Source: Streptomyces sp. SCL15-4 (GTDB lineage Bacteria; Actinomycetota; Actinomycetes; Streptomycetales; Streptomycetaceae). Taken from it: a stretch of DNA of 64,000 bases. The position numbers were made by a program, and so were the translations under genes. The DNA lies in NCBI RefSeq assembly GCF_033366695.1, contig NZ_JAOBTQ010000001.1:5146001-5210000 (forward strand). Reading direction: 5' to 3'. The notes beneath the pieces were generated by a model. That model was not told where the DNA came from, searched no databases, and worked only from the letters and a program-made list of their open reading frames with translations. How positions within the stretch are numbered: position 1 is the stretch's first letter; every line of letters starts with the position of its first letter. This document shows positions 1 through 64,000 of this stretch, in pieces.

Positions 1-918
1 GTCGCGCTCGCCGCCGCGCGCGGCTTCGACGTGCCCGAGGCGGCCCGGGCGCTGGAAGGGGCCAGGCCCACCGCGGTGAACCTGTCCGTCGGTGTGCGCC
101 GGGCCGAGACCGCGTACCAGGCGGCGCTGGCCCGAACCGGTGACCCCACCGCGGCGGCCGTGGCGGCACTGGCGGCGGCGCGGGCGCTGCACCGGGAGGA
201 CGCCGAGGCCAGCGCCCGGATGGCGGCTCACGGGCTGGCGCTGCTGGACGAACTGCTGCCGGCCGGCGGGCACCGGATCCTGACCCACTGCAACACCGGC
301 TCGCTGGTGTCGGGCGGGGAGGGCACGGCCTTCGCGGTGGCGCTCGGCGCGCACCGGGCGGGGCGGCTGCGGCGACTGTGGGTGGACGAGACACGGCCGC
401 TGTTGCAGGGCGCGCGCCTGACGGCGTACGAGGCGGCCCGCAGCGGCATGGCGTACACCCTGCTCACCGACAACGCGGCGGGCTCGCTGTTCGCGGCGGG
501 CGAGGTGGACGCGGTGCTGATCGGCGCGGACCGGATCGCGGCCGACGGATCGGTGGCGAACAAGGTCGGCAGCTATCCGCTGGCCGTGCTCGCCCGCTAC
601 CACCATGTGCCGTTCATCGTGGTGGCGCCGGTGACGACGATCGACCCGGACACCCCCGACGGCGCCTCCATCGAGGTCGAGCAGCGCCCCGGCTTCGAGG
701 TGACCGAGGTCGTGGCACCCCAGGTGGCGACGGCCGGGGCGGCGAGCGGGATCGCGGTGGCGCCGCTCGGGACACAGGCGTACAACCCGGCGTTCGACGT
801 GACGCCCCCCGAACTGGTGACGGCCATCGTCACCGAGGAAGGGGTCGTCTCCCCGGTGACCGCCGAGTCCCTTGCCGAGGTCTGCGCCCGTTCACGCCGC
901 ACCGCGGACCCCGCATGA
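1..918 (+). CDS. mtnA: methylthioribose-1-phosphate isomerase (5' end outside window)
   Basis: MtnA isomerises 5-methylthioribose-1-phosphate to the ribulose form in the cytosolic methionine salvage pathway. The frame is open from base 1, so the start codon lies upstream; about 305 C-terminal residues are present. The segment HCNTGSLVSGGEG carries the catalytic Cys of the family, and GADRIAADGSVANKVGSYP carries the catalytic Asp and the conserved binding loop; the fold is eIF2B-alpha-like. The gene ends 22 bases before the left repeat of the integrated element, which now separates it from mtrA. The eIF2B-like superfamily includes related sugar-phosphate isomerases, but these motifs favour MtnA. 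Confidence 0.93.
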   Translation, partial: VALAAARGFDVPEAARALEGARPTAVNLSVGVRRAETAYQAALARTGDPTAAAVAALAAARALHREDAEASARMAAHGLALLDELLPAGGHRILTHCNTGSLVSGGEGTAFAVALGAHRAGRLRRLWVDETRPLLQGARLTAYEAARSGMAYTLLTDNAAGSLFAAGEVDAVLIGADRIAADGSVANKVGSYPLAVLARYHHVPFIVVAPVTTIDPDTPDGASIEVEQRPGFEVTEVVAPQVATAGAASGIAVAPLGTQAYNPAFDVTPPELVTAIVTEEGVVSPVTAESLAEVCARSRRTADPA

Positions 919-939
919 GCAGGCCGCTTCCGGCGGCCG

Positions 940-1030
940 GGGGCAGACAGTGACGGCCCTGTACGACTAGAGTCACCGGCCAGTGACCTGCCTCACCAGG
1001 GCGCCTGTCGCTGTTATGAGGAATGGGATG
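940..1030. repeat. left flanking repeat of integrated element (attL-like, copy of mtrA 5' region)
   Basis: This segment is an imperfect direct copy of 6440-6529. The first 17 bases (GGGGCAGACAGTGACGG) are identical, then GTACGACTA, then GTCACCGGCCAGTGA, with about four-fifths identity overall and one single-base length difference. It ends in GAATGGGATG, the bases at the mtrA start. The segments between these blocks differ, so this is not a perfect att duplication. It fits a left attachment site in which one copy is host and the other came with the element, or an old event that has since diverged. Confidence 0.7.
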
Positions 1031-1051
1031 CTCTCGCCCTTGGTGACGGAA

Positions 1052-1093
1052 ACGGCCCCTCTACCTGCGACGATGCGCGAGGAGAGGGGCCGT
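1052..1093 (-). terminator. hairpin downstream of integrase
   Basis: Perfect 11-bp inverted repeat ACGGCCCCTCT / AGAGGGGCCGT (1052-1062 and 1083-1093) with a 20-base loop. It begins 18 bases past the integrase stop on the minus strand, where a factor-independent terminator is expected. There is no clear T-tract. Confidence 0.5.
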
Positions 1094-1110
1094 GACATCC
1101 AACGGCTACA

Positions 1111-2319
1111 TCAAGCGGCGGATTCCAGATCCGATCGAGCGGCTTCCAGCTCCCGGATGCGGGCCGGCTGGCGGAGCAGCCGATCGAGCTGTGCCACCGC
1201 CTCCACGACATCCGGGTCCAGAGCCTCGGCGTAGATGTCCATCGTCGTGGTGATCCGGCTGTGCCGCAGGATCGCCTTCACGATCCGCGGGTGCACCCGG
1301 AGATGGACGAGCAGGGTGCCGCAGGACTTGCGCAGTCCCTTCGGGTTCATCTTGCCCAGTCCCTCCTTCTTGATGATCCGTTGCAGGACCAGGTAGAGGT
1401 GGACCGGTGAGAGTGGACGGCCGGTCCGAGTCACGAACACGTGCCCGTCGGGATCTTAGAACCAGGGGCGCCCCCGGCTGATGGCGCGCTCGCGCAGCAT
1501 GGCCGTCCGTATGCGTGCCCAGCGGAGAGGAGCGATGCACTGGGCGGGCAGTGGCAAGGGTGCTTTCGACGTCTCGGTCTTGAGTTCCGTGTCGACCGTG
1601 CCCGCGCTGGCCCGCTGTCGCTGCTTCTCGACCCAGATGATGCGGTTGTCCAGGTCGATGCTCTCCCAGCGCAGCCCGCACACCTCGGCACGTCGCAGGC
1701 CGAGGAGACAGAGCAGGAGGAAGGCCGGGTAGTACGGAGTCAGGCGACGAGCAGCAGCCAGGAAGCGCAGCACCGTCACGGCATCCCAGCTCTTGCCGCT
1801 GTCGGTGGTCGCGCGGACGTGCACGAGCTTGGCCACGTTGCGAGTCAGGCCGATGTCTTCCACCATCGCGGCCGTGAGCGCGGCTGAGAGAACGCGTAAA
1901 GACCGCTTGGCTGTCTTGGCCCCTTGATCCTCTGCGAGTGCCTGTACGGCCCCTCGTAGCTCCGTGACGCCCAGCTTGACCATGACCTTGGACCCGAGGC
2001 GGGGCCTGAGATGGTGTCGCACGGCTGTTTCGTACGCGCGGTAGCTGTTGGGCGCCAGGTTGGGCTTCACCACGACCTGGAGCCAGTAGTCGAACCACTG
2101 CCCCAGCGTCATGTCGCGGGTTGGCGTAGGGATGCCGCCGGCAGCGCGGTCCAGGAGTTCCCGGCGCTTCCGGTCGCACTCGTCGTAGGTCTTGCCGTAG
2201 GCGAACTTGCGTTTGGTCGTTCCATCCGGCTGCGGGACGTACACCGCCGCTTGGTACCGGCCGTCAGCGCGCCTCGTGACGGTGCCGGAACCGTTGGGGT
2301 TGCGCTTGCGCGGAGGCAT
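1111..2319 (-). pseudogene. int: tyrosine site-specific integrase, interrupted by in-frame TAA
   Basis: Phage/AICE-type tyrosine recombinase that would catalyse integration and excision. Read through, it is about 402 residues: an N-terminal arm-binding region, a SAM-like core-binding domain (about 70-165) and the catalytic domain. The first catalytic Arg lies in GLRRAEVCGLRW (about residue 209). The C-terminal part has a KGLRKS box (Lys replaces the usual first His), LRHS and the nucleophile in DIYAE. A TAA at 1458-1456, in the same frame, splits the protein into 287-residue and 109-residue pieces after SRGRPWF and so separates R from the HxxR/Tyr box. Its ATG overlaps the xis stop (TGATG). 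Likely inactive unless the stop is a sequencing error or is read through. Confidence 0.88.
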
Positions 2320-2463
2320 CAGGAAGCCTCCTCAAGCCGTGTGCGGATGTACTCCTGGACGGCACTTTCGGGGATGCGCCGGCACCGGCCTTCCGTGAAC
2401 GACGCCAGACGTTTCGAGCGGATCAGGTCGTACACCTTCGAGCGGCTGTACTTGAGCGGGTAG
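2319..2463 (-). pseudogene. xis: excisionase (Xis, AlpA/MerR-like HTH), 5'-truncated
   Basis: The C-terminal ~48 residues match the short helix-turn-helix excisionases of pSAM2-type elements: YSRSKVYDLIRSKRL is the HTH core and GRCRRIPESAVQEYI the wing. No start codon or N-terminal part belongs to it. Upstream, at the GAGGAACTACCCG junction, the sequence passes directly into rep in another frame, so a deletion removed the end of rep and the start of xis. It normally steers the integrase towards excision; here it sits one base before int. Confidence 0.75.
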
Positions 2464-2790
2464 TTCCTCCCGGGCGATCTCGCGGCTGTGCTGGATGTCG
2501 CGGCGGATGTTGGCGGCGAGCCAGGACTCACCGGGGGTGTGGCCGTGGCCGGCGTAGGTCCAGTGGGCGAGGGTGAGCGTGGTCGCTTCCTCGTCGTCGG
2601 GGTCGGGCAGGCCGAAGGCGGCGCGTTGCTGGGCGGCGCGGTAGTCGGCGCGGGTCTGGCGGAGTGCGCCGAGGGTGGTGGAGTAGCGGCGGGACTTGGT
2701 GGAGAAGTGGCCGCGGAAGCCGAGCATGTGCGCCCAGTCGCGGAGCTTGCGGTCCGGGTAGAGCGGATGCAGGTCCAGGCATGCCCACCC
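2464..2790 (-). pseudogene. AICE replication initiator (RepSA-like), C-terminal fragment
   Basis: About 105 residues in one minus frame match the C-terminal end of actinomycete rolling-circle replication initiators: the WAHMLGFRGHFSTKSRRYS signature, then LTLAHWTYAGHGHTPGE and DIQHSREIAREE. The family is usually above 400 residues, so the catalytic domain is missing. The upstream end is cut at about 2790, where a plus-strand GntR fragment begins; the downstream end is cut at the xis junction. It marks the element as a decayed AICE that can no longer replicate on its own. Confidence 0.72.
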
Positions 2791-3419
2791 ACGGCGTGGC
2801 TCGTATGACCGCACGCCAAGCGCTCGGCGTACTCCAGAACGAAGGTCTTGCGGAGTCTCGCAAGGGCGCCGGCGTGTTCGTGCGCGCCTTCAAGCCGCTC
2901 AGGCGGCGAGGCATCCAGCGGCTATCCCGCGACCAGTGGGGCTCGGGCCGTTCCATCTGGTCGGCGGACATCGAGGACCGCACCCTTGTGGTCGACCAGG
3001 TGCAGGTCTACGAGGCGACTGCACCCGAACGGATCAGTCAGGTGCTGGACATGGAGACCGGAGCGCCGACATGCGTGCGCAGCCGCCGTTTCGTCCTGGA
3101 CGACAAGCCTGTTCTTCTGTCTACCTCATACCTTCCCGCGGACCTGGTGGCAGGGTCGGCGATCACCCAGGAAGACACCGGCCCCGGTGGCACGTACGCC
3201 CGGCTGGCCGAGTTGGGCCACAAGCCCGTGCACTTCCGTGAGGAGATCCGTTCCCGGATGCCGTCGCAGGAGGAGGCGAACCGCCTTCAGCTCTCTATGG
3301 GCACTCCAGTGATCATGGTGTGCCGCACGGCATTCGCCGACGAGGGGCGTCCCGTTGAGGTGAACGAGATGATCCTCGACTCGGCCGCGTACGTGTTGGA
3401 GTACGACTTCGACGCCTGA
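2781..3419 (+). pseudogene. KorSA-like GntR-family regulator, N-terminally truncated
   Basis: The first usable ATG gives 212 residues. Homologous sequence starts at GVARMTARQALGVLQNEGL, the recognition helix of a GntR winged helix, and runs into a complete UTRA ligand-binding domain ending VLEYDFDA. The first helices of the DNA-binding domain, about 40 residues, are absent, and upstream lies antisense rep sequence. In pSAM2 the homologue KorSA represses the pra activator of replication and transfer. Here DNA binding is probably impaired. It converges with the NERD gene, which starts one base after this stop. Confidence 0.72.
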
Positions 3420-4037
3420 TCAGCCGACCCAGGTACCCGCGTCTCGCGCCACGCCGTAGATGTGGGCAACCTGGTCGGAGGAGAGCGCCGGTGACAGGCC
3501 CGACAGAACTTGGTCGAGGTGTTCCACTTCCAGGACGAGGACTGGCGGGTTGGCGTTTTTGACCTTCAGTTTCGCCGCGTGGACGACCGAGATCACGGGG
3601 CGGACGGGAATCTCCATGCCGCCCCGTCGCGTCAGGGCACGAGACACCCGGCGTGCTTCGGACTGGCTGATCGCGATGTGGCGCTGCACGGCCCCGTTCA
3701 CGGTGATGGCAGCGTCGCCGTACCAGACGGACTTACCCCGGTGCCGCTTGGAATTGATGGAGAAGACGCCGGCCGGACCAATGGCGAGGTGGTCGATGTC
3801 GGCGCCGCTGGCCCACTGAATGGCGTGGAAGATGTACCAACCGCGTCTGCGGAGCCTGTCCAGCCGTCGACCAGTGACACGCTCCCCCACGAGCCCATCC
3901 GACCAGCTACGAATCTCCGACCGAGGCGACCAGCGCTCAGCCAGTCTCAGCAGCGGGTTCGGCTGTAGTTCCCGGATCTTGCGTCGCACCGCGTCGCCCG
4001 GACGGTTCCTCGCCAAGTCGCCTGCCAGCAGTTGCAC
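3420..4037 (-). CDS. NERD domain protein
   Basis: A 205-residue protein with a nuclease-related (NERD) domain: GERVTGRRLDRL, RGWYIFHAI, GADIDHLAIGPAGVFSINSK and RHRGKSVW follow the family pattern G-E....D-h-D-h-h...Q/K. The short residue-1-to-50 leader has no recognised domain, and no helicase or kinase domain is fused. NERD domains are related to restriction-endonuclease-like folds and are common on plasmids and in anti-foreign-DNA loci. Its place inside the decayed AICE makes it element cargo. The precise activity is unknown. Confidence 0.75.
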   Translation of the reverse strand: MQLLAGDLARNRPGDAVRRKIRELQPNPLLRLAERWSPRSEIRSWSDGLVGERVTGRRLDRLRRRGWYIFHAIQWASGADIDHLAIGPAGVFSINSKRHRGKSVWYGDAAITVNGAVQRHIAISQSEARRVSRALTRRGGMEIPVRPVISVVHAAKLKVKNANPPVLVLEVEHLDQVLSGLSPALSSDQVAHIYGVARDAGTWVG

Positions 4038-4390
4038 CCTGCCCCCTCGTGTGCGCGTCGATGCCAGACCACCACGGAGGCTTACCGAGTCAAAGAGCCA
4101 TATCGGCCAGGAGCTGTTACAGGTTTCTCTACCTCATCAAGCCCCGGCTGCGCTCCGCTCCGCCGGGTGCGCTTCCCGGCTGCGCCGCGGGCGATGCTCC
4201 TGCCTCCGGCCCGCTCCGCCCGCGCTGCGCCGACGCGCGCCCGCACGTGGATATGGCCGGCAGCCATGAGTCGAGCACCGCACATCGCTCACCTGACGGT
4301 CAGGACAGTGCCTTCGGCGGGGGATCGGCCGGCACCGGGATGGCGGGGGCGCCGTCGCCGGCCGCGGGCGTGTAGTGGCGTGCGCGGGGT

Positions 4391-4540
4391 GCTCCCATCC
4401 CGTCCACCGTCGCCCCAGGCAGAGCCGAGCAGACGCGGCCCATGGCGTCCAGGTCGTTCGTACAGTGGTGCGCTCCACCTGGACGCCATGAACCACGCCC
4501 GCTCCACGGTGTGTGGGTCGACGGCGGACGGGATGGGAGC
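4391..4540. repeat. 150-bp nested inverted repeat in non-coding AICE DNA
   Basis: The outer arms 4391-4412 and 4519-4540 are inverted copies matching at 21 of 22 bases. The inner arms CATGGCGTCCAGGT (4441-4454) and ACCTGGACGCCATG (4477-4490) pair perfectly over 14 bases around a 22-base loop. The intervening 28-base stretches are equal in length and also pair at more than half of positions. The whole could fold into one long hairpin in single-stranded DNA or RNA. It lies in the 670-base stretch 4038-4707, which holds no credible gene. By position it may be a single-strand origin, sti-like or transfer locus; that is inference. Confidence 0.75.
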
Positions 4541-4661
4541 TGGGGTGAGTGGTGGCTTAAGGAGAGATAGTGCCGCATGGCACAAGAATTGAGACACCCT
4601 CTCAGCGATCTCCGGTAAGGCGCCCCGAAGTAGCTCCAGTCCAGAACCGTTCTGTGGACCT

Positions 4662-4702
4662 CTCCTTGATCACAGGCGTACGGTGGGGCCAGTATCAAGG
4701 AG
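4662..4702 (+). promoter_or_regulatory. inverted repeat covering a ribosome binding site
   Basis: CTCCTTGAT (4662-4670) pairs perfectly with ATCAAGGAG (4694-4702) around a 23-base loop. The right arm contains the AAGGAG Shine-Dalgarno of the membrane protein starting at 4708, so in RNA the stem would hide the ribosome binding site. It could equally be a protein operator. Confidence 0.55.
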
Positions 4703-4707
4703 TGCTG

Positions 4708-5187
4708 ATGCGTGTTGAAACCGTAACGGCGTTGGTCACTGCGGCAGGTGCACTGATCGTGGGATCGGCAACAGCCTGGGCTGCGCTTAGATCTGCAAAT
4801 TTGGCACAGGCCGACAAGCTGTTGCAGGCCATGAAAGACGAAGCCGCCCTGCTTGCCGAACTACCTGAGGGCTCGGAGGCGCGGCGTGACCTTCAAGCGC
4901 ATCTGGAGTGGATGACTAAGCGGTATGTGCCTGAGCGTGCAGTACAGGTACAGGTCAAGGTCGACAAATCATATATGATCCTCGGTCTGTTGCTTGGAAC
5001 GGCGTGTGTCGCCCTCATCTACTGGATGGTCCGACTCGGAGGCTGGGCTCTGTGGGCGCTCGTGCTGCTCGTGCCGCTGTTTCTAGTGTCCTTGTACGGC
5101 TTCGTTTTCGAGGCTTCCGGTGGCGACAGCCGAGAGCGGCTCATGAGCGAGGCAGCCGCTGCCGACGGTAAAGATGGAGCCGAGTAA
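4708..5187 (+). CDS. small membrane protein of unknown function
   Basis: A 159-residue protein with three hydrophobic stretches. An N-terminal segment (VTALVTAAGALIVGSATAWA) is followed by a charged, probably cytoplasmic helical region of about 65 residues with a Val-Gln-rich stretch. A pair of closely spaced helices follows (GLLLGTACVALIYWMV and LWALVLLVPLFLVSLYGFVF), then an acidic tail. The ATG at 4708 is chosen because AAGGAG precedes it by five bases; an open frame extends upstream but lacks a ribosome site. It belongs to the AICE remnant and its codon use is less GC-biased than flanking core genes. No family recognised. Confidence 0.6.
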   Translation: MRVETVTALVTAAGALIVGSATAWAALRSANLAQADKLLQAMKDEAALLAELPEGSEARRDLQAHLEWMTKRYVPERAVQVQVKVDKSYMILGLLLGTACVALIYWMVRLGGWALWALVLLVPLFLVSLYGFVFEASGGDSRERLMSEAAAADGKDGAE

Positions 5188-5445
5188 ATGGTTCCGGGGG
5201 ATTTGTCAAGAGTTGCTGTTCCCCTTGACACCAACTACTCAACAACAGCGGTGGATGAAGGCGGACGGGGTGGATGTTGGCGACCACTTCGACGCCGAAC
5301 CATCAAGGTACTGCAGCGCTTAGAGAACGGCATGATCGACCTGATGAGGATGAGGGTCGAAACCTGTTCCAGGCGGGGTGCCGTTCAATCGATGGGCGGC
5401 GCCCCGTCAGCTTGACTCGGCCATTGAGACTCCGCCTGCTGCGCG
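5188..5445. other. no supported gene
   Basis: A 75-codon plus-strand frame abuts the preceding stop (TAAATG) but has no ribosome site, no domain and unremarkable composition. It is not called as a gene. Lower GC than the surrounding chromosome. Confidence 0.5.
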
Positions 5446-5490
5446 AAAAAACGTGGGCTGTTGGGTCATCAACGACTCAACAGCCCACGT
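5446..5490 (-). terminator. intrinsic terminator of the 44-codon gene
   Basis: Perfect 13-bp stem (ACGTGGGCTGTTG at 5451-5463 with its complement at 5478-5490), 14-base loop, followed on the minus strand by six T residues. It starts 8 bases after the TAG of the small gene upstream. This is the clearest classical rho-independent terminator in the window. Confidence 0.85.
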
Positions 5491-5497
5491 CTGCCCG

Positions 5498-5632
5498 CTA
5501 CCGGCGCAGAAGGACGCGAAGGACTTCAGTGATGTCCTTGCGGTTACAGCACAGGAGAGCCAGAACCCCGAAGGTCAGGAAGACCACCAGGCTGAGCGCG
5601 ATGAGTGCGACCGTGATTTCGTTTTCGAGCAT
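5498..5632 (-). CDS. 44-residue single-pass membrane protein
   Basis: The protein begins MLENEITVALIALSL, has one hydrophobic helix (about residues 7-28) ending in Cys-Cys, then a basic amphipathic tail NRKDITEVLRVLLRR. The tail resembles the (D)IxxVLRAL...RR end of many tiny Streptomyces membrane proteins found beside mobile elements. A strong intrinsic terminator directly after the TAG supports expression. An AGG lies 11 bases before the ATG, inside the right arm of an 8-bp hairpin. Function unknown; it is short enough to be missed by length-filtered gene calling. Confidence 0.6.
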   Translation of the reverse strand: MLENEITVALIALSLVVFLTFGVLALLCCNRKDITEVLRVLLRR

Positions 5633-5638
5633 GCGAAT

Positions 5639-5661
5639 CTATGCCTCTCTTACAGGCATAG
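5639..5661. repeat. 8-bp inverted repeat upstream of the 44-codon gene
   Basis: CTATGCCT (5639-5646) and AGGCATAG (5654-5661), perfect, with a 7-base loop, 7 bases before the start codon. It could be an operator, or an RNA hairpin holding the weak ribosome site. Confidence 0.55.
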
Positions 5662-5932
5662 AACGGCATGGTTCACCAGGCGAGCCCGCTGCGGCTCTTC
5701 ACACCAGCGCAATCTACGTGTGGATGGTTGAGGTACTGCTTCAGAAGTAAGCGGATCTCAATTGTACGGCACCAGTGCGGTACAGCAGCGGAGTACAGCA
5801 ACCCTGGTGATCCCTGGCGGCCCTACTGAACCGCAGGGGCCCACATGAGCAGGTCGGACGATGTCGGATGACCTCAGCGACCGCCCCGCCCGTAGTTCGC
5901 ATCGAGGGGCACGTAGGGCGAGGGACTGTGGC

Positions 5933-6367
5933 TCAAGCCGTGATCCGACGGTCGTTGCCCCAGTACACGAGGAGGGTTCGCCGGCGGGCCCTCTTCAGCT
6001 GGCCCAGCAGGCGGGCGTAGTCCTCGTCAGGTGTCTGCCAGCGGGAGTCATCCCAGTCCAGGGCCAGGTATGGTTCCACCGCTGCTAGCGCTGCCCGCAT
6101 CTCCTGGGTTGCTTCGTAGTAGCGCTCGAAGCCCCTGAGCGGTAGTTCCAGCTGGTAGCGCAGTGCCTCGTCACTGACGCCGATCTCGCTCTGGCGCACT
6201 TGCCTCGGGTAGGTTGCAGCCAGCTCGGCCCGGCGCACACATGCGATCGCGCGATCGATGGCCTCGCGACGAGACGTCTGCCAGCCGAAACGCGTGGCCG
6301 CCAACGGAGCGAACAGCGCCCCTACCAGGACGCCGGCCAGCGCGAGCACGGGGCCAAGCCAAGTCAT
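5933..6367 (-). CDS. hypothetical protein with N-terminal membrane helix
   Basis: A 144-residue protein from the ATG at 6367. An N-terminal helix (MTWLGPVLALAGVLVGALFAP) leads into a soluble domain of roughly 120 residues rich in Arg, Glu and aromatic residues (RREAIDRAIACVRRAEL, LDWDDSRWQTPDEDYARLLG), probably helical. An alternative ATG at 6427 would add 20 residues (MMSATDVSPVD) ahead of the helix. GGAGG lies 13 bases before the 6367 start, farther than usual. It is the last gene of the inserted element before the right repeat. No known family recognised. Confidence 0.6.
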   Translation of the reverse strand: MTWLGPVLALAGVLVGALFAPLAATRFGWQTSRREAIDRAIACVRRAELAATYPRQVRQSEIGVSDEALRYQLELPLRGFERYYEATQEMRAALAAVEPYLALDWDDSRWQTPDEDYARLLGQLKRARRRTLLVYWGNDRRITA

Positions 6368-6439
6368 ACCCTCTGATCCCCCTCCAAGTCTGTGGTCGAC
6401 CGGGCTGACATCCGTCGCTGACATCAACGTCCCCGGACA

Positions 6440-6529
6440 GGGGCAGACAGTGACGGTTCGGTACGACTATCGTCACCGGCCAGTGAGCCTGCTCACCTGC
6501 GCCTCTGTCGTCGTTACAAGAATGGGATG
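6440..6529. repeat. right flanking repeat (attR-like), contains mtrA promoter region and start codon
   Basis: Partner of 940-1030. It shares GGGGCAGACAGTGACGG, GTACGACTA, GTCACCGGCCAGTGA and GAATGGGATG. The latter runs into the first mtrA codon at 6527. The inverted pair GTCAC...GTGA within it could serve a regulator. All DNA from here on is host chromosome. Confidence 0.7.
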
Positions 6530-7216
6530 ATGTCGTTTATGAAGGGACGAGTCCTTGTCGTCGACGACGACACCGCACTGGCCGAGATGCTCGGCATCGT
6601 GCTGCGTGGTGAAGGTTTTGAGCCGTCTTTCGTAGCCGACGGCGACAAGGCGCTGGCCGCTTTCCGTGAGAGCAAGCCCGATCTTGTGCTGCTCGACCTG
6701 ATGCTGCCCGGCCGGGACGGCATCGAGGTGTGCCGGCTGATCCGGGCGGAGTCCGGGGTGCCGATCGTGATGCTCACGGCCAAGAGCGACACCGTGGATG
6801 TGGTGGTGGGCCTGGAGTCGGGGGCCGACGACTACATCGTCAAGCCGTTCAAGCCGAAGGAGCTGGTGGCCCGGATCCGGGCCAGGCTGCGCAGGTCGGA
6901 GGAGCCGGCGCCGGAGCAGCTCACCATCGGTGACCTGGTCATCGATGTCGCCGGACACTCGGTGAAGCGGGACGGGCAGTCGATCGCGCTGACCCCGCTG
7001 GAGTTCGACCTGCTGGTCGCGCTCGCGCGCAAGCCGTGGCAGGTGTTCACGCGTGAGGTGCTGCTGGAGCAGGTGTGGGGCTACCGGCACGCGGCCGACA
7101 CGCGGCTTGTCAACGTGCACGTCCAGCGGCTGCGTTCCAAGGTCGAGAAGGACCCGGAGCGGCCGGAGATCGTGGTGACCGTCCGTGGTGTCGGTTACAA
7201 GGCCGGGCCGAGCTGA
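6527..7216 (+). CDS. mtrA: two-component response regulator MtrA
   Basis: OmpR/PhoB-type regulator of 229 residues. It controls development, cell-wall homeostasis and antibiotic synthesis in Streptomyces. The receiver domain (about 7-120) has the acidic pair in VVDDDTALAEM, the phosphoacceptor Asp near residue 57 in LLDLMLPGRDG, Thr in MLTAK and Lys in VKPFKP. A winged-helix output domain (about 135-225) includes REVLLEQVWGY and VHVQRLRSKVE. The start MMSFMKGRVL is the usual Streptomyces one. The mtrB start follows the stop by one base. The promoter lies in the right repeat, so an inserted element now sits immediately upstream. Confidence 0.97.
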   Translation: MMSFMKGRVLVVDDDTALAEMLGIVLRGEGFEPSFVADGDKALAAFRESKPDLVLLDLMLPGRDGIEVCRLIRAESGVPIVMLTAKSDTVDVVVGLESGADDYIVKPFKPKELVARIRARLRRSEEPAPEQLTIGDLVIDVAGHSVKRDGQSIALTPLEFDLLVALARKPWQVFTREVLLEQVWGYRHAADTRLVNVHVQRLRSKVEKDPERPEIVVTVRGVGYKAGPS

Positions 7217-7217
7217 C

Positions 7218-9317
7218 ATGTCCGGGGACAGTGCCGCTTCGGCTTCCGGCGGGCCCGGGAACCGTCCGGGGCGGCCTGTCGGCCGGACGGCGGTGGGCGC
7301 GCGCCTGAGGAGGCTGTTCGAGCGCGGGCTGGTGCGGGGCGGGGTGCAGGGCAGCCCGGTCCTGCGGCTGTTCCTGCGCTGGGTGCGCCGTCCGCTGCTG
7401 CCCGTGATGCGGTTGTGGCGGCGCAACATCCAGCTCCGGGTCGTCGCGACGACCCTGGTGATGTCGCTGGGCGTCGTTCTGCTGCTCGGCTTCGTTGTCA
7501 TCGGGCAGGTCCGCAACGGCCTGCTGGACGCGAAGGTGAAGGCGTCGCAGAGCCAGGCCACGGGCGGGTTCGCGGTGGCCAGGCAGAAGGCCGACGAGGC
7601 GGCGAGCGGCACGGGCGCCGGCGGTGCGGCCGGTACCGGTGACGGCACGGCGACCGCGGACGGACGGCAGTCGCAGAACGTCATCCAGTGGATGAGCGAC
7701 CTCGTGGAGTCGCTGTCCAGCGGCGGCGCGGGAGCGTTCGACGTGGTGACGCTGCCCGTCGGCGACGACAGCGGCGGCGGACGCAGCCCGCGCGGCTCCG
7801 GGAACGTCAATCCGACGTCCAGCGTGCCCGCCGAGCTGCGCGAGCGGGTCAACAGCGGCACGACGGCCGTGCAGAGCAACACGCGGATCGTCTACTCCGG
7901 CGGCAAGGAGTCGCAGCCGGGCCTGGCCATCGGCAAGCAGGTCAACGACCCCAACGGCCGCCCGTACGAGCTGTACTACCTCTTCCCGCTCACGCAGGAG
8001 GAGAAGTCCCTCAGCCTGGTCAAGGGCACCCTCGCCACGGCGGGGCTGTTCGTCGTCGTCCTGCTCGGCGCCATCGCCTGGCTGGTGGTGCGGCAGGTCG
8101 TCACGCCGGTGCGGATGGCGGCCGGGATCGCGGAGCGGCTGTCCGCCGGGCGCCTGCAGGAGCGGATGAAGGTCACCGGCGAGGACGACATCGCGCGCCT
8201 GGGCGAGGCCTTCAACAAGATGGCGCAGAACCTCCAGGTCAAGATCCAGCAGCTGGAGGATCTGTCGCGGATGCAGCGGCGGTTCGTCTCCGACGTCTCG
8301 CACGAGCTGCGCACCCCGCTGACCACCGTCCGCATGGCCGCGGACGTCATCCATGAGGCGCGCGAGGACTTCGACCCGGTGACGGCGCGGTCCGCCGAAC
8401 TGCTCGCCGACCAGCTGGACCGGTTCGAGTCGCTGCTCGCGGACCTGCTGGAGATCAGCCGGTTCGACGCCGGCGCCGCCGCGCTGGAGGCCGAGCCGAT
8501 AGACCTCAGGGAGGTCGTGCGGCGGGTGGTGAGCGGCGCCGAGCCGCTCGCCGAGCGCAAGGGCACACGCGTACGGGTGGTCGGCGACCAGCAGCCCGTC
8601 GTCGCCGAGGCGGACGCCCGGCGCGTGGAGCGCGTCCTGCGCAACCTCGTCGTCAACGCGGTCGAGCACGGCGAGGGCAAGGACGTCGTCGTCAAGCTCG
8701 CCGCCGCGGGCGGGGCGGTGGCCGTCGCCGTACGCGACTACGGCGTGGGCCTGAAGCCGGGCGAGGCGACCCGGGTCTTCAGCCGCTTCTGGCGGGCCGA
8801 CCCGGCACGCGCGCGGACCACCGGAGGCACGGGTCTCGGGCTGTCCATCGCGCTCGAGGACGCGCGGCTGCACGGCGGCTGGCTGCAGGCCTGGGGCGAG
8901 CCCGGCGGCGGCTCCCAGTTCCGGCTGACGCTGCCGAGGACCGCGGACGAGCCGCTGCGGGGCTCGCCGATACCGCTGGAGCCGAAGGACTCGCGGCGCA
9001 ACCGCGGCCTCGACGAGGCCGGCCGGACGCGCGGGAACGAGGAGAAGCGGGCGACCGTCCCGGTGCAGCAGGCCGGCGCGTCGGCGTCCGCGCTGCCGCC
9101 GAGGGAGCCGATCGCGCCGCGGCTGGCCGGCGCCCCGGCCGCCGACCCGACTGCCCTGCCCGGCAACGGAGCGCGCGTGGTGCCCCGGCCCACCGGCGGC
9201 GTACGGCGTCCCGGTGACGGCCCGGCCACCCGTCCGGCGCCCGACGAGGGACGGGCCCGGCCGGACGCCGCGCCGCAGGACTCGACCGAGCCAGGGGAGG
9301 CATTTCGTGGCCGCTGA
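7218..9317 (+). CDS. mtrB: sensor histidine kinase MtrB
   Basis: A 699-residue membrane kinase that phosphorylates MtrA. After a basic N-terminus, a first membrane helix (VVATTLVMSLGVVLLLGFVV) is followed by an extracytoplasmic sensor of about 175 residues. Then come a second helix (LFVVVLLGAIAWLVV), HAMP, HisKA with the phosphorylated His at about residue 362 (SDVSHELRTPLTT), and HATPase_c with N-box NLVVNAVEH, DYGVGL and GTGLGLSIA. A Pro/Ala-rich tail of about 110 residues follows. The ATG at 7218 is preferred over an in-frame GTG at 7185 that overlaps mtrA. The 3' end overlaps lpqB by 11 bases. Confidence 0.96.
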   Translation: MSGDSAASASGGPGNRPGRPVGRTAVGARLRRLFERGLVRGGVQGSPVLRLFLRWVRRPLLPVMRLWRRNIQLRVVATTLVMSLGVVLLLGFVVIGQVRNGLLDAKVKASQSQATGGFAVARQKADEAASGTGAGGAAGTGDGTATADGRQSQNVIQWMSDLVESLSSGGAGAFDVVTLPVGDDSGGGRSPRGSGNVNPTSSVPAELRERVNSGTTAVQSNTRIVYSGGKESQPGLAIGKQVNDPNGRPYELYYLFPLTQEEKSLSLVKGTLATAGLFVVVLLGAIAWLVVRQVVTPVRMAAGIAERLSAGRLQERMKVTGEDDIARLGEAFNKMAQNLQVKIQQLEDLSRMQRRFVSDVSHELRTPLTTVRMAADVIHEAREDFDPVTARSAELLADQLDRFESLLADLLEISRFDAGAAALEAEPIDLREVVRRVVSGAEPLAERKGTRVRVVGDQQPVVAEADARRVERVLRNLVVNAVEHGEGKDVVVKLAAAGGAVAVAVRDYGVGLKPGEATRVFSRFWRADPARARTTGGTGLGLSIALEDARLHGGWLQAWGEPGGGSQFRLTLPRTADEPLRGSPIPLEPKDSRRNRGLDEAGRTRGNEEKRATVPVQQAGASASALPPREPIAPRLAGAPAADPTALPGNGARVVPRPTGGVRRPGDGPATRPAPDEGRARPDAAPQDSTEPGEAFRGR

Positions 9318-11139
9318 CCGCGAGGGGGGCGCACGGCGGCGGCCGGTGCGCGCGGTGGCGTACGCCGCCTTGGGCGTCGTCCTGCTGGCCGGTTGCGCCT
9401 CGATGCCCGACAGCGGGGACCTGCGGGATGTGGAGTCCACGCCGCGTCAGGACACCGGGGTGCGGGTGTTCGCCGTGCCGCCGGCCGACGGTGCCGGTCC
9501 CGGCGAGATCATGCAGGGCTTCCTGGAGGCGCTGACCAGCGACGACCCGGAGTACGACACGGCGCGCAAGTACCTGACGACCGACACGGCGGGCAGCTGG
9601 CGGCCGGAGCAGTCGACCACCGTCCTGGCGAACGGGCCGAGCATCGAGACCGACTGCAGCCCGGGCGGCCGGGAGGAGACCAACAGCGTCACCTGCGTGC
9701 TGACCGGCACCCGGGTGGCCACGGTCGACGCCCAGCAGGCCTACCAGCCCGCCGGCGGTCCCTACCGCACGAAGCTGCACCTGACGAGGGATTCCAAGAG
9801 CCGGCAGTGGCGCATCGACGGGCTGCCCGACGGCGTCGTCATGGGCAAGTCGGACTTCCAGCGCAACTACACGTCCGTCGACAAGTACTACTTCGCCTCC
9901 CACACGTCGGTCGGGGCGGGCGGGCAGCCGGTGGCGGTCGCCGATCCGGTGTTCGTACGCAGCAAGGTGGACCCGATGACGCAGATGGTCCGGTCGCTGC
10001 TGAACGGGCCCACCACCTGGCTCGGGCCGGTGGTCAGGTCCAGCTTCCCGACCGGTACGCAGCTGCGGAAGGGCGTGTCCGGGCTGGCACCGGACGACCA
10101 GAACAGGCTGACCGTGCCGCTGAACCTCAAGGCGTCCCGGGTCGCGTCCGGCAAGTGCGCCGAGATGGCGACACAGGTGCTGTTCACCCTGCGGAACCTG
10201 GCGCCGACGCTGGAGTCCGTCGAGCTGCGCGGTACCGGCGGCGACCGGCTGTGCGAACTGACCAAGGAACGCGCCGAGTCCGCCGCCTGGCACGGGCCGT
10301 CCAAGCGCCCCGAGTACGTGTACTTCGTCGACGGCAGGCACCGGGTGGTGCGGATGCCGACCGGGAGCACCGGCACGGGTTCCGTCCCGGTGCCGGGTCC
10401 GCTCGGCGAGGGCGGCAAGGAGCTGCGGTCGGTGGCCGTGTCGCGGGACGAGCACACCGCGGCCGGGGTCGCCGACGAGGGCGGGTCGCTGTACGTGGCC
10501 TCGCTGGCGTCGGGCGGTTCGCTCGGCGCGGCGCTGGTCACCAGCGACGGCGCCACCCCCGACGAGCGGCTGACCACTCCCAGCTGGGACGCCCGGGGTG
10601 ACCTGTGGGTGGCCGACCGCGACCACCGCCGGCCCGGCCTGTACGTCCTGGAAGAGGGCGAGAAGGACGTGGTGCGCGTCGCCGTCCCCGACCTTCCGGG
10701 CCGGATCACGGACGCCCGGGTGGCCGCCGACGGGGCACGGATCGCGCTGGTCGTGGACAGAGGCGGCAAGCAGTCCCTGTACATCGGCCGGATCCAGCGC
10801 GACGACGGCACCGGACAGGGCATCTCGGTGGACGGGCTGCGTTCGGCGACCCCGGACCTGGAGCAGGTCAGCGCCATGTCCTGGGCCGGGGACAGCAGGC
10901 TGCTCGTCGTCGGCCAGGAGCAGGGGGGCGTGCAGCAGATGCGGTACGTCAAGGTCGACGGGTCCACGCTGGACGGCCCGGCCCCGGGCGCGCTCACCAG
11001 CGTCAAGGCGATCGCCGCGTCCGAGGACGAGCGGGTGCCGCTGGTGGCGTACTCGGAGGACGGGATCGTGCGGCTGCCCTCCGGGGCGCAGTGGCAGAAG
11101 GTCGACAAGGACGGGTCGGCACCGGTCTACCCGGGCTGA
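9307..11139 (+). CDS. lpqB: lipoprotein LpqB, MtrAB accessory factor
   Basis: A 610-residue secreted lipoprotein that in actinobacteria interacts with the MtrB extracellular domain and tunes MtrA phosphorylation. GTG start with GGGAGG six to seven bases upstream. The signal peptide ends in the lipobox LLAGC, followed by ASMPDSGDL. A GerMN domain follows (about residues 195-320, including FVRSKVDPMTQMVRSLLNGP), then a beta-propeller-like C-terminal half with repeated blocks such as PSWDARGDLWVADRD. It is translationally coupled to mtrB (11-base overlap), completing the mtrAB-lpqB operon. Confidence 0.95.
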   Translation: MAADREGGARRRPVRAVAYAALGVVLLAGCASMPDSGDLRDVESTPRQDTGVRVFAVPPADGAGPGEIMQGFLEALTSDDPEYDTARKYLTTDTAGSWRPEQSTTVLANGPSIETDCSPGGREETNSVTCVLTGTRVATVDAQQAYQPAGGPYRTKLHLTRDSKSRQWRIDGLPDGVVMGKSDFQRNYTSVDKYYFASHTSVGAGGQPVAVADPVFVRSKVDPMTQMVRSLLNGPTTWLGPVVRSSFPTGTQLRKGVSGLAPDDQNRLTVPLNLKASRVASGKCAEMATQVLFTLRNLAPTLESVELRGTGGDRLCELTKERAESAAWHGPSKRPEYVYFVDGRHRVVRMPTGSTGTGSVPVPGPLGEGGKELRSVAVSRDEHTAAGVADEGGSLYVASLASGGSLGAALVTSDGATPDERLTTPSWDARGDLWVADRDHRRPGLYVLEEGEKDVVRVAVPDLPGRITDARVAADGARIALVVDRGGKQSLYIGRIQRDDGTGQGISVDGLRSATPDLEQVSAMSWAGDSRLLVVGQEQGGVQQMRYVKVDGSTLDGPAPGALTSVKAIAASEDERVPLVAYSEDGIVRLPSGAQWQKVDKDGSAPVYPG

Positions 11140-11166
11140 CACCTGCGCGGACCTGCCCTTTCCCGG

Positions 11167-11189
11167 TTATCCACAGGCGGTTTTCCACA
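11167..11189 (+). promoter_or_regulatory. two DnaA-box-like sequences
   Basis: TTATCCACA (11167-11175) is a perfect DnaA box and TTTTCCACA (11181-11189) a one-mismatch box, with starts 14 bases apart in the same orientation, in the lpqB-comF gap. In Streptomyces, DnaA binds such boxes at oriC and at scattered chromosomal loci; a role here is inference. Confidence 0.55.
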
Positions 11190-11229
11190 GGGGTGGCGGG
11201 CCGGTGGCGGCGCGGGCACAGTGGTGGTC

Positions 11230-12201
11230 ATGCGGGGCTGGTGGCAGGACCTCACCGACCTGGTGCTTCCGGCCGACTGCGCGGGCTGCGGGGCACCTCG
11301 TACGGCGCTGTGTCCGCGGTGCCGGGCCGCGCTGGAGGGGGGTATGGCGCGACGGGCGCGGCCGGATCCGGAGCCGGCCGGGCTGCCGGTGGTGCACGCG
11401 GTGGCTCCCTACGCGGCGGAGGTGCGCGCGCTGCTTCTCTCCCACAAGGAGCGTGGCGCGCTGGCCCTCGCGGCAACGCTCGGCGCGGCGCTGGCACGGG
11501 CCGTGCGGGCGGGCCTCGGTGCGGACGGTGCGGAGACCCGCGGCGCGCGCGGTCCCGGCCCGGGCGGCGACGGGACAGGCCGCCTCGGTCCCGGTGGCAT
11601 GAACGCCGGCACCGCTGCCGGTGCCGACGCCGGTGGCGGGTCGGCGGGGCCCTCCTGGCGGGAGCCCGTGCTGCTGGTCCCGGTGCCCTCCGCCCGGTGG
11701 GCCGTGCGGGCGCGGGGACACGATCCGGTGCGGCGGATGGCGCTCGCGGCGGCGCGGGAGCTGCGGCGCACCGGGACGCCGGCCCGGGTGGCGGCCGTGC
11801 TGCGGCAGCGGCGGGCCGTGGCCGACCAGGCGGGGCTGGACGCGCCGCGGCGGCTGGCCAATCTCGCCGGGGCTCTGGAGGTGACCGCGGACGGTGGCCG
11901 GCTGCTCGGCGGCGGACGGCGCGTCGTGCTCGTCGACGACCTCATGACGACGGGCGCGAGTCTCGCGGAGGCGGCGCGTGCCCTGCGGGAGACCCCGGTG
12001 TCCCGCGCCAATGGCGGAACGGCCGTGTATCGGGCCATAACCCGGGAAGGTAGGGAGGAACGACGGATCGGTGTACGACAGGAGAGGACGGAGTCGGTGC
12101 ACGGTGCAGCGGAAAAAGCGGTGCCGAACGCCCTCGGGCGCATGCTGCGCGCCGCCGTGATCGCCGCTCCCGCCGATTCCTTCGAAATAAACAGGAACTG
12201 A
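11230..12201 (+). CDS. ComF-family phosphoribosyltransferase-like protein
   Basis: A 323-residue ComF-like protein. The N-terminal zinc-finger Cys pairs (CAGCGAP, CPRC) are followed by a segment with SHKERGALALA, then a type I phosphoribosyltransferase domain ending in the PRPP loop RRVVLVDDLMTTGAS. A Gly/Ala-rich insert (about residues 95-140) separates the two parts. ComF proteins act in DNA uptake in naturally competent bacteria; in Streptomyces the role is unknown. No strong ribosome site is visible: the first codons read GTG GTG GTC ATG, and the ATG is used here while a GTG at 11221 is equally possible. The C-terminus ends SFEINRN. Confidence 0.85.
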   Translation: MRGWWQDLTDLVLPADCAGCGAPRTALCPRCRAALEGGMARRARPDPEPAGLPVVHAVAPYAAEVRALLLSHKERGALALAATLGAALARAVRAGLGADGAETRGARGPGPGGDGTGRLGPGGMNAGTAAGADAGGGSAGPSWREPVLLVPVPSARWAVRARGHDPVRRMALAAARELRRTGTPARVAAVLRQRRAVADQAGLDAPRRLANLAGALEVTADGGRLLGGGRRVVLVDDLMTTGASLAEAARALRETPVSRANGGTAVYRAITREGREERRIGVRQERTESVHGAAEKAVPNALGRMLRAAVIAAPADSFEINRN

Positions 12202-12219
12202 TCGTCAACGTGCATCGTT
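12194..12219 (+). promoter_or_regulatory. SigR-type promoter candidate upstream of hpf
   Basis: GGAAC (12194-12198), an 18-base spacer and GTT (12217-12219) fit the thiol-stress SigR consensus GGAAT-N18-GTT with one mismatch. It overlaps the comF stop and lies about 300 bases before hpf. The rest of the 12202-12514 gap shows no gene. No transcription data support it here. Confidence 0.35.
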
Positions 12220-12514
12220 GCAGGTAGTGAGAGCCTCAATTCAGCTGGACGGAGGTGTGACGTCAGAGAGGGTGACGCCATCGCTCCGGGCGAGATATGT
12301 TCGGTTGTGAGGAAAGGCGCAGGCCACGCCTCGCATATCCGAATGCCGCGCCGCGGGTTTTCCGCAATCACCCGCGGCGGTGGGGTGGAGATCCCGCCCG
12401 CGGGGGAGGAGGAGGTGGAAGTCACCGAGTCCGAAGGTCCGGTGATCACCGGACCTGGTGCGAAAGGGAGACGCTCCGCCGATGCAGCGGAGCGATCCGG
12501 GAACGGAGTTCTGC

Positions 12515-13207
12515 GTGGACATCGTCGTCAAAGGCCGCAAGACCGAGGTGCCCGACCGGTTCCGCAAGCACGTGGCCGAGAAGCTGAAGCTGGAGAAGAT
12601 CCAGAGGCTCGATGCCAAGGTGATCAGCCTCGACGTCGAGGTGTCCAAGGAGCCCAACCCCCGGCAGGCCGACCGCTGTGACCGAGTGGAGATCACGCTC
12701 CGCTCCCGCGGTCCGGTGATCCGGGCGGAGGCAGCGGCCAGCGACCCGTACGCCGCACTCGACCTGGCGGCCGAGAAGCTGGACGCGCGGCTGCGCAAGC
12801 AGCACGACAAGCGTTTCTCGCGCCGAGGCGCGCGCCGGATCTCGGCGGCCGAGGTCCCCGACCACGTGCCGGGTGCGGCGACCCTCGACGGCAACGGCTT
12901 CGCCACCTCGGAGGAGGAGTCCGACGGAGTGCCGACCAAGAAGATCGGCCCTCTGGAGGTCAAGGGTGACGGCCCCCTCGTCGTCCGCGAGAAGACCCAC
13001 GTCGCCGCCCCGATGACCCTCGACCAGGCCCTCTACGAGATGGAGCTGGTCGGCCATGACTTCTACCTGTTCGTCGACTCCGAGACGAAGGAACCGAGCG
13101 TCGTCTACCGGCGGCACGCCTACGACTACGGCGTGATCCACCTCAGCACGGACCCGATGGTCGCCGAGGCGCAGACGTCCACCGCGGGGGGCACGCTGGG
13201 CGGCTGA
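12515..13207 (+). CDS. hpf: ribosome hibernation promoting factor (long form)
   Basis: Long HPF binds the 30S subunit and dimerises 70S ribosomes into inactive 100S particles during stress or stationary phase. The GTG at 12515 is chosen because GGAG precedes it by six bases and it gives a 230-residue product beginning MDIVVKGRKTEVP, the usual length. Upstream in-frame starts at 12482 and 12458 would add an unconserved leader. N-terminal HPF/YfiA domain (1-105) includes QADRCDRVEITLRSRGPVIRAEA. C-terminal dimerisation domain (about 170-225) includes MTLDQALYEMELVGHDFYLF. A 13-bp hairpin follows the stop. Confidence 0.95.
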   Translation: MDIVVKGRKTEVPDRFRKHVAEKLKLEKIQRLDAKVISLDVEVSKEPNPRQADRCDRVEITLRSRGPVIRAEAAASDPYAALDLAAEKLDARLRKQHDKRFSRRGARRISAAEVPDHVPGAATLDGNGFATSEEESDGVPTKKIGPLEVKGDGPLVVREKTHVAAPMTLDQALYEMELVGHDFYLFVDSETKEPSVVYRRHAYDYGVIHLSTDPMVAEAQTSTAGGTLGG

Positions 13208-13227
13208 CCCACCCGGCTGAAGCTGAT

Positions 13228-13268
13228 CCGGTGCCCCTGGACCGCGTGTGCGCCCCCAGGGGCACCGG
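13228..13268 (+). terminator. hairpin after hpf
   Basis: Perfect 13-bp stem CCGGTGCCCCTGG / CCAGGGGCACCGG (13228-13240, 13256-13268), 15-base loop, 20 bases after the hpf stop. No T-tract, as is common for Streptomyces terminators. Confidence 0.6.
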
Positions 13269-13410
13269 CGTGCGACCAGTTCGCGCCCCGGACGTCACCT
13301 CGGTGTCGTCCGGGCATGAAATCATGGCCGCACCGGCCCAACCGGTGGGCCGTTGCCTTGGGTTGGCGATGGCACAGGACCACAGGCCACAGCCTTCAGG
13401 GGGAGGAACG

Positions 13411-14157
13411 ATGGCGGACACCTTCGGACCGATGCGGGACGGGGACGCCGACGACGCTGTCATCGGCAGGGACCCGGGCGCGGACGCGGCGCGCAAGGAG
13501 CCGATCAGAGTCCTGGTCGTGGACGACCACGCCCTCTTCCGGCGCGGCCTGGAGATCGTGCTCGCGGCCGAGGAGGACATCCAGGTCGTCGGCGAGGCGG
13601 GCGACGGGGCCGAGGCCGTCGACAAGGCCGCCGATCTGCTGCCCGACATCGTGCTGATGGACGTCCGCATGCCCAAGCGCGGCGGAATCGAGGCCTGCAC
13701 CTCCATCAAGGAGGTCGCCCCCAGCGCCAAGATCATCATGCTGACGATCAGCGACGAGGAGGCCGACCTCTACGACGCGATCAAGGCGGGCGCGACCGGA
13801 TATCTCCTCAAGGAGATCTCCACCGACGAGGTGGCCACCGCCATTCGCGCGGTGGCCGACGGGCAGTCGCAGATCAGCCCGTCGATGGCGTCGAAACTCC
13901 TCACCGAGTTCAAGTCGATGATCCAGCGCACCGACGAGCGCCGGCTGGTGCCCGCGCCCCGGCTCACCGACCGGGAACTGGAAGTCCTCAAACTCGTCGC
14001 CACGGGCATGAACAACCGGGACATCGCCAAGGAGTTGTTCATCTCCGAGAACACCGTGAAGAACCACGTCCGCAACATCCTGGAGAAGCTCCAGCTGCAC
14101 TCCAGGATGGAGGCCGTGGTCTACGCGATGCGGGAGAAGATCCTGGAGATCCGCTAG
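13411..14157 (+). CDS. orphan NarL/FixJ-family response regulator
   Basis: A 248-residue regulator. An unconserved leader of about 30 residues is followed by a receiver domain (about 32-150) with VVDDHALFRRG, phosphoacceptor Asp near residue 84 (LMDVRMPKRGG), Thr in MLTISDEE and Lys in LLKEIS. A LuxR-type helix-turn-helix comes after it (LTDRELEVLKLVATGMNNRDIAKELFISENTVKNHV, about 185-240). Start set by GGGAGGAACG directly before the ATG. No histidine kinase is adjacent, so its partner lies elsewhere or is absent. The 3' end is 14 bases from the convergent glycosylase gene. Confidence 0.92.
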   Translation: MADTFGPMRDGDADDAVIGRDPGADAARKEPIRVLVVDDHALFRRGLEIVLAAEEDIQVVGEAGDGAEAVDKAADLLPDIVLMDVRMPKRGGIEACTSIKEVAPSAKIIMLTISDEEADLYDAIKAGATGYLLKEISTDEVATAIRAVADGQSQISPSMASKLLTEFKSMIQRTDERRLVPAPRLTDRELEVLKLVATGMNNRDIAKELFISENTVKNHVRNILEKLQLHSRMEAVVYAMREKILEIR

Positions 14158-14171
14158 CGGCTGAAGAGCGC

Positions 14172-15350
14172 CTAACCGAGCAGGGCGGCGAGTTCCCTGG
14201 TGAGGGGCTCGCGCAGCTCCGGCCGGTCGGTGCGCTCGACGCGGACGTCGGTGCAGTCCACCCACGAGGCCGCCTCGGCCAGGGCCCGGGCCACCGCCGG
14301 GACCGCCTTGGGGCCGTCCAGCGTGACCTGCTTGGCCACCAGCGTGCGCCCCTGCCGCGCCGGGTCGACCCGCCCGACCAGCCGGCCGCCGGCCAGCACC
14401 GGCATCGCGAAGTACCCGTGCACCCGCTTGGGTTTCGGGACGTACGCCTCCAGCCGGTGGGTGAAGCCGAAGATCCGCTCCGTGCGCGCCCGCTCCCAGA
14501 TCAGCGAGTCGAACGGCGAGAGCAGCGTGGTGCGGTGCCGGCCGCGCGGCGGCGTCGCCAGGGCCGCCGGATCGGCCCACGCCGGCCGGGCCCAGCCCTC
14601 CACCTCGACCGGCACCAGACCCGAGTCCGCGATCACCGAGTCGACCTGCTCGCCCTTGAGCCGGTGGTAGTCGGCGATGTCCGCGCGCGTGCCCACGCCG
14701 AGCGCCTCGCCCGCCAGCCGCACCAGACGCCGCAGGCACTCGGCGTCGCTCAGCTCGTCGTGCAGCAGGGCGGCCGGGACCGCGCGCTCGGCGAGGTCGT
14801 ACACCCGCTTCCAGCCGCGCCGCTCGACGCACACCACCTCGCCGTACATCAGCGCCCGCTCCACGGCGACCTTCGTGCCCGACCAGTCCCACCAGTCGTT
14901 CGTCTTCTTCGCGCCGCCCAGTTCCGTGGCGGTCAGCGGGCCCTCGGCGCGCAGCTGCTTGACGACCTGGTCGTAGACGCCGTCGGGGAGGTCGTGGTGC
15001 CAGTGCGGCCGGGCGCGGTAGGCGCGGCGGCGGAAGGCGAAGTGGGGCCACTCCTCGATGGGCAGCAGGCAGGCGGCGTGCGACCAGTACTCGAACGCGT
15101 GCGTGTCCGTCCAGTACGCGTCCTCCACCGTCTTGCGGCCGACCGCGCCCAGCCGGGCGTACGGCACGAGTTCATGGGAACGGGCCAGGACCGAGATCGT
15201 GTCGAGCTGGACCGCGCCGAGACGGCGCAGCACCCCGCGGACTCCCGCGCGCCGGTCGGGCGCGCCGAGCAGGCCCTGGGCCCGCAGGACTATCCGGCGG
15301 GCGTCGTCCGCGGAGAGGGTGGCGATGGGACGCGTCGGAAGGGTCGTCAT
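14172..15350 (-). CDS. AlkX/YcaQ-like DNA glycosylase (AlkZ-like superfamily)
   Basis: A 392-residue winged-helix (HTH_42) protein. Related enzymes unhook DNA interstrand crosslinks: E. coli YcaQ (AlkX), and Streptomyces AlkZ, which protects an azinomycin producer. The catalytic Q-x-Q/D position reads VQLDTISVLARSHELV, giving QLD at residues 48-50, the form seen in the YcaQ branch rather than the AlkZ QxQ. Other signatures are RRAYRARPHWHHDLP, LLSPFDSLIWERART and a C-terminal GRVDPARQG. Start ATG at 15350 (MTTLPTRPIATL); eight further upstream codons are possible. No biosynthetic cluster surrounds it, favouring a general repair role. Confidence 0.85.
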   Translation of the reverse strand: MTTLPTRPIATLSADDARRIVLRAQGLLGAPDRRAGVRGVLRRLGAVQLDTISVLARSHELVPYARLGAVGRKTVEDAYWTDTHAFEYWSHAACLLPIEEWPHFAFRRRAYRARPHWHHDLPDGVYDQVVKQLRAEGPLTATELGGAKKTNDWWDWSGTKVAVERALMYGEVVCVERRGWKRVYDLAERAVPAALLHDELSDAECLRRLVRLAGEALGVGTRADIADYHRLKGEQVDSVIADSGLVPVEVEGWARPAWADPAALATPPRGRHRTTLLSPFDSLIWERARTERIFGFTHRLEAYVPKPKRVHGYFAMPVLAGGRLVGRVDPARQGRTLVAKQVTLDGPKAVPAVARALAEAASWVDCTDVRVERTDRPELREPLTRELAALLG

Positions 15351-15437
15351 GCCCCGGACGATAGAGGGTGGCACCGACAGTCCGCAGAGGGTGGCACCGG
15401 CAGTCCGCGACGAACAGTGCGTCCGCCTCCGACCGGC

Positions 15438-16007
15438 TCAGGGACGCGCGGGCAGGTACGGGGCCGTGGACGGCAGACCGAGGTCCGAGGGGAGCAGCGA
15501 GCCGACCCAGCAGTCCCGGCGCACCCCTTTGTTGACGACGCCGGAGCGCAGGACGCCCTCGACGGTGAAGCCCGCGCGTTCGGCCACCGCGCGGGAGGCG
15601 TCGTTGCCGACCTCGGCGCGCCACTCGACCCGGTCCACGCCGGCCTCGGCGAAGACCCATCGGCAGGCGGTGCGCGCGGCCTCCACCACATAGCCCCGGC
15701 CGCGGTGCTCCCTGGCCGCCCAGAAGCCGATCTCGGCCGTGCCCGGCGAGCGCGTCGTCAGGGCGAGCATGCCGGCCAGCTCCCCGCCGGTGAGGAACAC
15801 GCCGAAGGTGAACATCGTGCCCTGCGCCCAGCCGTCGGGGACGATCTGTTCCGTGAAGCCGACCGCGTGCTCGCGCAGGTAGGGCGAGGGAACCGTGGTC
15901 CAGCGCTGGATGTCGGGGTCCTGCGCGGCCGCGTACACCGCCTCGGTGTCCTTAGGGCCGACCGGGCGCAGCGACAGGCGGTCCGTGGTGAGCGTGACAT
16001 GGTCCAT
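15438..16007 (-). CDS. GNAT-family N-acetyltransferase (RimJ/RimL type)
   Basis: A 189-residue acetyltransferase_3 protein. It starts MDHVTLTTDRLSLRPVGPKDTEAVY, the typical RimJ/RimL opening. The acetyl-CoA binding signature is in REHRGRGYVVEAARTACRWVF and the late motif in NDASRAVAERAGFTVEGVLR. Members acetylate ribosomal protein N-termini, small molecules or antibiotics; the substrate cannot be told here. The start at 16007 is chosen by homology, since a longer frame lacks conservation and no strong ribosome site is visible. It is divergent from secA with a 252-base gap. Confidence 0.85.
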   Translation of the reverse strand: MDHVTLTTDRLSLRPVGPKDTEAVYAAAQDPDIQRWTTVPSPYLREHAVGFTEQIVPDGWAQGTMFTFGVFLTGGELAGMLALTTRSPGTAEIGFWAAREHRGRGYVVEAARTACRWVFAEAGVDRVEWRAEVGNDASRAVAERAGFTVEGVLRSGVVNKGVRRDCWVGSLLPSDLGLPSTAPYLPARP

Positions 16008-16259
16008 CGCCCGATTCTGCGCAGGACACCCGGCCGCGGCCACGATTTCCGCGCTGCGTGAGCACGTGATCACAATTCGCGTAATTCCCGGCACCGGTGC
16101 GGCACCATCCGCACGCCCCGTCCGTTGTCCTTGATGAAGCGGCCACCGGGGCGCCAGGCCTCCCGGCGTGGCCGGGTCCTCGCATACGATGGCCGTTGCT
16201 CAGTACGTCAGAAGGAAAACCGACCGTCCCAGGCCCGACCGGCAAGGAGACCAGCCCCC

Positions 16260-19067
<2,808 letters not shown>

Positions 19068-19081
19068 CGCCGGGGCCTGAG

Positions 19082-19136
19082 AAGGGCCGGCGTTGTCGGA
19101 AGGGTCGGGTTTCCGTTTCCGGAGCCCGGCCCTTTT
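19082..19136 (+). terminator. terminator after secA
   Basis: AAGGGCCGG (19082-19090) pairs with CCGGCCCTT (19126-19134) and ends in TTTT. The long loop contains a smaller hairpin. It begins 15 bases after the secA stop. Confidence 0.7.
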
Positions 19137-19169
19137 CGGTGTCCGGGGGCGGTGGGCTCGCCGGGGGCG

Positions 19170-19649
19170 TCACGCGGGGCCTGTTTCCACCGCCGTGCAG
19201 CGCCAGCGCAGGTCCCGGCCTCGTTCCAGGCGGAAGGCCATGGCGCGCAGGCGTTCGCCGGTGGCGATGCGGGCGAAGACCTCCAGGGTGCCCTCGCCGG
19301 CGACGTAGTAGCCGATGTCGTGGACGACCGGGCGGGCGCCGCGGGTGCGCAGGGGGCTGCGTTCGGCGAGGCGGGCCAGATCGTCGTAGGCGTGGCCCGC
19401 CGTGTGGCGGAGCATCCAGTGGACGGGCCGCTGGCCGCTGAGGACGGCGAGCAGGCGGTCGGCGAAGAGGTCGGTGGGGCGGGGCTGCCGTGGGGCCGTC
19501 TCCGGCGCCGTACGGGGCCTGTCGGCGCGCGTGGCCGCCGGGCGGCTCGGCATGCGGGGCGGGGCGCCGCCGGGACGGCGGGTGTCCCGGCGGGTCGGCG
19601 GACGGTGGCGCGGGCGGGGCTGGACGGCACGGCTCATGACCTTGTTCAT
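19170..19649 (-). CDS. Rv3235-family protein
   Basis: A 159-residue protein of the actinobacterial Rv3235 family of unknown function, usually found next to secA. A basic, Pro/Arg-rich disordered N-terminus (about 1-55) is followed by a compact conserved domain (about 58-159) with FADRLLAVLSGQRPVHWMLRH, AYDDLARLAERSP and VARIATGERLRAMAFRLE-like blocks, then a terminal RWRCTAVETG. It has no signal peptide or membrane segment. It converges with secA. An internal ATG four codons downstream is an alternative start. Confidence 0.8.
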   Translation of the reverse strand: MNKVMSRAVQPRPRHRPPTRRDTRRPGGAPPRMPSRPAATRADRPRTAPETAPRQPRPTDLFADRLLAVLSGQRPVHWMLRHTAGHAYDDLARLAERSPLRTRGARPVVHDIGYYVAGEGTLEVFARIATGERLRAMAFRLERGRDLRWRCTAVETGPA

Positions 19650-19977
19650 GGGGGACCCCGTTCGGCGGGCCCGGGGGATACCGGGCGGTAACCAAGTGGT
19701 GGGGATCTTGTACGGGGTGCGGGAGACGCGGGCAAGCCGGGCGCGACCGGCGGACGAGGCCGGAAAAGTTCACCTATCAGGGTGAGGCGAGGAGCCCGGA
19801 GCCCGTGGACAGGCGGGTGGAGAGGGTGAATCGAGGGCCTGGAGCTGACGGTTCGGCGGGGGTGGGGAGGGGCTCGAAAGGGGACGGGCGCACGTATCCT
19901 GAAGGCCCTCCGGGAGACGCGCCCGCCGCTCTCCCCGGGGCCCCAGCGGAGCCTTTGACCAGGAAAGAGCGGCCAGC
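19650..19977. other. intergenic region, no gene seen
   Basis: A 328-base gap between the divergent Rv3235-family gene and the DUF6912-like gene, expected to carry both promoters. A TATCCT around 19895 could be a -10 element for the plus-strand gene. AGGAAAGAG before 19978 is its ribosome site. No repeats of note. Confidence 0.4.
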
Positions 19978-20490
19978 ATGCGCGTCTACGTCCCCCTGAC
20001 CCTCCCCGCTCTCGCCGAGGCGCACAGGACGGGCGGGCTGGGGAACGCCCCCTTCGTCGCGTACGCCGTCACGCCCGCCCTGCGCGAGTGGTACCTCTCC
20101 GAGGACATCGAGGAACTGGAGTACGCGGCGCTCGGCCGGGCCGCGCTGGCCTCCCTGCGGCTGCTGGCGGCGGACCCGGAGGCGGTACGGCGCCGGGTCG
20201 TGGTCGCGGTGGACGTGCCCGACGGTGCCGCGAGCGCCGACCCGGACCGCGGGCTGGAACCGGCAGCCCTCGGCGAGGTGACCGTGCGGGTCTCGGTGCC
20301 GCTGGCCAAGGCGGCCTCCGTGCACGTCGACGCCGAGGACGCGGAGCCGGACGTGGCCGCGGCGGCGCAGGCGCTGAAGGCGGCGGACGGCGGGGACGAC
20401 GACGCCCGGTTCGTCGTGGACGGCGCGGACGACCACGAGCTGCTGTGGTACGCCACGCAGGAGATCCCCAACCTGGTCGGACAGGGCTGA
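19978..20490 (+). CDS. DUF6912-like conserved actinobacterial protein
   Basis: A 170-residue soluble protein beginning MRVYVPLTLPALAEAHRTGGL, a start typical of a conserved actinobacterial family of unknown function placed near secA. Conserved-looking blocks are FVAYAVTPALREWYLSEDIEELEYAA, RRVVVAVDVPD and DDHELLWYATQEIPNLV. It is acidic, with no signal peptide or membrane helix. It is probably co-transcribed with the HAD gene 48 bases downstream. Confidence 0.7.
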   Translation: MRVYVPLTLPALAEAHRTGGLGNAPFVAYAVTPALREWYLSEDIEELEYAALGRAALASLRLLAADPEAVRRRVVVAVDVPDGAASADPDRGLEPAALGEVTVRVSVPLAKAASVHVDAEDAEPDVAAAAQALKAADGGDDDARFVVDGADDHELLWYATQEIPNLVGQG

Positions 20491-20538
20491 CCTGGACCGA
20501 TGCCGTGATTGTCGGTGGCGGCGGGTACGGTCTTGGAC

Positions 20539-21204
20539 ATGGGGACGCACGCTGTGCACATCGTCTGGGACTGGAACGGAACCCTCTTCCACGACATCGA
20601 CGCGGTCATCGGGGCGACGAACGCCGCCTTCGCCGAGCTGGGGCTCGCGCCGATCACACTGGAGCAGTACCGCTCGCTGTACTGCGTGCCGGTGCCGAAG
20701 TTCTACGAGCGGCTGCTCGGCCGGCTGCCGAGCGACGCCGAGTGGGAGCTGATGGACGGCACCTTCCACCGGCACTACACCGAGCACCGGGTGCGGTGCG
20801 GGCTGACCGAGGGGGCCAGGGAGCTGCTCTCCGGGTGGCGGTCGGACGGACACAGCCAGTCGCTGCTGAGCATGTACGGGCACGAGGAGCTGCTGCCGCT
20901 GGTGCGGGGCTTCGGCATCGAGGCGCACTTCCTGCGGGTCGACGGGCGCACCGGGCCGTCCGGCGGCAGCAAGGCCGAGCACATGGTGCGGCATCTGCAG
21001 GCGCTGGCGGGGGTGGCGGAGCCGGAGCGGACCGTGGTGATCGGGGACGCGGTGGACGACGCGCTCGCGGCACGGCACGTGGGGGCGCGGGCCGTGCTGT
21101 ACAGCGGCGGATCGCACAGCCGGGCCAGTCTGGAAGGGGCCGGGGTGCCGGTGGTGGACACACTGGCCGAGGCGGTCGCGGAGGCGCGGAGGACAGCGGC
21201 CTGA
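20539..21204 (+). CDS. HAD-superfamily hydrolase
   Basis: A 221-residue HAD fold protein of the phosphoglycolate-phosphatase-like type, with a helical cap. Motif I is VWDWNGTLFHD: the nucleophile Asp is present, but the general acid/base position two residues later is Asn instead of Asp. Motif II Ser lies in SLLSMYGHEE, Lys in GGSKAEHM, and motif IV in VVIGDAVDDALAARHVGA. The ATG at 20539 is chosen over upstream frame codons. Asn at the acid/base position would slow phosphatase turnover or point to another activity; the substrate is unknown. Confidence 0.85.
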   Translation: MGTHAVHIVWDWNGTLFHDIDAVIGATNAAFAELGLAPITLEQYRSLYCVPVPKFYERLLGRLPSDAEWELMDGTFHRHYTEHRVRCGLTEGARELLSGWRSDGHSQSLLSMYGHEELLPLVRGFGIEAHFLRVDGRTGPSGGSKAEHMVRHLQALAGVAEPERTVVIGDAVDDALAARHVGARAVLYSGGSHSRASLEGAGVPVVDTLAEAVAEARRTAA

Positions 21205-21252
21205 CCGCACGGCGAGGCGTGCCCGGCACGGACGCGGGAAGCCCCGCGGACG

Positions 21253-21800
21253 CCCGCCGCCCCGCGCCGTACCGTCCGCCTCACCGGCCCAGACGCGGCC
21301 CGGGCTCCGCGCGGCGTGCCCACCGCCCCGGACGCTGCCCGGGTCCGCGGCGTGCCCACCGCCCCGGACGCTGCCCGGGTCCGCGACGCGTCCGCCGCCT
21401 CACCGCTTCAGACGCCGCTGAGCCCCGGCGACGCGGCCCGGACTCCGTGACGCGTGACGCCGCCCCGCGACGTGCCCGCTGCCTCACCGGCCCAGGCGCC
21501 GCCCGGGCCCGCGACGCGGCCCGGCCCCGCGCGGCGTGCCCGCCGTCCCGGACGCTGCCCGGGTCCGCGACGCGTCCTCCGCCCGACCGGCCCAGACGCC
21601 GCCGAGCCCCGGCGACGAGGACTCCGTGACGTGTGACGCCGCGCCCGCGACGTGCCGTCCGCCCACCGCCCCGGACGCCGCCCGGTTCCCGCGGCGCGTC
21701 CGCCGCTCCGCGAAGCGATCACCGCCCCACCGCCGCAGACGCCGCCAAGGCCCCGTCACGCGGCCACCACCCCGTGACGCGGCCCGGTTTCGCCGTGAGG
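21253..21800. repeat. GC-rich degenerate tandem repeat tract between genes
   Basis: The 610-base gap 21205-21814 has no credible gene. It contains a perfect tandem 36-bp duplication (21313-21348, 21349-21384) and a higher-order repeat of about 184 bp: blocks at 21349 and 21411 reappear, diverged, at 21533 and 21595. Recurrent words include GACGCTGCCCGGGTCCGCGA and CCCCGGCGACG. All frames show Pro/Arg/Ala-rich low-complexity translations, so long open frames here are compositional artefacts. Confidence 0.75.
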
Positions 21801-21814
21801 CCGGTTGCGCGGTC

Positions 21815-22381
21815 TCAGTTTGCCGGTGCGGTCGCCCGCAGTACCTTCAGGAACTCCCGCATCCACGCCGGGTGGTCCGGCCAGGCGCGGGAGGAGACCA
21901 GGGTGCCGTCGACGACCGCCTCGGTGTCCTGGAAGTCCGCGCCGGCCGCCTGCATGTCGGGTTCCAGCGCCGGGTAGGCCGTCACCCGGCGGCCCCGCAG
22001 GGAGTCGACCGCGGCGGTGAGCAGCGGGCCGTGGCAGATCTGGGCGACGGGCTTGTCCGCGTCGAAGAACGCCTTGAGGATCTTGCGCAGTTCCGCGTCG
22101 TTGCGCAGATACTCGGGCGCCCGCCCGCCGGGGATCACCAGGGCCGCGTAGGCACCTGGGTCGACCTCGGCGAACGCCAGGTCGGCCGGCCAGGTGTAGC
22201 CGGGCTTCTCGGTGTACGTGTCGTAGCCGGGTTCGAAGTCGTGGACGACGAAGCGGAGCGTCTTGCGGGTGGGGGCCGCGATGTGGACCTCGTAGCCTTC
22301 CTCGCGCAGCCGCTGGTAGGGGTAGAACACCTCCAGGGACTCCGCCGCGTCTCCGGTGACGATGAGGATCTTCGTGGGCAT
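21815..22381 (-). CDS. DJ-1/PfpI family protein
   Basis: A 188-residue cytosolic DJ-1/PfpI superfamily member. Starts MPTKILIVTGDAAESLEVFY, with GGAG six bases before the ATG. The catalytic Cys is residue 116 in the nucleophile elbow AQICHGPLL, followed by His; the loop VIPGGRAPEYLRND is conserved in PfpI/YhbO types. Relatives are reported as proteases, chaperones or deglycases of glyoxal adducts; which applies is unknown. The upstream frame extension to 22627 is not conserved. Confidence 0.87.
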   Translation of the reverse strand: MPTKILIVTGDAAESLEVFYPYQRLREEGYEVHIAAPTRKTLRFVVHDFEPGYDTYTEKPGYTWPADLAFAEVDPGAYAALVIPGGRAPEYLRNDAELRKILKAFFDADKPVAQICHGPLLTAAVDSLRGRRVTAYPALEPDMQAAGADFQDTEAVVDGTLVSSRAWPDHPAWMREFLKVLRATAPAN

Positions 22382-23030
22382 GTCGGCTCCTCGCAGACTC
22401 CGTGCATGAGGGTGGAACTCCGGCCTCCGCGGTGGGACGCTGGACTCCGGCACCGTGCCCCCGCCGGGCGCGCTTGCCAAGAGGGCCCGGTGCTTTTCAG
22501 AGTGCGGCGGCGGACGCGGGGACGCGACCGGATGACCCGGGAGCCCGGCCCGGACGGCCGGCCCCACCGGATGGCCGGATACGTCACCCGCCCTCACACC
22601 GCCGCTGTGCAGAACGTCAAACTTCACCGCTCGGTTTTGTACACATGCGGCTCATGACGCGCCCCGGGGCAAGAGCGATAGCCTTGTGGCGTGATCAGCG
22701 CGATATCCCGCGGGGGCGATCATGCTCCCGCCCTGCGCCCGGGTTGCACGGCTTATCTCCGTGACCGGGCGGCGGTCGCTGGTCTTCGCGGGCGGGACGG
22801 GGGCGCCGATGCCCCCGGGGCGCCGAGAACGGTCCGGATCACGACGCTGCCGAGAGCAGCGTCACACCCGGCCGGCGTCATGAAATTGGCCGAATCATCC
22901 CCGCTCATCTCACCTCGCGGCATACCGTCGGAAGCGACCGGACACCCCGGGACGTGGCGTTGTGTCGCAAGGGAAGAGACAGAACTTCCTTCTACGTCAC
23001 GCAACGGCGCGCGACAGGAGCCAGAGGACA
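22382..23030. other. long intergenic region upstream of NAD-GDH
   Basis: This 649-base gap between divergent genes has no credible gene in either strand. A hairpin GGGGGC (22799-22804) / GCCCCC (22811-22816) sits in its middle. GAGGACA just before 23031 is the ribosome site for the dehydrogenase gene. The length suggests regulation of a nitrogen-metabolism gene, but no GlnR-type site could be identified by eye. Confidence 0.4.
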
Positions 23031-26000
23031 ATGCAGACCAAGCTGGACGAAGCCAAGGCCGAGCTGCTCGAAAGGGCCGCACGGGTAGCTGAGAACAGCC
23101 CGGTCGGGGGGCACCTACCGACCGGGACGACGAGCGAGGGCACCCCCGGCACCCCGGACAGCGAATCCGTGCTCGCGTTCCTCCAGCGCTACTACCTGCA
23201 CACCGCGCCGGAAGACCTCGCCGACCGCGACCCGGTCGACGTCTTCGGCGCCGCGGTCTCGCACTACCGGCTCGCCGAGACCCGCCCGCAGGGCACCGCG
23301 AACGTACGGGTGTACACCCCGACCGTGGAAGAGAACGGCTGGACGTGCAGCCACACGGTCGTGGAGGTCGTCACCGACGACATGCCCTTCCTCGTGGACT
23401 CGGTCACCAACGAGCTGACGCGGCAGGGGCGTGGCATCCACGTCGTCATCCACCCGCAGTTCGTGGTCCGCCGCGACCTGACCGGCAAGCTGCTGGAGGT
23501 GCTGCCGACCCCGCCCGTCGGCGAGGAGCTGCCGCACGACGCGCACATCGAGTCCTGGATCCACGTCGAGATCGACCGGGAGACCGACCGCGCCGACCTG
23601 AAGCAGATCGCCGCCGACCTGCTGCGCGTGCTGTCCGACGTGCGCGAGGCCGTCGAGGACTGGCAGAAGATGCGGGACGCGGCGACCCGGATCGCCGACG
23701 GCCTGGGCAGCGAGCCCGTCCCCGCCGACCTGCCCCGCCCCGAGGTCGGGGAGGCCCGCGAGCTGCTGCACTGGCTGTCCGCTGACCACTTCACCTTCCT
23801 CGGCTACCGCGAGTACCGGCTGCGCGACGACGACACGCTCGCCGCCGTGCCCGGCACCGGTCTCGGCATACTGCGCTCGGACCCGCACCACGCCAAGGAG
23901 GACCAGCACCCGGTCAGCCCCTCCTTCGAGCGCCTCCCGGCCGACGCCCGCGCCAAGGCCCGCGAGCACAAGCTGCTGGTGCTGACCAAGGCCAACAGCC
24001 GGGCCACCGTGCACCGGCCGTCGTACCTGGACTACATCGGCGTCAAGAAGTTCGACGCGGACGGCAACGTCGTCGGCGAGCGCCGCTTCCTCGGCCTGTT
24101 CTCCTCCGCCGCGTACACCGAGTCCGTGCGCCGGGTGCCGGTGATCCGCCGCAAGGTGGACGAGGTCCTGGCCCGGGCCGGCTTCTCGCCGCACAGCCAC
24201 GACGGCCGCGACCTGCTCCAGATCATGGAGACCTACCCGCGCGACGAGCTGTTCCAGACGCCGGTCGCCGAACTCCAGTCCATCGTCACCAGCGTGCTCT
24301 ACCTCCAGGAGCGCCGCCGGCTGCGGCTGTACCTGCGCCAGGACGAGTACGGCCGCTACTACTCGGCCCTCGTCTACCTCCCGCGCGACCGCTACACCAC
24401 CGGCGTGCGCCTGCGGATCATCGACATCCTGAAGGAGGAGCTGGGCGGTACCAGCGTCGACTTCACCGCCTGGAACACCGAGTCGATCCTCTCCCGGCTG
24501 CACTTCGTGGTCCGCGTCCCGCAGGGCACCGAGCTGTCCGAGCTGTCGGACGCCGACAAGGAGCGCATCGAGGCCCGCCTGGTCGAGGCGGCCCGCTCCT
24601 GGGCCGACGCGTTCGCCGAGGCGCTGACCGCCGAGTGCGGCGAGGAGCGCGCGGCCGAGGTGCTGCGCCGCTACCACCACGCCTTCCCCGAGGGCTACAA
24701 GGCCGACCACAGCCCGCGCGCCGCCGTCGCCGACCTGGTCCACCTGGAGCAGCTCAGCGAGGACAAGGCCTTCTCGCTGAGCCTGTACGAGCCGGTGGGC
24801 GCCGCGCCGGACGAGCGCCGCTTCAAGATCTACCAGAAGGGCGGCACGGTCTCGCTGTCCAAGGTGCTGCCGGTGCTGAGCCGGCTCGGCGTCGAGGTCA
24901 CCGACGAGCGGCCGTACGAGCTGCGCTGCGCCGACCGCACCACCGCCTGGATCTACGACTTCGGCCTGCGCATGCCGAAGTCGCTCGGCGGCGGCAACGG
25001 CGACTACCTGGGCGACGACGGCCGCGAGCGGTTCCAGGACGCGTTCGCCGCGACCTGGACCGGCAAGGCCGAGAACGACGGCTTCAACGCCCTCGTGCTG
25101 AGCGCCGGGCTGACCTGGCGGCAGGCGATGGTGCTGCGCGCCTACGCCAAGTACCTGCGGCAGGCCGGCTCGACCTTCTCGCAGGACTATATGGAGGACA
25201 CCCTCCGCAACAACGTCCACACCACCCGGCTCCTGGTCTCCCTGTTCGAGGCCCGGATGTCCCCGGAGCGGCAGCAGGCCGGCGTGGAGATCACCGACGC
25301 CCTGCTGGAGGAGCTGGACGCGGCCCTGGAGCAGGTGGCCAGCCTGGACGAGGACCGCATCCTGCGCTCGTTCCTGACCGTCATCAAGGCGACCCTGCGC
25401 ACGAACTTCTTCCAGGAGGGACCGGGCGGCGAGCCGCACGACTACGTCTCCATGAAGTTCGACCCGCAGGCCATCCCCGACCTGCCCGCGCCGCGCCCGG
25501 CGTTCGAGATCTGGGTGTACTCGCCGCGCGTGGAGGGCGTGCACCTGCGCTTCGGCAAGGTCGCGCGCGGCGGCCTGCGCTGGTCGGACCGGCGTGAGGA
25601 CTTCCGCACGGAGATCCTCGGCCTGGTCAAGGCGCAGATGGTGAAGAACACCGTCATCGTGCCGGTCGGCGCCAAGGGCGGCTTCGTCGCCAAGCAGCTG
25701 CCCGACCCGGCCGTGGACCGCGACGCCTGGCTGGCCGAGGGCATCGCCAGCTACAAGACGTTCATCTCGGCGCTGCTCGACATCACCGACAACATGGTGG
25801 CCGGCGAGGTCGTGCCGCCGCGGGACGTGGTCCGGCACGACGGCGACGACACCTACCTGGTGGTCGCCGCCGACAAGGGCACCGCGACGTTCTCGGACAT
25901 CGCCAACGGGGTCGCCGGACAGTACGACTTCTGGCTGGGCGACGCCTTCGCCTCCGGCGGCTCGGCGGGCTACGACCACAAGGGCATGGGCATCACCGCG

Positions 26001-27977
26001 CGCGGCGCCTGGGAGTCCGTCAAGCGGCACTTCCGCGAGCTGGGCGTGGACACGCAGAGCCAGGACTTCACGGTCGTCGGCATCGGCGACATGTCCGGCG
26101 ACGTGTTCGGCAACGGCATGCTGCTGTCGGAGCACATCCGCCTGGTCGCCGCCTTCGACCACCGGCACATCTTCATCGACCCCACCCCGGACGCGGCCAC
26201 CTCCTACGCCGAGCGCCGCCGCCTGTTCGAGCTGCCCCGCTCCAGCTGGGCCGACTACGACACCTCGCTGCTGTCGGCGGGCGGCGGGATCTTCCCGCGC
26301 ACCGCCAAGTCGATCCCGCTCAACAGCCACATCCGCGAGGCCCTCGGCATCGACGGCAAGGTCGCCAAGATGACCCCGGCCGACCTGATGCGGACCATCC
26401 TCAGCGCGCCGGTGGACCTGCTGTGGAACGGCGGCATCGGCACGTACGTCAAGGCGTCGACGGAGTCCAACGCCGACGTCGGCGACAAGGCCAACGACGC
26501 CATCCGCGTCGACGGCAAGGACCTGCGGGCCAAGGTCGTCGGCGAGGGCGGCAACCTGGGCCTGACCCAGCTCGGCCGGATCGAGTTCGCCCTGCACGGC
26601 GGCAAGATCAACACCGATGCGATCGACAACAGCGCCGGCGTGGACACCTCCGACCACGAGGTGAACATCAAGATCCTGCTGAACGGCCTGGTCGCGGACG
26701 GCGACATGACCGTCAAGCAGCGCAACAAGCTGCTCGCCGAGATGACCGACGAGGTCGGCGCGCTGGTCCTGCGCAACAACTACGCGCAGAACACCGCCCT
26801 GGCCAACGCCCTGTTCCAGGCCAAGGACATGCTCCACGCCCAGCAGCGGTTCATCCGCCACCTGGTGCGCGAGGGCCACCTGGACCGGGCGCTGGAGTTC
26901 CTGCCGACCGACCGGCAGATCCGCGAGCGCCTGGCCCAGAACCAGGGCCTGACCAGCCCGGAGACGGCCGTCGTCCTGGCGTACACGAAGATCACGGTGG
27001 CCGAGGAGCTGCTGCACACCTCGCTGCCGGACGACCCGTACCTGCGCGGTCTGCTGCACGCCTACTTCCCGACGGCGCTGCGCGAGCGGTTCGCCGACGC
27101 CATCGACAACCACCCGCTGCGCCGCGAGATCACCACCACCGTGCTGGTCAACGACACGGTCAACACGGGCGGTACGACGTATCTGCACCGGCTGCGCGAG
27201 GAGACCGGCGCCTCCCTGGAGGAGATCGTCCGCGCCCAGACCGCGGCCCGCGCGATCTTCGGCTCGGCCTCGGTGTGGGACGCCGTGGAGGCCCTGGACA
27301 ACAAGGTCGACGCGGCCGTGCAGACCCGCATCCGGCTGCACTCGCGCCGCCTGGTCGAGCGCGGCACGCGCTGGCTGCTGAACAACCGGCCGCAGCCGCT
27401 CCAGCTCGCCGAGACGGTGGATTTCTTCGCCGAGCGGGTCGAACGGGTCTGGCAGGAGCTGCCGAAGCTGCTGCGCGGCGCGGACCTGGAGTGGTACCAG
27501 CACGTGTACGACGAGCTGTCCGCGGCCGGCGTCCCGGACGAGGTGGCCACCCGCGTGGCCGGCTTCTCCTCCGCCTTCCCGACGCTCGACATCGTGTCGG
27601 TGGCCGACCGCATGGGCAAGGAGCCGCTGGACGTCGCCGAGGTGTACTACGACCTCGCCGACCGCCTGGACATCACCCAGCTCATGGACCGCATCATCGA
27701 GCTGCCGCGCACCGACCGCTGGCAGTCGATGGCCCGCGCCTCCATCCGTGAGGACCTGTACGCGGCGCACGCGGCCCTCACCGCGGACGTCCTCGCGGTG
27801 GGCAACGGCACCTCGACGCCGGAGCAGCGGTTCGAGGCGTGGGAGCAGAAGAACGCGCCGATCCTGGGCCGGGCCCGCACCACGCTGGAGGAGATCCGCA
27901 GCTCGGACTCCTTCGACCTCGCCAACCTGTCGGTGGCGATGCGCACGATGCGGACGCTGCTGCGCACGCACTCGTAG
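23031..27977 (+). CDS. gdhB: large NAD-specific glutamate dehydrogenase
   Basis: A 1648-residue member of the 180-kDa NAD-GDH class described first in Streptomyces clavuligerus, converting glutamate to 2-oxoglutarate and ammonia. ATG at 23031 preceded by AGAGGACA (MQTKLDEAKAELLERAA). A long N-terminal region of ACT-like regulatory modules (about 1-700) leads to the catalytic domain. There KVARGGLRWSDRREDFRTE and VGAKGGFVAKQLP hold substrate and catalytic Lys residues (about 882), and GIGDMSGDVFGNGML lies in the nucleotide-binding part. A helical C-terminal region of about 450 residues completes it. A strong terminator follows 11 bases later. Size and signatures match the family fully. Confidence 0.95.
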   Translation: MQTKLDEAKAELLERAARVAENSPVGGHLPTGTTSEGTPGTPDSESVLAFLQRYYLHTAPEDLADRDPVDVFGAAVSHYRLAETRPQGTANVRVYTPTVEENGWTCSHTVVEVVTDDMPFLVDSVTNELTRQGRGIHVVIHPQFVVRRDLTGKLLEVLPTPPVGEELPHDAHIESWIHVEIDRETDRADLKQIAADLLRVLSDVREAVEDWQKMRDAATRIADGLGSEPVPADLPRPEVGEARELLHWLSADHFTFLGYREYRLRDDDTLAAVPGTGLGILRSDPHHAKEDQHPVSPSFERLPADARAKAREHKLLVLTKANSRATVHRPSYLDYIGVKKFDADGNVVGERRFLGLFSSAAYTESVRRVPVIRRKVDEVLARAGFSPHSHDGRDLLQIMETYPRDELFQTPVAELQSIVTSVLYLQERRRLRLYLRQDEYGRYYSALVYLPRDRYTTGVRLRIIDILKEELGGTSVDFTAWNTESILSRLHFVVRVPQGTELSELSDADKERIEARLVEAARSWADAFAEALTAECGEERAAEVLRRYHHAFPEGYKADHSPRAAVADLVHLEQLSEDKAFSLSLYEPVGAAPDERRFKIYQKGGTVSLSKVLPVLSRLGVEVTDERPYELRCADRTTAWIYDFGLRMPKSLGGGNGDYLGDDGRERFQDAFAATWTGKAENDGFNALVLSAGLTWRQAMVLRAYAKYLRQAGSTFSQDYMEDTLRNNVHTTRLLVSLFEARMSPERQQAGVEITDALLEELDAALEQVASLDEDRILRSFLTVIKATLRTNFFQEGPGGEPHDYVSMKFDPQAIPDLPAPRPAFEIWVYSPRVEGVHLRFGKVARGGLRWSDRREDFRTEILGLVKAQMVKNTVIVPVGAKGGFVAKQLPDPAVDRDAWLAEGIASYKTFISALLDITDNMVAGEVVPPRDVVRHDGDDTYLVVAADKGTATFSDIANGVAGQYDFWLGDAFASGGSAGYDHKGMGITARGAWESVKRHFRELGVDTQSQDFTVVGIGDMSGDVFGNGMLLSEHIRLVAAFDHRHIFIDPTPDAATSYAERRRLFELPRSSWADYDTSLLSAGGGIFPRTAKSIPLNSHIREALGIDGKVAKMTPADLMRTILSAPVDLLWNGGIGTYVKASTESNADVGDKANDAIRVDGKDLRAKVVGEGGNLGLTQLGRIEFALHGGKINTDAIDNSAGVDTSDHEVNIKILLNGLVADGDMTVKQRNKLLAEMTDEVGALVLRNNYAQNTALANALFQAKDMLHAQQRFIRHLVREGHLDRALEFLPTDRQIRERLAQNQGLTSPETAVVLAYTKITVAEELLHTSLPDDPYLRGLLHAYFPTALRERFADAIDNHPLRREITTTVLVNDTVNTGGTTYLHRLREETGASLEEIVRAQTAARAIFGSASVWDAVEALDNKVDAAVQTRIRLHSRRLVERGTRWLLNNRPQPLQLAETVDFFAERVERVWQELPKLLRGADLEWYQHVYDELSAAGVPDEVATRVAGFSSAFPTLDIVSVADRMGKEPLDVAEVYYDLADRLDITQLMDRIIELPRTDRWQSMARASIREDLYAAHAALTADVLAVGNGTSTPEQRFEAWEQKNAPILGRARTTLEEIRSSDSFDLANLSVAMRTMRTLLRTHS

Positions 27978-27988
27978 CCGTACGGCGT

Positions 27989-28028
27989 GAAAGGCGCCCC
28001 GGGCCCGCAGCGGCCCGGGGCGCCTTTC
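27989..28028 (+). terminator. strong terminator after NAD-GDH gene
   Basis: Perfect 17-bp stem (27989-28005 with 28012-28028) around a 6-base loop CGCAGC. The outer part GAAAGGC/GCCTTTC gives a short T run. It lies 11 bases after the stop. Confidence 0.85.
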
Positions 28029-28066
28029 GCGTGTGCGGGCGGTGGGCGGCGTAGGGTCGGTGGATC

Positions 28067-29578
28067 ATGCACACCGCGCCGTCCGACACCGAACGGGAGC
28101 GCCGTACGGCGCCGGCGCGCGGCCCGGTGGCCCGCGCCGGCCGGGTCTCGGCGTGGGCCGTCGCCGCGCTGGTCGCGGCGGTGCTGCTCCTCGTCGTCGT
28201 CCGGCTGCCGTGGGCCGGTGACCTGGGCATGCACGCGGCCACTCTCCAGCGGCTGCGGCACAGCCCGCTGCATCCCGGCAATCCGCTGGTCGACGCCGAC
28301 ACGCCGAGCCCGTACTACTCGCCGTGGACGCTGCTGCTCGGCCTCGTCGCCAGGCCGACCGGGCTGTCCGTCTTCGTCGTGCTGCGCCTGGCCGCGCTCG
28401 CCGGACTCGCCTTGCTGGTGACCGGTGTGCGGAGCTACGTCCGCACCCTCACCGCCGACCGCGCCGCCCCCGCACTGGCCCTGCTCGGCCTGCTGTTCCT
28501 GTGGGGCCCGGCGCGGTTCGCCTGGAGCGGCTTCCTCGGCCTGAACTCCCTGGCGCTGACGATGGCGTACCCCAGCGTGTGCGCCCTCGGCCTCGCCTTC
28601 CACTTCTGGGCGTGGCTGACCCGGGCGGCGCGCGGCGCGGCCGGACGGGGGACGGGGCTCGGGCTGGGGCTGCTGTGGGCGCTGATCCTGCTGTGCCACC
28701 AGTTCACCGGCGTGGTGGCGACGCTGGGCGGGCTGGCCGTGGTGATCGCGGCCCGTCCGGCCCGCGCGACCCTGCTCCGCCTCGCCGCCGGACCGCCGCT
28801 CGGGCTGCTGGTGCTGTGGCTCTGGCCGTACTACGACTTCTTCGCGCTGTTCTCGGCGGGCGCGGACCTGGAGGCCGTCCACCGGTCGCTGTACCGGGAC
28901 CCGGCCGGCCGGTTCGGCTACGCGCTCCCCGGCGTGGTCGCGCTGGGGTGCCGCCTGCGCCGCGACCGCCGGGACCCGCTGGTCCTGTTCTTCCTTCTCG
29001 GCGTCCTGACGGTGGCGGCGGGCGGCCTGACCGGCCACTGGTCCTGGGGCCGCGCCCTGCCCGCCGCGCTGATCCCGGCCCAGCTCGCCGCCGCGCTGGA
29101 GGTGGTGTCGGCGGGACGGCGCGCGGTGCGGCGGGGGTGGGCGTGCGTGCTGCTCGGCGCGCTGGCGGCGGGGGCGTGGGCGCAGGCCGGGACGCTCGGG
29201 TACGTGGTGCGGCGGGACGCGCTGCCCGGGGTGGTCGCGGCGAAGTACCGGGCGCCGTGGACGGGCTACCAGTGGGCGGTGCGGGCGGGGGTGCGGTACG
29301 GGGACGTGGTGATGGCGCGCACGTTCGCGGCCCGGCAGATCCCGGCGTACGGGGCGTACACCGTGGCGCCCGGGTATCCGGACGTGTTCCTGCGGGACGC
29401 GGGGCGCAGAGAGGCGGCGGTGGAGCGGTACTTCTCGGCGGGGACGGGACGGGAGGAACGGCGGGGGATCCTGCGGGAGTACGGGGTGCGGTGGGTCGTG
29501 GGCGGTGGTCCGGCACCGTGGCTGCGGGAGGCGGCCGTGGGGCCAGGGCACCAGATCCTGTACCGGGTGGTGCCCTGA
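28067..29578 (+). CDS. polytopic membrane protein, possible GT-C glycosyltransferase
   Basis: A 503-residue protein with about ten membrane helices, starting after a cytoplasmic Arg-rich leader (VAALVAAVLLLVVVRL is the first). An acidic loop after the first helix (PWAGDLGMHAATLQRL, DADTPSPYYSP) resembles GT-C enzymes using polyprenyl-phosphate sugars. An extracytoplasmic C-terminal domain of about 120 residues (AKYRAPWTGYQW, GAYTVAPGYPDVF, EYGVRWVVGGG) follows the last helix, as in such enzymes. It stands at the edge of the wall-polymer region, which supports a wall-glycan role. Family assignment is tentative. Confidence 0.65.
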   Translation: MHTAPSDTERERRTAPARGPVARAGRVSAWAVAALVAAVLLLVVVRLPWAGDLGMHAATLQRLRHSPLHPGNPLVDADTPSPYYSPWTLLLGLVARPTGLSVFVVLRLAALAGLALLVTGVRSYVRTLTADRAAPALALLGLLFLWGPARFAWSGFLGLNSLALTMAYPSVCALGLAFHFWAWLTRAARGAAGRGTGLGLGLLWALILLCHQFTGVVATLGGLAVVIAARPARATLLRLAAGPPLGLLVLWLWPYYDFFALFSAGADLEAVHRSLYRDPAGRFGYALPGVVALGCRLRRDRRDPLVLFFLLGVLTVAAGGLTGHWSWGRALPAALIPAQLAAALEVVSAGRRAVRRGWACVLLGALAAGAWAQAGTLGYVVRRDALPGVVAAKYRAPWTGYQWAVRAGVRYGDVVMARTFAARQIPAYGAYTVAPGYPDVFLRDAGRREAAVERYFSAGTGREERRGILREYGVRWVVGGGPAPWLREAAVGPGHQILYRVVP

Positions 29579-29592
29579 GCCGGTGCCGGCCG

Positions 29593-29617
29593 GAGCCGTT
29601 CGGAGCGAGGACGGCTC
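29593..29617. terminator. hairpin between convergent genes
   Basis: GAGCCGT (29593-29599) and ACGGCTC (29611-29617) with an 11-base loop, in the 70-base gap between two genes transcribed towards each other. It could serve both. Short stem, no T-tract. Confidence 0.4.
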
Positions 29618-29648
29618 CCCGCAGGGGCGGCGCCCGGTGTCCGCCGCC

Positions 29649-31295
29649 TCACCTCAGCGCACTCGCCACCAGCCGCGCGGCGTTCCGCACGCGTGGACGG
29701 GCGGCGCGGCGGGCCACCGGACGCAGGACGCGGGCCGTCAGCCCCACCGGGCGCCAGCGGAGCTGGAGGCGGCCGGGGACGCGGGGCTCGGGTTCGGTGG
29801 TGACCTCGTGGTGGTGGACGCGCAGCGTGTGGCGCGGGAAGTCCGGCGGCGCGAGGAGCGGTGCGGAGTTGGACAGGCCCTGCTGGTCCAGGCGGAGCAC
29901 CGGGTGGCGGACGCCGTCGAAGCCCTGGACCGGGAGCGAGGCCGCGGCGAGGTCCAGGCGGACCGTGCCGGCGAAGACACCGGGGCGTACCGGGTCCAGG
30001 CGGAACGGGACCGTCATGCGGCGCCGGCCGGGGGTCAGCAGGAGGGACGCGCGCTGGGGGCCGACGGGCAGGCGCAGGCCGGGGTCGTAGGTGCGGACCG
30101 CCAGGGTGAGGACCGTACCGGGGCCGTGCGTCAGCTCCGTGATCTCGTGGCGGAACTGCGCCGTGGGGAAGGGCCGGGTGTCCAGCTCCAGTTCGGACAG
30201 GTCCAGTTCCCGGCGGGCGCGCTCCGCCGCCGGCGGGATGTCGCCCCAGTACGGCACGCCCGTGCCGTCGGTCGTCACCCGCCGCGGCGCCACCCCGTGC
30301 CCCAGCCCGCGCGCCGCCACCCGGACGTCGTCCGTGCGCCCCTGCCGCAGCAGTTCCAGCACCACCCGCTCGGCCCGCGGCAGCCTGCCGTACGCGCCGG
30401 GGGACAGCGTGTCCAGGTACGGGTTCACGATCCCGGCGAAGGACGCGAGCCACTCCTCGTCCCGGTAGGGCAGATCGCCGGCGTACATGCGGAAGTCGTG
30501 CTTGAGGAACTTGTAGTCCTTGTCCTCCCGCAGCCCGGCGTGCCCGCTGCTGAGCAGGAACTCGTCGATCAGCCGCTGGACGCGCACCCGGTCGCGGACG
30601 TTGGAGAGCCGGTGCCGCTGGTTGGAGATGGAGGCGGAGTCCGCCGCGGCGAACGGCTCGATGTACCAGACGTACACCGGGTCCGGCACGATCGTGAACG
30701 CCTTCGCCAGGCAGTACGCCTGCGCGGAGAAGAGCTGGTCCTCGTAGTGGATGCCCTCGGGGAAGCGCAGCCGGTGGCGGTCCAGGAAGGCGCGCGCGTA
30801 CATCTTGCTCGTCGCCAGGTGCTCGAAGAGCAGCCGGGGGTCCTCCTCGATGCCCTCCAGGGTGCGGTGCTCGGTGACCAGGTGCGGCATCCAGGTGGAG
30901 CGGCGCCCGTTGTCGGCCCGGACCCGGCGCACCGCGCCCATGGCGAAGTCCACCTCGCGTTCCCGGTGTGCGGCGAGCAGCACCTCCACGGCGCGCGGCG
31001 GGAGTTCGTCGTCGCTGTCCAGGAACATCAGGTACGGCGCCCGGGCGATCTCGATGGCCCGGTTGCGCGGGGCGCTGCACCCGCCGCTGTTCTCCGGCAG
31101 CCGGATGACGCGGACGCGGTGGTCCTGGGCCGCGAGCCGCCGGGCCACCGCCGGTGTGTCGTCCGTGGAGTGGTCGTCGCTGATGACGATCTCGATGTTC
31201 GCGTGGGTCTGCGCGCGCACGGAGTCGACCGCGCGGGGCAGGCGGGCCGCGTCGTCGTGGACGATGACCGTGACCGTGACGTCGGGGCGGGTCAT
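29649..31295 (-). CDS. GT2 glycosyltransferase with C-terminal accessory domain
   Basis: A 548-residue protein. The N-terminal GT-A domain (about 1-220) has VTVIVHDDAARLPRAVDSV, SDDHSTDDT and the metal-binding FLDSDDELPP, plus GIHYEDQLFSAQAY in the acceptor part. A helical segment with KYKFL-like motifs (KDYKFLKHDFRMYAGDLPYRD) is followed by a beta-rich C-terminal domain of about 170 residues typical of actinobacterial wall-glycan GT2 proteins. Its ATG overlaps the TGA of the upstream tagF-like gene (ATGA), so the two are translationally coupled. Sugar and acceptor are not identifiable. Confidence 0.85.
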   Translation of the reverse strand: MTRPDVTVTVIVHDDAARLPRAVDSVRAQTHANIEIVISDDHSTDDTPAVARRLAAQDHRVRVIRLPENSGGCSAPRNRAIEIARAPYLMFLDSDDELPPRAVEVLLAAHREREVDFAMGAVRRVRADNGRRSTWMPHLVTEHRTLEGIEEDPRLLFEHLATSKMYARAFLDRHRLRFPEGIHYEDQLFSAQAYCLAKAFTIVPDPVYVWYIEPFAAADSASISNQRHRLSNVRDRVRVQRLIDEFLLSSGHAGLREDKDYKFLKHDFRMYAGDLPYRDEEWLASFAGIVNPYLDTLSPGAYGRLPRAERVVLELLRQGRTDDVRVAARGLGHGVAPRRVTTDGTGVPYWGDIPPAAERARRELDLSELELDTRPFPTAQFRHEITELTHGPGTVLTLAVRTYDPGLRLPVGPQRASLLLTPGRRRMTVPFRLDPVRPGVFAGTVRLDLAAASLPVQGFDGVRHPVLRLDQQGLSNSAPLLAPPDFPRHTLRVHHHEVTTEPEPRVPGRLQLRWRPVGLTARVLRPVARRAARPRVRNAARLVASALR

Positions 31296-33502
31296 GCCGT
31301 GGCCTCCTCGGGGGGCGGGGCGGGGGTGCGGTCCTCGATCGGGAGGATCGGGGGCAGCGCCTCCTCCGGCTCGCCGAGGAACACCCGCCGTACGACCCGT
31401 TCGGCGGCGCGCCCGTCGTCGTACTCGCAGAACCGGCGCCGGAACGCGGCCCGCGCCTTGGCCGCGTTCGCGTCGCGCCAGGCGCCGGAGCGGAAGATCT
31501 CCGCCAGTTCCTCCTGGGTGCGGGCGACCTGGCCGGGATGGTCGGCCATCAGGTCGAAGTAGACGCCGCGGGTGGTGCGGTAGGTCTCCCAGTCGTCGGC
31601 GTGGATCACGATCGGACGGTCCAGGTTGGCGTAGTCGAACATGATCGAGGAGTAGTCCGTGACCAGCGCGTCGGCGGCCAGGCACAGTTCCTCGACGGGG
31701 TCGTAGGCGGAGACGTCGACGATCCGGCCGGAGCGGCGCGGACCGTACGGCGGCGAGGCGGCGCCGCCGTAGAAGTAGTGGGCGCGGACGAGGAGGACGG
31801 TGTGCTCGCCGAGGCGGTCGGCGAGGGCGGCGAGGTCGAGACGGGGGGTGAAGCCGGCCTCGTAGTCGCGGTGCGTGGGGGCGTACAGCACGGCGGTCTG
31901 TCCGGGAGCGATGCCGAGGCGTTCGCGGGCGGCGCGGACGTCGGCGGCTCCGGCCGTGTAGTAGACGTCGTTGCGCGGATAGCCGTAGTCCAGCGACGTG
32001 TAGCGGGACGGGTAGGCGCGTTCCCACATGCGGGTGGTGTGGCTGTTGGCGCTGAGGCTGTAGTCCCATTTGTCGACGCGGGCCAGCAGGGCGGCGAAGT
32101 CCATGCCCTGGGCGGCGGCCGGGTGGTCGCGCTGGTCCAGTCCCATGCGCTTGAGCGGAGTGCCGTGGTGGGTCTGGAGGTGGACCGCGTCCGGGCGTTT
32201 GACCACGGCGTTCGGGAAGTTGACGTTGTTCGTCAGGTACTTGGCGGTGGCCAGGGTCTCCCAGTAGCGGCGGGTGCCGGGGATCACGTGGTCGGTGCCG
32301 GGCGGCAGCAGGGCCGCGTTGCGCCGGGTCACCACCCACACGGGGTGGACGCGCGGGGCGAGTTCGGCGAGCTTCGCGGCGATCGCGGCCGGGTTGCAGG
32401 CCACCCCGCGGTTCCAGTAGGCCGCGAACACGGCGAGGTCCGGGTCCACCGGGCGGTTCAGCGCGCGCCGGTACTGGTGGTCGCGGACCTTGGCGCCGAG
32501 CCGCCGCCTGCGGGCGCGTACGGCGGTCCGGGCGGCGCGGCGGGCGCGGTTGGCGGCTTGCAGCGCGCGGTAGCGGGTGTAGGCGTCCTCCTCCAGCAGC
32601 GCGTGCCGTACGCCGTCGAGGCCGGGCGGGCGGCGGTGGCCCTCGGGGCGCCAGCGGACCGCGGCCAGCGAGGCGCGGCGGAAGAACTCGCGGGCCACGT
32701 CCTCGGGCAGGTCCTCGCGGGCGAAGGTGGTGACCAGGTCGCGCACCATCAGGTCGTACAGCACCGCGTGGACGGCGCGGCGGTCCCGGGTGAGCGGGAG
32801 CAGGGACTCGTAGCGGTCGACGAGGGCGAGACGGTCCCCGGGGGCGCGGGGCGGCAGGCTCTCCGGACGCAGCACGCGGTGGTCGTACGCGGTCTGGTCC
32901 AGGCAGGCGATCCGGCCGGCGTGCAGCAGGGCGGCGTGCGCGGCGCGCGGCTCGTCGTCGGTGGCGAGGAGTTCCTCGTGGGCGTGCCAGAAGGCGGCGC
33001 GCAGGGCGCGGTTGCCGAGCAGCGGCGCGAGCCGCAGCAGGTCGGCGGCCTCGTCCAGGGGCCGGGCGGCGCGGCCGGCGGCGGCGAGGCGGCGGCCGTC
33101 GGGGGAGGGGCGGGCGGCGGCCTGCCAGGTGGTGGTGACGTGGTCGAAGAGGAGGACGTCGACGGGGTCCGGGCCGTCCGTGGTGTCCAGTTCGGCGGTC
33201 CGCTCGGCGATCAGCCGGGGCGCGCCGGCCGGCAGGCCGTCCTTGGCGTGGACGAAGTGCAGCCAGCGGCCGGACGCCCGGGCGGCACCGGCCGCGCGGG
33301 CCGCCGCGTCACCGGTGCCGTCCGGCAGCGGTACGACGATCGTCTCGGGCGTGTGGCCTTCGGCGGTCTCCCGCGCCCAGTCGCCGACGGCGGCGACGAT
33401 CACCTCGGCGTCGGGCAGGGGATGGGCCGCCAGGGAGTCCAGCAGCGCGGCCAGGTGCCCCTGCGCGTTCGGCCCGTGGACGATCACGCTGAGCTGGGGC
33501 AT
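31292..33502 (-). CDS. TagF-like glycerophosphotransferase with degenerate GT2 N-terminus
   Basis: A 736-residue protein; the ATG at 33502 has AAGGAG nine bases upstream. The C-terminal half (about 370-736) is a CDP-glycerol:poly(glycerophosphate) glycerophosphotransferase domain with the complete signature: QTHHGTPLKRMG (His about 445), VLYAPTHRDYE, LLVRAHYFY and VTDYSSIMFDYANLDRP. The N-terminal ~180 residues resemble a GT2 domain (MPQLSVIVHGPNAQGHLAALLDSL) but lack the DDxS and DxDD metal motifs, reading FVHAKDGL at the latter. This is probably the main polymerising enzyme of the cluster, in line with the exporter genes just upstream. Confidence 0.85.
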   Translation of the reverse strand: MPQLSVIVHGPNAQGHLAALLDSLAAHPLPDAEVIVAAVGDWARETAEGHTPETIVVPLPDGTGDAAARAAGAARASGRWLHFVHAKDGLPAGAPRLIAERTAELDTTDGPDPVDVLLFDHVTTTWQAAARPSPDGRRLAAAGRAARPLDEAADLLRLAPLLGNRALRAAFWHAHEELLATDDEPRAAHAALLHAGRIACLDQTAYDHRVLRPESLPPRAPGDRLALVDRYESLLPLTRDRRAVHAVLYDLMVRDLVTTFAREDLPEDVAREFFRRASLAAVRWRPEGHRRPPGLDGVRHALLEEDAYTRYRALQAANRARRAARTAVRARRRRLGAKVRDHQYRRALNRPVDPDLAVFAAYWNRGVACNPAAIAAKLAELAPRVHPVWVVTRRNAALLPPGTDHVIPGTRRYWETLATAKYLTNNVNFPNAVVKRPDAVHLQTHHGTPLKRMGLDQRDHPAAAQGMDFAALLARVDKWDYSLSANSHTTRMWERAYPSRYTSLDYGYPRNDVYYTAGAADVRAARERLGIAPGQTAVLYAPTHRDYEAGFTPRLDLAALADRLGEHTVLLVRAHYFYGGAASPPYGPRRSGRIVDVSAYDPVEELCLAADALVTDYSSIMFDYANLDRPIVIHADDWETYRTTRGVYFDLMADHPGQVARTQEELAEIFRSGAWRDANAAKARAAFRRRFCEYDDGRAAERVVRRVFLGEPEEALPPILPIEDRTPAPPPEEATA

Positions 33503-33585
33503 GGCGGTGGACTCCTTCGGATCGACGTCTCCGGCCGCACCTTTCACCACATGATGTCACCAAGCGCATAAAACGGATAATGCGC

Positions 33586-34395
33586 TTACGCCTTCGCGGT
33601 GGCCGGTTTCTTCTCGCCGGTGAAGGCCTCGTACTCCTTCATGACCTCCTCCGTCGGGCCGTCCATGCGCAGCTCGCCGCGCTCCAGCCAGAGGACCCGC
33701 TCGCAGGTGTCGCGGATCGACTTGTTGTTGTGGCTGACCAGGAAGACCGTGCCGGCGTGCTGCCGCAGCTCGCGGATCCGTGCCTCCGAACGCCGCTGGA
33801 AGGAGCGGTCGCCGGTGGCCAGCGCCTCGTCGATGAGCAGGACGTCGTGGTCCTTGGCGGCGGCGATGGAGAAGCGCAGCCGGGCGGCCATGCCGGAGGA
33901 GTACGTGCGCATCGGCAGGGTGATGAAGTCACCCTTGTCGTTGATGCCGGAGAAGTCGACGATGTCCTGGTAGCGCTGCCTGACCTGCTCCCGGGACATG
34001 CCCATGGCCAGCCCGCCGAGGAAGACGTTGCGCTCGCCGGTGAGGTCGTTCATCATCGCCGCGTTCACGCCCAGCAGGGACGGCTGGCCGTCGGTGTAGA
34101 TGTGGCCGCTCTCCACCGGGAGCAGGCCCGCGACCGCCTTCAGCAGGGTCGACTTGCCCGAGCCGTTGGTGCCGATGAGCCCGATGGCCTCGCCCTTGTA
34201 GGCGACGAACGACACCTTCCGCACCGCGTGCACCCGGCGCACACCGGCCGCCTTCTCGGCCTGCCCCCGGCGCAGGATGCGGTTGAGCGCCGCGGTGGCG
34301 GAGCCGCGGCCCGCGCCGGTGCCGTTGACCCGGTAGACGATGTCGACGCGGTCGGCGACGACGGTGGGGACCTTCTCTGCGCTGTGCTCAGCCAC
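33586..34395 (-). CDS. tagH: teichoic-acid-type ABC exporter ATPase TagH
   Basis: A 269-residue ATPase of the polysaccharide/polyol-phosphate export family. Walker A IGLIGTNGSGKST, Q-loop region PSLLGVNAAM, signature YSSGMAARLRFSIA, Walker B DVLLIDEALATGD and the switch His in VSHNNKS are all present. GTG start at 34395 overlaps the tagG stop by eight bases, so the pair is coupled. With TagG it would flip the undecaprenyl-linked wall polymer across the membrane. It lacks the extra C-terminal domain of B. subtilis TagH. Confidence 0.93.
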   Translation of the reverse strand: MAEHSAEKVPTVVADRVDIVYRVNGTGAGRGSATAALNRILRRGQAEKAAGVRRVHAVRKVSFVAYKGEAIGLIGTNGSGKSTLLKAVAGLLPVESGHIYTDGQPSLLGVNAAMMNDLTGERNVFLGGLAMGMSREQVRQRYQDIVDFSGINDKGDFITLPMRTYSSGMAARLRFSIAAAKDHDVLLIDEALATGDRSFQRRSEARIRELRQHAGTVFLVSHNNKSIRDTCERVLWLERGELRMDGPTEEVMKEYEAFTGEKKPATAKA

Positions 34396-35302
34396 GGCCG
34401 TACGTCTCCTCAGCCTTCCAGAAGTAGATGAAGCCGCCGACGCCGGCGAGCAGGGCCCAGCCGGCCGCCGCCGCCCACACGTGCGGGGGCAGCTGGTGGG
34501 CGTGGAAGCTGTCGATCAGCGCGAACCGCATCAGGTCGATGTAGACGGCGGCCGGGTTGATCTGCAGCAGGACGGTGACGAGGTGCGGCAGGTCGTCGTG
34601 CTTGGCGATCTTGTCGATGCTCCACATCACGCCGGACACGTACATCCAGGTGCGCAGCACGAACGGCATCAGCTGGGCGATGTCCGGGGTCCTGGCGCCC
34701 AGTCGCGCCACGACCATGGACACGCCCGCGTTGAAGGTGAACTGCAGGACGAGCGCGGGGACGGCCAGCAGCCAGGAGGCGGCGACCGGCACGCCGAAGC
34801 AGAGCAGGATGACGACCAGCGCGCACATCGAGAACAGCAGCTGCTGGAGCTGCTGGAGCGCGAAGGAGATCGGCAGCGCGGCGCGCGGGAAGTGCAGGGC
34901 GCGGACCAGGCCGAGGTTGCCGGAGATGGCCCGGGTGCCGGCCATGATCGAGCTCTGGGTGAACGTCCAGACGAACACGCCCGTGACCAGGAACGGTACG
35001 TAGTCGGGCACGTTGGACTTGGTGCCGAGCAGCACGCCGAAGATGAAGTAGTAGACCGCCGCGTTCAGCAGCGGGGTCATGACCTGCCAGACCTGGCCGA
35101 GCTTCGCCTGGCTGTACTGCGCGGTGAGCTTGGCGGTGGCGAAGGCGCCGATGAAGTGGCGCCGGGCCCACAGCCGGCGGACGTATTCCGGCAGGGAGGG
35201 GCGGGCGCCGCTGACCGACAGGCCGTGCCGGGCCGCGAGCGCCGCGAGGTCGTCGCCGGCCGGGGCCCGGGTGGGGGGCGGTGTGTGGAGGACCTGGCTC
35301 AC
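34388..35302 (-). CDS. tagG: teichoic-acid-type ABC exporter permease TagG
   Basis: A 304-residue ABC-2 permease. A cytoplasmic leader with the amphipathic segment SLPEYVRRLWARRHFIGAFA precedes six membrane helices, including VWQVMTPLLNAAVYYFIFGVLLG and FSMCALVVILLCFGVP. The motif TAQYSQAKLGQVWQV is typical of polysaccharide exporters. The GTG at 35302 (MSQVLHTPPPTRAPAG) is favoured over an upstream extension to 35473 because that part is unconserved and would read through the promoter shared with the TetR gene. First gene of the tagG-tagH pair. Confidence 0.9.
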   Translation of the reverse strand: MSQVLHTPPPTRAPAGDDLAALAARHGLSVSGARPSLPEYVRRLWARRHFIGAFATAKLTAQYSQAKLGQVWQVMTPLLNAAVYYFIFGVLLGTKSNVPDYVPFLVTGVFVWTFTQSSIMAGTRAISGNLGLVRALHFPRAALPISFALQQLQQLLFSMCALVVILLCFGVPVAASWLLAVPALVLQFTFNAGVSMVVARLGARTPDIAQLMPFVLRTWMYVSGVMWSIDKIAKHDDLPHLVTVLLQINPAAVYIDLMRFALIDSFHAHQLPPHVWAAAAGWALLAGVGGFIYFWKAEETYGRG

Positions 35303-35424
35303 ATCCGCTGCTTTCGCTCGGGGGAGGGGGTGCCGCGGCCGACTCTCGCCGGGAGCCGCCGCGTCCGTCCCGTCGTCCGGCGTTTCCTTACGTTTCTCTT
35401 CACGTTCTCTTACGACGGGACGGG

Positions 35425-35485
35425 ACCGTATCGTCGTGACGTGAGCGTAGGCCCAACCGACGTCGGAACGCAACCGTTTCGTCGT
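35425..35485. repeat. direct repeats in tagG/TetR intergenic region
   Basis: ACCGTATCGTCGT (35425-35437) and ACCGTTTCGTCGT (35473-35485) match at 12 of 13 positions, 48 bases apart, between the divergent tagG and tetR genes. They are candidate operators for the TetR protein. Confidence 0.4.
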
Positions 35486-35505
35486 CGCGGCCTATGCTGT
35501 GCGGT

Positions 35506-36144
35506 ATGACGACGAACGCCGCCGCCTCCGCCGACGAGCCGCCGGCGCGTCCGCGCCGCCGGGCGCCCGCCGGGGCGGCCGTGCTCCGGGAGGACGTGAC
35601 CGAGGCCATCCGGACGGCGGTCTTCGAGGAACTGGCCGCCGTCGGCTACGCCCGCATGTCCATCGAGGGGATCGCGCGCCGGGCCGGCGTCGGCAAGACG
35701 GCGGTGTACCGGCGCTGGCGTTCGAAGCTCCACCTGGTCCTGGACGTGGTGTCCGCGCTGGCGGTCACCGGCTTCCCGGCGCCTGACACCGGCTCCCTGG
35801 AGGGCGACCTGCGCCTGCTGTACGAGGTCAGCTCGCGCGCCCTGCGCCACCCGGTCGCCTCCCAGATCATCCCCGACCTCCAGGCCGAGGCCGCCCGCAA
35901 CCCCGACCTCGCCGATGCCTTCCAGAAGGCGCTGCGCGACGGCCAGGAGGGCGTGGCCAGCCGGATCGTGGCGGCGGCGGAGCAGCGGGGCGAGCTGCGC
36001 GCCGGGATCGACCCGGACCTGGCCCTGGACCTGATCTCGGGCCCGCTCTACTGGCGCTCGGTGGTGATCCGCGCCCCGAGGCCGCCGAAGGGCTACCTGG
36101 AGAAACTGGCGCGGGCCACGGCGGGCGCGCTGAAGGCGTTGTGA
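35506..36144 (+). CDS. TetR-family transcriptional regulator
   Basis: A 212-residue repressor-type regulator. After a Pro/Arg-rich leader, the TetR HTH spans about 30-80 (AIRTAVFEELAAVGYARMSIEGIARRAGVGKTAVYRRW); the C-terminal domain is of the common TetR_C type (SQIIPDLQAEAARNP). A TATGCT -10-like element about eight bases before the ATG suggests a leaderless transcript. It is divergent from tagGH, which it may control, and ends six bases from convergent galE. The ligand is unknown. Confidence 0.88.
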   Translation: MTTNAAASADEPPARPRRRAPAGAAVLREDVTEAIRTAVFEELAAVGYARMSIEGIARRAGVGKTAVYRRWRSKLHLVLDVVSALAVTGFPAPDTGSLEGDLRLLYEVSSRALRHPVASQIIPDLQAEAARNPDLADAFQKALRDGQEGVASRIVAAAEQRGELRAGIDPDLALDLISGPLYWRSVVIRAPRPPKGYLEKLARATAGALKAL

Positions 36145-36150
36145 GGCGGT

Positions 36151-37131
36151 CTACGACCGTGCCGCCTCCGGGTGCCGGCGGACCCAGCCCTCCCACGCCG
36201 ACGTGATCATGTCCTGGACGTCGTACTTGGCCTGCCAGCCCAGTTCCGTGCCGATGCGGGTGGCGGAGGCGACGACCCGGGCGGGGTCGCCGGGACGGCG
36301 CGGGGTGACGGTGGGGGGACGGTCGTAGCCGGTGACGGCGTTGACGCGGTCGATCATCTCGCGCACGGAGACGCCCTCGCCGCGCCCGATGTTGAGGGTC
36401 AGCCCGGTGCCGGGTGAGGAGCGCAGGGCGCGGGCGACGGTCACATGGGCCTCGGCCAGGTCGACCACGTGGATGTAGTCGCGCACACAGGTGCCGTCCG
36501 GCGTCGGGTAGTCGTCCCCGAAGACGCGCGGCGCCGCGCCCTCGGTGAGCCGCTCGAAGACCATCGGGATCAGGTTGGACACACCGGTGTCGGCCAGCTC
36601 GGGCGCCGCCGCGCCCGCCACGTTGAAGTAGCGCAGCGACGCCGTGGCGAGACCGGTCGCCCGGGACGTGGCGCGCACCAGCCATTCGCCGGCCAGCTTG
36701 GTCTCGCCGTAGGGGGACAGCGGGCGGCAGGGCGTCTCCTCGGTCACCAGGTCGACGTCGGGCATGCCGTAGACGGCCGCCGAGGAGGAGAAGACGAACG
36801 CGTCGATCCCGGCCCGCGTCACCGCCTCCAGCAGGACGCGCAGGCCCTCCACGTTCTGCCGGTAGTAGTGCAGCGGACGGTCCACCGACTCGCCGACCTG
36901 CTTCTTCGCCGCGAGGTGGACGACTCCGGTGATCTCGTGCCGGGCCAGGGTCTCGGCCAGCAGGTCCGCGTCCAGGACCGAGCCGCGCACCAGCGGGACC
37001 TCGGCCGGTACGCGCTCGGCGATGCCGGTGGACAGGTCGTCGTAGACGACCGCGCGCTCCCCCGCCGCGGTCATCGCCCGTACGACGTGCGCCCCGATGT
37101 ATCCGGCACCGCCGGTGATCAGCCAGGTCAT
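36151..37131 (-). CDS. galE: UDP-glucose 4-epimerase
   Basis: A 326-residue extended short-chain dehydrogenase. NAD-binding GGAGYIGAHVVRAM at the N-terminus (ATG at 37131), DLSTG, HLAAKKQVGESVDRPLHYY, catalytic Ser in FSSSAAVYG, and YGETKLAGE with Tyr and Lys. GalE interconverts UDP-glucose and UDP-galactose, and some members also the N-acetyl forms. Inside this cluster it is likely to supply galactose-type sugars for the wall polymer instead of serving the Leloir operon, since no galT or galK is present. Confidence 0.92.
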   Translation of the reverse strand: MTWLITGGAGYIGAHVVRAMTAAGERAVVYDDLSTGIAERVPAEVPLVRGSVLDADLLAETLARHEITGVVHLAAKKQVGESVDRPLHYYRQNVEGLRVLLEAVTRAGIDAFVFSSSAAVYGMPDVDLVTEETPCRPLSPYGETKLAGEWLVRATSRATGLATASLRYFNVAGAAAPELADTGVSNLIPMVFERLTEGAAPRVFGDDYPTPDGTCVRDYIHVVDLAEAHVTVARALRSSPGTGLTLNIGRGEGVSVREMIDRVNAVTGYDRPPTVTPRRPGDPARVVASATRIGTELGWQAKYDVQDMITSAWEGWVRRHPEAARS

Positions 37132-37183
37132 GTGCGACCGTCCCCTCGTCAGCTCGTCTCGGCTCGTCCGTCGGCCCCCGTCG

Positions 37184-38809
37184 TCACCGACGCCGGCCCG
37201 GCCCACAGTCAAGCAGGCGGTTCAGCCGGGCGCGGGCCACCCGGAGCACTCCGCGCGGGCCGGCCGCCACGCGTACGGCCAGGGCACCGGAGTGGGTGGC
37301 GTACGGCTGGACCAGGAGCACGCCGTGCACGGCGCTCGGGACGGCGCGCCGGCGCCCCGGCAGGGCGTGCGCCGTGACCTCACGCCGGGCGCCGTCCGCG
37401 AAACGGAGGGTCAGGCGCAGATCCCAGGTGCCGGAGCCGAGTTCCGCCAGGTCCACGGGCACCCGCGCCGCCCAGGTGTCCGCGCCGGAGGGCGTGAACG
37501 GGACGGTCGTGCGCCCGCGCGTGCGGTCGTCCTCGCGCGCCCGCCACTCCACGTCCGCCACGCAACCGCCCGCCCCGGCCACCCTCCCGTACAGCTCGTG
37601 CAGCCGCAGGCGCAGCAGCGAGGCACGCGCGCGGGGACGCAGGCCGGCGTCCACCGTGAGCGGCAGCGCGGAGACGGGCCGGGTCAGCAGCGGTGCCAGG
37701 GAGACCTGGGGGAGGTCGGCGGACCAGACCGGGGTGCCGCCGGGGGTGCGGGCGTAGGGCGGGAGGAGGCGGGCCGGGCGGGCGGCCAGCTCGCGCAGCC
37801 GGGGCAGGTCGCGCGGTCCGGCGGAGGCCAGCACCACCCGCCCGAGCAGCCGGCCGGGCGCGGCGGGGTCCGGCTCCCAGTCGGCCGCGTCGTAGTCCGC
37901 GAGGTGCTCCCGGGTGCGCGCCCACCACGCGCGCCGGTAGTGCGCGTCGCGCAGCGGCAGTTCGCGCGCGTACATCCGCAGCTCGTGGTCGAGGAACTTG
38001 GCGCGCGCCGCCCGCGCCAGCTCCTTCTGCCCGGCGCCCAGCAGGATGGCGTACGCCAGCGCGCACGCCTCGACCCGCGCCGCCCAGTTCCCGATGTGCT
38101 CCCGGTCCAGCGACAGCGACGGCCGCGCGGCCGACCGGCGCACCTGCCACACGTAGACCCGGTCGGGTACGAGCGCGACGCGCGGGTTCGCGGCCAGTAC
38201 GCGGGCGGTGAAGACGAAGTCCTCGTAGAGGAAGCGGCCCTCGGGGAAGCGGATGCCGTGCGCGCGCAGGAAGCCGGTGCGGTACAGCTTGTTGACGCAC
38301 AGCGTGTCGTGGACCAGCCGGGGGCGCCGGGCGGGGCGGGCGAGGACCGCGGGCGCCGCGTAGAGGCCCGGCTGCCACGGCTGTTCGCGCCCCGACGGCA
38401 GCTCCCGGCGGACACACAGCCCGCCCGCCACCTCCGCGCGCCCCTCGGCCGCCGCCGTCAGCAGCGCGTCCGCCGCGCCGGGCGGCAGGACGTCGTCGCT
38501 GTCCAGGAACATCACGTACGGCGCCGTCGCCGCGTCGATCCCGGTGTTGCGCGGAGTGCCGCAGCCGCCGCTGTTCGCGCTCCGGCGCACCACCCGCAGC
38601 CGCGGCTCGCCGGCGGCCAGCCGGGCGAGGAGCCCGTCGCTGCCGTCCGTGGAGCAGTCGTCCACGGCGATCACCTCGGCGACCGCGGGTCCCTGCGCCA
38701 GTGCCGAGCGGACCGCGTCGGCGACATGCGCGCGGTCGTTGTAGCCGATGACGACGACGGTGACCCGGGACGCCGGTGTGAGCGCTGGGTCCGGTGGTTC
38801 TGGGTGCAT
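37184..38809 (-). CDS. GT2 glycosyltransferase with C-terminal accessory domain
   Basis: A 541-residue paralogue of the GT2 at 29649. GT-A domain motifs: VTVVVIGYNDRAHVADAV, AVDDCSTDGSDG, SGGCGTPRNTGID, metal site FLDSDDVLPPG, and FLYEDFVFTARVLA. The middle helical part has KFLDHELRMYARELPLRD, and a beta-rich C-terminal domain of about 170 residues ends the protein. The start at 38809 gives a short leader before the GT-A strand. It is 52 bases downstream of galE in the same strand order, which suggests joint function. Donor and acceptor unknown. Confidence 0.85.
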   Translation of the reverse strand: MHPEPPDPALTPASRVTVVVIGYNDRAHVADAVRSALAQGPAVAEVIAVDDCSTDGSDGLLARLAAGEPRLRVVRRSANSGGCGTPRNTGIDAATAPYVMFLDSDDVLPPGAADALLTAAAEGRAEVAGGLCVRRELPSGREQPWQPGLYAAPAVLARPARRPRLVHDTLCVNKLYRTGFLRAHGIRFPEGRFLYEDFVFTARVLAANPRVALVPDRVYVWQVRRSAARPSLSLDREHIGNWAARVEACALAYAILLGAGQKELARAARAKFLDHELRMYARELPLRDAHYRRAWWARTREHLADYDAADWEPDPAAPGRLLGRVVLASAGPRDLPRLRELAARPARLLPPYARTPGGTPVWSADLPQVSLAPLLTRPVSALPLTVDAGLRPRARASLLRLRLHELYGRVAGAGGCVADVEWRAREDDRTRGRTTVPFTPSGADTWAARVPVDLAELGSGTWDLRLTLRFADGARREVTAHALPGRRRAVPSAVHGVLLVQPYATHSGALAVRVAAGPRGVLRVARARLNRLLDCGPGRRR

Positions 38810-38857
38810 GGGTCCACGAAGTGCGTAGAAGTGAGCCGGAAAGGGTGGTTTACCTCG

Positions 38858-40129
38858 TTAAGAGCCGCTGAGTGCCCGGTCCGGAAGACGGCCGGCACCG
38901 GGCCGGGGCCGCGCCGCCGGCGCGCTCGCGCCGGCCGGCGGGCGCGCGGAGCGCCACAGCCGGACGAAGGACAGCACGGCGGCGGCCGCCAGCAGCCCGT
39001 TGCGGCCCAGCATCAGCAGGCAGCCCGCCCAGGTGCCGTCCATCACCTCGCGGTAGTACATCGGGAACGCCACCGTGCTCAGCGCGGACGCCGCCAGCAC
39101 CAGCACCGCCACCGGCCGCTGGCAGGTGTGCCGCGAGGTCAGGCAGACGGCGGCCAGCCCGATGAGCCAGATCATGTACTGCGGGCTGATGACCCGGCTG
39201 GTGACCGTGAACAGCAGCACCGCGCTCAGCGCCGCGTCGAACGGCGTGGCCTCGCTCCAGCGCCGCGCCCGCACCCGCCACAGCACCAGCAGGCCCAGGC
39301 AGAGCGCCGTCAGCGCCAGGGAGGCGACGGCGACCGCGCGCACGTGCGGGCCGACCAGTTCCACCGCGCCGTACTGGTAACGGGACCGGCCCGGCCAGCC
39401 GAGGTGCCGGGCCAGGTTGAGCGCCGTACCGCCGAGCGACTCGATCTGCACGCCCCGGCCGCCCTGCTCCCGCAGGAAGGACAGCGGATGGGTGAAGAAC
39501 ACCGCGAGCACGGCGAGGCATCCGGCCCCGGTCCACGCCGCCGACAGCCACGCCGTGCGCGTCGGCCGGCCGCGGGGCGTGCCGAGCAGCACCAGCGCCG
39601 GCCACACCTTCACCAGCGCGCCCAGTGCGCCGAACACGCCGCCCGCGCGCGGCGAGCGCGCGGAGGCCAGCAGGGAGAGCACGGCCAGGGCGGTGACCTG
39701 GACGTCGTAGCGGGCGAGCGGCAGGTGCAGCAGCAGCGGCAGGCCGCCCGTCCACACGGCCGCGCCGAGCAGGCTGCGGCCGGGCCGGGTGCCGGCGCGC
39801 AGCAGCGCCGCCACGGTCAGCGCGTCCACGGCCAGGGTGAGCAGGACGAACGCCTGGAAGTAGGTCAGGCCCGGCAGCAGGCCCGGGGCCAGCAGCACCG
39901 CGCCCGCGCCCGGCGGATACTGCCACAGCGTGTCGTGCACCGGGAAGGAGCCGTGCGCGAGCACGCCGTACCAGTGAAAGTACAGCCGCCACACCTCCCG
40001 GGTCACCGCGCCCCCGCCCAGCGGCCAGGAGCCGCTGTGGGCGGTCAGCCACAGCATCAGGGCGCGGGTGGCGAGCCACAGGGCGGTGAGGGTGACGAGC
40101 GGTCCGGGGGTGCCACGGAGACGGTTCAT
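38858..40129 (-). CDS. GT87-type membrane mannosyltransferase-like protein
   Basis: A 423-residue protein with about ten membrane helices, resembling the DUF2029/GT87 family, whose studied members use polyprenyl-phosphate mannose. Family features are WRLYFHWYGVLAHGSFPVHDTLWQYPPGA in the first outer loop, LARYDVQVTALAVL, GALVKVWPALVLLG and SRVISPQYMIWLIGL. It is divergent from the next membrane glycosyltransferase with a 93-base gap. It probably adds sugars to the wall polymer or a lipid intermediate on the outer face of the membrane. Confidence 0.82.
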   Translation of the reverse strand: MNRLRGTPGPLVTLTALWLATRALMLWLTAHSGSWPLGGGAVTREVWRLYFHWYGVLAHGSFPVHDTLWQYPPGAGAVLLAPGLLPGLTYFQAFVLLTLAVDALTVAALLRAGTRPGRSLLGAAVWTGGLPLLLHLPLARYDVQVTALAVLSLLASARSPRAGGVFGALGALVKVWPALVLLGTPRGRPTRTAWLSAAWTGAGCLAVLAVFFTHPLSFLREQGGRGVQIESLGGTALNLARHLGWPGRSRYQYGAVELVGPHVRAVAVASLALTALCLGLLVLWRVRARRWSEATPFDAALSAVLLFTVTSRVISPQYMIWLIGLAAVCLTSRHTCQRPVAVLVLAASALSTVAFPMYYREVMDGTWAGCLLMLGRNGLLAAAAVLSFVRLWRSARPPAGASAPAARPRPGAGRLPDRALSGS

Positions 40130-40179
40130 CGCATGGGAGCCTAAGCGGTGCGGATGGTGTATTCATGCTGATACGCCGT

Positions 40180-40197
40180 CAACATACGCAAATGTTG
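40180..40197. repeat. inverted repeat between divergent membrane glycosyltransferases
   Basis: CAACAT (40180-40185) and ATGTTG (40192-40197) around six bases, in an AT-richer gap of 93 bases separating two divergent genes. Candidate operator for both. Confidence 0.35.
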
Positions 40198-40222
40198 GCT
40201 AATCGCAAGAGATCGGGCCAGG

Positions 40223-41845
40223 GTGAACGTAGGGCTTCCTGCGAGACCGCAGTCGCGCCGAGCGGTCGGTGCGCCCATGGACGCGCCGACCGGTGCAACG
40301 AGCCGGCCGCCCGTCCGGGAACGGGTGCGGCGGGCCGCCGTACCGGGCGTGCCCGCGCTGGTGATGCTGGTCCTCGGGCTGTGGCGGCTGGACCGGGACG
40401 GCATGTGGCGCGACGAGGCCGTCAGCTTCCAGGTGGGACGGCGCACGGTGCCGCAGATCTGGCGCCTGCTGCACGACGTGGACGCGGTGCACGGCCTGTA
40501 CTACCTGCTGCTGCACGCCGTCCTCGCCGTCCATCCCGGCGAGGTCGTGCTGCGGCTGCCGTCGGTGTGCGCGGCGGCCGGCACGGCGGCGCTGGTGGCC
40601 GAGCTGGGCCGCCGGCTGGTCCGGCCGCGGGTCGGACTGTGGGCCGGTCTGCTCTACGCCGTCACGCCGATGGCCGGGCACTACGCGCAGGAGGGCCGCT
40701 CCTACGCCCTGGTCGCGGCCGGTGCCACCGCGGCGACGCTGCTGTTCGTCCGGGCCGTCGCGGGCGGCTCCTGGTGGGCCTACGGCGCGGTCCTCGGACT
40801 CACCTGCTGGCTGCACGAGTTCGCCGTGCTGCTGCTGCTCGCCCACGCGGGGTCGCTGGCGCTGGCCCGGGCCGGGGGGCGGGTGTGGCGGGGGTGGGGG
40901 TGCGCGGCGGCGGCGGTCGTCGTCGCGCTGCTGCCGATGGTGCTGGTGTCGCGGGGACAGTCGGCGCAGCTCGCGTGGTTGCGGGCGCCCACGGCGGAGA
41001 CGGCCGGGGGGCTGCTGCGGAAGTTCCTGGGGCCGGCCGACTCGGTGTTCTGGGTGTGCTGCGCCCTGGGATGCCTGGGGCTGCTGCGACTGGTCGGACG
41101 GCGGGGGGAGCTGACGGGCGCTGGGGTGGGGCTGCCGGTGATGGTGGTGCCGCCGGCGGTGCTGATGCTGGTGTCCCAGGCGTCACCGCTGTACGTCGAC
41201 CGCTATGTGCTCTACGCCCTGTCGGGGGCGCCGTTGCTGGTGGCCTGCGGCGCGGAGCGGGTGGCGGAGGCGGCCGGGCGGACACGGCGCGGCGGCGGGC
41301 CGCGAAGGCGCCCCCTCCTCAGCCCCTCCCTCACCCTCCTCGGTGTCGCCGCCGTGGCGCTCTCGCTGTGCCACCAGTTCCCCCTCCTGGAGCAGGACCG
41401 GGACCCCGGTGGCCGGGCGGACGACCTCGGGGCGGTGTCGCGGGCCGCCGGGCGGGAGCTGGTGGCCGGGGACGCGGTGGTGTACCTGCCCGCCGCCATG
41501 CGGAACGTGGCGATCGCCTATCCGCGGCCGTTCCGGGGGACCCGGGACGTGCTGCGGGTGGCGGGGGCCGCGGAGTCCGGAACGCTGTACGGGCGGGAGG
41601 CGCCGGTGGCGGAGCTGCGGCGCAGGCTGGCGCGGCTGGACCGGGTGTGGGTCGTCGGGGACCGCCGGGTGCTCGGCGGCCGCTGGGTGCCGCGCGACCC
41701 GGTGGAGCGCGCGAAGGTGTCGGTGCTGTGGCAGGAGTTCGCCGGCCGTGAGGAGGCCGTGCGGGGCGTGGCGACCGTACGGCTCTACGTCCGCCCCGTC
41801 AGCGCGCGGCCTCCGTCCGCGCCGCCGCGTCCAGCGCGGCGGTGA
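40223..41845 (+). CDS. GT39-type membrane glycosyltransferase (PMT/ArnT-like)
   Basis: A 540-residue GT-C protein with about ten helices. The first outer loop carries the acidic pair MWRDEAVSFQVGRRT, the PMT/ArnT hallmark; VDAVHGLYYLLLHAVLA, AQEGRSYALVA and the membrane helices follow. A C-terminal outer domain of about 130 residues (GDAVVYLPAAMRNVAIAYPRPF) closes it. It starts with GTG at 40223, or ATG at 40277 eighteen codons later; neither has a strong ribosome site. The 3' end overlaps the convergent ohrR gene by 47 bases. Likely donor is a polyprenyl-phosphate sugar. Confidence 0.82.
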   Translation: MNVGLPARPQSRRAVGAPMDAPTGATSRPPVRERVRRAAVPGVPALVMLVLGLWRLDRDGMWRDEAVSFQVGRRTVPQIWRLLHDVDAVHGLYYLLLHAVLAVHPGEVVLRLPSVCAAAGTAALVAELGRRLVRPRVGLWAGLLYAVTPMAGHYAQEGRSYALVAAGATAATLLFVRAVAGGSWWAYGAVLGLTCWLHEFAVLLLLAHAGSLALARAGGRVWRGWGCAAAAVVVALLPMVLVSRGQSAQLAWLRAPTAETAGGLLRKFLGPADSVFWVCCALGCLGLLRLVGRRGELTGAGVGLPVMVVPPAVLMLVSQASPLYVDRYVLYALSGAPLLVACGAERVAEAAGRTRRGGGPRRRPLLSPSLTLLGVAAVALSLCHQFPLLEQDRDPGGRADDLGAVSRAAGRELVAGDAVVYLPAAMRNVAIAYPRPFRGTRDVLRVAGAAESGTLYGREAPVAELRRRLARLDRVWVVGDRRVLGGRWVPRDPVERAKVSVLWQEFAGREEAVRGVATVRLYVRPVSARPPSAPPRPARR

Positions 41846-42257
41846 GCCGGTCGAGCCGCTCGCGCAGCTCGCCGATCTCCGCCGGGTCGAAGCCGGTCGC
41901 CGACATGATCCGGCGCGGCACCTCGACGGCCCGCTCGCGCAGCGCCGCGCCCTCGCCGGTGAGCCGGACGAGGACCGACCGCTCGTCCTCGGCGCTGCGC
42001 TCACGCCGTACCAGACCGGCCCCTTCCAGCCGCTTGACCAGCGGGGACAGCGTGCCGGAGTCGAGTCGCAGCTGCTCGCCGAGCTTCTTGACGGGCAGGT
42101 CGCCCTGTTCCCACAGCACCAGCATCACCAGGTACTGGGGGTAGGTGAGCCCGAGGTCCCCGAGGAGCACGCGGTAGACGCCGTTGAAGGCGCGGGAGGC
42201 CGCGTGCAGGGAGAAGCAGATCTGGCGGTCCAGGCGGAGCCACTCCGTGTCGGTCAT
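41799..42257 (-). CDS. ohrR: organic-peroxide-sensing MarR-family repressor
   Basis: A 152-residue MarR-fold dimeric repressor. The peroxidatic Cys is residue 14 in RQICFSLHAASRAFN, as in OhrR proteins that lose DNA binding when this Cys is oxidised. Winged helix: LTYPQYLVMLVLWEQGDLPVKKLGEQLRLDSGTLSPLVKRLE, then the wing SAEDERSVLVRLT. Divergent ohr and a palindromic site between them complete the known regulatory pair. The ATG at 42257 gives the usual length; one at 42284, four bases from the palindrome, would give nine more residues and a leaderless mRNA. Confidence 0.92.
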   Translation of the reverse strand: MTDTEWLRLDRQICFSLHAASRAFNGVYRVLLGDLGLTYPQYLVMLVLWEQGDLPVKKLGEQLRLDSGTLSPLVKRLEGAGLVRRERSAEDERSVLVRLTGEGAALRERAVEVPRRIMSATGFDPAEIGELRERLDRLTAALDAAARTEAAR

Positions 42258-42287
42258 GCCTCCAGGGTAGCTCTTGCGGGACATTTG

Positions 42288-42312
42288 ATTGTGCACAATT
42301 TAATTGTGTGCT
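42288..42312. promoter_or_regulatory. OhrR operator
   Basis: Perfect 12-bp palindrome ATTGTGCACAAT (42288-42299), followed by a similar half-site AATTGTGTGC (about 42302-42311), between the divergent ohrR and ohr genes. Position and sequence suit OhrR binding that would shut off both genes until the Cys is oxidised. Confidence 0.75.
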
Positions 42313-42358
42313 CTACTTATGGCCGTAACGAACCCCGCACCCGAGAGGGATGGTCCCC

Positions 42359-42772
42359 ATGGACGCGCTCTACACCGCCGTCGCCACCGCGACCCACGGC
42401 CGCGAGGGCCGTGCCGTCTCCTCCGACGGCCGGATCGACCTCGCCCTGGCCATGCCGGTCGAGCTGGGCGGCGACGGCCAGGGCAGCAACCCCGAGCAGC
42501 TCTTCGCCGCCGGATACGCCGCCTGCTTCGGCAGCGCCCTCGGCCTGGTCGGCCGGCAGGCGAAGGTCGACGTCAGCGACGCCGCCGTGACCGCCGAGGT
42601 GGGCATCGGCAAGCAGGGCGAGGGCTTCGGGCTGAAGGTCACCCTGCGGATAGAGCTGCCCGACACCGTGGACGAGGCGACCGGCCGCAAGCTGGTCGAG
42701 ACCGCCCACCAGGTCTGCCCCTACTCCAACGCCACCCGCGGCAACATCGAGGTCGACCTCGTCGTCGAGTAG
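42359..42772 (+). CDS. ohr: organic hydroperoxide resistance protein
   Basis: A 137-residue OsmC-fold thiol peroxidase that reduces organic hydroperoxides. Both active-site Cys residues are present: Cys56 in AAGYAACFGSAL and Cys120 in HQVCPYSNATRGN. ATG at 42359 with AGAGGG about ten bases upstream; an ATG three codons earlier has no suitable spacing. It is controlled with ohrR through the palindrome upstream. It ends six bases from the convergent tagF-like gene. The pair is unrelated in function to the wall genes around it. Confidence 0.96.
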   Translation: MDALYTAVATATHGREGRAVSSDGRIDLALAMPVELGGDGQGSNPEQLFAAGYAACFGSALGLVGRQAKVDVSDAAVTAEVGIGKQGEGFGLKVTLRIELPDTVDEATGRKLVETAHQVCPYSNATRGNIEVDLVVE

Positions 42773-42778
42773 CGGCCG

Positions 42779-44977
42779 CTACGCCGTCGACAGCGCGTCC
42801 CGGGACCCGGACTGGCCCGGGATCCGGGACGCCGGGCCGGGCAGCGGCTCGCCCAGCAGCAGGGTCCGTACCACCCGCTCCGCGGCCCGCCCGTCCTCGA
42901 ACTCGCAGAACCGGTCGCGGAACGCGGCGCGCCGCCGCGCGGACTCCTCGTCCCGCCAGTCACCGGAGCCGAAGAGCCGGACCAGCTCCGGATAGGCGCG
43001 GGCGACCCGGCCCGGCGGCTCGGCGGTGATGTCGAGATAGGCGCCCCGGCTCGCGGTGAACGCGGGCCAGTCGTCGGCGTACACGACGACCGGCCGGTCC
43101 AGGACCGCGTAGTCGAACAGCACGGACGAGTAGTCGGTGACCAGCGCGTCCGCCGCCAGCAGGACCTCCGCCAGGTGCGGTTCGCCGGTCGCGTCGACCA
43201 CGATCCGGCGCCGGGCCAGCTCCGCCAGGCCCATGCCCCGCGCGGGCCCGTTCGCCAGCGACGGGTGCAGCCGGACGACGAGCGTGTGCCCCTCGCCGAG
43301 GTCGGCGGCGAACCGGGCGAGGTCGATCCGGTCCACATGGCCGCCGCGGCGGTAGTCCCGGCGGGTCGGCGCGTACAGCACCACCGTGTGGTCCGCCGGG
43401 ATGCCGTGCCGCTCCCGGAAACCGCCGGGCCCGCCGTTCACCAGCACGTCGTTGCGCGGGCTGCCGGTGCGCACCGAGGTGAAGTGACAGGGGTAGGCCC
43501 GCTCCCACACCAGCTCGGCGTGGCGGCAGGCGACCAGGCTGTAGTCCCAGCGGTCGGCCCGGCGCAGCATCTGCGGCACGTCGAAGCCGAGCCGGGCGCC
43601 CGGCCTGTCCCGCAGATCGGCGCCCAGGTACTTCAGCGGGGTGCCCTGGTGGGTGTGGATGTGCACGCTGCCGGGCCGCTTGGCCAGGGTGCCGGGCCAG
43701 TTGACGTCGTTGACGAAGAACTTCGCCCGCGCGGTGACCTCCAGATAGCGCCGCGAGCCGACGATCACGTGCTCGACCCCGTCCGGCAGCCCCTCGGCCG
43801 TCTCCCGGTCCCGCACCACCCACACCCCGCGCAGCCACGGCGCGATCTCCCGGGCCGCGTGGTAGACCGCCGCAGGATCGCCCAGCACGCCCCGGTGCGA
43901 GGACGCCGAGTACACCACGAGGTTCTCGTCCAGCGGACGGCGGGCGTGCAGCGCGGCCCAGCCGGTGCGGGCCCGCGCGGCGGCGGCCCGGCGCGCCCGG
44001 TCCGCCCGCCGGGCCGCCGCCCGCCCGGCCCGCGCCGTCCGCCGCCGCAGGCGGTACCCGGCCCAGGAACCGGTCAGCACGGCGACCTCGCCGTCCACGC
44101 GGCCGTCCTCGGGCCGGTGGGCGCGGAACATCCGGGCCGTGCGCCGGAAGAACTCGGCCTTGTCGGCGGGCGGCAGCCGGTCCGGCTTGGCCAGGATGTC
44201 CAGGCAGTGCTCGCCCATCTTGCGGTGCAGATACGGCCGCCAGGACGCCAGCTCCGGCCGCTCGGCCAGATACGCGAAGACCCGCTCGTACTGGTCGTGG
44301 ATGTCGAAGTGCTTGCGGCTGGTGGTGGACAGGATGTTGCCCTGCCGGCGCTGCCGGTAGTGCAGGCAGATCCGGTCCAGGGCGGCGATCCGGCGGGCGC
44401 TGAGCATGACCGGGAACGTCCAGGGCGTGTCCTCGTAGTAGCCCGGCGGGAAGGCGAAGCCGTGCTCCGTGACGAAGTCCCGGCGGTAGGCCTTGTTCCA
44501 GACCACCATCAGCAGGTCCAGGATCTGCGGGTACTCCGCGGCGGTGAACACCTCCTCCCGGGCCAGGAGGTGTGCGAGGACGTTGCGCCGGGTGCCGCCC
44601 CACCAGTAGGTGCGCGCGTAGTCGAAGACCAGCACGTCCGGGTCGGCGGTCTCCGCGAGCCGGTCGGCCACGGCCCGCAGCGCGCCCGGTGTGAGCGTGT
44701 CGTCGCTGTCGAGGAAGAGCAGGTAGTCGCCGGTGGCGTGCGGGAGCCCGGCGTTGCGGGCCATGCCGAGGCCCACGTTCTCCGGCAGGTGCAGCACCTT
44801 CACGCGCGAATCCCGGCCGGCGTACTCGTCCAGGATCGCGCCGCAGCCGTCCGGGGAGCGGTCGTCCACGGCGATCAGCTCGAAGTCCCCGAAGGACTGC
44901 CCGAGCACCGAGTCCAGGCACTCGCGCAGGAAGCCCTGCACCTTGTAACAGGGCACGATCACACTGAAGCGGGGCAC
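42779..44977 (-). CDS. GT2-TagF two-domain wall polymer enzyme (TagF His replaced by Gln)
   Basis: A 732-residue fusion. N-terminal GT2 domain (about 1-220) is complete: FSVIVPCYKVQGFLRECLDSV, AVDDRSPDGCG, FLDSDDTLTPG and PPGYYEDTPWTFPVML. C-terminal TagF-like domain (about 365-715): the position of the catalytic His before GTPLK reads THQGTPLKYLG, with Gln at about residue 444 and a His one place earlier; VVRLHPSLAN and VTDYSSVLFDYAVLDRP are intact. Two domains in one chain suggest addition of both a sugar and an alditol-phosphate to a repeating unit. The next gene of the same type ends six bases upstream, so they form an operon. Confidence 0.85.
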   Translation of the reverse strand: MPRFSVIVPCYKVQGFLRECLDSVLGQSFGDFELIAVDDRSPDGCGAILDEYAGRDSRVKVLHLPENVGLGMARNAGLPHATGDYLLFLDSDDTLTPGALRAVADRLAETADPDVLVFDYARTYWWGGTRRNVLAHLLAREEVFTAAEYPQILDLLMVVWNKAYRRDFVTEHGFAFPPGYYEDTPWTFPVMLSARRIAALDRICLHYRQRRQGNILSTTSRKHFDIHDQYERVFAYLAERPELASWRPYLHRKMGEHCLDILAKPDRLPPADKAEFFRRTARMFRAHRPEDGRVDGEVAVLTGSWAGYRLRRRTARAGRAAARRADRARRAAAARARTGWAALHARRPLDENLVVYSASSHRGVLGDPAAVYHAAREIAPWLRGVWVVRDRETAEGLPDGVEHVIVGSRRYLEVTARAKFFVNDVNWPGTLAKRPGSVHIHTHQGTPLKYLGADLRDRPGARLGFDVPQMLRRADRWDYSLVACRHAELVWERAYPCHFTSVRTGSPRNDVLVNGGPGGFRERHGIPADHTVVLYAPTRRDYRRGGHVDRIDLARFAADLGEGHTLVVRLHPSLANGPARGMGLAELARRRIVVDATGEPHLAEVLLAADALVTDYSSVLFDYAVLDRPVVVYADDWPAFTASRGAYLDITAEPPGRVARAYPELVRLFGSGDWRDEESARRRAAFRDRFCEFEDGRAAERVVRTLLLGEPLPGPASRIPGQSGSRDALSTA

Positions 44978-44983
44978 GGCGGG

Positions 44984-47185
44984 TCAGCTCCTCACGAGGG
45001 TCGCGGCGGCGGGTGCGGGAACGCGCTGCGCGAGCGGGAGCACGGGCGGCAGCGCCTTGGGCGGCTCGCCGAGCAGCACCCGCCGCACCACCCGCTCGGC
45101 GGCCCGTCCGTCGTCGAACTGGCAGAACCGCTCCCGGAACGCGGCCCGCAGCGCCCGGGCCGCGGGGCCGGCGTACGAGCCGTCGCGGAACACGGCGGCC
45201 AGCTCCCCGGGTGTCCGGGCCACCGGTCCGGGCGGCTCGGCCATCAGGTCGAAGTAGACGCCCCGCGTCTCCCGGTACACCTCCCAGTCGTCGGCGTAGA
45301 TCACGATCGGCCGGTCCAGGTTGGCGTAGTCGAACATGATGGACGAGTAGTCGGTGATCAGCGCGTCCGCCGCCAGGCACACGTCCTCCGTCGAGCGGTG
45401 CGCGGTGACGTCGATGATCCGGTCCGAGCCGCGCGAGCCGCCCCGGTCGTAGAAGTAGTGGGCGCGCAGCAGCACGACGACGTCGTCCCCGGCCGCCCGG
45501 CAGAACTCCTCCAGGTCCAGGCCGGGCTCGAAACCGGTGTGGTGGTCGCGGTGGGTCGGCGCGTACAGCACGGCCGTCCGGCCCTCCGGGACGCCCAGCT
45601 CGCGGCGGACCCGGGCCACGTCACGGGCGGTCGCCGTGTAGTAGACGTCGTTGCGCGGATAGCCGTACTCCAGGTGCTCGTAGGAGCCGGGGAAGGCGCG
45701 TTCCCACATCTGGGTGGAGTGGCGGTTGGACGACAGGTTGAAGTCCCAGCGGTCGACCCGGCCCAGCAGCCTGGTGAAGCTCCCGGACCGCGCGGCCACC
45801 ACCGGGTACGCCGACTGGTCCACGCCCATCGTCTTCAGCGGGGTGCCGTGCTGGGTCTGCACGTGCACGCTGCCCGGCCGTTTGACGACGCCCTCGGCGA
45901 AGTTCGCGTTGTTGACCAGGTACGCGGCCCGGGCCAGCACCTCCCAGGAGCGGCGCGAGCCGATCACCGCGTACTCGACGTCGTCCGGCAGCGTGTGTTC
46001 CTGGCCGGCCTCGACCAGGAACACCGAGCGCAGGTGCGGGGCCAGTTCGCGGGCCTTGGCGTGGATCGCGGCCGGGTTGCAGGCATAGCCCCGGCCCCAG
46101 TAGGCGCAGTACACGACGAGGTTCGGATCGAGCGGGCGGCGCAGGTCGCGGCCGTAGCGCAGCCGGGTGCGGGCCATGCGCGGGCGCGGCAGCCGCGCGA
46201 CGGCGCCGCCGGCCGCGCGGTTGGCGCCGCGCAGCGCGCGGAACGCGCCGTACGCGCCGAGCGCCAGCAGCCGGTGCTGCACACCGAGCCTGCCGTCCGG
46301 CATCCGGTGGCCGGCCGGCCGGTGGAGCCGGTACAGCCGGGCCGCGCGGCGGAAGAACGCCCGGTGCCCGGAGGGCAGCCGCTCCGGCCGGGACGCCGTC
46401 TTCAGCACCACGGCGAACACCTGGTCGAACAGCGGCCCGGTCCGCTCGGCCGGCAGCTCCTGCTCGGCCGCCCGGGTCAGCACCCGCTCCACCTGGTCCA
46501 GCAGGGTGTGCTGGTGCGGGCCGGGCGATTGGAGCCGGCTGCCCTGACGGCGCGGCCGGTGCCGTACGACGGCCCGGCGCAGCACCGCGATCCGCCCGGC
46601 CGCGACGGTCACCAGGCCGCCCCAGCCGAGGTCGGTGAAGTGCCCGTCGGGAAAGGAGAGGTCCCGCTCGGCGAGGAAGGCCCGGCGGTACACGGCACTC
46701 CACGCGGGCAGCTGGACGCCGGTCAGCGCGGGCAGTTCGGCGGGAGCGAAGGCGGCGCCCGGGGCCTTCGCCGGCAGCGGTCCGGCCGGGTTCGCCGGTT
46801 CGCCCTCCCACCAGGGGGCGCGCTCGTGCTCGCAGTACAGCACATCCACCCCGGCGACCTCCGACAGCCGGGCGTCCACCGCCGCCAGCGCCGTCGGCAG
46901 CAGCAGGTCGTCGCCGTCCAGGAACAGCACGTACGCGCCGGTCGCCGCCCGCATCCCGGCGTTGCGCGCCCCGCTCAGCCCGGCGGCGGGCGGCGAGTGG
47001 ACGATGGTCAGCCGGGAGTCCCGCCCGGCGTACCCGGCGGCGACCTCGGCGGCGAGGGCGTCGGGGCCGTCGCAGACCGGGATCAGCTGGAGGTCGCCGA
47101 AGGACTGGCCGAGGACCGAGTCCAGCGCCTGGGACAGCCGGCCGGCGACCCCGTGGGAGGGGACGATGATGCTGAAGCGGGGCAT
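44984..47185 (-). CDS. GT2-TagF two-domain wall polymer enzyme
   Basis: A 733-residue paralogue. The GT2-like N-terminus (FSIIVPSHGVAGRLSQALDSV) has VCDGPDALA instead of the usual DDxS, but FLDGDDLLLP at the metal site. The TagF domain is complete: VQTQHGTPLKTMG (His about 446), VLYAPTHRDHHTGFEPGLDL, VLLRAHYFY and ITDYSSIMFDYANLDRP. ATG at 47185 is chosen because it aligns with its neighbours' MPRFS start; the frame stays open upstream only by composition. Together with the 31292 gene it has the best-preserved polymerase site in the region. Confidence 0.85.
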   Translation of the reverse strand: MPRFSIIVPSHGVAGRLSQALDSVLGQSFGDLQLIPVCDGPDALAAEVAAGYAGRDSRLTIVHSPPAAGLSGARNAGMRAATGAYVLFLDGDDLLLPTALAAVDARLSEVAGVDVLYCEHERAPWWEGEPANPAGPLPAKAPGAAFAPAELPALTGVQLPAWSAVYRRAFLAERDLSFPDGHFTDLGWGGLVTVAAGRIAVLRRAVVRHRPRRQGSRLQSPGPHQHTLLDQVERVLTRAAEQELPAERTGPLFDQVFAVVLKTASRPERLPSGHRAFFRRAARLYRLHRPAGHRMPDGRLGVQHRLLALGAYGAFRALRGANRAAGGAVARLPRPRMARTRLRYGRDLRRPLDPNLVVYCAYWGRGYACNPAAIHAKARELAPHLRSVFLVEAGQEHTLPDDVEYAVIGSRRSWEVLARAAYLVNNANFAEGVVKRPGSVHVQTQHGTPLKTMGVDQSAYPVVAARSGSFTRLLGRVDRWDFNLSSNRHSTQMWERAFPGSYEHLEYGYPRNDVYYTATARDVARVRRELGVPEGRTAVLYAPTHRDHHTGFEPGLDLEEFCRAAGDDVVVLLRAHYFYDRGGSRGSDRIIDVTAHRSTEDVCLAADALITDYSSIMFDYANLDRPIVIYADDWEVYRETRGVYFDLMAEPPGPVARTPGELAAVFRDGSYAGPAARALRAAFRERFCQFDDGRAAERVVRRVLLGEPPKALPPVLPLAQRVPAPAAATLVRS

Positions 47186-47310
47186 TCTGTTCTTTCTGTC
47201 GTCATGCGGGCCCGGCCGGGCCGTCCCGCCGGACGCCGGGTGGACGGCCGGCTCGGGGCGGGCCGCGTCGAGCCGAGGGGCATGGGGACTCCCGGAAGGA
47301 ACAACGGTGT

Positions 47311-49533
47311 TCAGCGGCTCCCGGTGACGGGGAGGAGACCGGCGGGTCGCGGCACGGTGACCGGGCCCTGGTGCGCCGGGACGAACGCGTGGGCCGGCGG
47401 CGCCGGGGCGCGCGCCCCGGGCGGCACCACCGGCGCCGGCTCCGTCTCGCCCAGCACCACCCGGCGTACCACCCGCTCGGCGGCCCGCCCGTCGTCCCAC
47501 GGGCCGAACCGCTCCCGGAACGCCGCCCGCAGCCGCGCCGAGCGCGCGCCGCACCAGTCGCCGCCGGTGAAGACGGCGGCCAGTTCCTCCTCGTCGGCCG
47601 CGACCGCGCCCGGCGGACAGGCCCGCAGGTCGGCGTAGAGGCCGCGGACCGCCTCGTACACCGCCCGCTCCGCGGTGTGCAGCACGATCGGCCGGTCCAG
47701 GTTCGCGTAGTCGCACATCACCGGCGCGTGGTCGGTGAGCAGCGCGTCCGAGGCCAGGCACAGGGCGGCCGGGTCCGGGTGCGCGCGGACGTCGATCACC
47801 CCGGCGCCCCGGACCGGCACGTGGGCGCGGGCCAGGATCACGAAGCGCGGGCCCAGCCGGCGCGCCAGCCGCTCCACGTCCAGCGGCGGGTCCTGGGCAC
47901 GCCGGTGCTCGCGGTGGGCGGGCGCGTACAGGATCGCGACCGCGCCCTCGGGAAGGCCCAGGTCGGCACGCAGCCGGGCCACGTCCGCCGCGGTCGCCCG
48001 CTGGAAGACGTCGTTGCGGGGCAGCCCGTACTCCAGCGTGGTGTACCGGCCCGGCAGCACCCGCTCCCAGATCAGAGTGGTGTGCCGGCTGCCGGACAGC
48101 ACGTAGTCCCACTGGTCGGCGCCCCGCAGCAACTCCGTAGCTCCCAGGCCCCGGGCCGCCGCCGGCCGCTCCAGCAGGTCCAGGCCCGCGTGCCCGAGCG
48201 GGGTGCCCTGCCGGGTCTGTACGACGACCTGCCCGGGCCGTTTGCGCAGCCGTCCGCCGAAGTCCGCGTCGGTGACCAGATAGCGGGAGCGGGCCAGCGC
48301 CGTGCGGTACGCGGCGGTGCCCGGCGTCAGCGGGCGGGGACCGGGCGGCGCCGTGTGCTCCTGCCCGGGCCGGACGACCCACGCCGTCCTCAGCCACGGG
48401 GCGTGCGCCCGGAACGCCTCCTCCAGCGCGGCCGGATCACCGCGTCCCTCCTCGGCCTCGAACACCGCGGTGTCGGTCAGCGGCAGCCACGACTGCACCC
48501 GGTGGTGCAGGCCCAGTACGCCGGTGCGCACGGCGCGCGCGAGGCCCGCGGCGGACTTCTGTGCGCGCCGGCGCACGGCCGCGGCCGCCTGGAGGGCCCG
48601 GAACGTGCGGTGCAGTCCGAAGCGGACCAGCGCGTGCCGCGGCGGCACCGGCACGCCCGGCACGCGGTAACGGCGGTAGTGGGCGCGGGCCCGGCGCAGG
48701 AACGCGCCGTGGGTGCCGCGCGGCAGCCGGTCCCGCCGGGTGAACACCGTCACATAGTGGTCGATCATCCGCACGAACAGCTCCGGGCGCCAGCGGTGCA
48801 GCTCCGGCCGCTCCTCGACGAACGCGAACACCCGCTCGTACTGCTCGAACAGGTCGAAGTGCCGGTGGCTGACGGTGCCGAGGATGCTGCCCCGCCGGCG
48901 CTGCCGGTAGTGCACGCACACCCGGTCCAGGGTGGCGATCGACCCGGCCGTCAGCAGTACCGGGAAGGTCCAGGCGGTGTCCTCGTAGTAGCCCGGCGGG
49001 AACGCGAAGCCGTGCTCCGCGACGAACTCCCGCCGGTAGGCCTTGTTCCAGGCCACCATCAGCACCCGCAGCAGCCCCGGCCGGTCCGCCAGGCGGAACG
49101 GCGCCGGGCCCTCCTCGGCGAGCCGGTCGGCGAGCCGGTTGCGCACCAGCCGGCCGTCCCAGTGGGCGCGCGCGTAGTCGAAGACCAGGACGTCCGGGTC
49201 GCCGGTCGCCCCGATCCGGTCGGCGACCGCCCGCAGCGCGCCCGGCGTGAGCGTGTCGTCGCCGTCCAGGAAGACCAGGTAGTCGCCCGTCGCCTCGGCC
49301 GTCCCGGCGTTCCGGGCGCGGCCCAGCCCCTGGTTCCCGGCGAGGTGGACGGCCTTCACCCGCGGGTCCCGGGCCGCGTACTCGTCGATGATCGCGCCGC
49401 AGGCGTCGGGCGAGCGGTCGTCCACGGCGATCAGTTCCAGGTCGGCGTACGACTGCGAGAGCACCGAGTCCAGGCAGGCGGGCAGATACGCCTGGACCCG
49501 GTACGCGGGGACGATGACACTGAACCGGGGCAC
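47311..49533 (-). CDS. GT2-TagF-like protein with degenerate TagF active site
   Basis: A 740-residue paralogue. GT2 domain intact: FSVIVPAYRVQAYLPACLDSV, AVDDRSPDACG, FLDGDDTLTPG, PPGYYEDTAWTFPVLL. The C-terminal TagF-like half keeps the fold (ILYAPAHREHRRAQDPPLDV, CDYANLDRPIVLH), but the catalytic segment reads QTRQGTPLGHAG, so the His and the following Lys are replaced near residue 442, and the phosphate-binding TDYSS reads TDHAP near residue 600. The Arg-His segment ILARAHVP survives. This half is probably not a glycerophosphotransferase, or acts on a different substrate. First gene of the three-gene tagF-like operon. Confidence 0.82.
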   Translation of the reverse strand: MPRFSVIVPAYRVQAYLPACLDSVLSQSYADLELIAVDDRSPDACGAIIDEYAARDPRVKAVHLAGNQGLGRARNAGTAEATGDYLVFLDGDDTLTPGALRAVADRIGATGDPDVLVFDYARAHWDGRLVRNRLADRLAEEGPAPFRLADRPGLLRVLMVAWNKAYRREFVAEHGFAFPPGYYEDTAWTFPVLLTAGSIATLDRVCVHYRQRRRGSILGTVSHRHFDLFEQYERVFAFVEERPELHRWRPELFVRMIDHYVTVFTRRDRLPRGTHGAFLRRARAHYRRYRVPGVPVPPRHALVRFGLHRTFRALQAAAAVRRRAQKSAAGLARAVRTGVLGLHHRVQSWLPLTDTAVFEAEEGRGDPAALEEAFRAHAPWLRTAWVVRPGQEHTAPPGPRPLTPGTAAYRTALARSRYLVTDADFGGRLRKRPGQVVVQTRQGTPLGHAGLDLLERPAAARGLGATELLRGADQWDYVLSGSRHTTLIWERVLPGRYTTLEYGLPRNDVFQRATAADVARLRADLGLPEGAVAILYAPAHREHRRAQDPPLDVERLARRLGPRFVILARAHVPVRGAGVIDVRAHPDPAALCLASDALLTDHAPVMCDYANLDRPIVLHTAERAVYEAVRGLYADLRACPPGAVAADEEELAAVFTGGDWCGARSARLRAAFRERFGPWDDGRAAERVVRRVVLGETEPAPVVPPGARAPAPPAHAFVPAHQGPVTVPRPAGLLPVTGSR

Positions 49534-49634
49534 GGGACATCCATGGGTCGCTCGGCACGGGCGTGGTGGTCCGTGGAACGGCCGGCGCAGCGCATTGGTT
49601 ACGGCGGGTACGGCATTCGGGCTACCCGACGCCA

Positions 49635-49660
49635 GGGGCGGGCCCTCGCGGACCCGCCCC
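49635..49660 (-). terminator. terminator hairpin after sugar permease operon
   Basis: GGGGCGGG (49635-49642) and CCCGCCCC (49653-49660) with a 10-base loop, 24 bases past the stop of the last minus-strand permease gene. Confidence 0.55.
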
Positions 49661-49683
49661 GGTGAAATACCGCCGGTGCACCA

Positions 49684-50592
49684 CTACTTGACGGCGCCCG
49701 CCATCACACCGGTCACGAACTGCCGCTGGAACGCGAAGAACACGGCCAGCGGGATCACCATGGAGAGGAACGCGCCGGGCGCCAGCACGTCGATGTTGTT
49801 GCCGAACTGCCGTACCTGTGTCTGCAGGGCGACCGTGATCGGCTGGGTGCCCGACTTGGTGAACACCAGCGCGACCAGCATGTCGTTCCACACCCACAGG
49901 AACTGGAAGATGCCGAGGCTCGCGATCGCCGGCCCGCCCAGCGGCATCACCACCCGTGCGAACAGCCGGAGTTCGCCGGCGCCGTCCAGGCGGGCCGCCT
50001 CCAGCAGTTCACGCGGGATCTCCGCGAAGAAGTTCCGCAGCAGGAACACCGCGAACGGCAGCCCGAACCCGGTGTGGAACAGGATCACCCCGAGGATCGA
50101 CCCGAACAACCCGATCTTGCCGAAGAGTTCGGCGATCGGGATCAGCGCCACCTGCACGGGCACCACCAGCAGGCTCACCACGCCCAGGAACCACCAGTCC
50201 CGGCCCGGGAACTCCATCCACGCGAACGCGTATCCGGCCAGCGCCCCGACCACCACGACCAGCAGCGTCGCCGGGACCGTGATGAGCACGGTGTTCACCA
50301 GCGAGTCGGTGATGTCGGAGTTCTCCAGCAGCTTCTGGTAGCTGTCCACGGTGAGCTGGGACGGCTCGGTGAACACCGTCCACCAGCCGCTCGCGCTCAT
50401 GTCCTGCGGCGAGCGCAGCGAGGAGACGAACAGGCCGATGGTGGGCACCAGCCAGAACAGGCCCACGACGATCAGCACCACGCGGACCAGTCCGCCGCTC
50501 AGCTTTTCCGCGATCCGGGAGCCGACCGACCGTCGGCCGGGCACCGCCCGGACCGGCTCCGTCTTCCGGACGCTCGTGGCGGTCACCGTCAT
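49684..50592 (-). CDS. carbohydrate ABC importer permease (MalG type)
   Basis: A 302-residue inner-membrane permease with six helices (LVRVVLIVVGLFWLVPTIGLF first, FLSMVIPLAVFFAFQ last). The cytoplasmic EAA loop is EIPRELLEAARLDGAGELRLFARVVMPL, which docks the ATPase. A short outer loop after the first helix holds SPQDMSASGWWTVF. Its start overlaps the upstream permease stop by four bases (ATGA), so translation is coupled. No ATPase gene is adjacent; in Streptomyces a shared MsiK-type ATPase encoded elsewhere energises such importers. Confidence 0.92.
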   Translation of the reverse strand: MTVTATSVRKTEPVRAVPGRRSVGSRIAEKLSGGLVRVVLIVVGLFWLVPTIGLFVSSLRSPQDMSASGWWTVFTEPSQLTVDSYQKLLENSDITDSLVNTVLITVPATLLVVVVGALAGYAFAWMEFPGRDWWFLGVVSLLVVPVQVALIPIAELFGKIGLFGSILGVILFHTGFGLPFAVFLLRNFFAEIPRELLEAARLDGAGELRLFARVVMPLGGPAIASLGIFQFLWVWNDMLVALVFTKSGTQPITVALQTQVRQFGNNIDVLAPGAFLSMVIPLAVFFAFQRQFVTGVMAGAVK

Positions 50593-51932
50593 CGCCGCAC
50601 CTCCCGCCTGAGCCGACGAATGTTGAACAGCATCACCGGGATCACCAGCAGCAGGAGGAACACCGAGATCGCGCTCGCGACGCCCGGCCGGCCCTCCGAG
50701 AAGCCCTTGCGGTACAGCTCCAGCGCCAGCACGTTCGCGTCGTCCTGGGAGGAGCCGGGCGCGATGATGAACACCAGGTCGAACACCTTCAGCACATTGA
50801 TCATCAGTGTGACGACGACGACCGCCAGCACCGGTGCCAGCAGCGGCACGGTGACCTTGCGGAACACCTGCCACTCGGAGGCGCCGTCCACCCGCGCCGC
50901 CTCCAGCAACTCCCGGGGCACGCCGGCGAGTCCGGCCGCGATCAGCACCATCGCGAAGCCCGCCCACATCCACACGTACGACCCGATGATCGCCGGGGTG
51001 ACGAGCGCCGGGCCGAGCCAGCCGACCCCGTTGTACGCCTCCCGGAAGTTGTCCGCCGGCAGCCGGAGCCGGGCCCCGTCGGCGGCGGCGGGCAGGGTGA
51101 AGGTGCCGTCACCGGACGCCTTGGCCGAGGCCACCACCTTGCCGTCCTTCACCGCCTCGATCCGCATCCCGGCGTACCCCACCTCCGACGGATCGGGCGC
51201 GCCGAGCCTGCCGACGCCCTTGCCGCGGGTGAAGTCCTGCCAGGTGGTGCCGGTGACCTTGCCGGGCTCCGGCCGCGCGGCGACGGCCTTCCGCACGCCG
51301 TCCGGCAGCTGGTCGGGAGCCACGCCGACCAGCGGCAGGGCGACCGGCTGCCCGGCGCGCACGGCGTCCTTGGTGAGGAAGCCCCCGCCGTCCGCCACGA
51401 GCGGCGACTCGCGGCCCGGATGCGCCTTGGGAAACGCAGACGACTGCGCGAACGTGTCGTGCACGCCCACCCACACCGCGTTGGCGACCCCCTTGTCCGG
51501 GTCCTGGTCGTACACCAGCCGGAAGATGATCCCGGCGGCCAGCATCGAGATCGCCATCGGCATGAAGACGACCAGTTTGAACGCCGTTCCCCAGCGCACC
51601 CGTTCGGTCAGCACCGCGAAGACCAGGCCGAGCGCGGTGGCGACCGTCGGTGCGAACACCACCCAGATGACGTTGTTCTTCAGCGCGGTCCGGATGCCGT
51701 CGTCGGTGAACAGCGTCTTGTAGTTGTCGAAGCCGACGAAGCCCTCGCCGGAGGAGCCCGAGAAACTGCGGACGATCGAGTACCCGATCGGGTAGACCAC
51801 GAGCGCGCCGAGCAGCACCAGCGCGGGCAGCAGGAACAGCGCTGCCACGGTCTTGCGGGTGCCGGTCACGCTCTTGCGACCGCGAGGCGCGGCGGGGCCT
51901 GGTGCGGCCCCGGCCGCCGCTGCCGACGCCAT
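50589..51932 (-). CDS. carbohydrate ABC importer permease (MalF type) with large outer insertion
   Basis: A 447-residue permease, against about 300 for the family. Helices flank the EAA loop GVPRELLEAARVDGASEWQVFRKVTVPLL (about 337-365). Between the third helix (MAISMLAAGIIFRLVYD, ending about 141) and the helix at about 310 lies an extracytoplasmic insertion of roughly 160 residues. It includes WQDFTRGKGVGRLGAPDPSE and a beta-sandwich-like stretch (GMRIEAVKDGKVVASAKASGDGTFTLP). E. coli MalF also carries a large outer domain that contacts its binding protein. Seven bases downstream of the binding-protein gene. Confidence 0.9.
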   Translation of the reverse strand: MASAAAAGAAPGPAAPRGRKSVTGTRKTVAALFLLPALVLLGALVVYPIGYSIVRSFSGSSGEGFVGFDNYKTLFTDDGIRTALKNNVIWVVFAPTVATALGLVFAVLTERVRWGTAFKLVVFMPMAISMLAAGIIFRLVYDQDPDKGVANAVWVGVHDTFAQSSAFPKAHPGRESPLVADGGGFLTKDAVRAGQPVALPLVGVAPDQLPDGVRKAVAARPEPGKVTGTTWQDFTRGKGVGRLGAPDPSEVGYAGMRIEAVKDGKVVASAKASGDGTFTLPAAADGARLRLPADNFREAYNGVGWLGPALVTPAIIGSYVWMWAGFAMVLIAAGLAGVPRELLEAARVDGASEWQVFRKVTVPLLAPVLAVVVVTLMINVLKVFDLVFIIAPGSSQDDANVLALELYRKGFSEGRPGVASAISVFLLLLVIPVMLFNIRRLRREVRR

Positions 51933-51939
51933 GCGCGGA

Positions 51940-53319
51940 TCAGCCCCCGTTCCCGTAGGCCGCCGCCGCGTCCCGCTCCAGCCTCGCCTGGGCGCCCGCG
52001 ACGTCTCCCGGGTTCTTCAGGAAGTCCTGGAGGTCCTTCCACTCGCCCTTGCCGGGCGTTCCGCCGAAGGCCTGCGGGGCCTGGTCGGACATGTCGAAGC
52101 GGAAGTCGTCGCCGGCCTCGACCAGCGCCTTGGCGATCTTTCGCTGCACCGCGTTCGGGTACGCGGAAGACGGCACGTTCTTGTTCGGCGAGAGGTAACC
52201 GCCGAGCCGTGCCTGGATGGTGGCCGCGTCCGGGGAGGCGAGGAAGGTGACCAGGGCCTGTGCGGCCTTGGAGTCCTTCAGGATCACCGCCGCGTCACCG
52301 CCGGAGACCACCGGCGCGCTGTCGCCGACCGCCGGGAAGGGGAACACCTTCGCGTCCGTGCCCACCTTCGCCTTGGTCTCGCCGATGTTCACCTGCACGA
52401 AGTCGCCCTCGTAGACCATCGCGGACTTCGGCTGGTCGCCGCCGGTGAAGGTCTGGGTGACCGACTGCGGGAACTCGGTCTGGAGCGCGCCGTTCTGACC
52501 GCCCGCCAGGTACTCCTTCTTGCCCCAGAGCTGGGCCAGGGTGGTCAGCGCCCGCTTCACCGAGGGATCGGTCCACTTGATCTTGTGCTGGGCCAGCTGG
52601 TCGTACTTCTCCGGCCCGGCCTGGGACAGATAGATGTTCTCGAACCAGTCGGTCAGCGGCCAGCCGTCGGCGCCGGCCACGGAGAACGGCGTGACCCCGG
52701 AGTCGTACACGGCACGCGAGGCGGTCAGCAGGTCCTGCCAGGTCGCCGGTTCCTTCGCGCCCGCGTTCTCGAAGACCTGGGAGTTGTACCAGATCAGCGA
52801 CTTGTTGGCGGCCTTGTAGTAGACGCCGTACTGCTTGCCGTCGACCTTGCCGATGTCCTGCCAGCCCTGGGAGTAGTTCTCCGCCAGCTCCTTCTGCGCC
52901 TCCGCGCCCAGCGGCTTGGCCCAGCCCTTCTGCACGGCCTGCTTGATGGCGCCGGGCTGCGGCAGCAGCGCGACGTCCGGCGGCTGACCGCCCGCGATCT
53001 TCGAACCGAGGAAGTTGATGATCGGGTCCTGCGCGGGCACGAAGGTGACCGACGCGCCGGTCCGCTTCTCGAACTCGGCCAGGACCTTCTTGAAGTTGGC
53101 CTGCTCGCCGCCCGTCCAGACGGCGGACACCTCCAGCTTGGCACCGTCCAGCTTCGGCAGGCCGACGGTGGAACCGGTGGCCGCGCCGGGCTTCTCCCCG
53201 GTGTCCTTCTTCTCGTCGTCACCGCTGGAGCACGCGGAGAGCGCCAGGGCCCCCGCGAGCAGGGCGGCGAGCGCGGTGACGGCCCTGTGGGCCCGGAATG
53301 TGCTGCTCTTGCTGTGCAT
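51940..53319 (-). CDS. carbohydrate-binding lipoprotein of ABC importer
   Basis: A 459-residue extracellular solute-binding protein (family 1). Signal peptide with lipobox ALSACSSGDD; the Cys anchors it to the membrane. Mature features: VSAVWTGGEQANFKKVLAEFEKRTG, GGQPPDVALLPQPG, YGVYYKAANKSLIWYN, GWPLTDWFENIYL and SAMVYEGDFV. The sequence type resembles alpha-glucoside/oligosaccharide binders, but the sugar cannot be read from it. First gene of the three-gene importer operon. Two tandem copies of a 9-bp word lie 24 bases upstream and may bind a regulator; none is encoded nearby. Confidence 0.92.
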   Translation of the reverse strand: MHSKSSTFRAHRAVTALAALLAGALALSACSSGDDEKKDTGEKPGAATGSTVGLPKLDGAKLEVSAVWTGGEQANFKKVLAEFEKRTGASVTFVPAQDPIINFLGSKIAGGQPPDVALLPQPGAIKQAVQKGWAKPLGAEAQKELAENYSQGWQDIGKVDGKQYGVYYKAANKSLIWYNSQVFENAGAKEPATWQDLLTASRAVYDSGVTPFSVAGADGWPLTDWFENIYLSQAGPEKYDQLAQHKIKWTDPSVKRALTTLAQLWGKKEYLAGGQNGALQTEFPQSVTQTFTGGDQPKSAMVYEGDFVQVNIGETKAKVGTDAKVFPFPAVGDSAPVVSGGDAAVILKDSKAAQALVTFLASPDAATIQARLGGYLSPNKNVPSSAYPNAVQRKIAKALVEAGDDFRFDMSDQAPQAFGGTPGKGEWKDLQDFLKNPGDVAGAQARLERDAAAAYGNGG

Positions 53320-53342
53320 CACTTCCCCGTTCGTCGTTCTTC

Positions 53343-53362
53343 GTTGAACGCTCGTTGAACGT
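53343..53362 (-). promoter_or_regulatory. tandem operator-like repeat upstream of sugar importer
   Basis: CGTTGAACG occurs twice, at 53343-53351 and 53354-53362, with starts 11 bases apart, one helical turn, 24 bases ahead of the binding-protein start. Placement suits a repressor or activator site. The nearby CGTTC words at about 53330-53341 may extend it. Confidence 0.5.
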
Positions 53363-53498
53363 AAGAACTCTGTCCCGTGCGGTCCGGTGTACGCCGGGCC
53401 GCTCCGCACGGGCAAGAGCACCCGGGGCACGGACCGGCGTATCGTGATCGGCTCGTGACCGGGGCCGTATGCCAGGGAGTCGGGGAGCGGGGACGCGG

Positions 53499-56400
53499 CT
53501 AGAGGAGCGAGGGGACCTCGGCCGCCGCGACCTCGCGGGCCGCCCGCTCCACCGCGCTCGCCAGCAGCGCCAGGTCGGTCGGGCCGTTGCCCAGCTCCCG
53601 CACCGGCCGGCGGGCCGGCGGATCGCCCATGCGCTGCCAGTCCAGCGGGACCACCGTGGGCCGCTGGGTCGCGGTCCGCGGGATACGGCCGGTCACCCGG
53701 CCGCCCTGGAAGGCCACGGCCGGCCCGTCCGCGTGCGCCAGCCGGCCCCGTCCCGGCGCCGGCTGCTCCGGTCCCGGCTGCGGCGCGTCCAGCACGACCC
53801 GCAGGGCCGCCCGGCGGGCCGGCTCCGACTCCGCCGTACGGCCGTCGGTCCCGGCCGCCGCCACCAGGTGCACCCCGAGCCGGTCGCCGTCGCGGGCCAC
53901 CGCCTCCAGCGCCCGTATCACCGAGCCGGCGGCGGGCCGGCCCGGCGAACCGAGCGCCGGGGAGACCAGGGCGTCCAGGTCGTCCACGACCACCACCAGG
54001 CGGGGCAACGGCGGTGCGGCGGCGGCGCGCCGGCGGGCCGCCGCGCCCGGCCGCAGCCGGATGGTGGAGCTGGGCGGCGTCTCTATGTCACCGGAGGCGG
54101 AGCCCGGAGCGTGGCTGCGCTGGGCCACCAGCCGGCCGGACACCTCCCGTCCCGCGTGCCACCGGGCGAAGTCCGTCCGGCCCAGCAGCTCCGCGCGGCG
54201 CTTCAGTTCGGCGCTCAGCGCCTGGGCGAACTCCCGCATGCGCACCGGGTCGCCCGCGATCAGGTGGGTGGTCACGTGCGGGATGTCCGTGCACGCCCGC
54301 AGACCCTCGCCGCGCCCGGCGCCGGTGCCGACGCCGTCCCGGCCGTCGAGCAGCACCACGGACAGCCGGTCCGGCCGCTCGGCGGCGGCCAGCGAGGCGA
54401 CCACGGTCCGCAGCAGCTCGGTGCGGCCGCTGCCGGGCGGGCCCTCGACGAGCAGATGCGGCCCGTCCGCCACCAGGTCGGCGGTGACCGGGCCGCGCGG
54501 CCCCGCGCCGAGCACCGCCCGGGCCCGGCCGCCCGGCGACTCGGTGTCGTCCGCCGCGTCCGCCCAGCGCGCCATCAGCGACGCCGGGGTGGCGCGGGCC
54601 AGCCCCAGCTCGTCCAGGAGCCGGGCCGACCGGGGCAGCGGCGCGGACACGCGCGCGTGCGGCTCGTCGTCCGGGCCGTCCGGGCGCAGCGGTGCCAGGG
54701 CCCGCGCGAACCGTTCCGCCCAGGCGGCGGAGACGGCGTCCACGGTGGCGTGCGTACCGGGCCCGACCGGGCCGCCCGGACCGACCCGCAGCAGTTGCAG
54801 CGCGGTGGCGACGTCGCCGCTGAGCAGCGCGACGGCACCGCAGTGCCGGAAGGCGGGCGTCACGGCGCACGCGGTGTCGTACGTCCGCGCCACGGGGGAG
54901 ACGGGCGAGGCGGGCTCGGTCTCGGCGAGACACACCAGATGGATGCCGGCTCCGGGCCCGGCCACGGCCAGCCGGGCGAGGGCGTCGCGCAGTGCGGCGC
55001 CGCCCGGGTCTCCGTCCACGACGACGAGGGTGAACGGGCCGTGGGGACCGGCGGTGGAGAGGCCGGAGGGCGCGCCCGGGACGGGAGCGGAGGCGGGAGC
55101 GGGTACGGATATGCCGGCCGGGTCCGTCGCGGCGTCAGGGGCCCGGGACGGACCGGAGCCACCGGCCGCCGCCTCGTGGTCCTCCAGCCGGCGCAGCAGT
55201 TCCTCCGTGCGGGCCGCGGCCTGCTCGCGGTCGTAGGCCAGCAGCAGGCGGCAGTCCTGGCCGTGGCCCGGCCGGACGTGCGGCAGCCAGCCCAGCCAGG
55301 CCCACTCCGCCGTACGGTCCGCCACCGGCCGGGAGTGGTCCGCGCTGATCAGCACGATCTCCAGCAGACCCGGGGAGTGCAGCGCGGCGAGCTGGGCCAG
55401 CACGGCGCGGGCCAGCCCGGACAGCCGGGGACGCGGACCGGCGAGGCCGAGCGCTCCGGCCTCGCGCAGCGCGGCGGTCACGGGTACGGCGGGCAGCAGG
55501 CCCGAGCCGTCCGGCGCGCTCCGGTCGGCCGTACCGAGCCGCACGGTCAGCGCCTCCGGGTGGCCCGGTCCGCGCTCCCACAGCCGGGGCCCGGGACCCA
55601 GCGCCGTCAGCAGCAGCGCGGCCGGGTCCGGCCAGGTGTCCGGCCGGCCTGCGGCATCGGGCACCGGGGCGGCGGGCTCGGGAGTGCCGTCGTACGCGCC
55701 GGCGCCGGCGGCCTGCTCCCCGCGCCCGCCGGCCAGCCGCCGCGCCCAGGCCCCGAACCCCCGACGCCGGACCCCGTGCGCGGCGGCGACCGGCTCGGCA
55801 CGGGTGCCCTGCGGGGCGTCGCCGGGCACCGGGTACGCGCCTTGCGGCCCGGCGGCGGCCGCGGGACCGGTGGCGTAGGAGGGGTCGGTGTATCCGGGGT
55901 GGGTGGTGTGAGCGGGGTCGGCGGAGCCGGGGCGGGCGGCTCGGGGGCCGTCGGAGTATGCCGGGCGGCCGCTCTGCGAGGCGTCGGCGGATGCGGGGCC
56001 GGTGGCGTACGAGGGGTCGGCGTTTGCGAGGTGGCCGCCGTACCGGGCGTCGGCGGACCCGGCGTGGGTTGCCTGTGCCGGGCGTGGGGTGTCCGTGCCT
56101 CTGACCGGGGTGTCCTTGCGCCCGCCGGGACGTGGGCCCCGGTCCGCGCGCGCGTCCTCGATGCAAGGCACCCCGGCGTACGCCGTTCCCGGCATCCCGC
56201 CGGTCACGCCGAAACGTCCCGCGTGGGTGGTGTCCCGGCCGGACGTCCCGCCCGGTCCACCCGGGCCCGCGCCCCGGTTCTCCACGCCCGGCGCCCCGGC
56301 CTGCCCCGGCACCACCGGCGACGGCCCGCGCCGGTGCTCCTGCGCCTCGGCCCCGGCGCCCCAGGAGCCGTAGCCGTAAGAGTGGTGCGCCTCCCCGGCG

Positions 56401-57194
56401 GGGGAGGCGGTCCTGCCACCGGCGTCCGCCGCTTCACCGCGATGCCCCGCGCCCGGCGGCGAGAGCCGCACGGGCGGTGCCACCGGGAAGGCCGCGTCCG
56501 GAGCCGGGGAGGACCCGGCCCCGCCCACGGCGACCCGTACACACCCCTCACCGTCCGGCACCGTCCGCACCCGTATCCCCGCCCCGCCCGACGGAGTCAC
56601 CCGCAGGGCGGACTCGCCGATCCGCAGCAGACCGCCCGCGGGGACCCGAACCGGTCGGTCGGTCACCCGCGTGCCGTCCAGGGACGTACCGTTCGTGGAG
56701 CCGAGGTCGGCGACCGAGACGCGGCCGTCCGCGCCGACGGTGACCGCGCAGTGCAGCCGGGAGACGTCGGGGTCGTCCAGTGGCACGTCCGCGTCGGCGG
56801 AGCGGCCCACGGTGATCCGTCCGCCGTGCAGCAGATGCACCCCGCCCGCGTCCGGCCCCGCCACCACGTGCAGCTGCGTCGGCGCGTCGTCCAGCTCGGG
56901 CCGCGGCTCGGGCGCCGCCGGCCCGCCGAGGGACAGCACGGCACCGTCGACCAGCGGCGGCTCGCCGAGCGTGCACCGGCGCGGATCGAGCCGCTCCTCG
57001 CCCGCGAACAGCACTACGGAAGCGCCGGCCTCCCGCCCCGCGCCCCCCTCGCCCGCGACCGCCCCGGCCAGCGCCGACGCCACCGCGCCCAGCTCCGTTC
57101 CCACGGGCGCCGTGACCAGCACGTCGCGGCACACGGCGCGGCCCCGCTGCGGGGGCGGACCGAGCGGGTCTACGACGGTCAGCCGGATCTGCAT
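53499..57194 (-). CDS. FHA domain / FtsK-SpoIIIE-like ATPase protein
   Basis: A 1231-residue protein starting MQIRLTVVDPLGPP. An N-terminal ubiquitin-like/EccC-type segment is followed by an FHA domain (about 110-190) with ITVGRSADADVPLDD, SRLHCAVTV and DLGSTNGTSLDG, which binds phosphothreonine. A Pro/Gly/Ala-rich disordered stretch (about 230-560) leads to FtsK-like ATPase modules: Walker A VEGPPGSGRTELL (about 915) and Walker B VVVVDDLDAL (about 1065). An earlier degenerate module shows VLISADHSRPVADRT. It is divergent from two Ser/Thr kinases that could phosphorylate its partners. Related proteins act in type VII-like secretion or DNA transport; the role is unknown. Confidence 0.82.
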   Translation of the reverse strand: MQIRLTVVDPLGPPPQRGRAVCRDVLVTAPVGTELGAVASALAGAVAGEGGAGREAGASVVLFAGEERLDPRRCTLGEPPLVDGAVLSLGGPAAPEPRPELDDAPTQLHVVAGPDAGGVHLLHGGRITVGRSADADVPLDDPDVSRLHCAVTVGADGRVSVADLGSTNGTSLDGTRVTDRPVRVPAGGLLRIGESALRVTPSGGAGIRVRTVPDGEGCVRVAVGGAGSSPAPDAAFPVAPPVRLSPPGAGHRGEAADAGGRTASPAGEAHHSYGYGSWGAGAEAQEHRRGPSPVVPGQAGAPGVENRGAGPGGPGGTSGRDTTHAGRFGVTGGMPGTAYAGVPCIEDARADRGPRPGGRKDTPVRGTDTPRPAQATHAGSADARYGGHLANADPSYATGPASADASQSGRPAYSDGPRAARPGSADPAHTTHPGYTDPSYATGPAAAAGPQGAYPVPGDAPQGTRAEPVAAAHGVRRRGFGAWARRLAGGRGEQAAGAGAYDGTPEPAAPVPDAAGRPDTWPDPAALLLTALGPGPRLWERGPGHPEALTVRLGTADRSAPDGSGLLPAVPVTAALREAGALGLAGPRPRLSGLARAVLAQLAALHSPGLLEIVLISADHSRPVADRTAEWAWLGWLPHVRPGHGQDCRLLLAYDREQAAARTEELLRRLEDHEAAAGGSGPSRAPDAATDPAGISVPAPASAPVPGAPSGLSTAGPHGPFTLVVVDGDPGGAALRDALARLAVAGPGAGIHLVCLAETEPASPVSPVARTYDTACAVTPAFRHCGAVALLSGDVATALQLLRVGPGGPVGPGTHATVDAVSAAWAERFARALAPLRPDGPDDEPHARVSAPLPRSARLLDELGLARATPASLMARWADAADDTESPGGRARAVLGAGPRGPVTADLVADGPHLLVEGPPGSGRTELLRTVVASLAAAERPDRLSVVLLDGRDGVGTGAGRGEGLRACTDIPHVTTHLIAGDPVRMREFAQALSAELKRRAELLGRTDFARWHAGREVSGRLVAQRSHAPGSASGDIETPPSSTIRLRPGAAARRRAAAAPPLPRLVVVVDDLDALVSPALGSPGRPAAGSVIRALEAVARDGDRLGVHLVAAAGTDGRTAESEPARRAALRVVLDAPQPGPEQPAPGRGRLAHADGPAVAFQGGRVTGRIPRTATQRPTVVPLDWQRMGDPPARRPVRELGNGPTDLALLASAVERAAREVAAAEVPSLL

Positions 57195-57609
57195 CGGCGT
57201 CAGCGGTCCCTTCTGCGCGGGTCTGCGCGGGCGCGGACTTCCCCCCACCCCACACGAACACGTCGGCCAGCAGCCGCCGTCACCGTCCCGGCGCACTGCT
57301 GGAGGCATCCTCGCACCTGCCGTCGGCCACGCGCCCGGAACCCGGTGGCAAGTGATCTTGATTGGTCGGCTCTGCCCCCAAAAGTGCCGGACACGGAACC
57401 CGTCGGCGATCAGTTGAGATCGGTCACGTCCGGCCCCGGGCAACCGGACGACCGCGACCCGCGTCTTTCCGTCGAACCCCGCTCCGTAGGCCCGCGGGAT
57501 GCCCGGGAACGCGTACGCGGTGGCCCGTAGCACGGCACTACAGTGGGGCGGAACACCGGGGCACCGGGCCCGGGAAGCAAGCGACAGCAACCAGCAGGGA
57601 GCGCGTGAC
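57195..57609. other. divergent promoter region between FHA-ATPase and kinase genes
   Basis: A 415-base gap without a credible gene. It holds a tandem CTGCGCGGGT/CTGCGCGGGC (about 57216-57235), a TACAGT hexamer near 57538 that may be the -10 of the kinase promoter, and GGGAG eight bases before the kinase GTG. A weak open frame from 57499 is merely an upstream extension of the kinase. Confidence 0.4.
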
Positions 57610-59343
57610 GTGCGGCCAGTCGGCAGCAAGTACCTGCTTGAGGAGCCGCTCGGACGCGGCGCCACAGGCACTGTTTGGCGTGCCCGCCAGCGCGAGACGG
57701 CGGGCGCCGAGGCCGCCGTGCCCGGCCAGCCGGGGGAAACGGTCGCGATCAAGGTCCTCAAGGAGGAGCTGGCGAGCGACCCGGACATCGTGATGCGCTT
57801 CCTGCGCGAGCGCTCCGTGCTGCTCCGGCTCACCCACCCGAACATCGTCCGGGTCCGTGACCTGGTCGTCGAGGGCGATCTGCTGGCCCTGGTCATGGAC
57901 CTCGTCGACGGCCCCGACCTGCACCGCTACCTGCGCGAGAACGGCCCCCTCACCCCGGTCGCCGCCGCCCTGCTGACCGCCCAGATCGCCGACGCCCTCG
58001 CCGCGAGCCACGCCGACGGCGTCGTCCACCGCGACCTGAAGCCCGCCAACGTGCTGCTCCGGCAGCAAGGCGGCGAGATGCACCCGATGCTGACCGACTT
58101 CGGCATCGCCCGTCTCGCCGACTCCCCGGGCCTGACCCGGACCCACGAGTTCGTCGGCACGCCCGCCTACGTCGCCCCGGAGTCCGCCGAGGGCCGCCCG
58201 CAGACCTCCGCCGTCGACATCTACGGCGCCGGCATCCTGCTGTACGAGCTGGTCACCGGCCGCCCGCCGTTCGCCGGCAGCACGGCCCTGGAGGTGCTGC
58301 ACCAGCACCTGAGCGCCGAGCCGCGCCGTCCCTCCACCGTCCCGGACCCGCTGTGGACCGTCATAGAGCGCTGTCTGCGCAAGAACCCGGACGAGCGGCC
58401 CGGCGCCGAGAACCTCGCGCGGGCCCTGCGGGTCGTCGCCGAGGGCGTCGGCGTGCACGCGAACGCCGCGCGGATCGCCGCCGCCGACGGCGTCGGCGCG
58501 CTCCTCGCGCCCGACCCGGCCCCGACCGCCGTCCCGGACGCGCCCGGCGCCGCCGACCCCACCCAGGTGCTGCCGGCGAACGCGCCGCAGGGCGCGTACG
58601 ACCCGAACTCCGCGACCAGCGTGCTGCCGCACACCGGCGGCCCGGCCGGCGCCGCCGACCCCACCGCCGTGCTGCCCCACACGGGCGCCGCGGACCCCAC
58701 GGCCGTCCTGCCGCCCGTACCGCCGGACCAGCAGGGACGGCAAGGGCAGCAGGGACGGCACGGCGAGCAGGGGCAGCAGCCCGAGCAGCCGCACCCCTGG
58801 CAGACGCAGCTGCGCGCCGCCCGGGACCGCAACGACCAGACGCAGATCCAGTACCTCGACCCGGACGAGGACCCGCTGCGCCGCCGCCCCCAGCGGCAGG
58901 TCGCCCCCCGGCCCCAGCAGCAGCCGCGCCCGGCCCCCCAGCCCCGCCCGCAGCAGCCCCAGCCGCGCGGCCGGCAGCGCCCGCAGCAGGCCCCCGGCTA
59001 CGGCTATCCGCCCCAGCAGCCCCAGCGCTACTCCACGCCGCAGCCGCCCCAGCAGCCGCAGCGGTACGCGCCGCCCGCCCCGCCCGAGCCGCAGCGGCCC
59101 GCGCGCGAGCCCCGGGCGCCGCGGCAGCGCGGCGCCAACCCGATGAAGATCCCCGGGCTGGGCTGCCTGAAGGGCTGCCTGTTCACGATCGTCATCCTGG
59201 TCGTCGTCAGCTGGCTGATCTGGGAGCTGACCCCGTTGCAGGACTGGATCGGCACCGGCAAGGGCTACTGGGACCAGCTGACCGACTGGGCCGGCACGGT
59301 GGGCGGCTGGGTCAAGGACCTGAGCGGCTCCTCCGGGAACTGA
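57610..59343 (+). CDS. pkaA: membrane Ser/Thr protein kinase (PkaA-like)
   Basis: A 577-residue Hanks-type kinase. GTG at 57610 with GGGAG upstream (MRPVGSKYLLEEPLGRGATG). Kinase domain about 1-270: glycine loop GRGATGTVW, Lys48 in VAIKVLKEEL, HRDLKPANVLL with Asp142, DFGIARL, and GTPAYVAPESAEG. The juxtamembrane linker (about 280-520) has three TxVLP-like acidic repeats (DPTQVLP, DPTAVLP, DPTAVLP) whose Thr could be phosphosites, then a Gln/Pro/Arg-rich stretch. One membrane helix (CLFTIVILVVVSWLIW) precedes a short outer tail of about 40 residues with no PASTA repeats. S. coelicolor has PkaA/PkaB beside prfB in the same order. Confidence 0.92.
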   Translation: MRPVGSKYLLEEPLGRGATGTVWRARQRETAGAEAAVPGQPGETVAIKVLKEELASDPDIVMRFLRERSVLLRLTHPNIVRVRDLVVEGDLLALVMDLVDGPDLHRYLRENGPLTPVAAALLTAQIADALAASHADGVVHRDLKPANVLLRQQGGEMHPMLTDFGIARLADSPGLTRTHEFVGTPAYVAPESAEGRPQTSAVDIYGAGILLYELVTGRPPFAGSTALEVLHQHLSAEPRRPSTVPDPLWTVIERCLRKNPDERPGAENLARALRVVAEGVGVHANAARIAAADGVGALLAPDPAPTAVPDAPGAADPTQVLPANAPQGAYDPNSATSVLPHTGGPAGAADPTAVLPHTGAADPTAVLPPVPPDQQGRQGQQGRHGEQGQQPEQPHPWQTQLRAARDRNDQTQIQYLDPDEDPLRRRPQRQVAPRPQQQPRPAPQPRPQQPQPRGRQRPQQAPGYGYPPQQPQRYSTPQPPQQPQRYAPPAPPEPQRPAREPRAPRQRGANPMKIPGLGCLKGCLFTIVILVVVSWLIWELTPLQDWIGTGKGYWDQLTDWAGTVGGWVKDLSGSSGN

Positions 59344-59454
59344 CCGCGAGGTTGGAGATTTGTCGACACCTGCCGGGTGATTTCCGCCTCGGCGGAGAAG
59401 GTCGGCTCGTCGGACGCGTACTTTTAACGACAACACGCGTCTGTAGGAGCAGTC

Positions 59455-60687
59455 TTGGCACGGAAGATCGGCAGCCGGTACACCGCGAACCAGATCCTGG
59501 GGCGGGGGAGCGCCGGGACGGTGTGGCTGGGCGAGGGACCGGAGGGCCCCGTCGCCATCAAGCTGCTGCGTGAGGACCTCGCCTCGGACCAGGAACTCGT
59601 CGGACGCTTCGTGCAGGAGCGCACCGCGCTGCTCGGCCTGGAACACCCGCGCATCGTCACCGTGCGCGACCTGGTGGTCGACGGCAACGACCTGGCCCTG
59701 GTCATGGACCTCGTCCGCGGCACCGACCTGCGCACCCGGCTGGAACGGGAGCGGCGGCTCGCCCCGGAGGCGGCCGTCGCGATCGTCGCCGACGTCGCCG
59801 ACGCGCTGGCCGCGGCCCACGCGGCCGGCGTCGTCCACCGGGACGTCAAGCCCGAGAACATCCTGCTGGACATGCGGGGCCCGCTCGGACCGGGCGGCGC
59901 GCACCCGGCGCTGCTCACCGACTTCGGCGTCGCCAAACTGATCGACTCGCCCCGGCGGACCCGCGCCACGAAGATCATCGGCACCCCGGACTACCTGGCC
60001 CCGGAGATCGTGGAGGGCCTGCCGCCGCGGGCCGCCGTGGACATCTACGCGCTGGCCACCGTCCTGTACGAGCTGCTGGCCGGCTTCACGCCCTTCGGCG
60101 GCGGACACCCCGGCGCGGTGCTGCGCCGGCACGTCACCGAGACCGTCGTACCGCTGCCCGGCATCCCCGAGGAGCTGTGGCAGCTGCTGGTGCAGTGCCT
60201 GGCCAAGGCGCCCGCCTCCCGGCTGCGCGCCTCCGAGCTGGCGGCGCGGCTGCGCGAGCAGCTGCCCACGCTGGCCGGGCTGCCGCCGCTGGAGGTGGAC
60301 GAGCCCGGGCCCGCCGAGGAGGAGGCCGAGGAAGCCGCTCCGGCGGCCGCTCCCGAGGGCGAGCCGGTACGGCGGCGCGGCGCGGTGTCGCTGGTCCCCG
60401 GCGCCAAGCCGGACTCCAACCGGGACACGCACACGTCGATGCGGGTGCCCGCGCCGGACGAGCTGGCCGGCGGCGCCCACGGGACCGCCCGCGCGCCCCG
60501 GGCCGCCGGCGCGCCCCGCCCGGGCTCGGCCCGCCACAGGGCCGCGGTGCGCCGGCGCCGGGTGACCCTCGGGGTGGCCGGAGTGGTGGTGGCGGCCGCG
60601 GTGGGCGTCGGCGCGTGGCTCGCCTCCTCCGACGGCGACGGGGAGGACCAGGCGCCGCGGGACACCCACAGCACGTCGGCCCCCTGA
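59455..60687 (+). CDS. pkaB: membrane Ser/Thr protein kinase (PkaB-like), TTG start
   Basis: A 410-residue Hanks-type kinase, paralogous to its neighbour. The start codon is TTG at 59455 (MARKIGSRYTANQILGRGSAG), with AGGAG six bases upstream. Catalytic Lys36 in VAIKLLREDL, HRDVKPENILL with Asp130, DFGVAKL, and GTPDYLAPEIVEG. An acidic linker (EEEAEEAAPA) and a basic patch (RHRAAVRRRRV) precede a single membrane helix (LGVAGVVVAAAVGVGAWLA) and a short outer tail of about 20 residues. The 111-base gap after pkaA suggests one transcript or a small internal promoter. No extracellular sensor domain is present. Confidence 0.92.
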   Translation: MARKIGSRYTANQILGRGSAGTVWLGEGPEGPVAIKLLREDLASDQELVGRFVQERTALLGLEHPRIVTVRDLVVDGNDLALVMDLVRGTDLRTRLERERRLAPEAAVAIVADVADALAAAHAAGVVHRDVKPENILLDMRGPLGPGGAHPALLTDFGVAKLIDSPRRTRATKIIGTPDYLAPEIVEGLPPRAAVDIYALATVLYELLAGFTPFGGGHPGAVLRRHVTETVVPLPGIPEELWQLLVQCLAKAPASRLRASELAARLREQLPTLAGLPPLEVDEPGPAEEEAEEAAPAAAPEGEPVRRRGAVSLVPGAKPDSNRDTHTSMRVPAPDELAGGAHGTARAPRAAGAPRPGSARHRAAVRRRRVTLGVAGVVVAAAVGVGAWLASSDGDGEDQAPRDTHSTSAP

Positions 60688-60747
60688 GTCCCGGTACCTG
60701 ACGCCGTACGGCCGAGGACGCTTGCCACAGCCGTTACGCTGGAAGGC

Positions 60748-61854
60748 GTGGCAGTCGTCGATGTATCCGAAGAGCTGAAGTCCCTCTCCTCGACCATGGA
60801 GTCGATCGAGGCCGTCCTGGACCTCGGGAAGATGAGGGCAGATATCGCCGCGCTCGAGGAGCAGGCGGCGGCCCCGTCCCTGTGGGACAACCCGGACGAG
60901 GCGCAGAAGATCACCAGCAAGCTCTCCCACCTCCAGGCCGAGGTCAGGAAGGCGGAGGCGCTGCGCGGCCGGATCGACGACCTCGCGGTGCTGTTCGAGA
61001 TGGCCGAGGAGGAGGACGACCCGGACACCCGCGCGGAGGCCGAGTCGGAGCTGACCTCGGTGAAGAAGGCGCTGGACGAGATGGAGGTCCGCACCCTCCT
61101 GTCCGGCGAGTACGACTCCCGTGAGGCGCTCGTCAACATCCGCGCCGAGGCCGGTGGCGTCGACGCCGCCGACTTCGCCGAGAAGCTCCAGCGCATGTAC
61201 CTGCGCTGGGCCGAGCAGCGCGGCTACAAGACGGAGCTGATCGAGACGTCGTACGCCGAAGAGGCCGGCATCAAGTCGACCACCTTCGCCGTGCACTCGC
61301 CGTACGCCTACGGCACCCTCTCCGTCGAGCAGGGCACGCACCGCCTTGTGCGCATCTCGCCCTTCGACAACCAGGGCCGCCGCCAGACCTCCTTCGCGGG
61401 CGTCGAGGTGCTGCCGGTCGTCGAGCAGTCCGACCACGTCGAGATCGACGAGTCCGAGCTGCGGATCGACGTCTACCGCTCCTCCGGTCCCGGCGGCCAG
61501 GGCGTCAACACGACCGACTCCGCGGTCCGCATCACCCACCTGCCCACCGGCATCGTGGTCTCCTGCCAGAACGAGCGGTCGCAGATCCAGAACAAGGCCA
61601 CCGCGATGAACGTCCTCCAGGCCAAGCTGCTGGAGCGGCGCCGGCAGGAGGAGCAGGCCAAGATGGACGCCCTCAAGGGCGACGGCGGCAACTCCTGGGG
61701 CAACCAGATGCGTTCCTACGTCCTGCACCCGTACCAGATGGTCAAGGACCTGCGCACCGACCACGAGGTGGGCAACCCGGAGGCCGTGTTCAACGGCGAG
61801 ATCGACGGGTTCCTGGAGGCCGGAATTCGCTGGCGCAAGCAGCAGGAGAAGTAA
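60748..61854 (+). CDS. prfB: peptide chain release factor 2
   Basis: A 368-residue class I release factor that ends translation at UAA and UGA. GTG start ([15 protein letters not shown]). The stop-codon tripeptide is SPF at residues 204-206 in [12 protein letters not shown]. The peptidyl-hydrolysis GGQ is at 249-251 in [16 protein letters not shown]. The frame runs uninterrupted from the start, so the programmed +1 frameshift that regulates prfB in E. coli and many other bacteria is absent here. A hairpin follows 15 bases after the stop. Confidence 0.98.
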
Positions 61855-61868
61855 CTTTGTCGACATGA

Positions 61869-61902
61869 CAACTGCCGTCCGATGGGCGGCAGTTGCTCTT
61901 TT
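61869..61902 (+). terminator. terminator after prfB
   Basis: CAACTGCCG (61869-61877) pairs with CGGCAGTTG (61887-61895), 9-base loop, followed by CTCTTTTGT. Confidence 0.75.
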
Positions 61903-62153
61903 GTCTGGGTTTTACGTCACACTCACAGGTTTCGATTCCCCGTAAACGCCACCCCGCCGGACATTGCGCCCGCAACGCCCTTGACGTTGCTTTGAAAAAT
62001 CGGAAGGGTGAGGCGGCGGCATGCGTACTCGCGGGGGCGCATGTGAACCGGGGGATCGAGTTGACGCACTCTTCGTCACCAGCTGCCTCCGTCGATCACG
62101 GCACGCCCCATGAGCCGCCTCCTTGACGAACAGCTACTGGGGGTAGCAACCAT

Positions 62154-63137
62154 ATGACGAAGAAGACGCGGATCCGGGTCGCGCGGATAGCCGCCGGCGC
62201 CGTGATCGCGGCCGGTGCGTCGCTGACCGCGGCGGGCGCGGCTTCCGCCCTGGACCTCAATGTCCAGGCGGGGCCCATCAAGGTCGGTGTGACCACGGAT
62301 GGCCCGGACGACTGCAACCCCGTCGGGGTCTGCGACACCGGTGGCAACGAGTCTGGTGGGAACCAGACTGGCGGTAACGAGACCGGTGGCAACGAGTCTG
62401 GTGGGAACCAGACCGGCGGTAACGAGACCGGTGGCAACGAGTCTGGTGGGAACCAGACCGGTGGCAATGAGACCGGCGGTAACGAGACTGGTGGCAACCA
62501 GACCGGTGGCAACGAGACCGGTGGCAACCAGACCGGCGGGAACGAGACCGGCGGGAACCAGACCGGCGGGAACCAGACCGGTGGCAACGAGACCGGCGGG
62601 AACCAGACCGGTGGTAACGAGACCGGCGGGAACCAGACCGGTGGGAACCAGACCGGTGGCAATGAGACCGGCGGGAACCAGACCGGTGGCAACGACACCA
62701 CCGGCGGCAACCAGACCGGTGGCAACGACACCACCGGCGGCAACCAGACCGGTGGCAACGACACCACCGGCGGCAACCAGACCGGCGGCAACGACACCAC
62801 CGGCGGCGGCTCCGGCACCGGCGGCGGCTCCGGCACCGGCGGCGGCTCCGGCACCGGCGGTACCGACACCACCGGTGGCAGCGACACCACCACCGGCGGC
62901 AACAACAACACGCCCGACGGCGGCGGCAACAACAGCGTCCCGCAGGACGCCGGGTCCTCGGCGCTGACCGACACCGGCTCCGACACCGTGGCCCAGGGCG
63001 GCGACAAGCAGCTCGCCGAGACCGGTGCCGGCCAGACCGCGTTCCTGCTCGTCGGCGCCGCCACCATGATCGCCGGCGGCATCGGCTTCCGCGTGCTGCC
63101 GCGCCTGGTCAGCGGCCGGAGCGGCGCCGCGGCCTGA
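62154..63137 (+). CDS. secreted repeat protein with LAETG sortase signal
   Basis: A 327-residue surface protein. A signal peptide (basic N-terminus, AAGAVIAAGASLTAAGA, cleavage after ASA about residue 32) is followed by a short unique head with a Cys pair (DDCNPVGVC). Then come about 30 tandem GGNET/GGNQT/GGNDTT-type repeats (about residues 63-216) and three GGGSGT units. The sorting signal is LAETG (287-291), a hydrophobic helix and a basic tail, the LAxTG form used by class E sortases in Streptomyces. The repeats would form a flexible stalk; each carries an N-x-S/T tripeptide. Start ATG at 62154 with a GGGGGT run nine bases upstream; three TTGACG hexamers upstream (61981, 62061, 62123) are possible -35 elements. 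Confidence 0.88.
   Translation: MTKKTRIRVARIAAGAVIAAGASLTAAGAASALDLNVQAGPIKVGVTTDGPDDCNPVGVCDTGGNESGGNQTGGNETGGNESGGNQTGGNETGGNESGGNQTGGNETGGNETGGNQTGGNETGGNQTGGNETGGNQTGGNQTGGNETGGNQTGGNETGGNQTGGNQTGGNETGGNQTGGNDTTGGNQTGGNDTTGGNQTGGNDTTGGNQTGGNDTTGGGSGTGGGSGTGGGSGTGGTDTTGGSDTTTGGNNNTPDGGGNNSVPQDAGSSALTDTGSDTVAQGGDKQLAETGAGQTAFLLVGAATMIAGGIGFRVLPRLVSGRSGAAA
62340..62857 (+). repeat. 15-bp coding minisatellite (GGNxT/S)
   Basis: A tandem array of a 15-bp unit of the form GGTGGCAACGAGACC, about 23 regular copies, then alternating 15- and 18-bp units (GGNQT, GGNDTT), then three 18-bp GGGSGT units. Third-position differences between GGT/GGC/GGG copies show partial homogenisation. Copy number is likely to vary between strains. 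Confidence 0.9.
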
Positions 63138-63176
63138 GCGTAGCCCCGCGCTCACGCACCGCACGGGGGCGCATGT

Positions 63177-63211
63177 GCAAGGGCCCGGAGCTTCGCGCTC
63201 CGGGCCCTTGC
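63177..63211. terminator. bidirectional terminator
   Basis: Perfect 15-bp stem GCAAGGGCCCGGAGC / GCTCCGGGCCCTTGC with loop TTCGC, between the convergent repeat-protein and zinc-ribbon genes. It can serve both strands. Confidence 0.85.
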
Positions 63212-63238
63212 GACGTTTCGGCGGGCTCTCTCAACCGG

Positions 63239-63439
63239 TCACACGGTCTGGTGCGCCAGCAGCGCCACCGTGGCGATCAGCACCGCCAGCAGCGCGATCA
63301 GCGCCATCGGGTTCAGCCCGTTCAGGCCTCCGAAGAAGCCCTCCTGCTGCAGTCGCTCGCGGTTGGCACGGCACACCGGGCACCGGCCCTCACTCACGGG
63401 CGCCGCGCAGTTCGCGCACACCAACCGGTCGTACGTCAT
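63239..63439 (-). CDS. zinc-ribbon single-pass membrane protein
   Basis: A 66-residue protein beginning MTYDRLVCANCAAPVSEGRCPVCRANRERL: two CxxC pairs make a short zinc ribbon (Cys residues 8, 11, 20, 23). A Gly/Asn-rich hinge and one C-terminal membrane helix (MALIALLAVLIATVALLA) follow, so it is tail-anchored. GGAGGG lies a few bases before the ATG. It is conserved in this position in Streptomyces as far as can be recalled. Function unknown. Confidence 0.75.
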   Translation of the reverse strand: MTYDRLVCANCAAPVSEGRCPVCRANRERLQQEGFFGGLNGLNPMALIALLAVLIATVALLAHQTV

Positions 63440-63489
63440 GCGCTCGCCCTCCTTGCACCGGCCATCACATGTCCAACGCTCGCGGGAAC

Positions 63490-63501
63490 GGGAACGTTCC
63501 C
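63490..63501. promoter_or_regulatory. palindrome in the ftsE upstream region
   Basis: GGGAACGTTCCC, a perfect 12-bp palindrome, between the divergent zinc-ribbon and ftsE genes. A TATGGT at 63661-63666 may be the ftsE -10. The palindrome could be an operator; no regulator is suggested. Confidence 0.35.
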
Positions 63502-63702
63502 CGGCCTTCCCGCCGTCCTTCGTCTTCCTTCCACTGTGCCAGGTTCCCGCGGAGCCTGCGCGGGGCCTGCGTGGGAGGCGGTCCGGACAGCGGGCGGTAC
63601 AAAAACGTACAAGTCTTGCCCAACCTCAACCTGCGCCTGCGCTCGCACACCCGGTTCGCGTATGGTCACGCTCATCTACCCCCGGCGACCCGTGGTGCAT
63701 CC

Positions 63703-64000
63703 GTGATCCGATTCGACAACGTCTCCAAGGTCTACCCCAAGCAGACCCGCCCCGCACTCAGGGATGTCTCCCTGGAGGTGGAGAAGGGCGAGTTCGTCTT
63801 CCTCGTGGGGTCCTCCGGCTCCGGAAAGTCCACCTTCCTGCGGCTCATCCTCCGCGAGGAGCGGTGCAGCCACGGCCAGGTGCACGTGCTCGGCAAGGAC
63901 CTCGCGCGCCTGTCCAACTGGAAGGTGCCGCAGATGCGCCGCCAGCTGGGCACCGTCTTCCAGGACTTCCGGCTGCTGCCGAACAAGACGGTCGCGGAGA
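63703..64000 (+). CDS. ftsE: cell division ATP-binding protein FtsE (3' end outside window)
   Basis: The first 99 residues of FtsE, which with FtsX links the divisome to peptidoglycan hydrolases. GTG start: MIRFDNVSKVYPKQTRPALRDVSLEVEKG. Walker A is LVGSSGSGKSTFLRLI, the Q-loop is GTVFQDFRLLPNKTV, and VLGKDLARLSNWKVPQMRR is typical of FtsE. The frame runs off the window end, so the signature and Walker B are not seen. ftsX is expected next. Confidence 0.95.
   Translation, partial: MIRFDNVSKVYPKQTRPALRDVSLEVEKGEFVFLVGSSGSGKSTFLRLILREERCSHGQVHVLGKDLARLSNWKVPQMRRQLGTVFQDFRLLPNKTVAE

Follow-up and report, generated by a model that had tools for sequence, protein, structure and literature searches.

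A decayed pSAM2-type AICE at the mtnA-mtrA junction of Streptomyces sp. SCL15-4 and the probable replacement of mtrA promoters by attP arms

The window, which is the whole stretch of 64,000 nucleotides of Streptomyces sp. SCL15-4 that was analysed, carries a block of mobile element remnants between mtnA and mtrA (Table 1). MtrA controls sporulation and antibiotic production in Streptomyces. An earlier note on this DNA had described the block as decayed and AICE-like, with int, xis, rep and korSA fragments, and remnants of each of these were found between two copies of an arm repeat. The copies, at 934-1030 and 6434-6529, are approximately 81% identical and both terminate in the AATGGGATG core. 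A repeat search returned them as a single 83-nt family (934-1016 and 6434-6516; 80% identity, spacing 5500). The identical words listed in the note for both block ends, GGGGCAGACAGTGACGG (17), GTACGACTA (9) and GTCACCGGCCAGTGA (15), plus GAATGGGATG, are present when the sequence is read directly. When the right copy was used as the query in a whole-genome search, the left copy was retrieved at E = 6.5e-18, which excludes a chance origin of the repeat.

Table 1. Features of the mtnA-mtrA region, in window coordinates
Feature	Position	Strand	Remarks
mtnA, 3' part (S-methyl-5-thioribose-1-phosphate isomerase)	31..918	+	Flanks the site on the left; TIGR00512 match above cut-off (E 1.2e-87)
Left copy of arm	934..1021	+	B arm of attL; 80-81% to right copy
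attL core AATGGGATG	1022..1030	+	Found in attL of 18/18 elements
P' hairpin	1052..1093	+	Resembles a terminator; lies between the core and the 3' end of int
P' arm-type repeat	1093..1115	+	TGACATCC .. CTACATCAAG; second unit degenerate
Tyrosine integrase gene	1111..2319	-	N piece 1456-2319, C piece 1111-1440
xis (HTH_17/excisionase) remnant	2319..2463	-	Intact elements have ~75 bp more at 2454-2457
RepSA-type replication initiator, C-terminal end	2456..2784	-	PF20199 E 3.8e-26; NF041486 profile positions 338-442/443
Deletion junction	2781..2785		Loss of ~5.6 kb (compared with G200) to 6.5 kb (compared with G393)
korSA-like GntR/UTRA regulator	2781..3419	+	HTH truncated; PF07702 E 1.4e-25; GntR below cut-off
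NERD-domain protein	3420..4037	-	Element cargo
Stretch with hypothetical ORFs	4563..6400		ORFs 4570-5187 (+) and 5933-6427 (-)
P arm-type repeats	6406..6428	+	TGACATCC and TGACATCAAC; 13-bp period
Right copy of arm	6434..6520	+	P arm of attR; putative element-supplied mtrA upstream promoter/operator region
attR core AATGGGATGATGTCG	6521..6535	+	Contains the predicted -10 region of leaderless mtrA
mtrA	6539..7216	+	Probable start; longest ORF from 6527; NF040689 E 1.7e-119

The modules that are damaged in the window can be recognised in its relatives. The window int is split into two in-frame pieces by a TAA codon at 1456-1458, whereas int is open in G393, G200 and other elements, with att cores at both ends. 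The replication initiator of G393 matches PF20199 at E 1.2e-155 and its FtsK/SpoIIIE transfer protein matches PF01580 at E 5.5e-28; the window keeps only the C-terminal end of the former and has lost the latter. Lost in the deletion are the FtsK/SpoIIIE (TraB) gene, the start of korSA and most of rep, whose remnant is 80-91% identical at the DNA level to six related elements. The NERD cargo is common to the elements of the window, G200, G393, S. griseofuscus and S. ipomoeae. The stretch from 4563 to 6400 has no match in seven related elements, and its ORFs have no Pfam or NCBIfam match. Folding of the P' hairpin is found in 18/18 elements, with z <= -3.2 in 17 of these. The P' and P arm-type repeats are putative integrase arm sites, those of the P arm being present in the free attP described below and in all 11 flanks counted as element-bearing. 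These 11 include G230 on account of its 8-kb insert, in which an integrase was not found; G230 was counted as a scar in the arm-similarity comparison.

The right copy had been reported to run into the first mtrA codon. It does adjoin the ATG of the longest ORF, but the likelier start is ATGAAGGGA at 6539, because ATGAAGGG is kept in 100/101 genus loci (the remaining locus has ATGAAAGG), because ATGATG is out of frame with mtrA in some genomes, and because residue 53 counted from 6539 is an aspartate, which fits the D53 of S. venezuelae MtrA (PMC13189361). The target is the mtrA upstream site, as had been proposed, although calling mtrA an essential-type regulator is too strong since it can be deleted in Streptomyces (PMC5650626, PMC13189361).

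Integration is specific to this junction. All 18 chromosomal elements with integrases of at least 74% identity, the window included, are located between mtnA and mtrA. Integrases of 75% identity or higher occur in just 7 of 392 genus genomes, window included, and the other six all have theirs at this site (five placed by mtnA tblastn, and G167 by the junction sequence and mtrA). All 15 loci of the named scan with integrase identity of at least 74% are at mtnA/mtrA (14 by mtnA, L130 by mtrA and the junction), and none of the 64 loci at 59% or less are; phage records yielded only integrases below 60% identity. Most AICEs with tyrosine integrases are at tRNA genes (PMC3218068), and the contrast that the earlier note drew with this target is borne out: a tRNA gene is within 1.5 kb of 57 of the 64 distant integrase loci versus 0/15 close relatives, where two of the seven distant loci lacking one had less than 1.5 kb of sequence available for search. 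With no tRNA genes in the 64-kb window either, a tRNA target is ruled out for this element.

Empty sites are common. The end of mtnA is no more than 20 bp from mtrA in 27 of 28 class-B loci, and all 28 junctions are short and lack the block. This comparison of mtnA-mtrA gaps, which the note had suggested, supports integration, with attB being AATGGGATG(ATGTCG) directly upstream of mtrA. Relatives do not all carry the block, and both repeat copies without an insert, the other pattern named as speaking against insertion, were seen solely in eroded form (G017, G126, G205). That the block is instead old mtnA-mtrA sequence shared by descent, with no insertion, has next to no probability: no supporting points were found, the empty sites refute it, and the integrase is restricted to the few genomes given above.

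The circular S. formicae record NZ_CP071873.1, on which FtsK/SpoIIIE is annotated, contains a free attP with arm, core and hairpin. The int-attP junction occurs twice in this assembly, 10,384 bp apart, as expected of an excised circle. The order is TGACATC direct repeats, an arm of ~90 bp, the core, the hairpin, TGACATC-type repeats and int. Since the free attP carries the arm, the arm belongs to the element. Together with the empty sites and the intact relatives at the same place, this upholds the proposal of a site-specific insertion at the mtrA promoter. Among the 18 elements, attL has native junction sequence in nine (first insertions) and an older type-1 (T1) arm in eight (reinsertions).

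Published mtrA transcripts start at +1 of the start codon and are thus leaderless, and an MtrA site, TCTCAAG, is present at -34 (PMC5487470, PMC13189361). With a leaderless start the -10 box would be within the shared core, so that integration would put element sequence in place of the -35 and operator region. In the proposed mechanism, the integrase recombines in the core, overlapping the -10 of the mtrA promoter, the host -35/operator region would be exchanged for the element arm, and the arm would then drive mtrA; in the circle, the P' hairpin would stop transcription initiated in the arm from entering int. In the window, mtrA may now be read from an element-supplied promoter, as the note had suggested; this agrees with where transcription is known to start and with the arm being conserved in element-free strains. 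The reverse complement of the MtrA site, CTTGAGA, is found in 13/19 type-2 (T2) arms and is at -34 in G015. The pattern GTNAC-n5-7-GTNAC is present in 34/51 T1, 20/28 class-B and 0/19 T2 sequences. An MtrA operator common to every arm type is therefore unsupported.

The differing blocks between the identical words of the two copies had been ascribed to divergence or to element-specific arms, and the nearest neighbours of the arms point to two successive elements as their source. The left copy is closest to scars in three members of the window's own clade (G135 0.92, G016 0.91, G020 0.91) and occupies the attL position where host sequence stands, and the right copy is closest to other genomes and elements rather than to own-clade scars. 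On these similarities, the left copy is very probably an older scar and former mtrA promoter, displaced by 5.5 kb. An old element would have left this scar as the mtrA promoter, and a second would have inserted so that its arm, the right copy, now precedes mtrA. This second element would then have been broken by the stop in int, the xis deletion and the deletion of ~6 kb through rep and tra. It is highly likely that the block is a decayed pSAM2-type AICE specific for mtnA-mtrA, with its arm swapped in as the mtrA promoter, and that the window records two such rounds.

In G126 and G205, the nearest to the window on the host tree, the mtrA-proximal arms are no nearer to the left copy (0.85 and 0.84) than to the right (0.88 and 0.85), which weighs against this history. 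A left-arm fragment in both suggests that they may likewise have been reinvaded. Besides both arms, of which the left is reduced to its start, G126 keeps the P' hairpin and has lost nearly everything else. G017 has two arms, remnants of the element left end are kept between the arms in G017 and G126, and all three loci look like former insertions that have been lost. Two further observations weigh against the account: in G393 the left and right copies are 0.99 alike, and extra decay of the displaced left copies was not seen at conserved columns in seven elements with both copies (left/right 1/1, 2/2, 1/1, 2/4, 2/1, 0/0 and 3/1), so that relaxed selection on a displaced promoter is not apparent.

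Arms are far more widespread than elements. A T1 arm is at mtrA in at least 103 of the 392 genus genomes, a lower bound from the first 150 matches listed, and 98 of these are without a close integrase. An eroded footprint of the arm repeats at the element end was detected in 20/40 integrase-less T1 loci (p <= 0.01, 1000 shuffles each) and was absent at this threshold from the other 20; L102 passes yet scores below its own upstream control. Conservation of the T1 scars is 0.74-1.00 over -100 to 0 versus 0.40-0.53 upstream of -110, with columns -20 to -1 at 0.98-1.00. The arms look like domesticated promoters, which would have been retained for mtrA as the element decayed. It is likely, though less firmly so than the history of the window, that insertions of this AICE family have repeatedly led to a permanent exchange of the upstream mtrA promoter and autoregulatory operator across the genus, with several attP arm types fixed as the mtrA promoter in many Streptomyces and with MtrA control differing between species on account of past insertions. 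One clade has the type-2 arm fixed, and this is apparently the mtrA promoter on which the S. venezuelae experiments were done; S. coelicolor mtrA apparently has the ancestral junction.

The reverse direction, in which the element captured a native lineage-specific mtrA promoter rather than donating one, would account for the arm being homologous to the host promoter in 8/18 elements and for the many T1 hosts without an element. It is nevertheless improbable. In class-B hosts the T1 arm arrives together with elements (S. cellostaticus, NRRL F-525, and G151 across a contig break), and this, the free attP and the scar footprints directly upstream in half of the element-free T1 loci examined speak against a purely native origin. 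In addition, T2, T3 and a fourth arm type accompany integrases of the same family. A variant, with an ancient capture that predates the radiation, is possible. It is similarly doubtful that the arm is kept for integrase binding alone, with mtrA read from mtnA or from the core by itself. Integrase-type repeats do bound the arm, and left copies are as conserved as right ones, but the arm is conserved in the 40 integrase-less loci where the sequence just upstream is not, and the published mtrA transcripts begin at +1 with the MtrA site upstream (PMC5487470, PMC13189361).

The mtrA-site family, at 8.8 to ~15 kb, shares the int-xis-RepSA-FtsK/SpoIIIE-GntR modules of the pSAM2-type AICEs (PMC3218068) and differs from them in using the mtnA-mtrA junction and mtrA promoter and in an attP with a promoter-like arm. 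One AICE integrase subfamily that does not use tRNA genes is that of pSLS (PMC3218068); pSLS was absent among the 12 plasmid hits listed of 55 records. Integration at the 5' end of a gene is shared with dusA-specific elements such as IMEVchUSA3, whose new promoter was demonstrated by lacZ fusions (PMC8409611), and with the SXT ICE at prfC (PMC8409611, PMC3715440). The dusA elements replace the promoter and N-terminus of a tRNA-modification gene (PMC8409611), whereas those at mtrA would exchange the upstream promoter region only, have a core overlapping the predicted -10 and leave arms that persist as genus-wide scars. SXT likewise gives a new promoter and N-terminus (PMC8409611, PMC3715440); the mtrA-site elements are unrelated to it in type and target and leave the N-terminus unchanged. 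As in both systems, the mtrA-site elements supply new sequence upstream of the target, and the supplied arm would similarly drive mtrA, given its conservation in integrase-less loci and the published transcription start. Streptomyces AICEs that target protein-coding genes (rlmN, glycosyltransferase), with decay and accretion at one site, have been described, and mtrA is not named as a target in the text of that source as far as it was available (PMC9513070). A literature search that covered few subscription papers and no supplements returned no description of an AICE at mtrA.

If mtrA promoters have been exchanged many times, species differences in MtrA autoregulation gain a concrete cause that is open to testing, and what holds in S. 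venezuelae (apparently a type-2 arm) or S. coelicolor (apparently the ancestral junction) need not hold in other species. The attP arms seem suited in advance to a role at the target gene and outlast the element, and the integrase/attP pair is a candidate tool for single-site integration.

Some class-B genomes are nested within T1 clades on the host tree (97 of 111 rows, with seven outgroup rows excluded and seven of <1250 bp dropped), so that gains, losses and exchange are inseparable there. The class counts for the 111 loci are not frequencies, because the T1 loci are best matches and class B was drawn from high-scoring matches and the 'relatives' set. That set of 36 genus genomes has 21 of class B, 11 with T1, three with T2 and one other. 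G011, which is class B at mtrA, has an arm with intact repeats elsewhere in its genome, and a second arm match in G400 is located away from mtrA.

The block between mtnA and mtrA is bounded by an imperfect direct repeat (934-1016 against 6434-6516, 80% identical in a repeat search of the window), and AATGGGATG is common to both ends (1022-1030 and 6521-6529). With the right copy as query, a whole-genome search matched the left copy at E = 6.5e-18. This bears out the earlier note, which had claimed that the ends share repeated sequence running to mtrA; its claim that the block holds fragments of AICE-type genes stands too, in the split integrase, excisionase remnant, RepSA end and truncated GntR/UTRA gene. 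No tRNA genes were found within the 64-kb window.

Gene content of the block, with positions in the window
Feature	Position
Integrase, split by TAA	1456-1458 (TAA)
Excisionase remnant	inside block
End of RepSA	inside block
Truncated GntR/UTRA gene	inside block
NERD gene	inside block

The open N-terminal piece of the integrase was searched against 392 genus genomes, of which 104 have matches at E <= 1e-50 and seven, the window among them, at 75% identity or more. The other six are all at the mtnA-mtrA site, five by tblastn of mtnA and that of G167 by its junction sequence and by mtrA on the opposite side. Five of the six elements have mtrA as their other neighbour; G151 has a contig break there, and its mtrA, on a separate contig, carries an arm of the window's type (T1). 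In a scan of named genomes (best 80 of 86, 79 loci kept), all 15 loci with at least 74% identity sit at mtnA/mtrA, nine with mtrA also within the fetched stretch, versus none of the 64 at 59% or less. Within the 1.5 kb that follow the integrase match, 57 of these 64 distant loci have a tRNA gene (Val 30, Arg 16, Thr 8, others 3), and none of the 15 close ones does.

Merging four of the 15 named loci with genomes of the first search gives 18 distinct chromosomal elements, including the window's. They are hosted by, among others, S. griseofuscus, S. cellostaticus, S. aurantiogriseus, S. malachitofuscus, S. odonnellii, S. sabulosicollis, S. californicus, S. cahuitamycinicus and S. ipomoeae. End-to-end measurement gives lengths of 8.8-11.5 kb for nine elements, against 5.5 kb (window) and 4.2 kb (G123) for the decayed ones; the G120 element comes to about 15 kb by hand calculation. 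The G393 copy encodes an integrase, HTH_17 excisionase, RepSA, FtsK/SpoIIIE, GntR/UTRA, NERD and C5 methylase. G230 has an 8.2-kb insert between mtnA and mtrA (L111, about 1850-10020), in which no integrase of the mtrA-site AICE family was detected; its right arm is identical to that of G200 over 92 bp.

One locus in each of 111 genomes was compared upstream of mtrA, giving 51 with a T1 arm (L116 counted here), 28 with a short armless mtnA-mtrA junction (class B), 19 with a second arm type (T2) and 13 others, ten of them outside the genus; these are counts of selected loci, not frequencies. In the relatives set, with its 36 genus genomes, class B leads with 21, followed by T1 (11), T2 (3) and other (1). 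In 27 of the 28 class-B loci mtnA ends anywhere from 4 bp past the mtrA start to 20 bp short of it, and the usual sequence is ..GTAACGATTAGCTAATGGGATGATGTCG..; the 28th (G012) has the junction sequence and mtnA is absent. These 28 junctions are the empty site, which the earlier note had proposed to seek in relatives lacking the insert. mtnA was found upstream of mtrA in none of the 19 T2 loci (e.g. L032, L071, L072), most read for only about 1.5 kb and three for 10-15 kb. The mtnA-mtrA gaps of G013 and G400 (L004 and L105), 1.2-1.3 kb and similar to each other, perhaps hold a small coding insert.

A circular S. formicae record deposited as a plasmid (NZ_CP071873.1, 27,773 bp) encodes an integrase 84% identical to the window's. 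The int-attP junction occurs twice, spaced 10,384 bp; counted from the int end, the units agree exactly over 7,129 bases and lose register after that; the record looks like a mis-assembled multimer of an excised 10.4-kb AICE circle. Its attP reads TGACATCC-n5-TGACATCAAC, T1 arm, AATGGGATGATGTCG, hairpin, TGACATCC, int. The T1 arm is present in the free attP and is therefore element DNA. In each of the 18 elements the segment separating core from int folds into this hairpin, with z at or below -3.2 in 17 of them and -1.4 in G167. Since the arm in the circle faces the 3' end of int with the hairpin in between, its use is probably in the integrated state. An arm with intact TGACATC repeats also lies away from mtrA in G011 (L031, contig C14, about 9690-9870), upstream of ORFs without assigned role; mtrA of G011 itself is class B, and this arm may be a relic left at a secondary site.

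Compared with seven related elements, the window copy retains 79-85% identity in the int-xis region. About 75 bp of xis are gone near 2454-2457, and at 2781-2785 about 5.6-6.5 kb are gone, comprising most of rep, the transfer gene and the korSA start. The stretch 4563-6400 matches none of the seven, and the right end from about 6400 is matched by six, the S. griseofuscus stretch stopping short. Judged from these losses, the copy should be unable to excise or transfer unaided; help in trans may be possible. The int stop alone is no proof of inactivity, because TAA read-through has been proposed for the int of a Frankia AICE (PMC3218068). A 36-bp stretch at 4111-4146, 100% identical to the SID13726 element and over 32 bp to Act143, is possibly a transfer or replication origin. 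A large inverted repeat (4391-4540; two 73-nt arms, 77% complementary, 4-nt loop) is matched in five of the seven.

The window's arm plus mtrA start has a match in 389 of the 392 genomes. Among the matches listed, at least 103 of 392 genomes, window included, have a T1 arm at mtrA (match beginning within the arm, at query position 29 or less), and the integrase is present at 75% identity or above in five of these: G000 (which is the window's own genome), G393, G200, G151 and G123. T2 arms occur in 19 of 392 genomes (20 hits, G151 being a weak hit to its T1 arm), including G167 with the element itself; the 18 T2 rows of the mtrA-mtrB tree form one clade with support 99. G400 and G064 each have a second match to this query outside the fetched mtrA regions (L105, L106).

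Whether arms without a close integrase are scars of the element was judged from 40 such T1 loci (profile built on 11 flanks; 1000 shuffles for each locus). The TGACATC-repeat footprint is kept at p <= 0.01 in 20, and 21 score above their own best upstream control; its absence at that threshold from the other 20 counts against the overall reading of element-supplied arms kept at mtrA, as do class-B genomes nested inside T1 clades. In the T1 scars, columns from -100 to 0 are conserved at 0.74-1.00, against 0.40-0.53 for those beyond -110. The 97-row tree requires 9 changes for T1, at least 6 of them forced by starred branches, and 13 for class B; arms have therefore been gained, lost or exchanged more than once.

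The host side of 18 readable attL is native class-B sequence in nine, a T1 arm in eight (window among them) and another arm in one (DvalAA-14). In the tree, G126 and G205 are the first to join the window, and G020, G135 and G016 the next. Its left copy is nearest to G135 (0.92), then G016 and G020 (0.91), and its right copy to G188 and G387 (0.95), with G200 nearest among elements (0.92); the two copies are 0.81 alike. This pattern suggests two insertion rounds, the left copy deriving from an older arm and the right from a second element. The arms of G126 and G205 resemble the left copy (0.85, 0.84) no more than the right (0.88, 0.85), which is explained by their gaps: both look like second insertions since lost with the arm kept. 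In G126 the gap runs from the window's mtnA end through the first left-arm bases and a remnant of P' hairpin and int end, 87% identical to the window over 78 bp, to a right arm; in G205 it holds a 32-bp left-arm fragment. Other reinsertions agree, the left copy of G123 being 0.98 to G009, a relative of G123, and that of S. aurantiogriseus 0.98 to G363; the G393 copies, 0.99 alike, allow no discrimination. Greater decay of left than right copies was looked for and not seen, which counts against a promoter role of the arm.

A leaderless mtrA transcript from +1 is described in S. venezuelae and S. coelicolor, with SCO3014, which we infer to be mtnA, immediately upstream in the latter (PMC5487470). 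The published start would place the -10 on GATGAT/ATGATG in the core; recombination there would keep the -10 and exchange everything upstream. An MtrA site, TCTCAAG, is reported at -34 of the mtrA start (PMC13189361). Of the 19 T2 arms, 13 contain the reverse complement of this site, CTTGAGA, which begins at -34 in G015; S. venezuelae therefore probably has a T2 arm. A motif resembling the MtrA repeat of the literature, GTNAC-n5-7-GTNAC, occurs in 34 of 51 T1 arms (0.19 of 51 expected in shuffles) and 20 of 28 class-B loci. As a candidate MtrA operator in T1 and class B it fits only in part, and its absence from all 19 T2 arms counts against a shared operator.

In the literature found, which did not include Table S5 of PMC9513070, neither an AICE at mtrA nor attP arms persisting as a genus-wide promoter are reported. 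A new promoter for a 5'-targeted gene is already known from dusA elements and from SXT at prfC (PMC8409611, PMC3715440). AICEs in protein genes are likewise known (PMC3218068, PMC9513070), and the pSLS integrase subfamily described in PMC3218068 lies outside tRNA genes.
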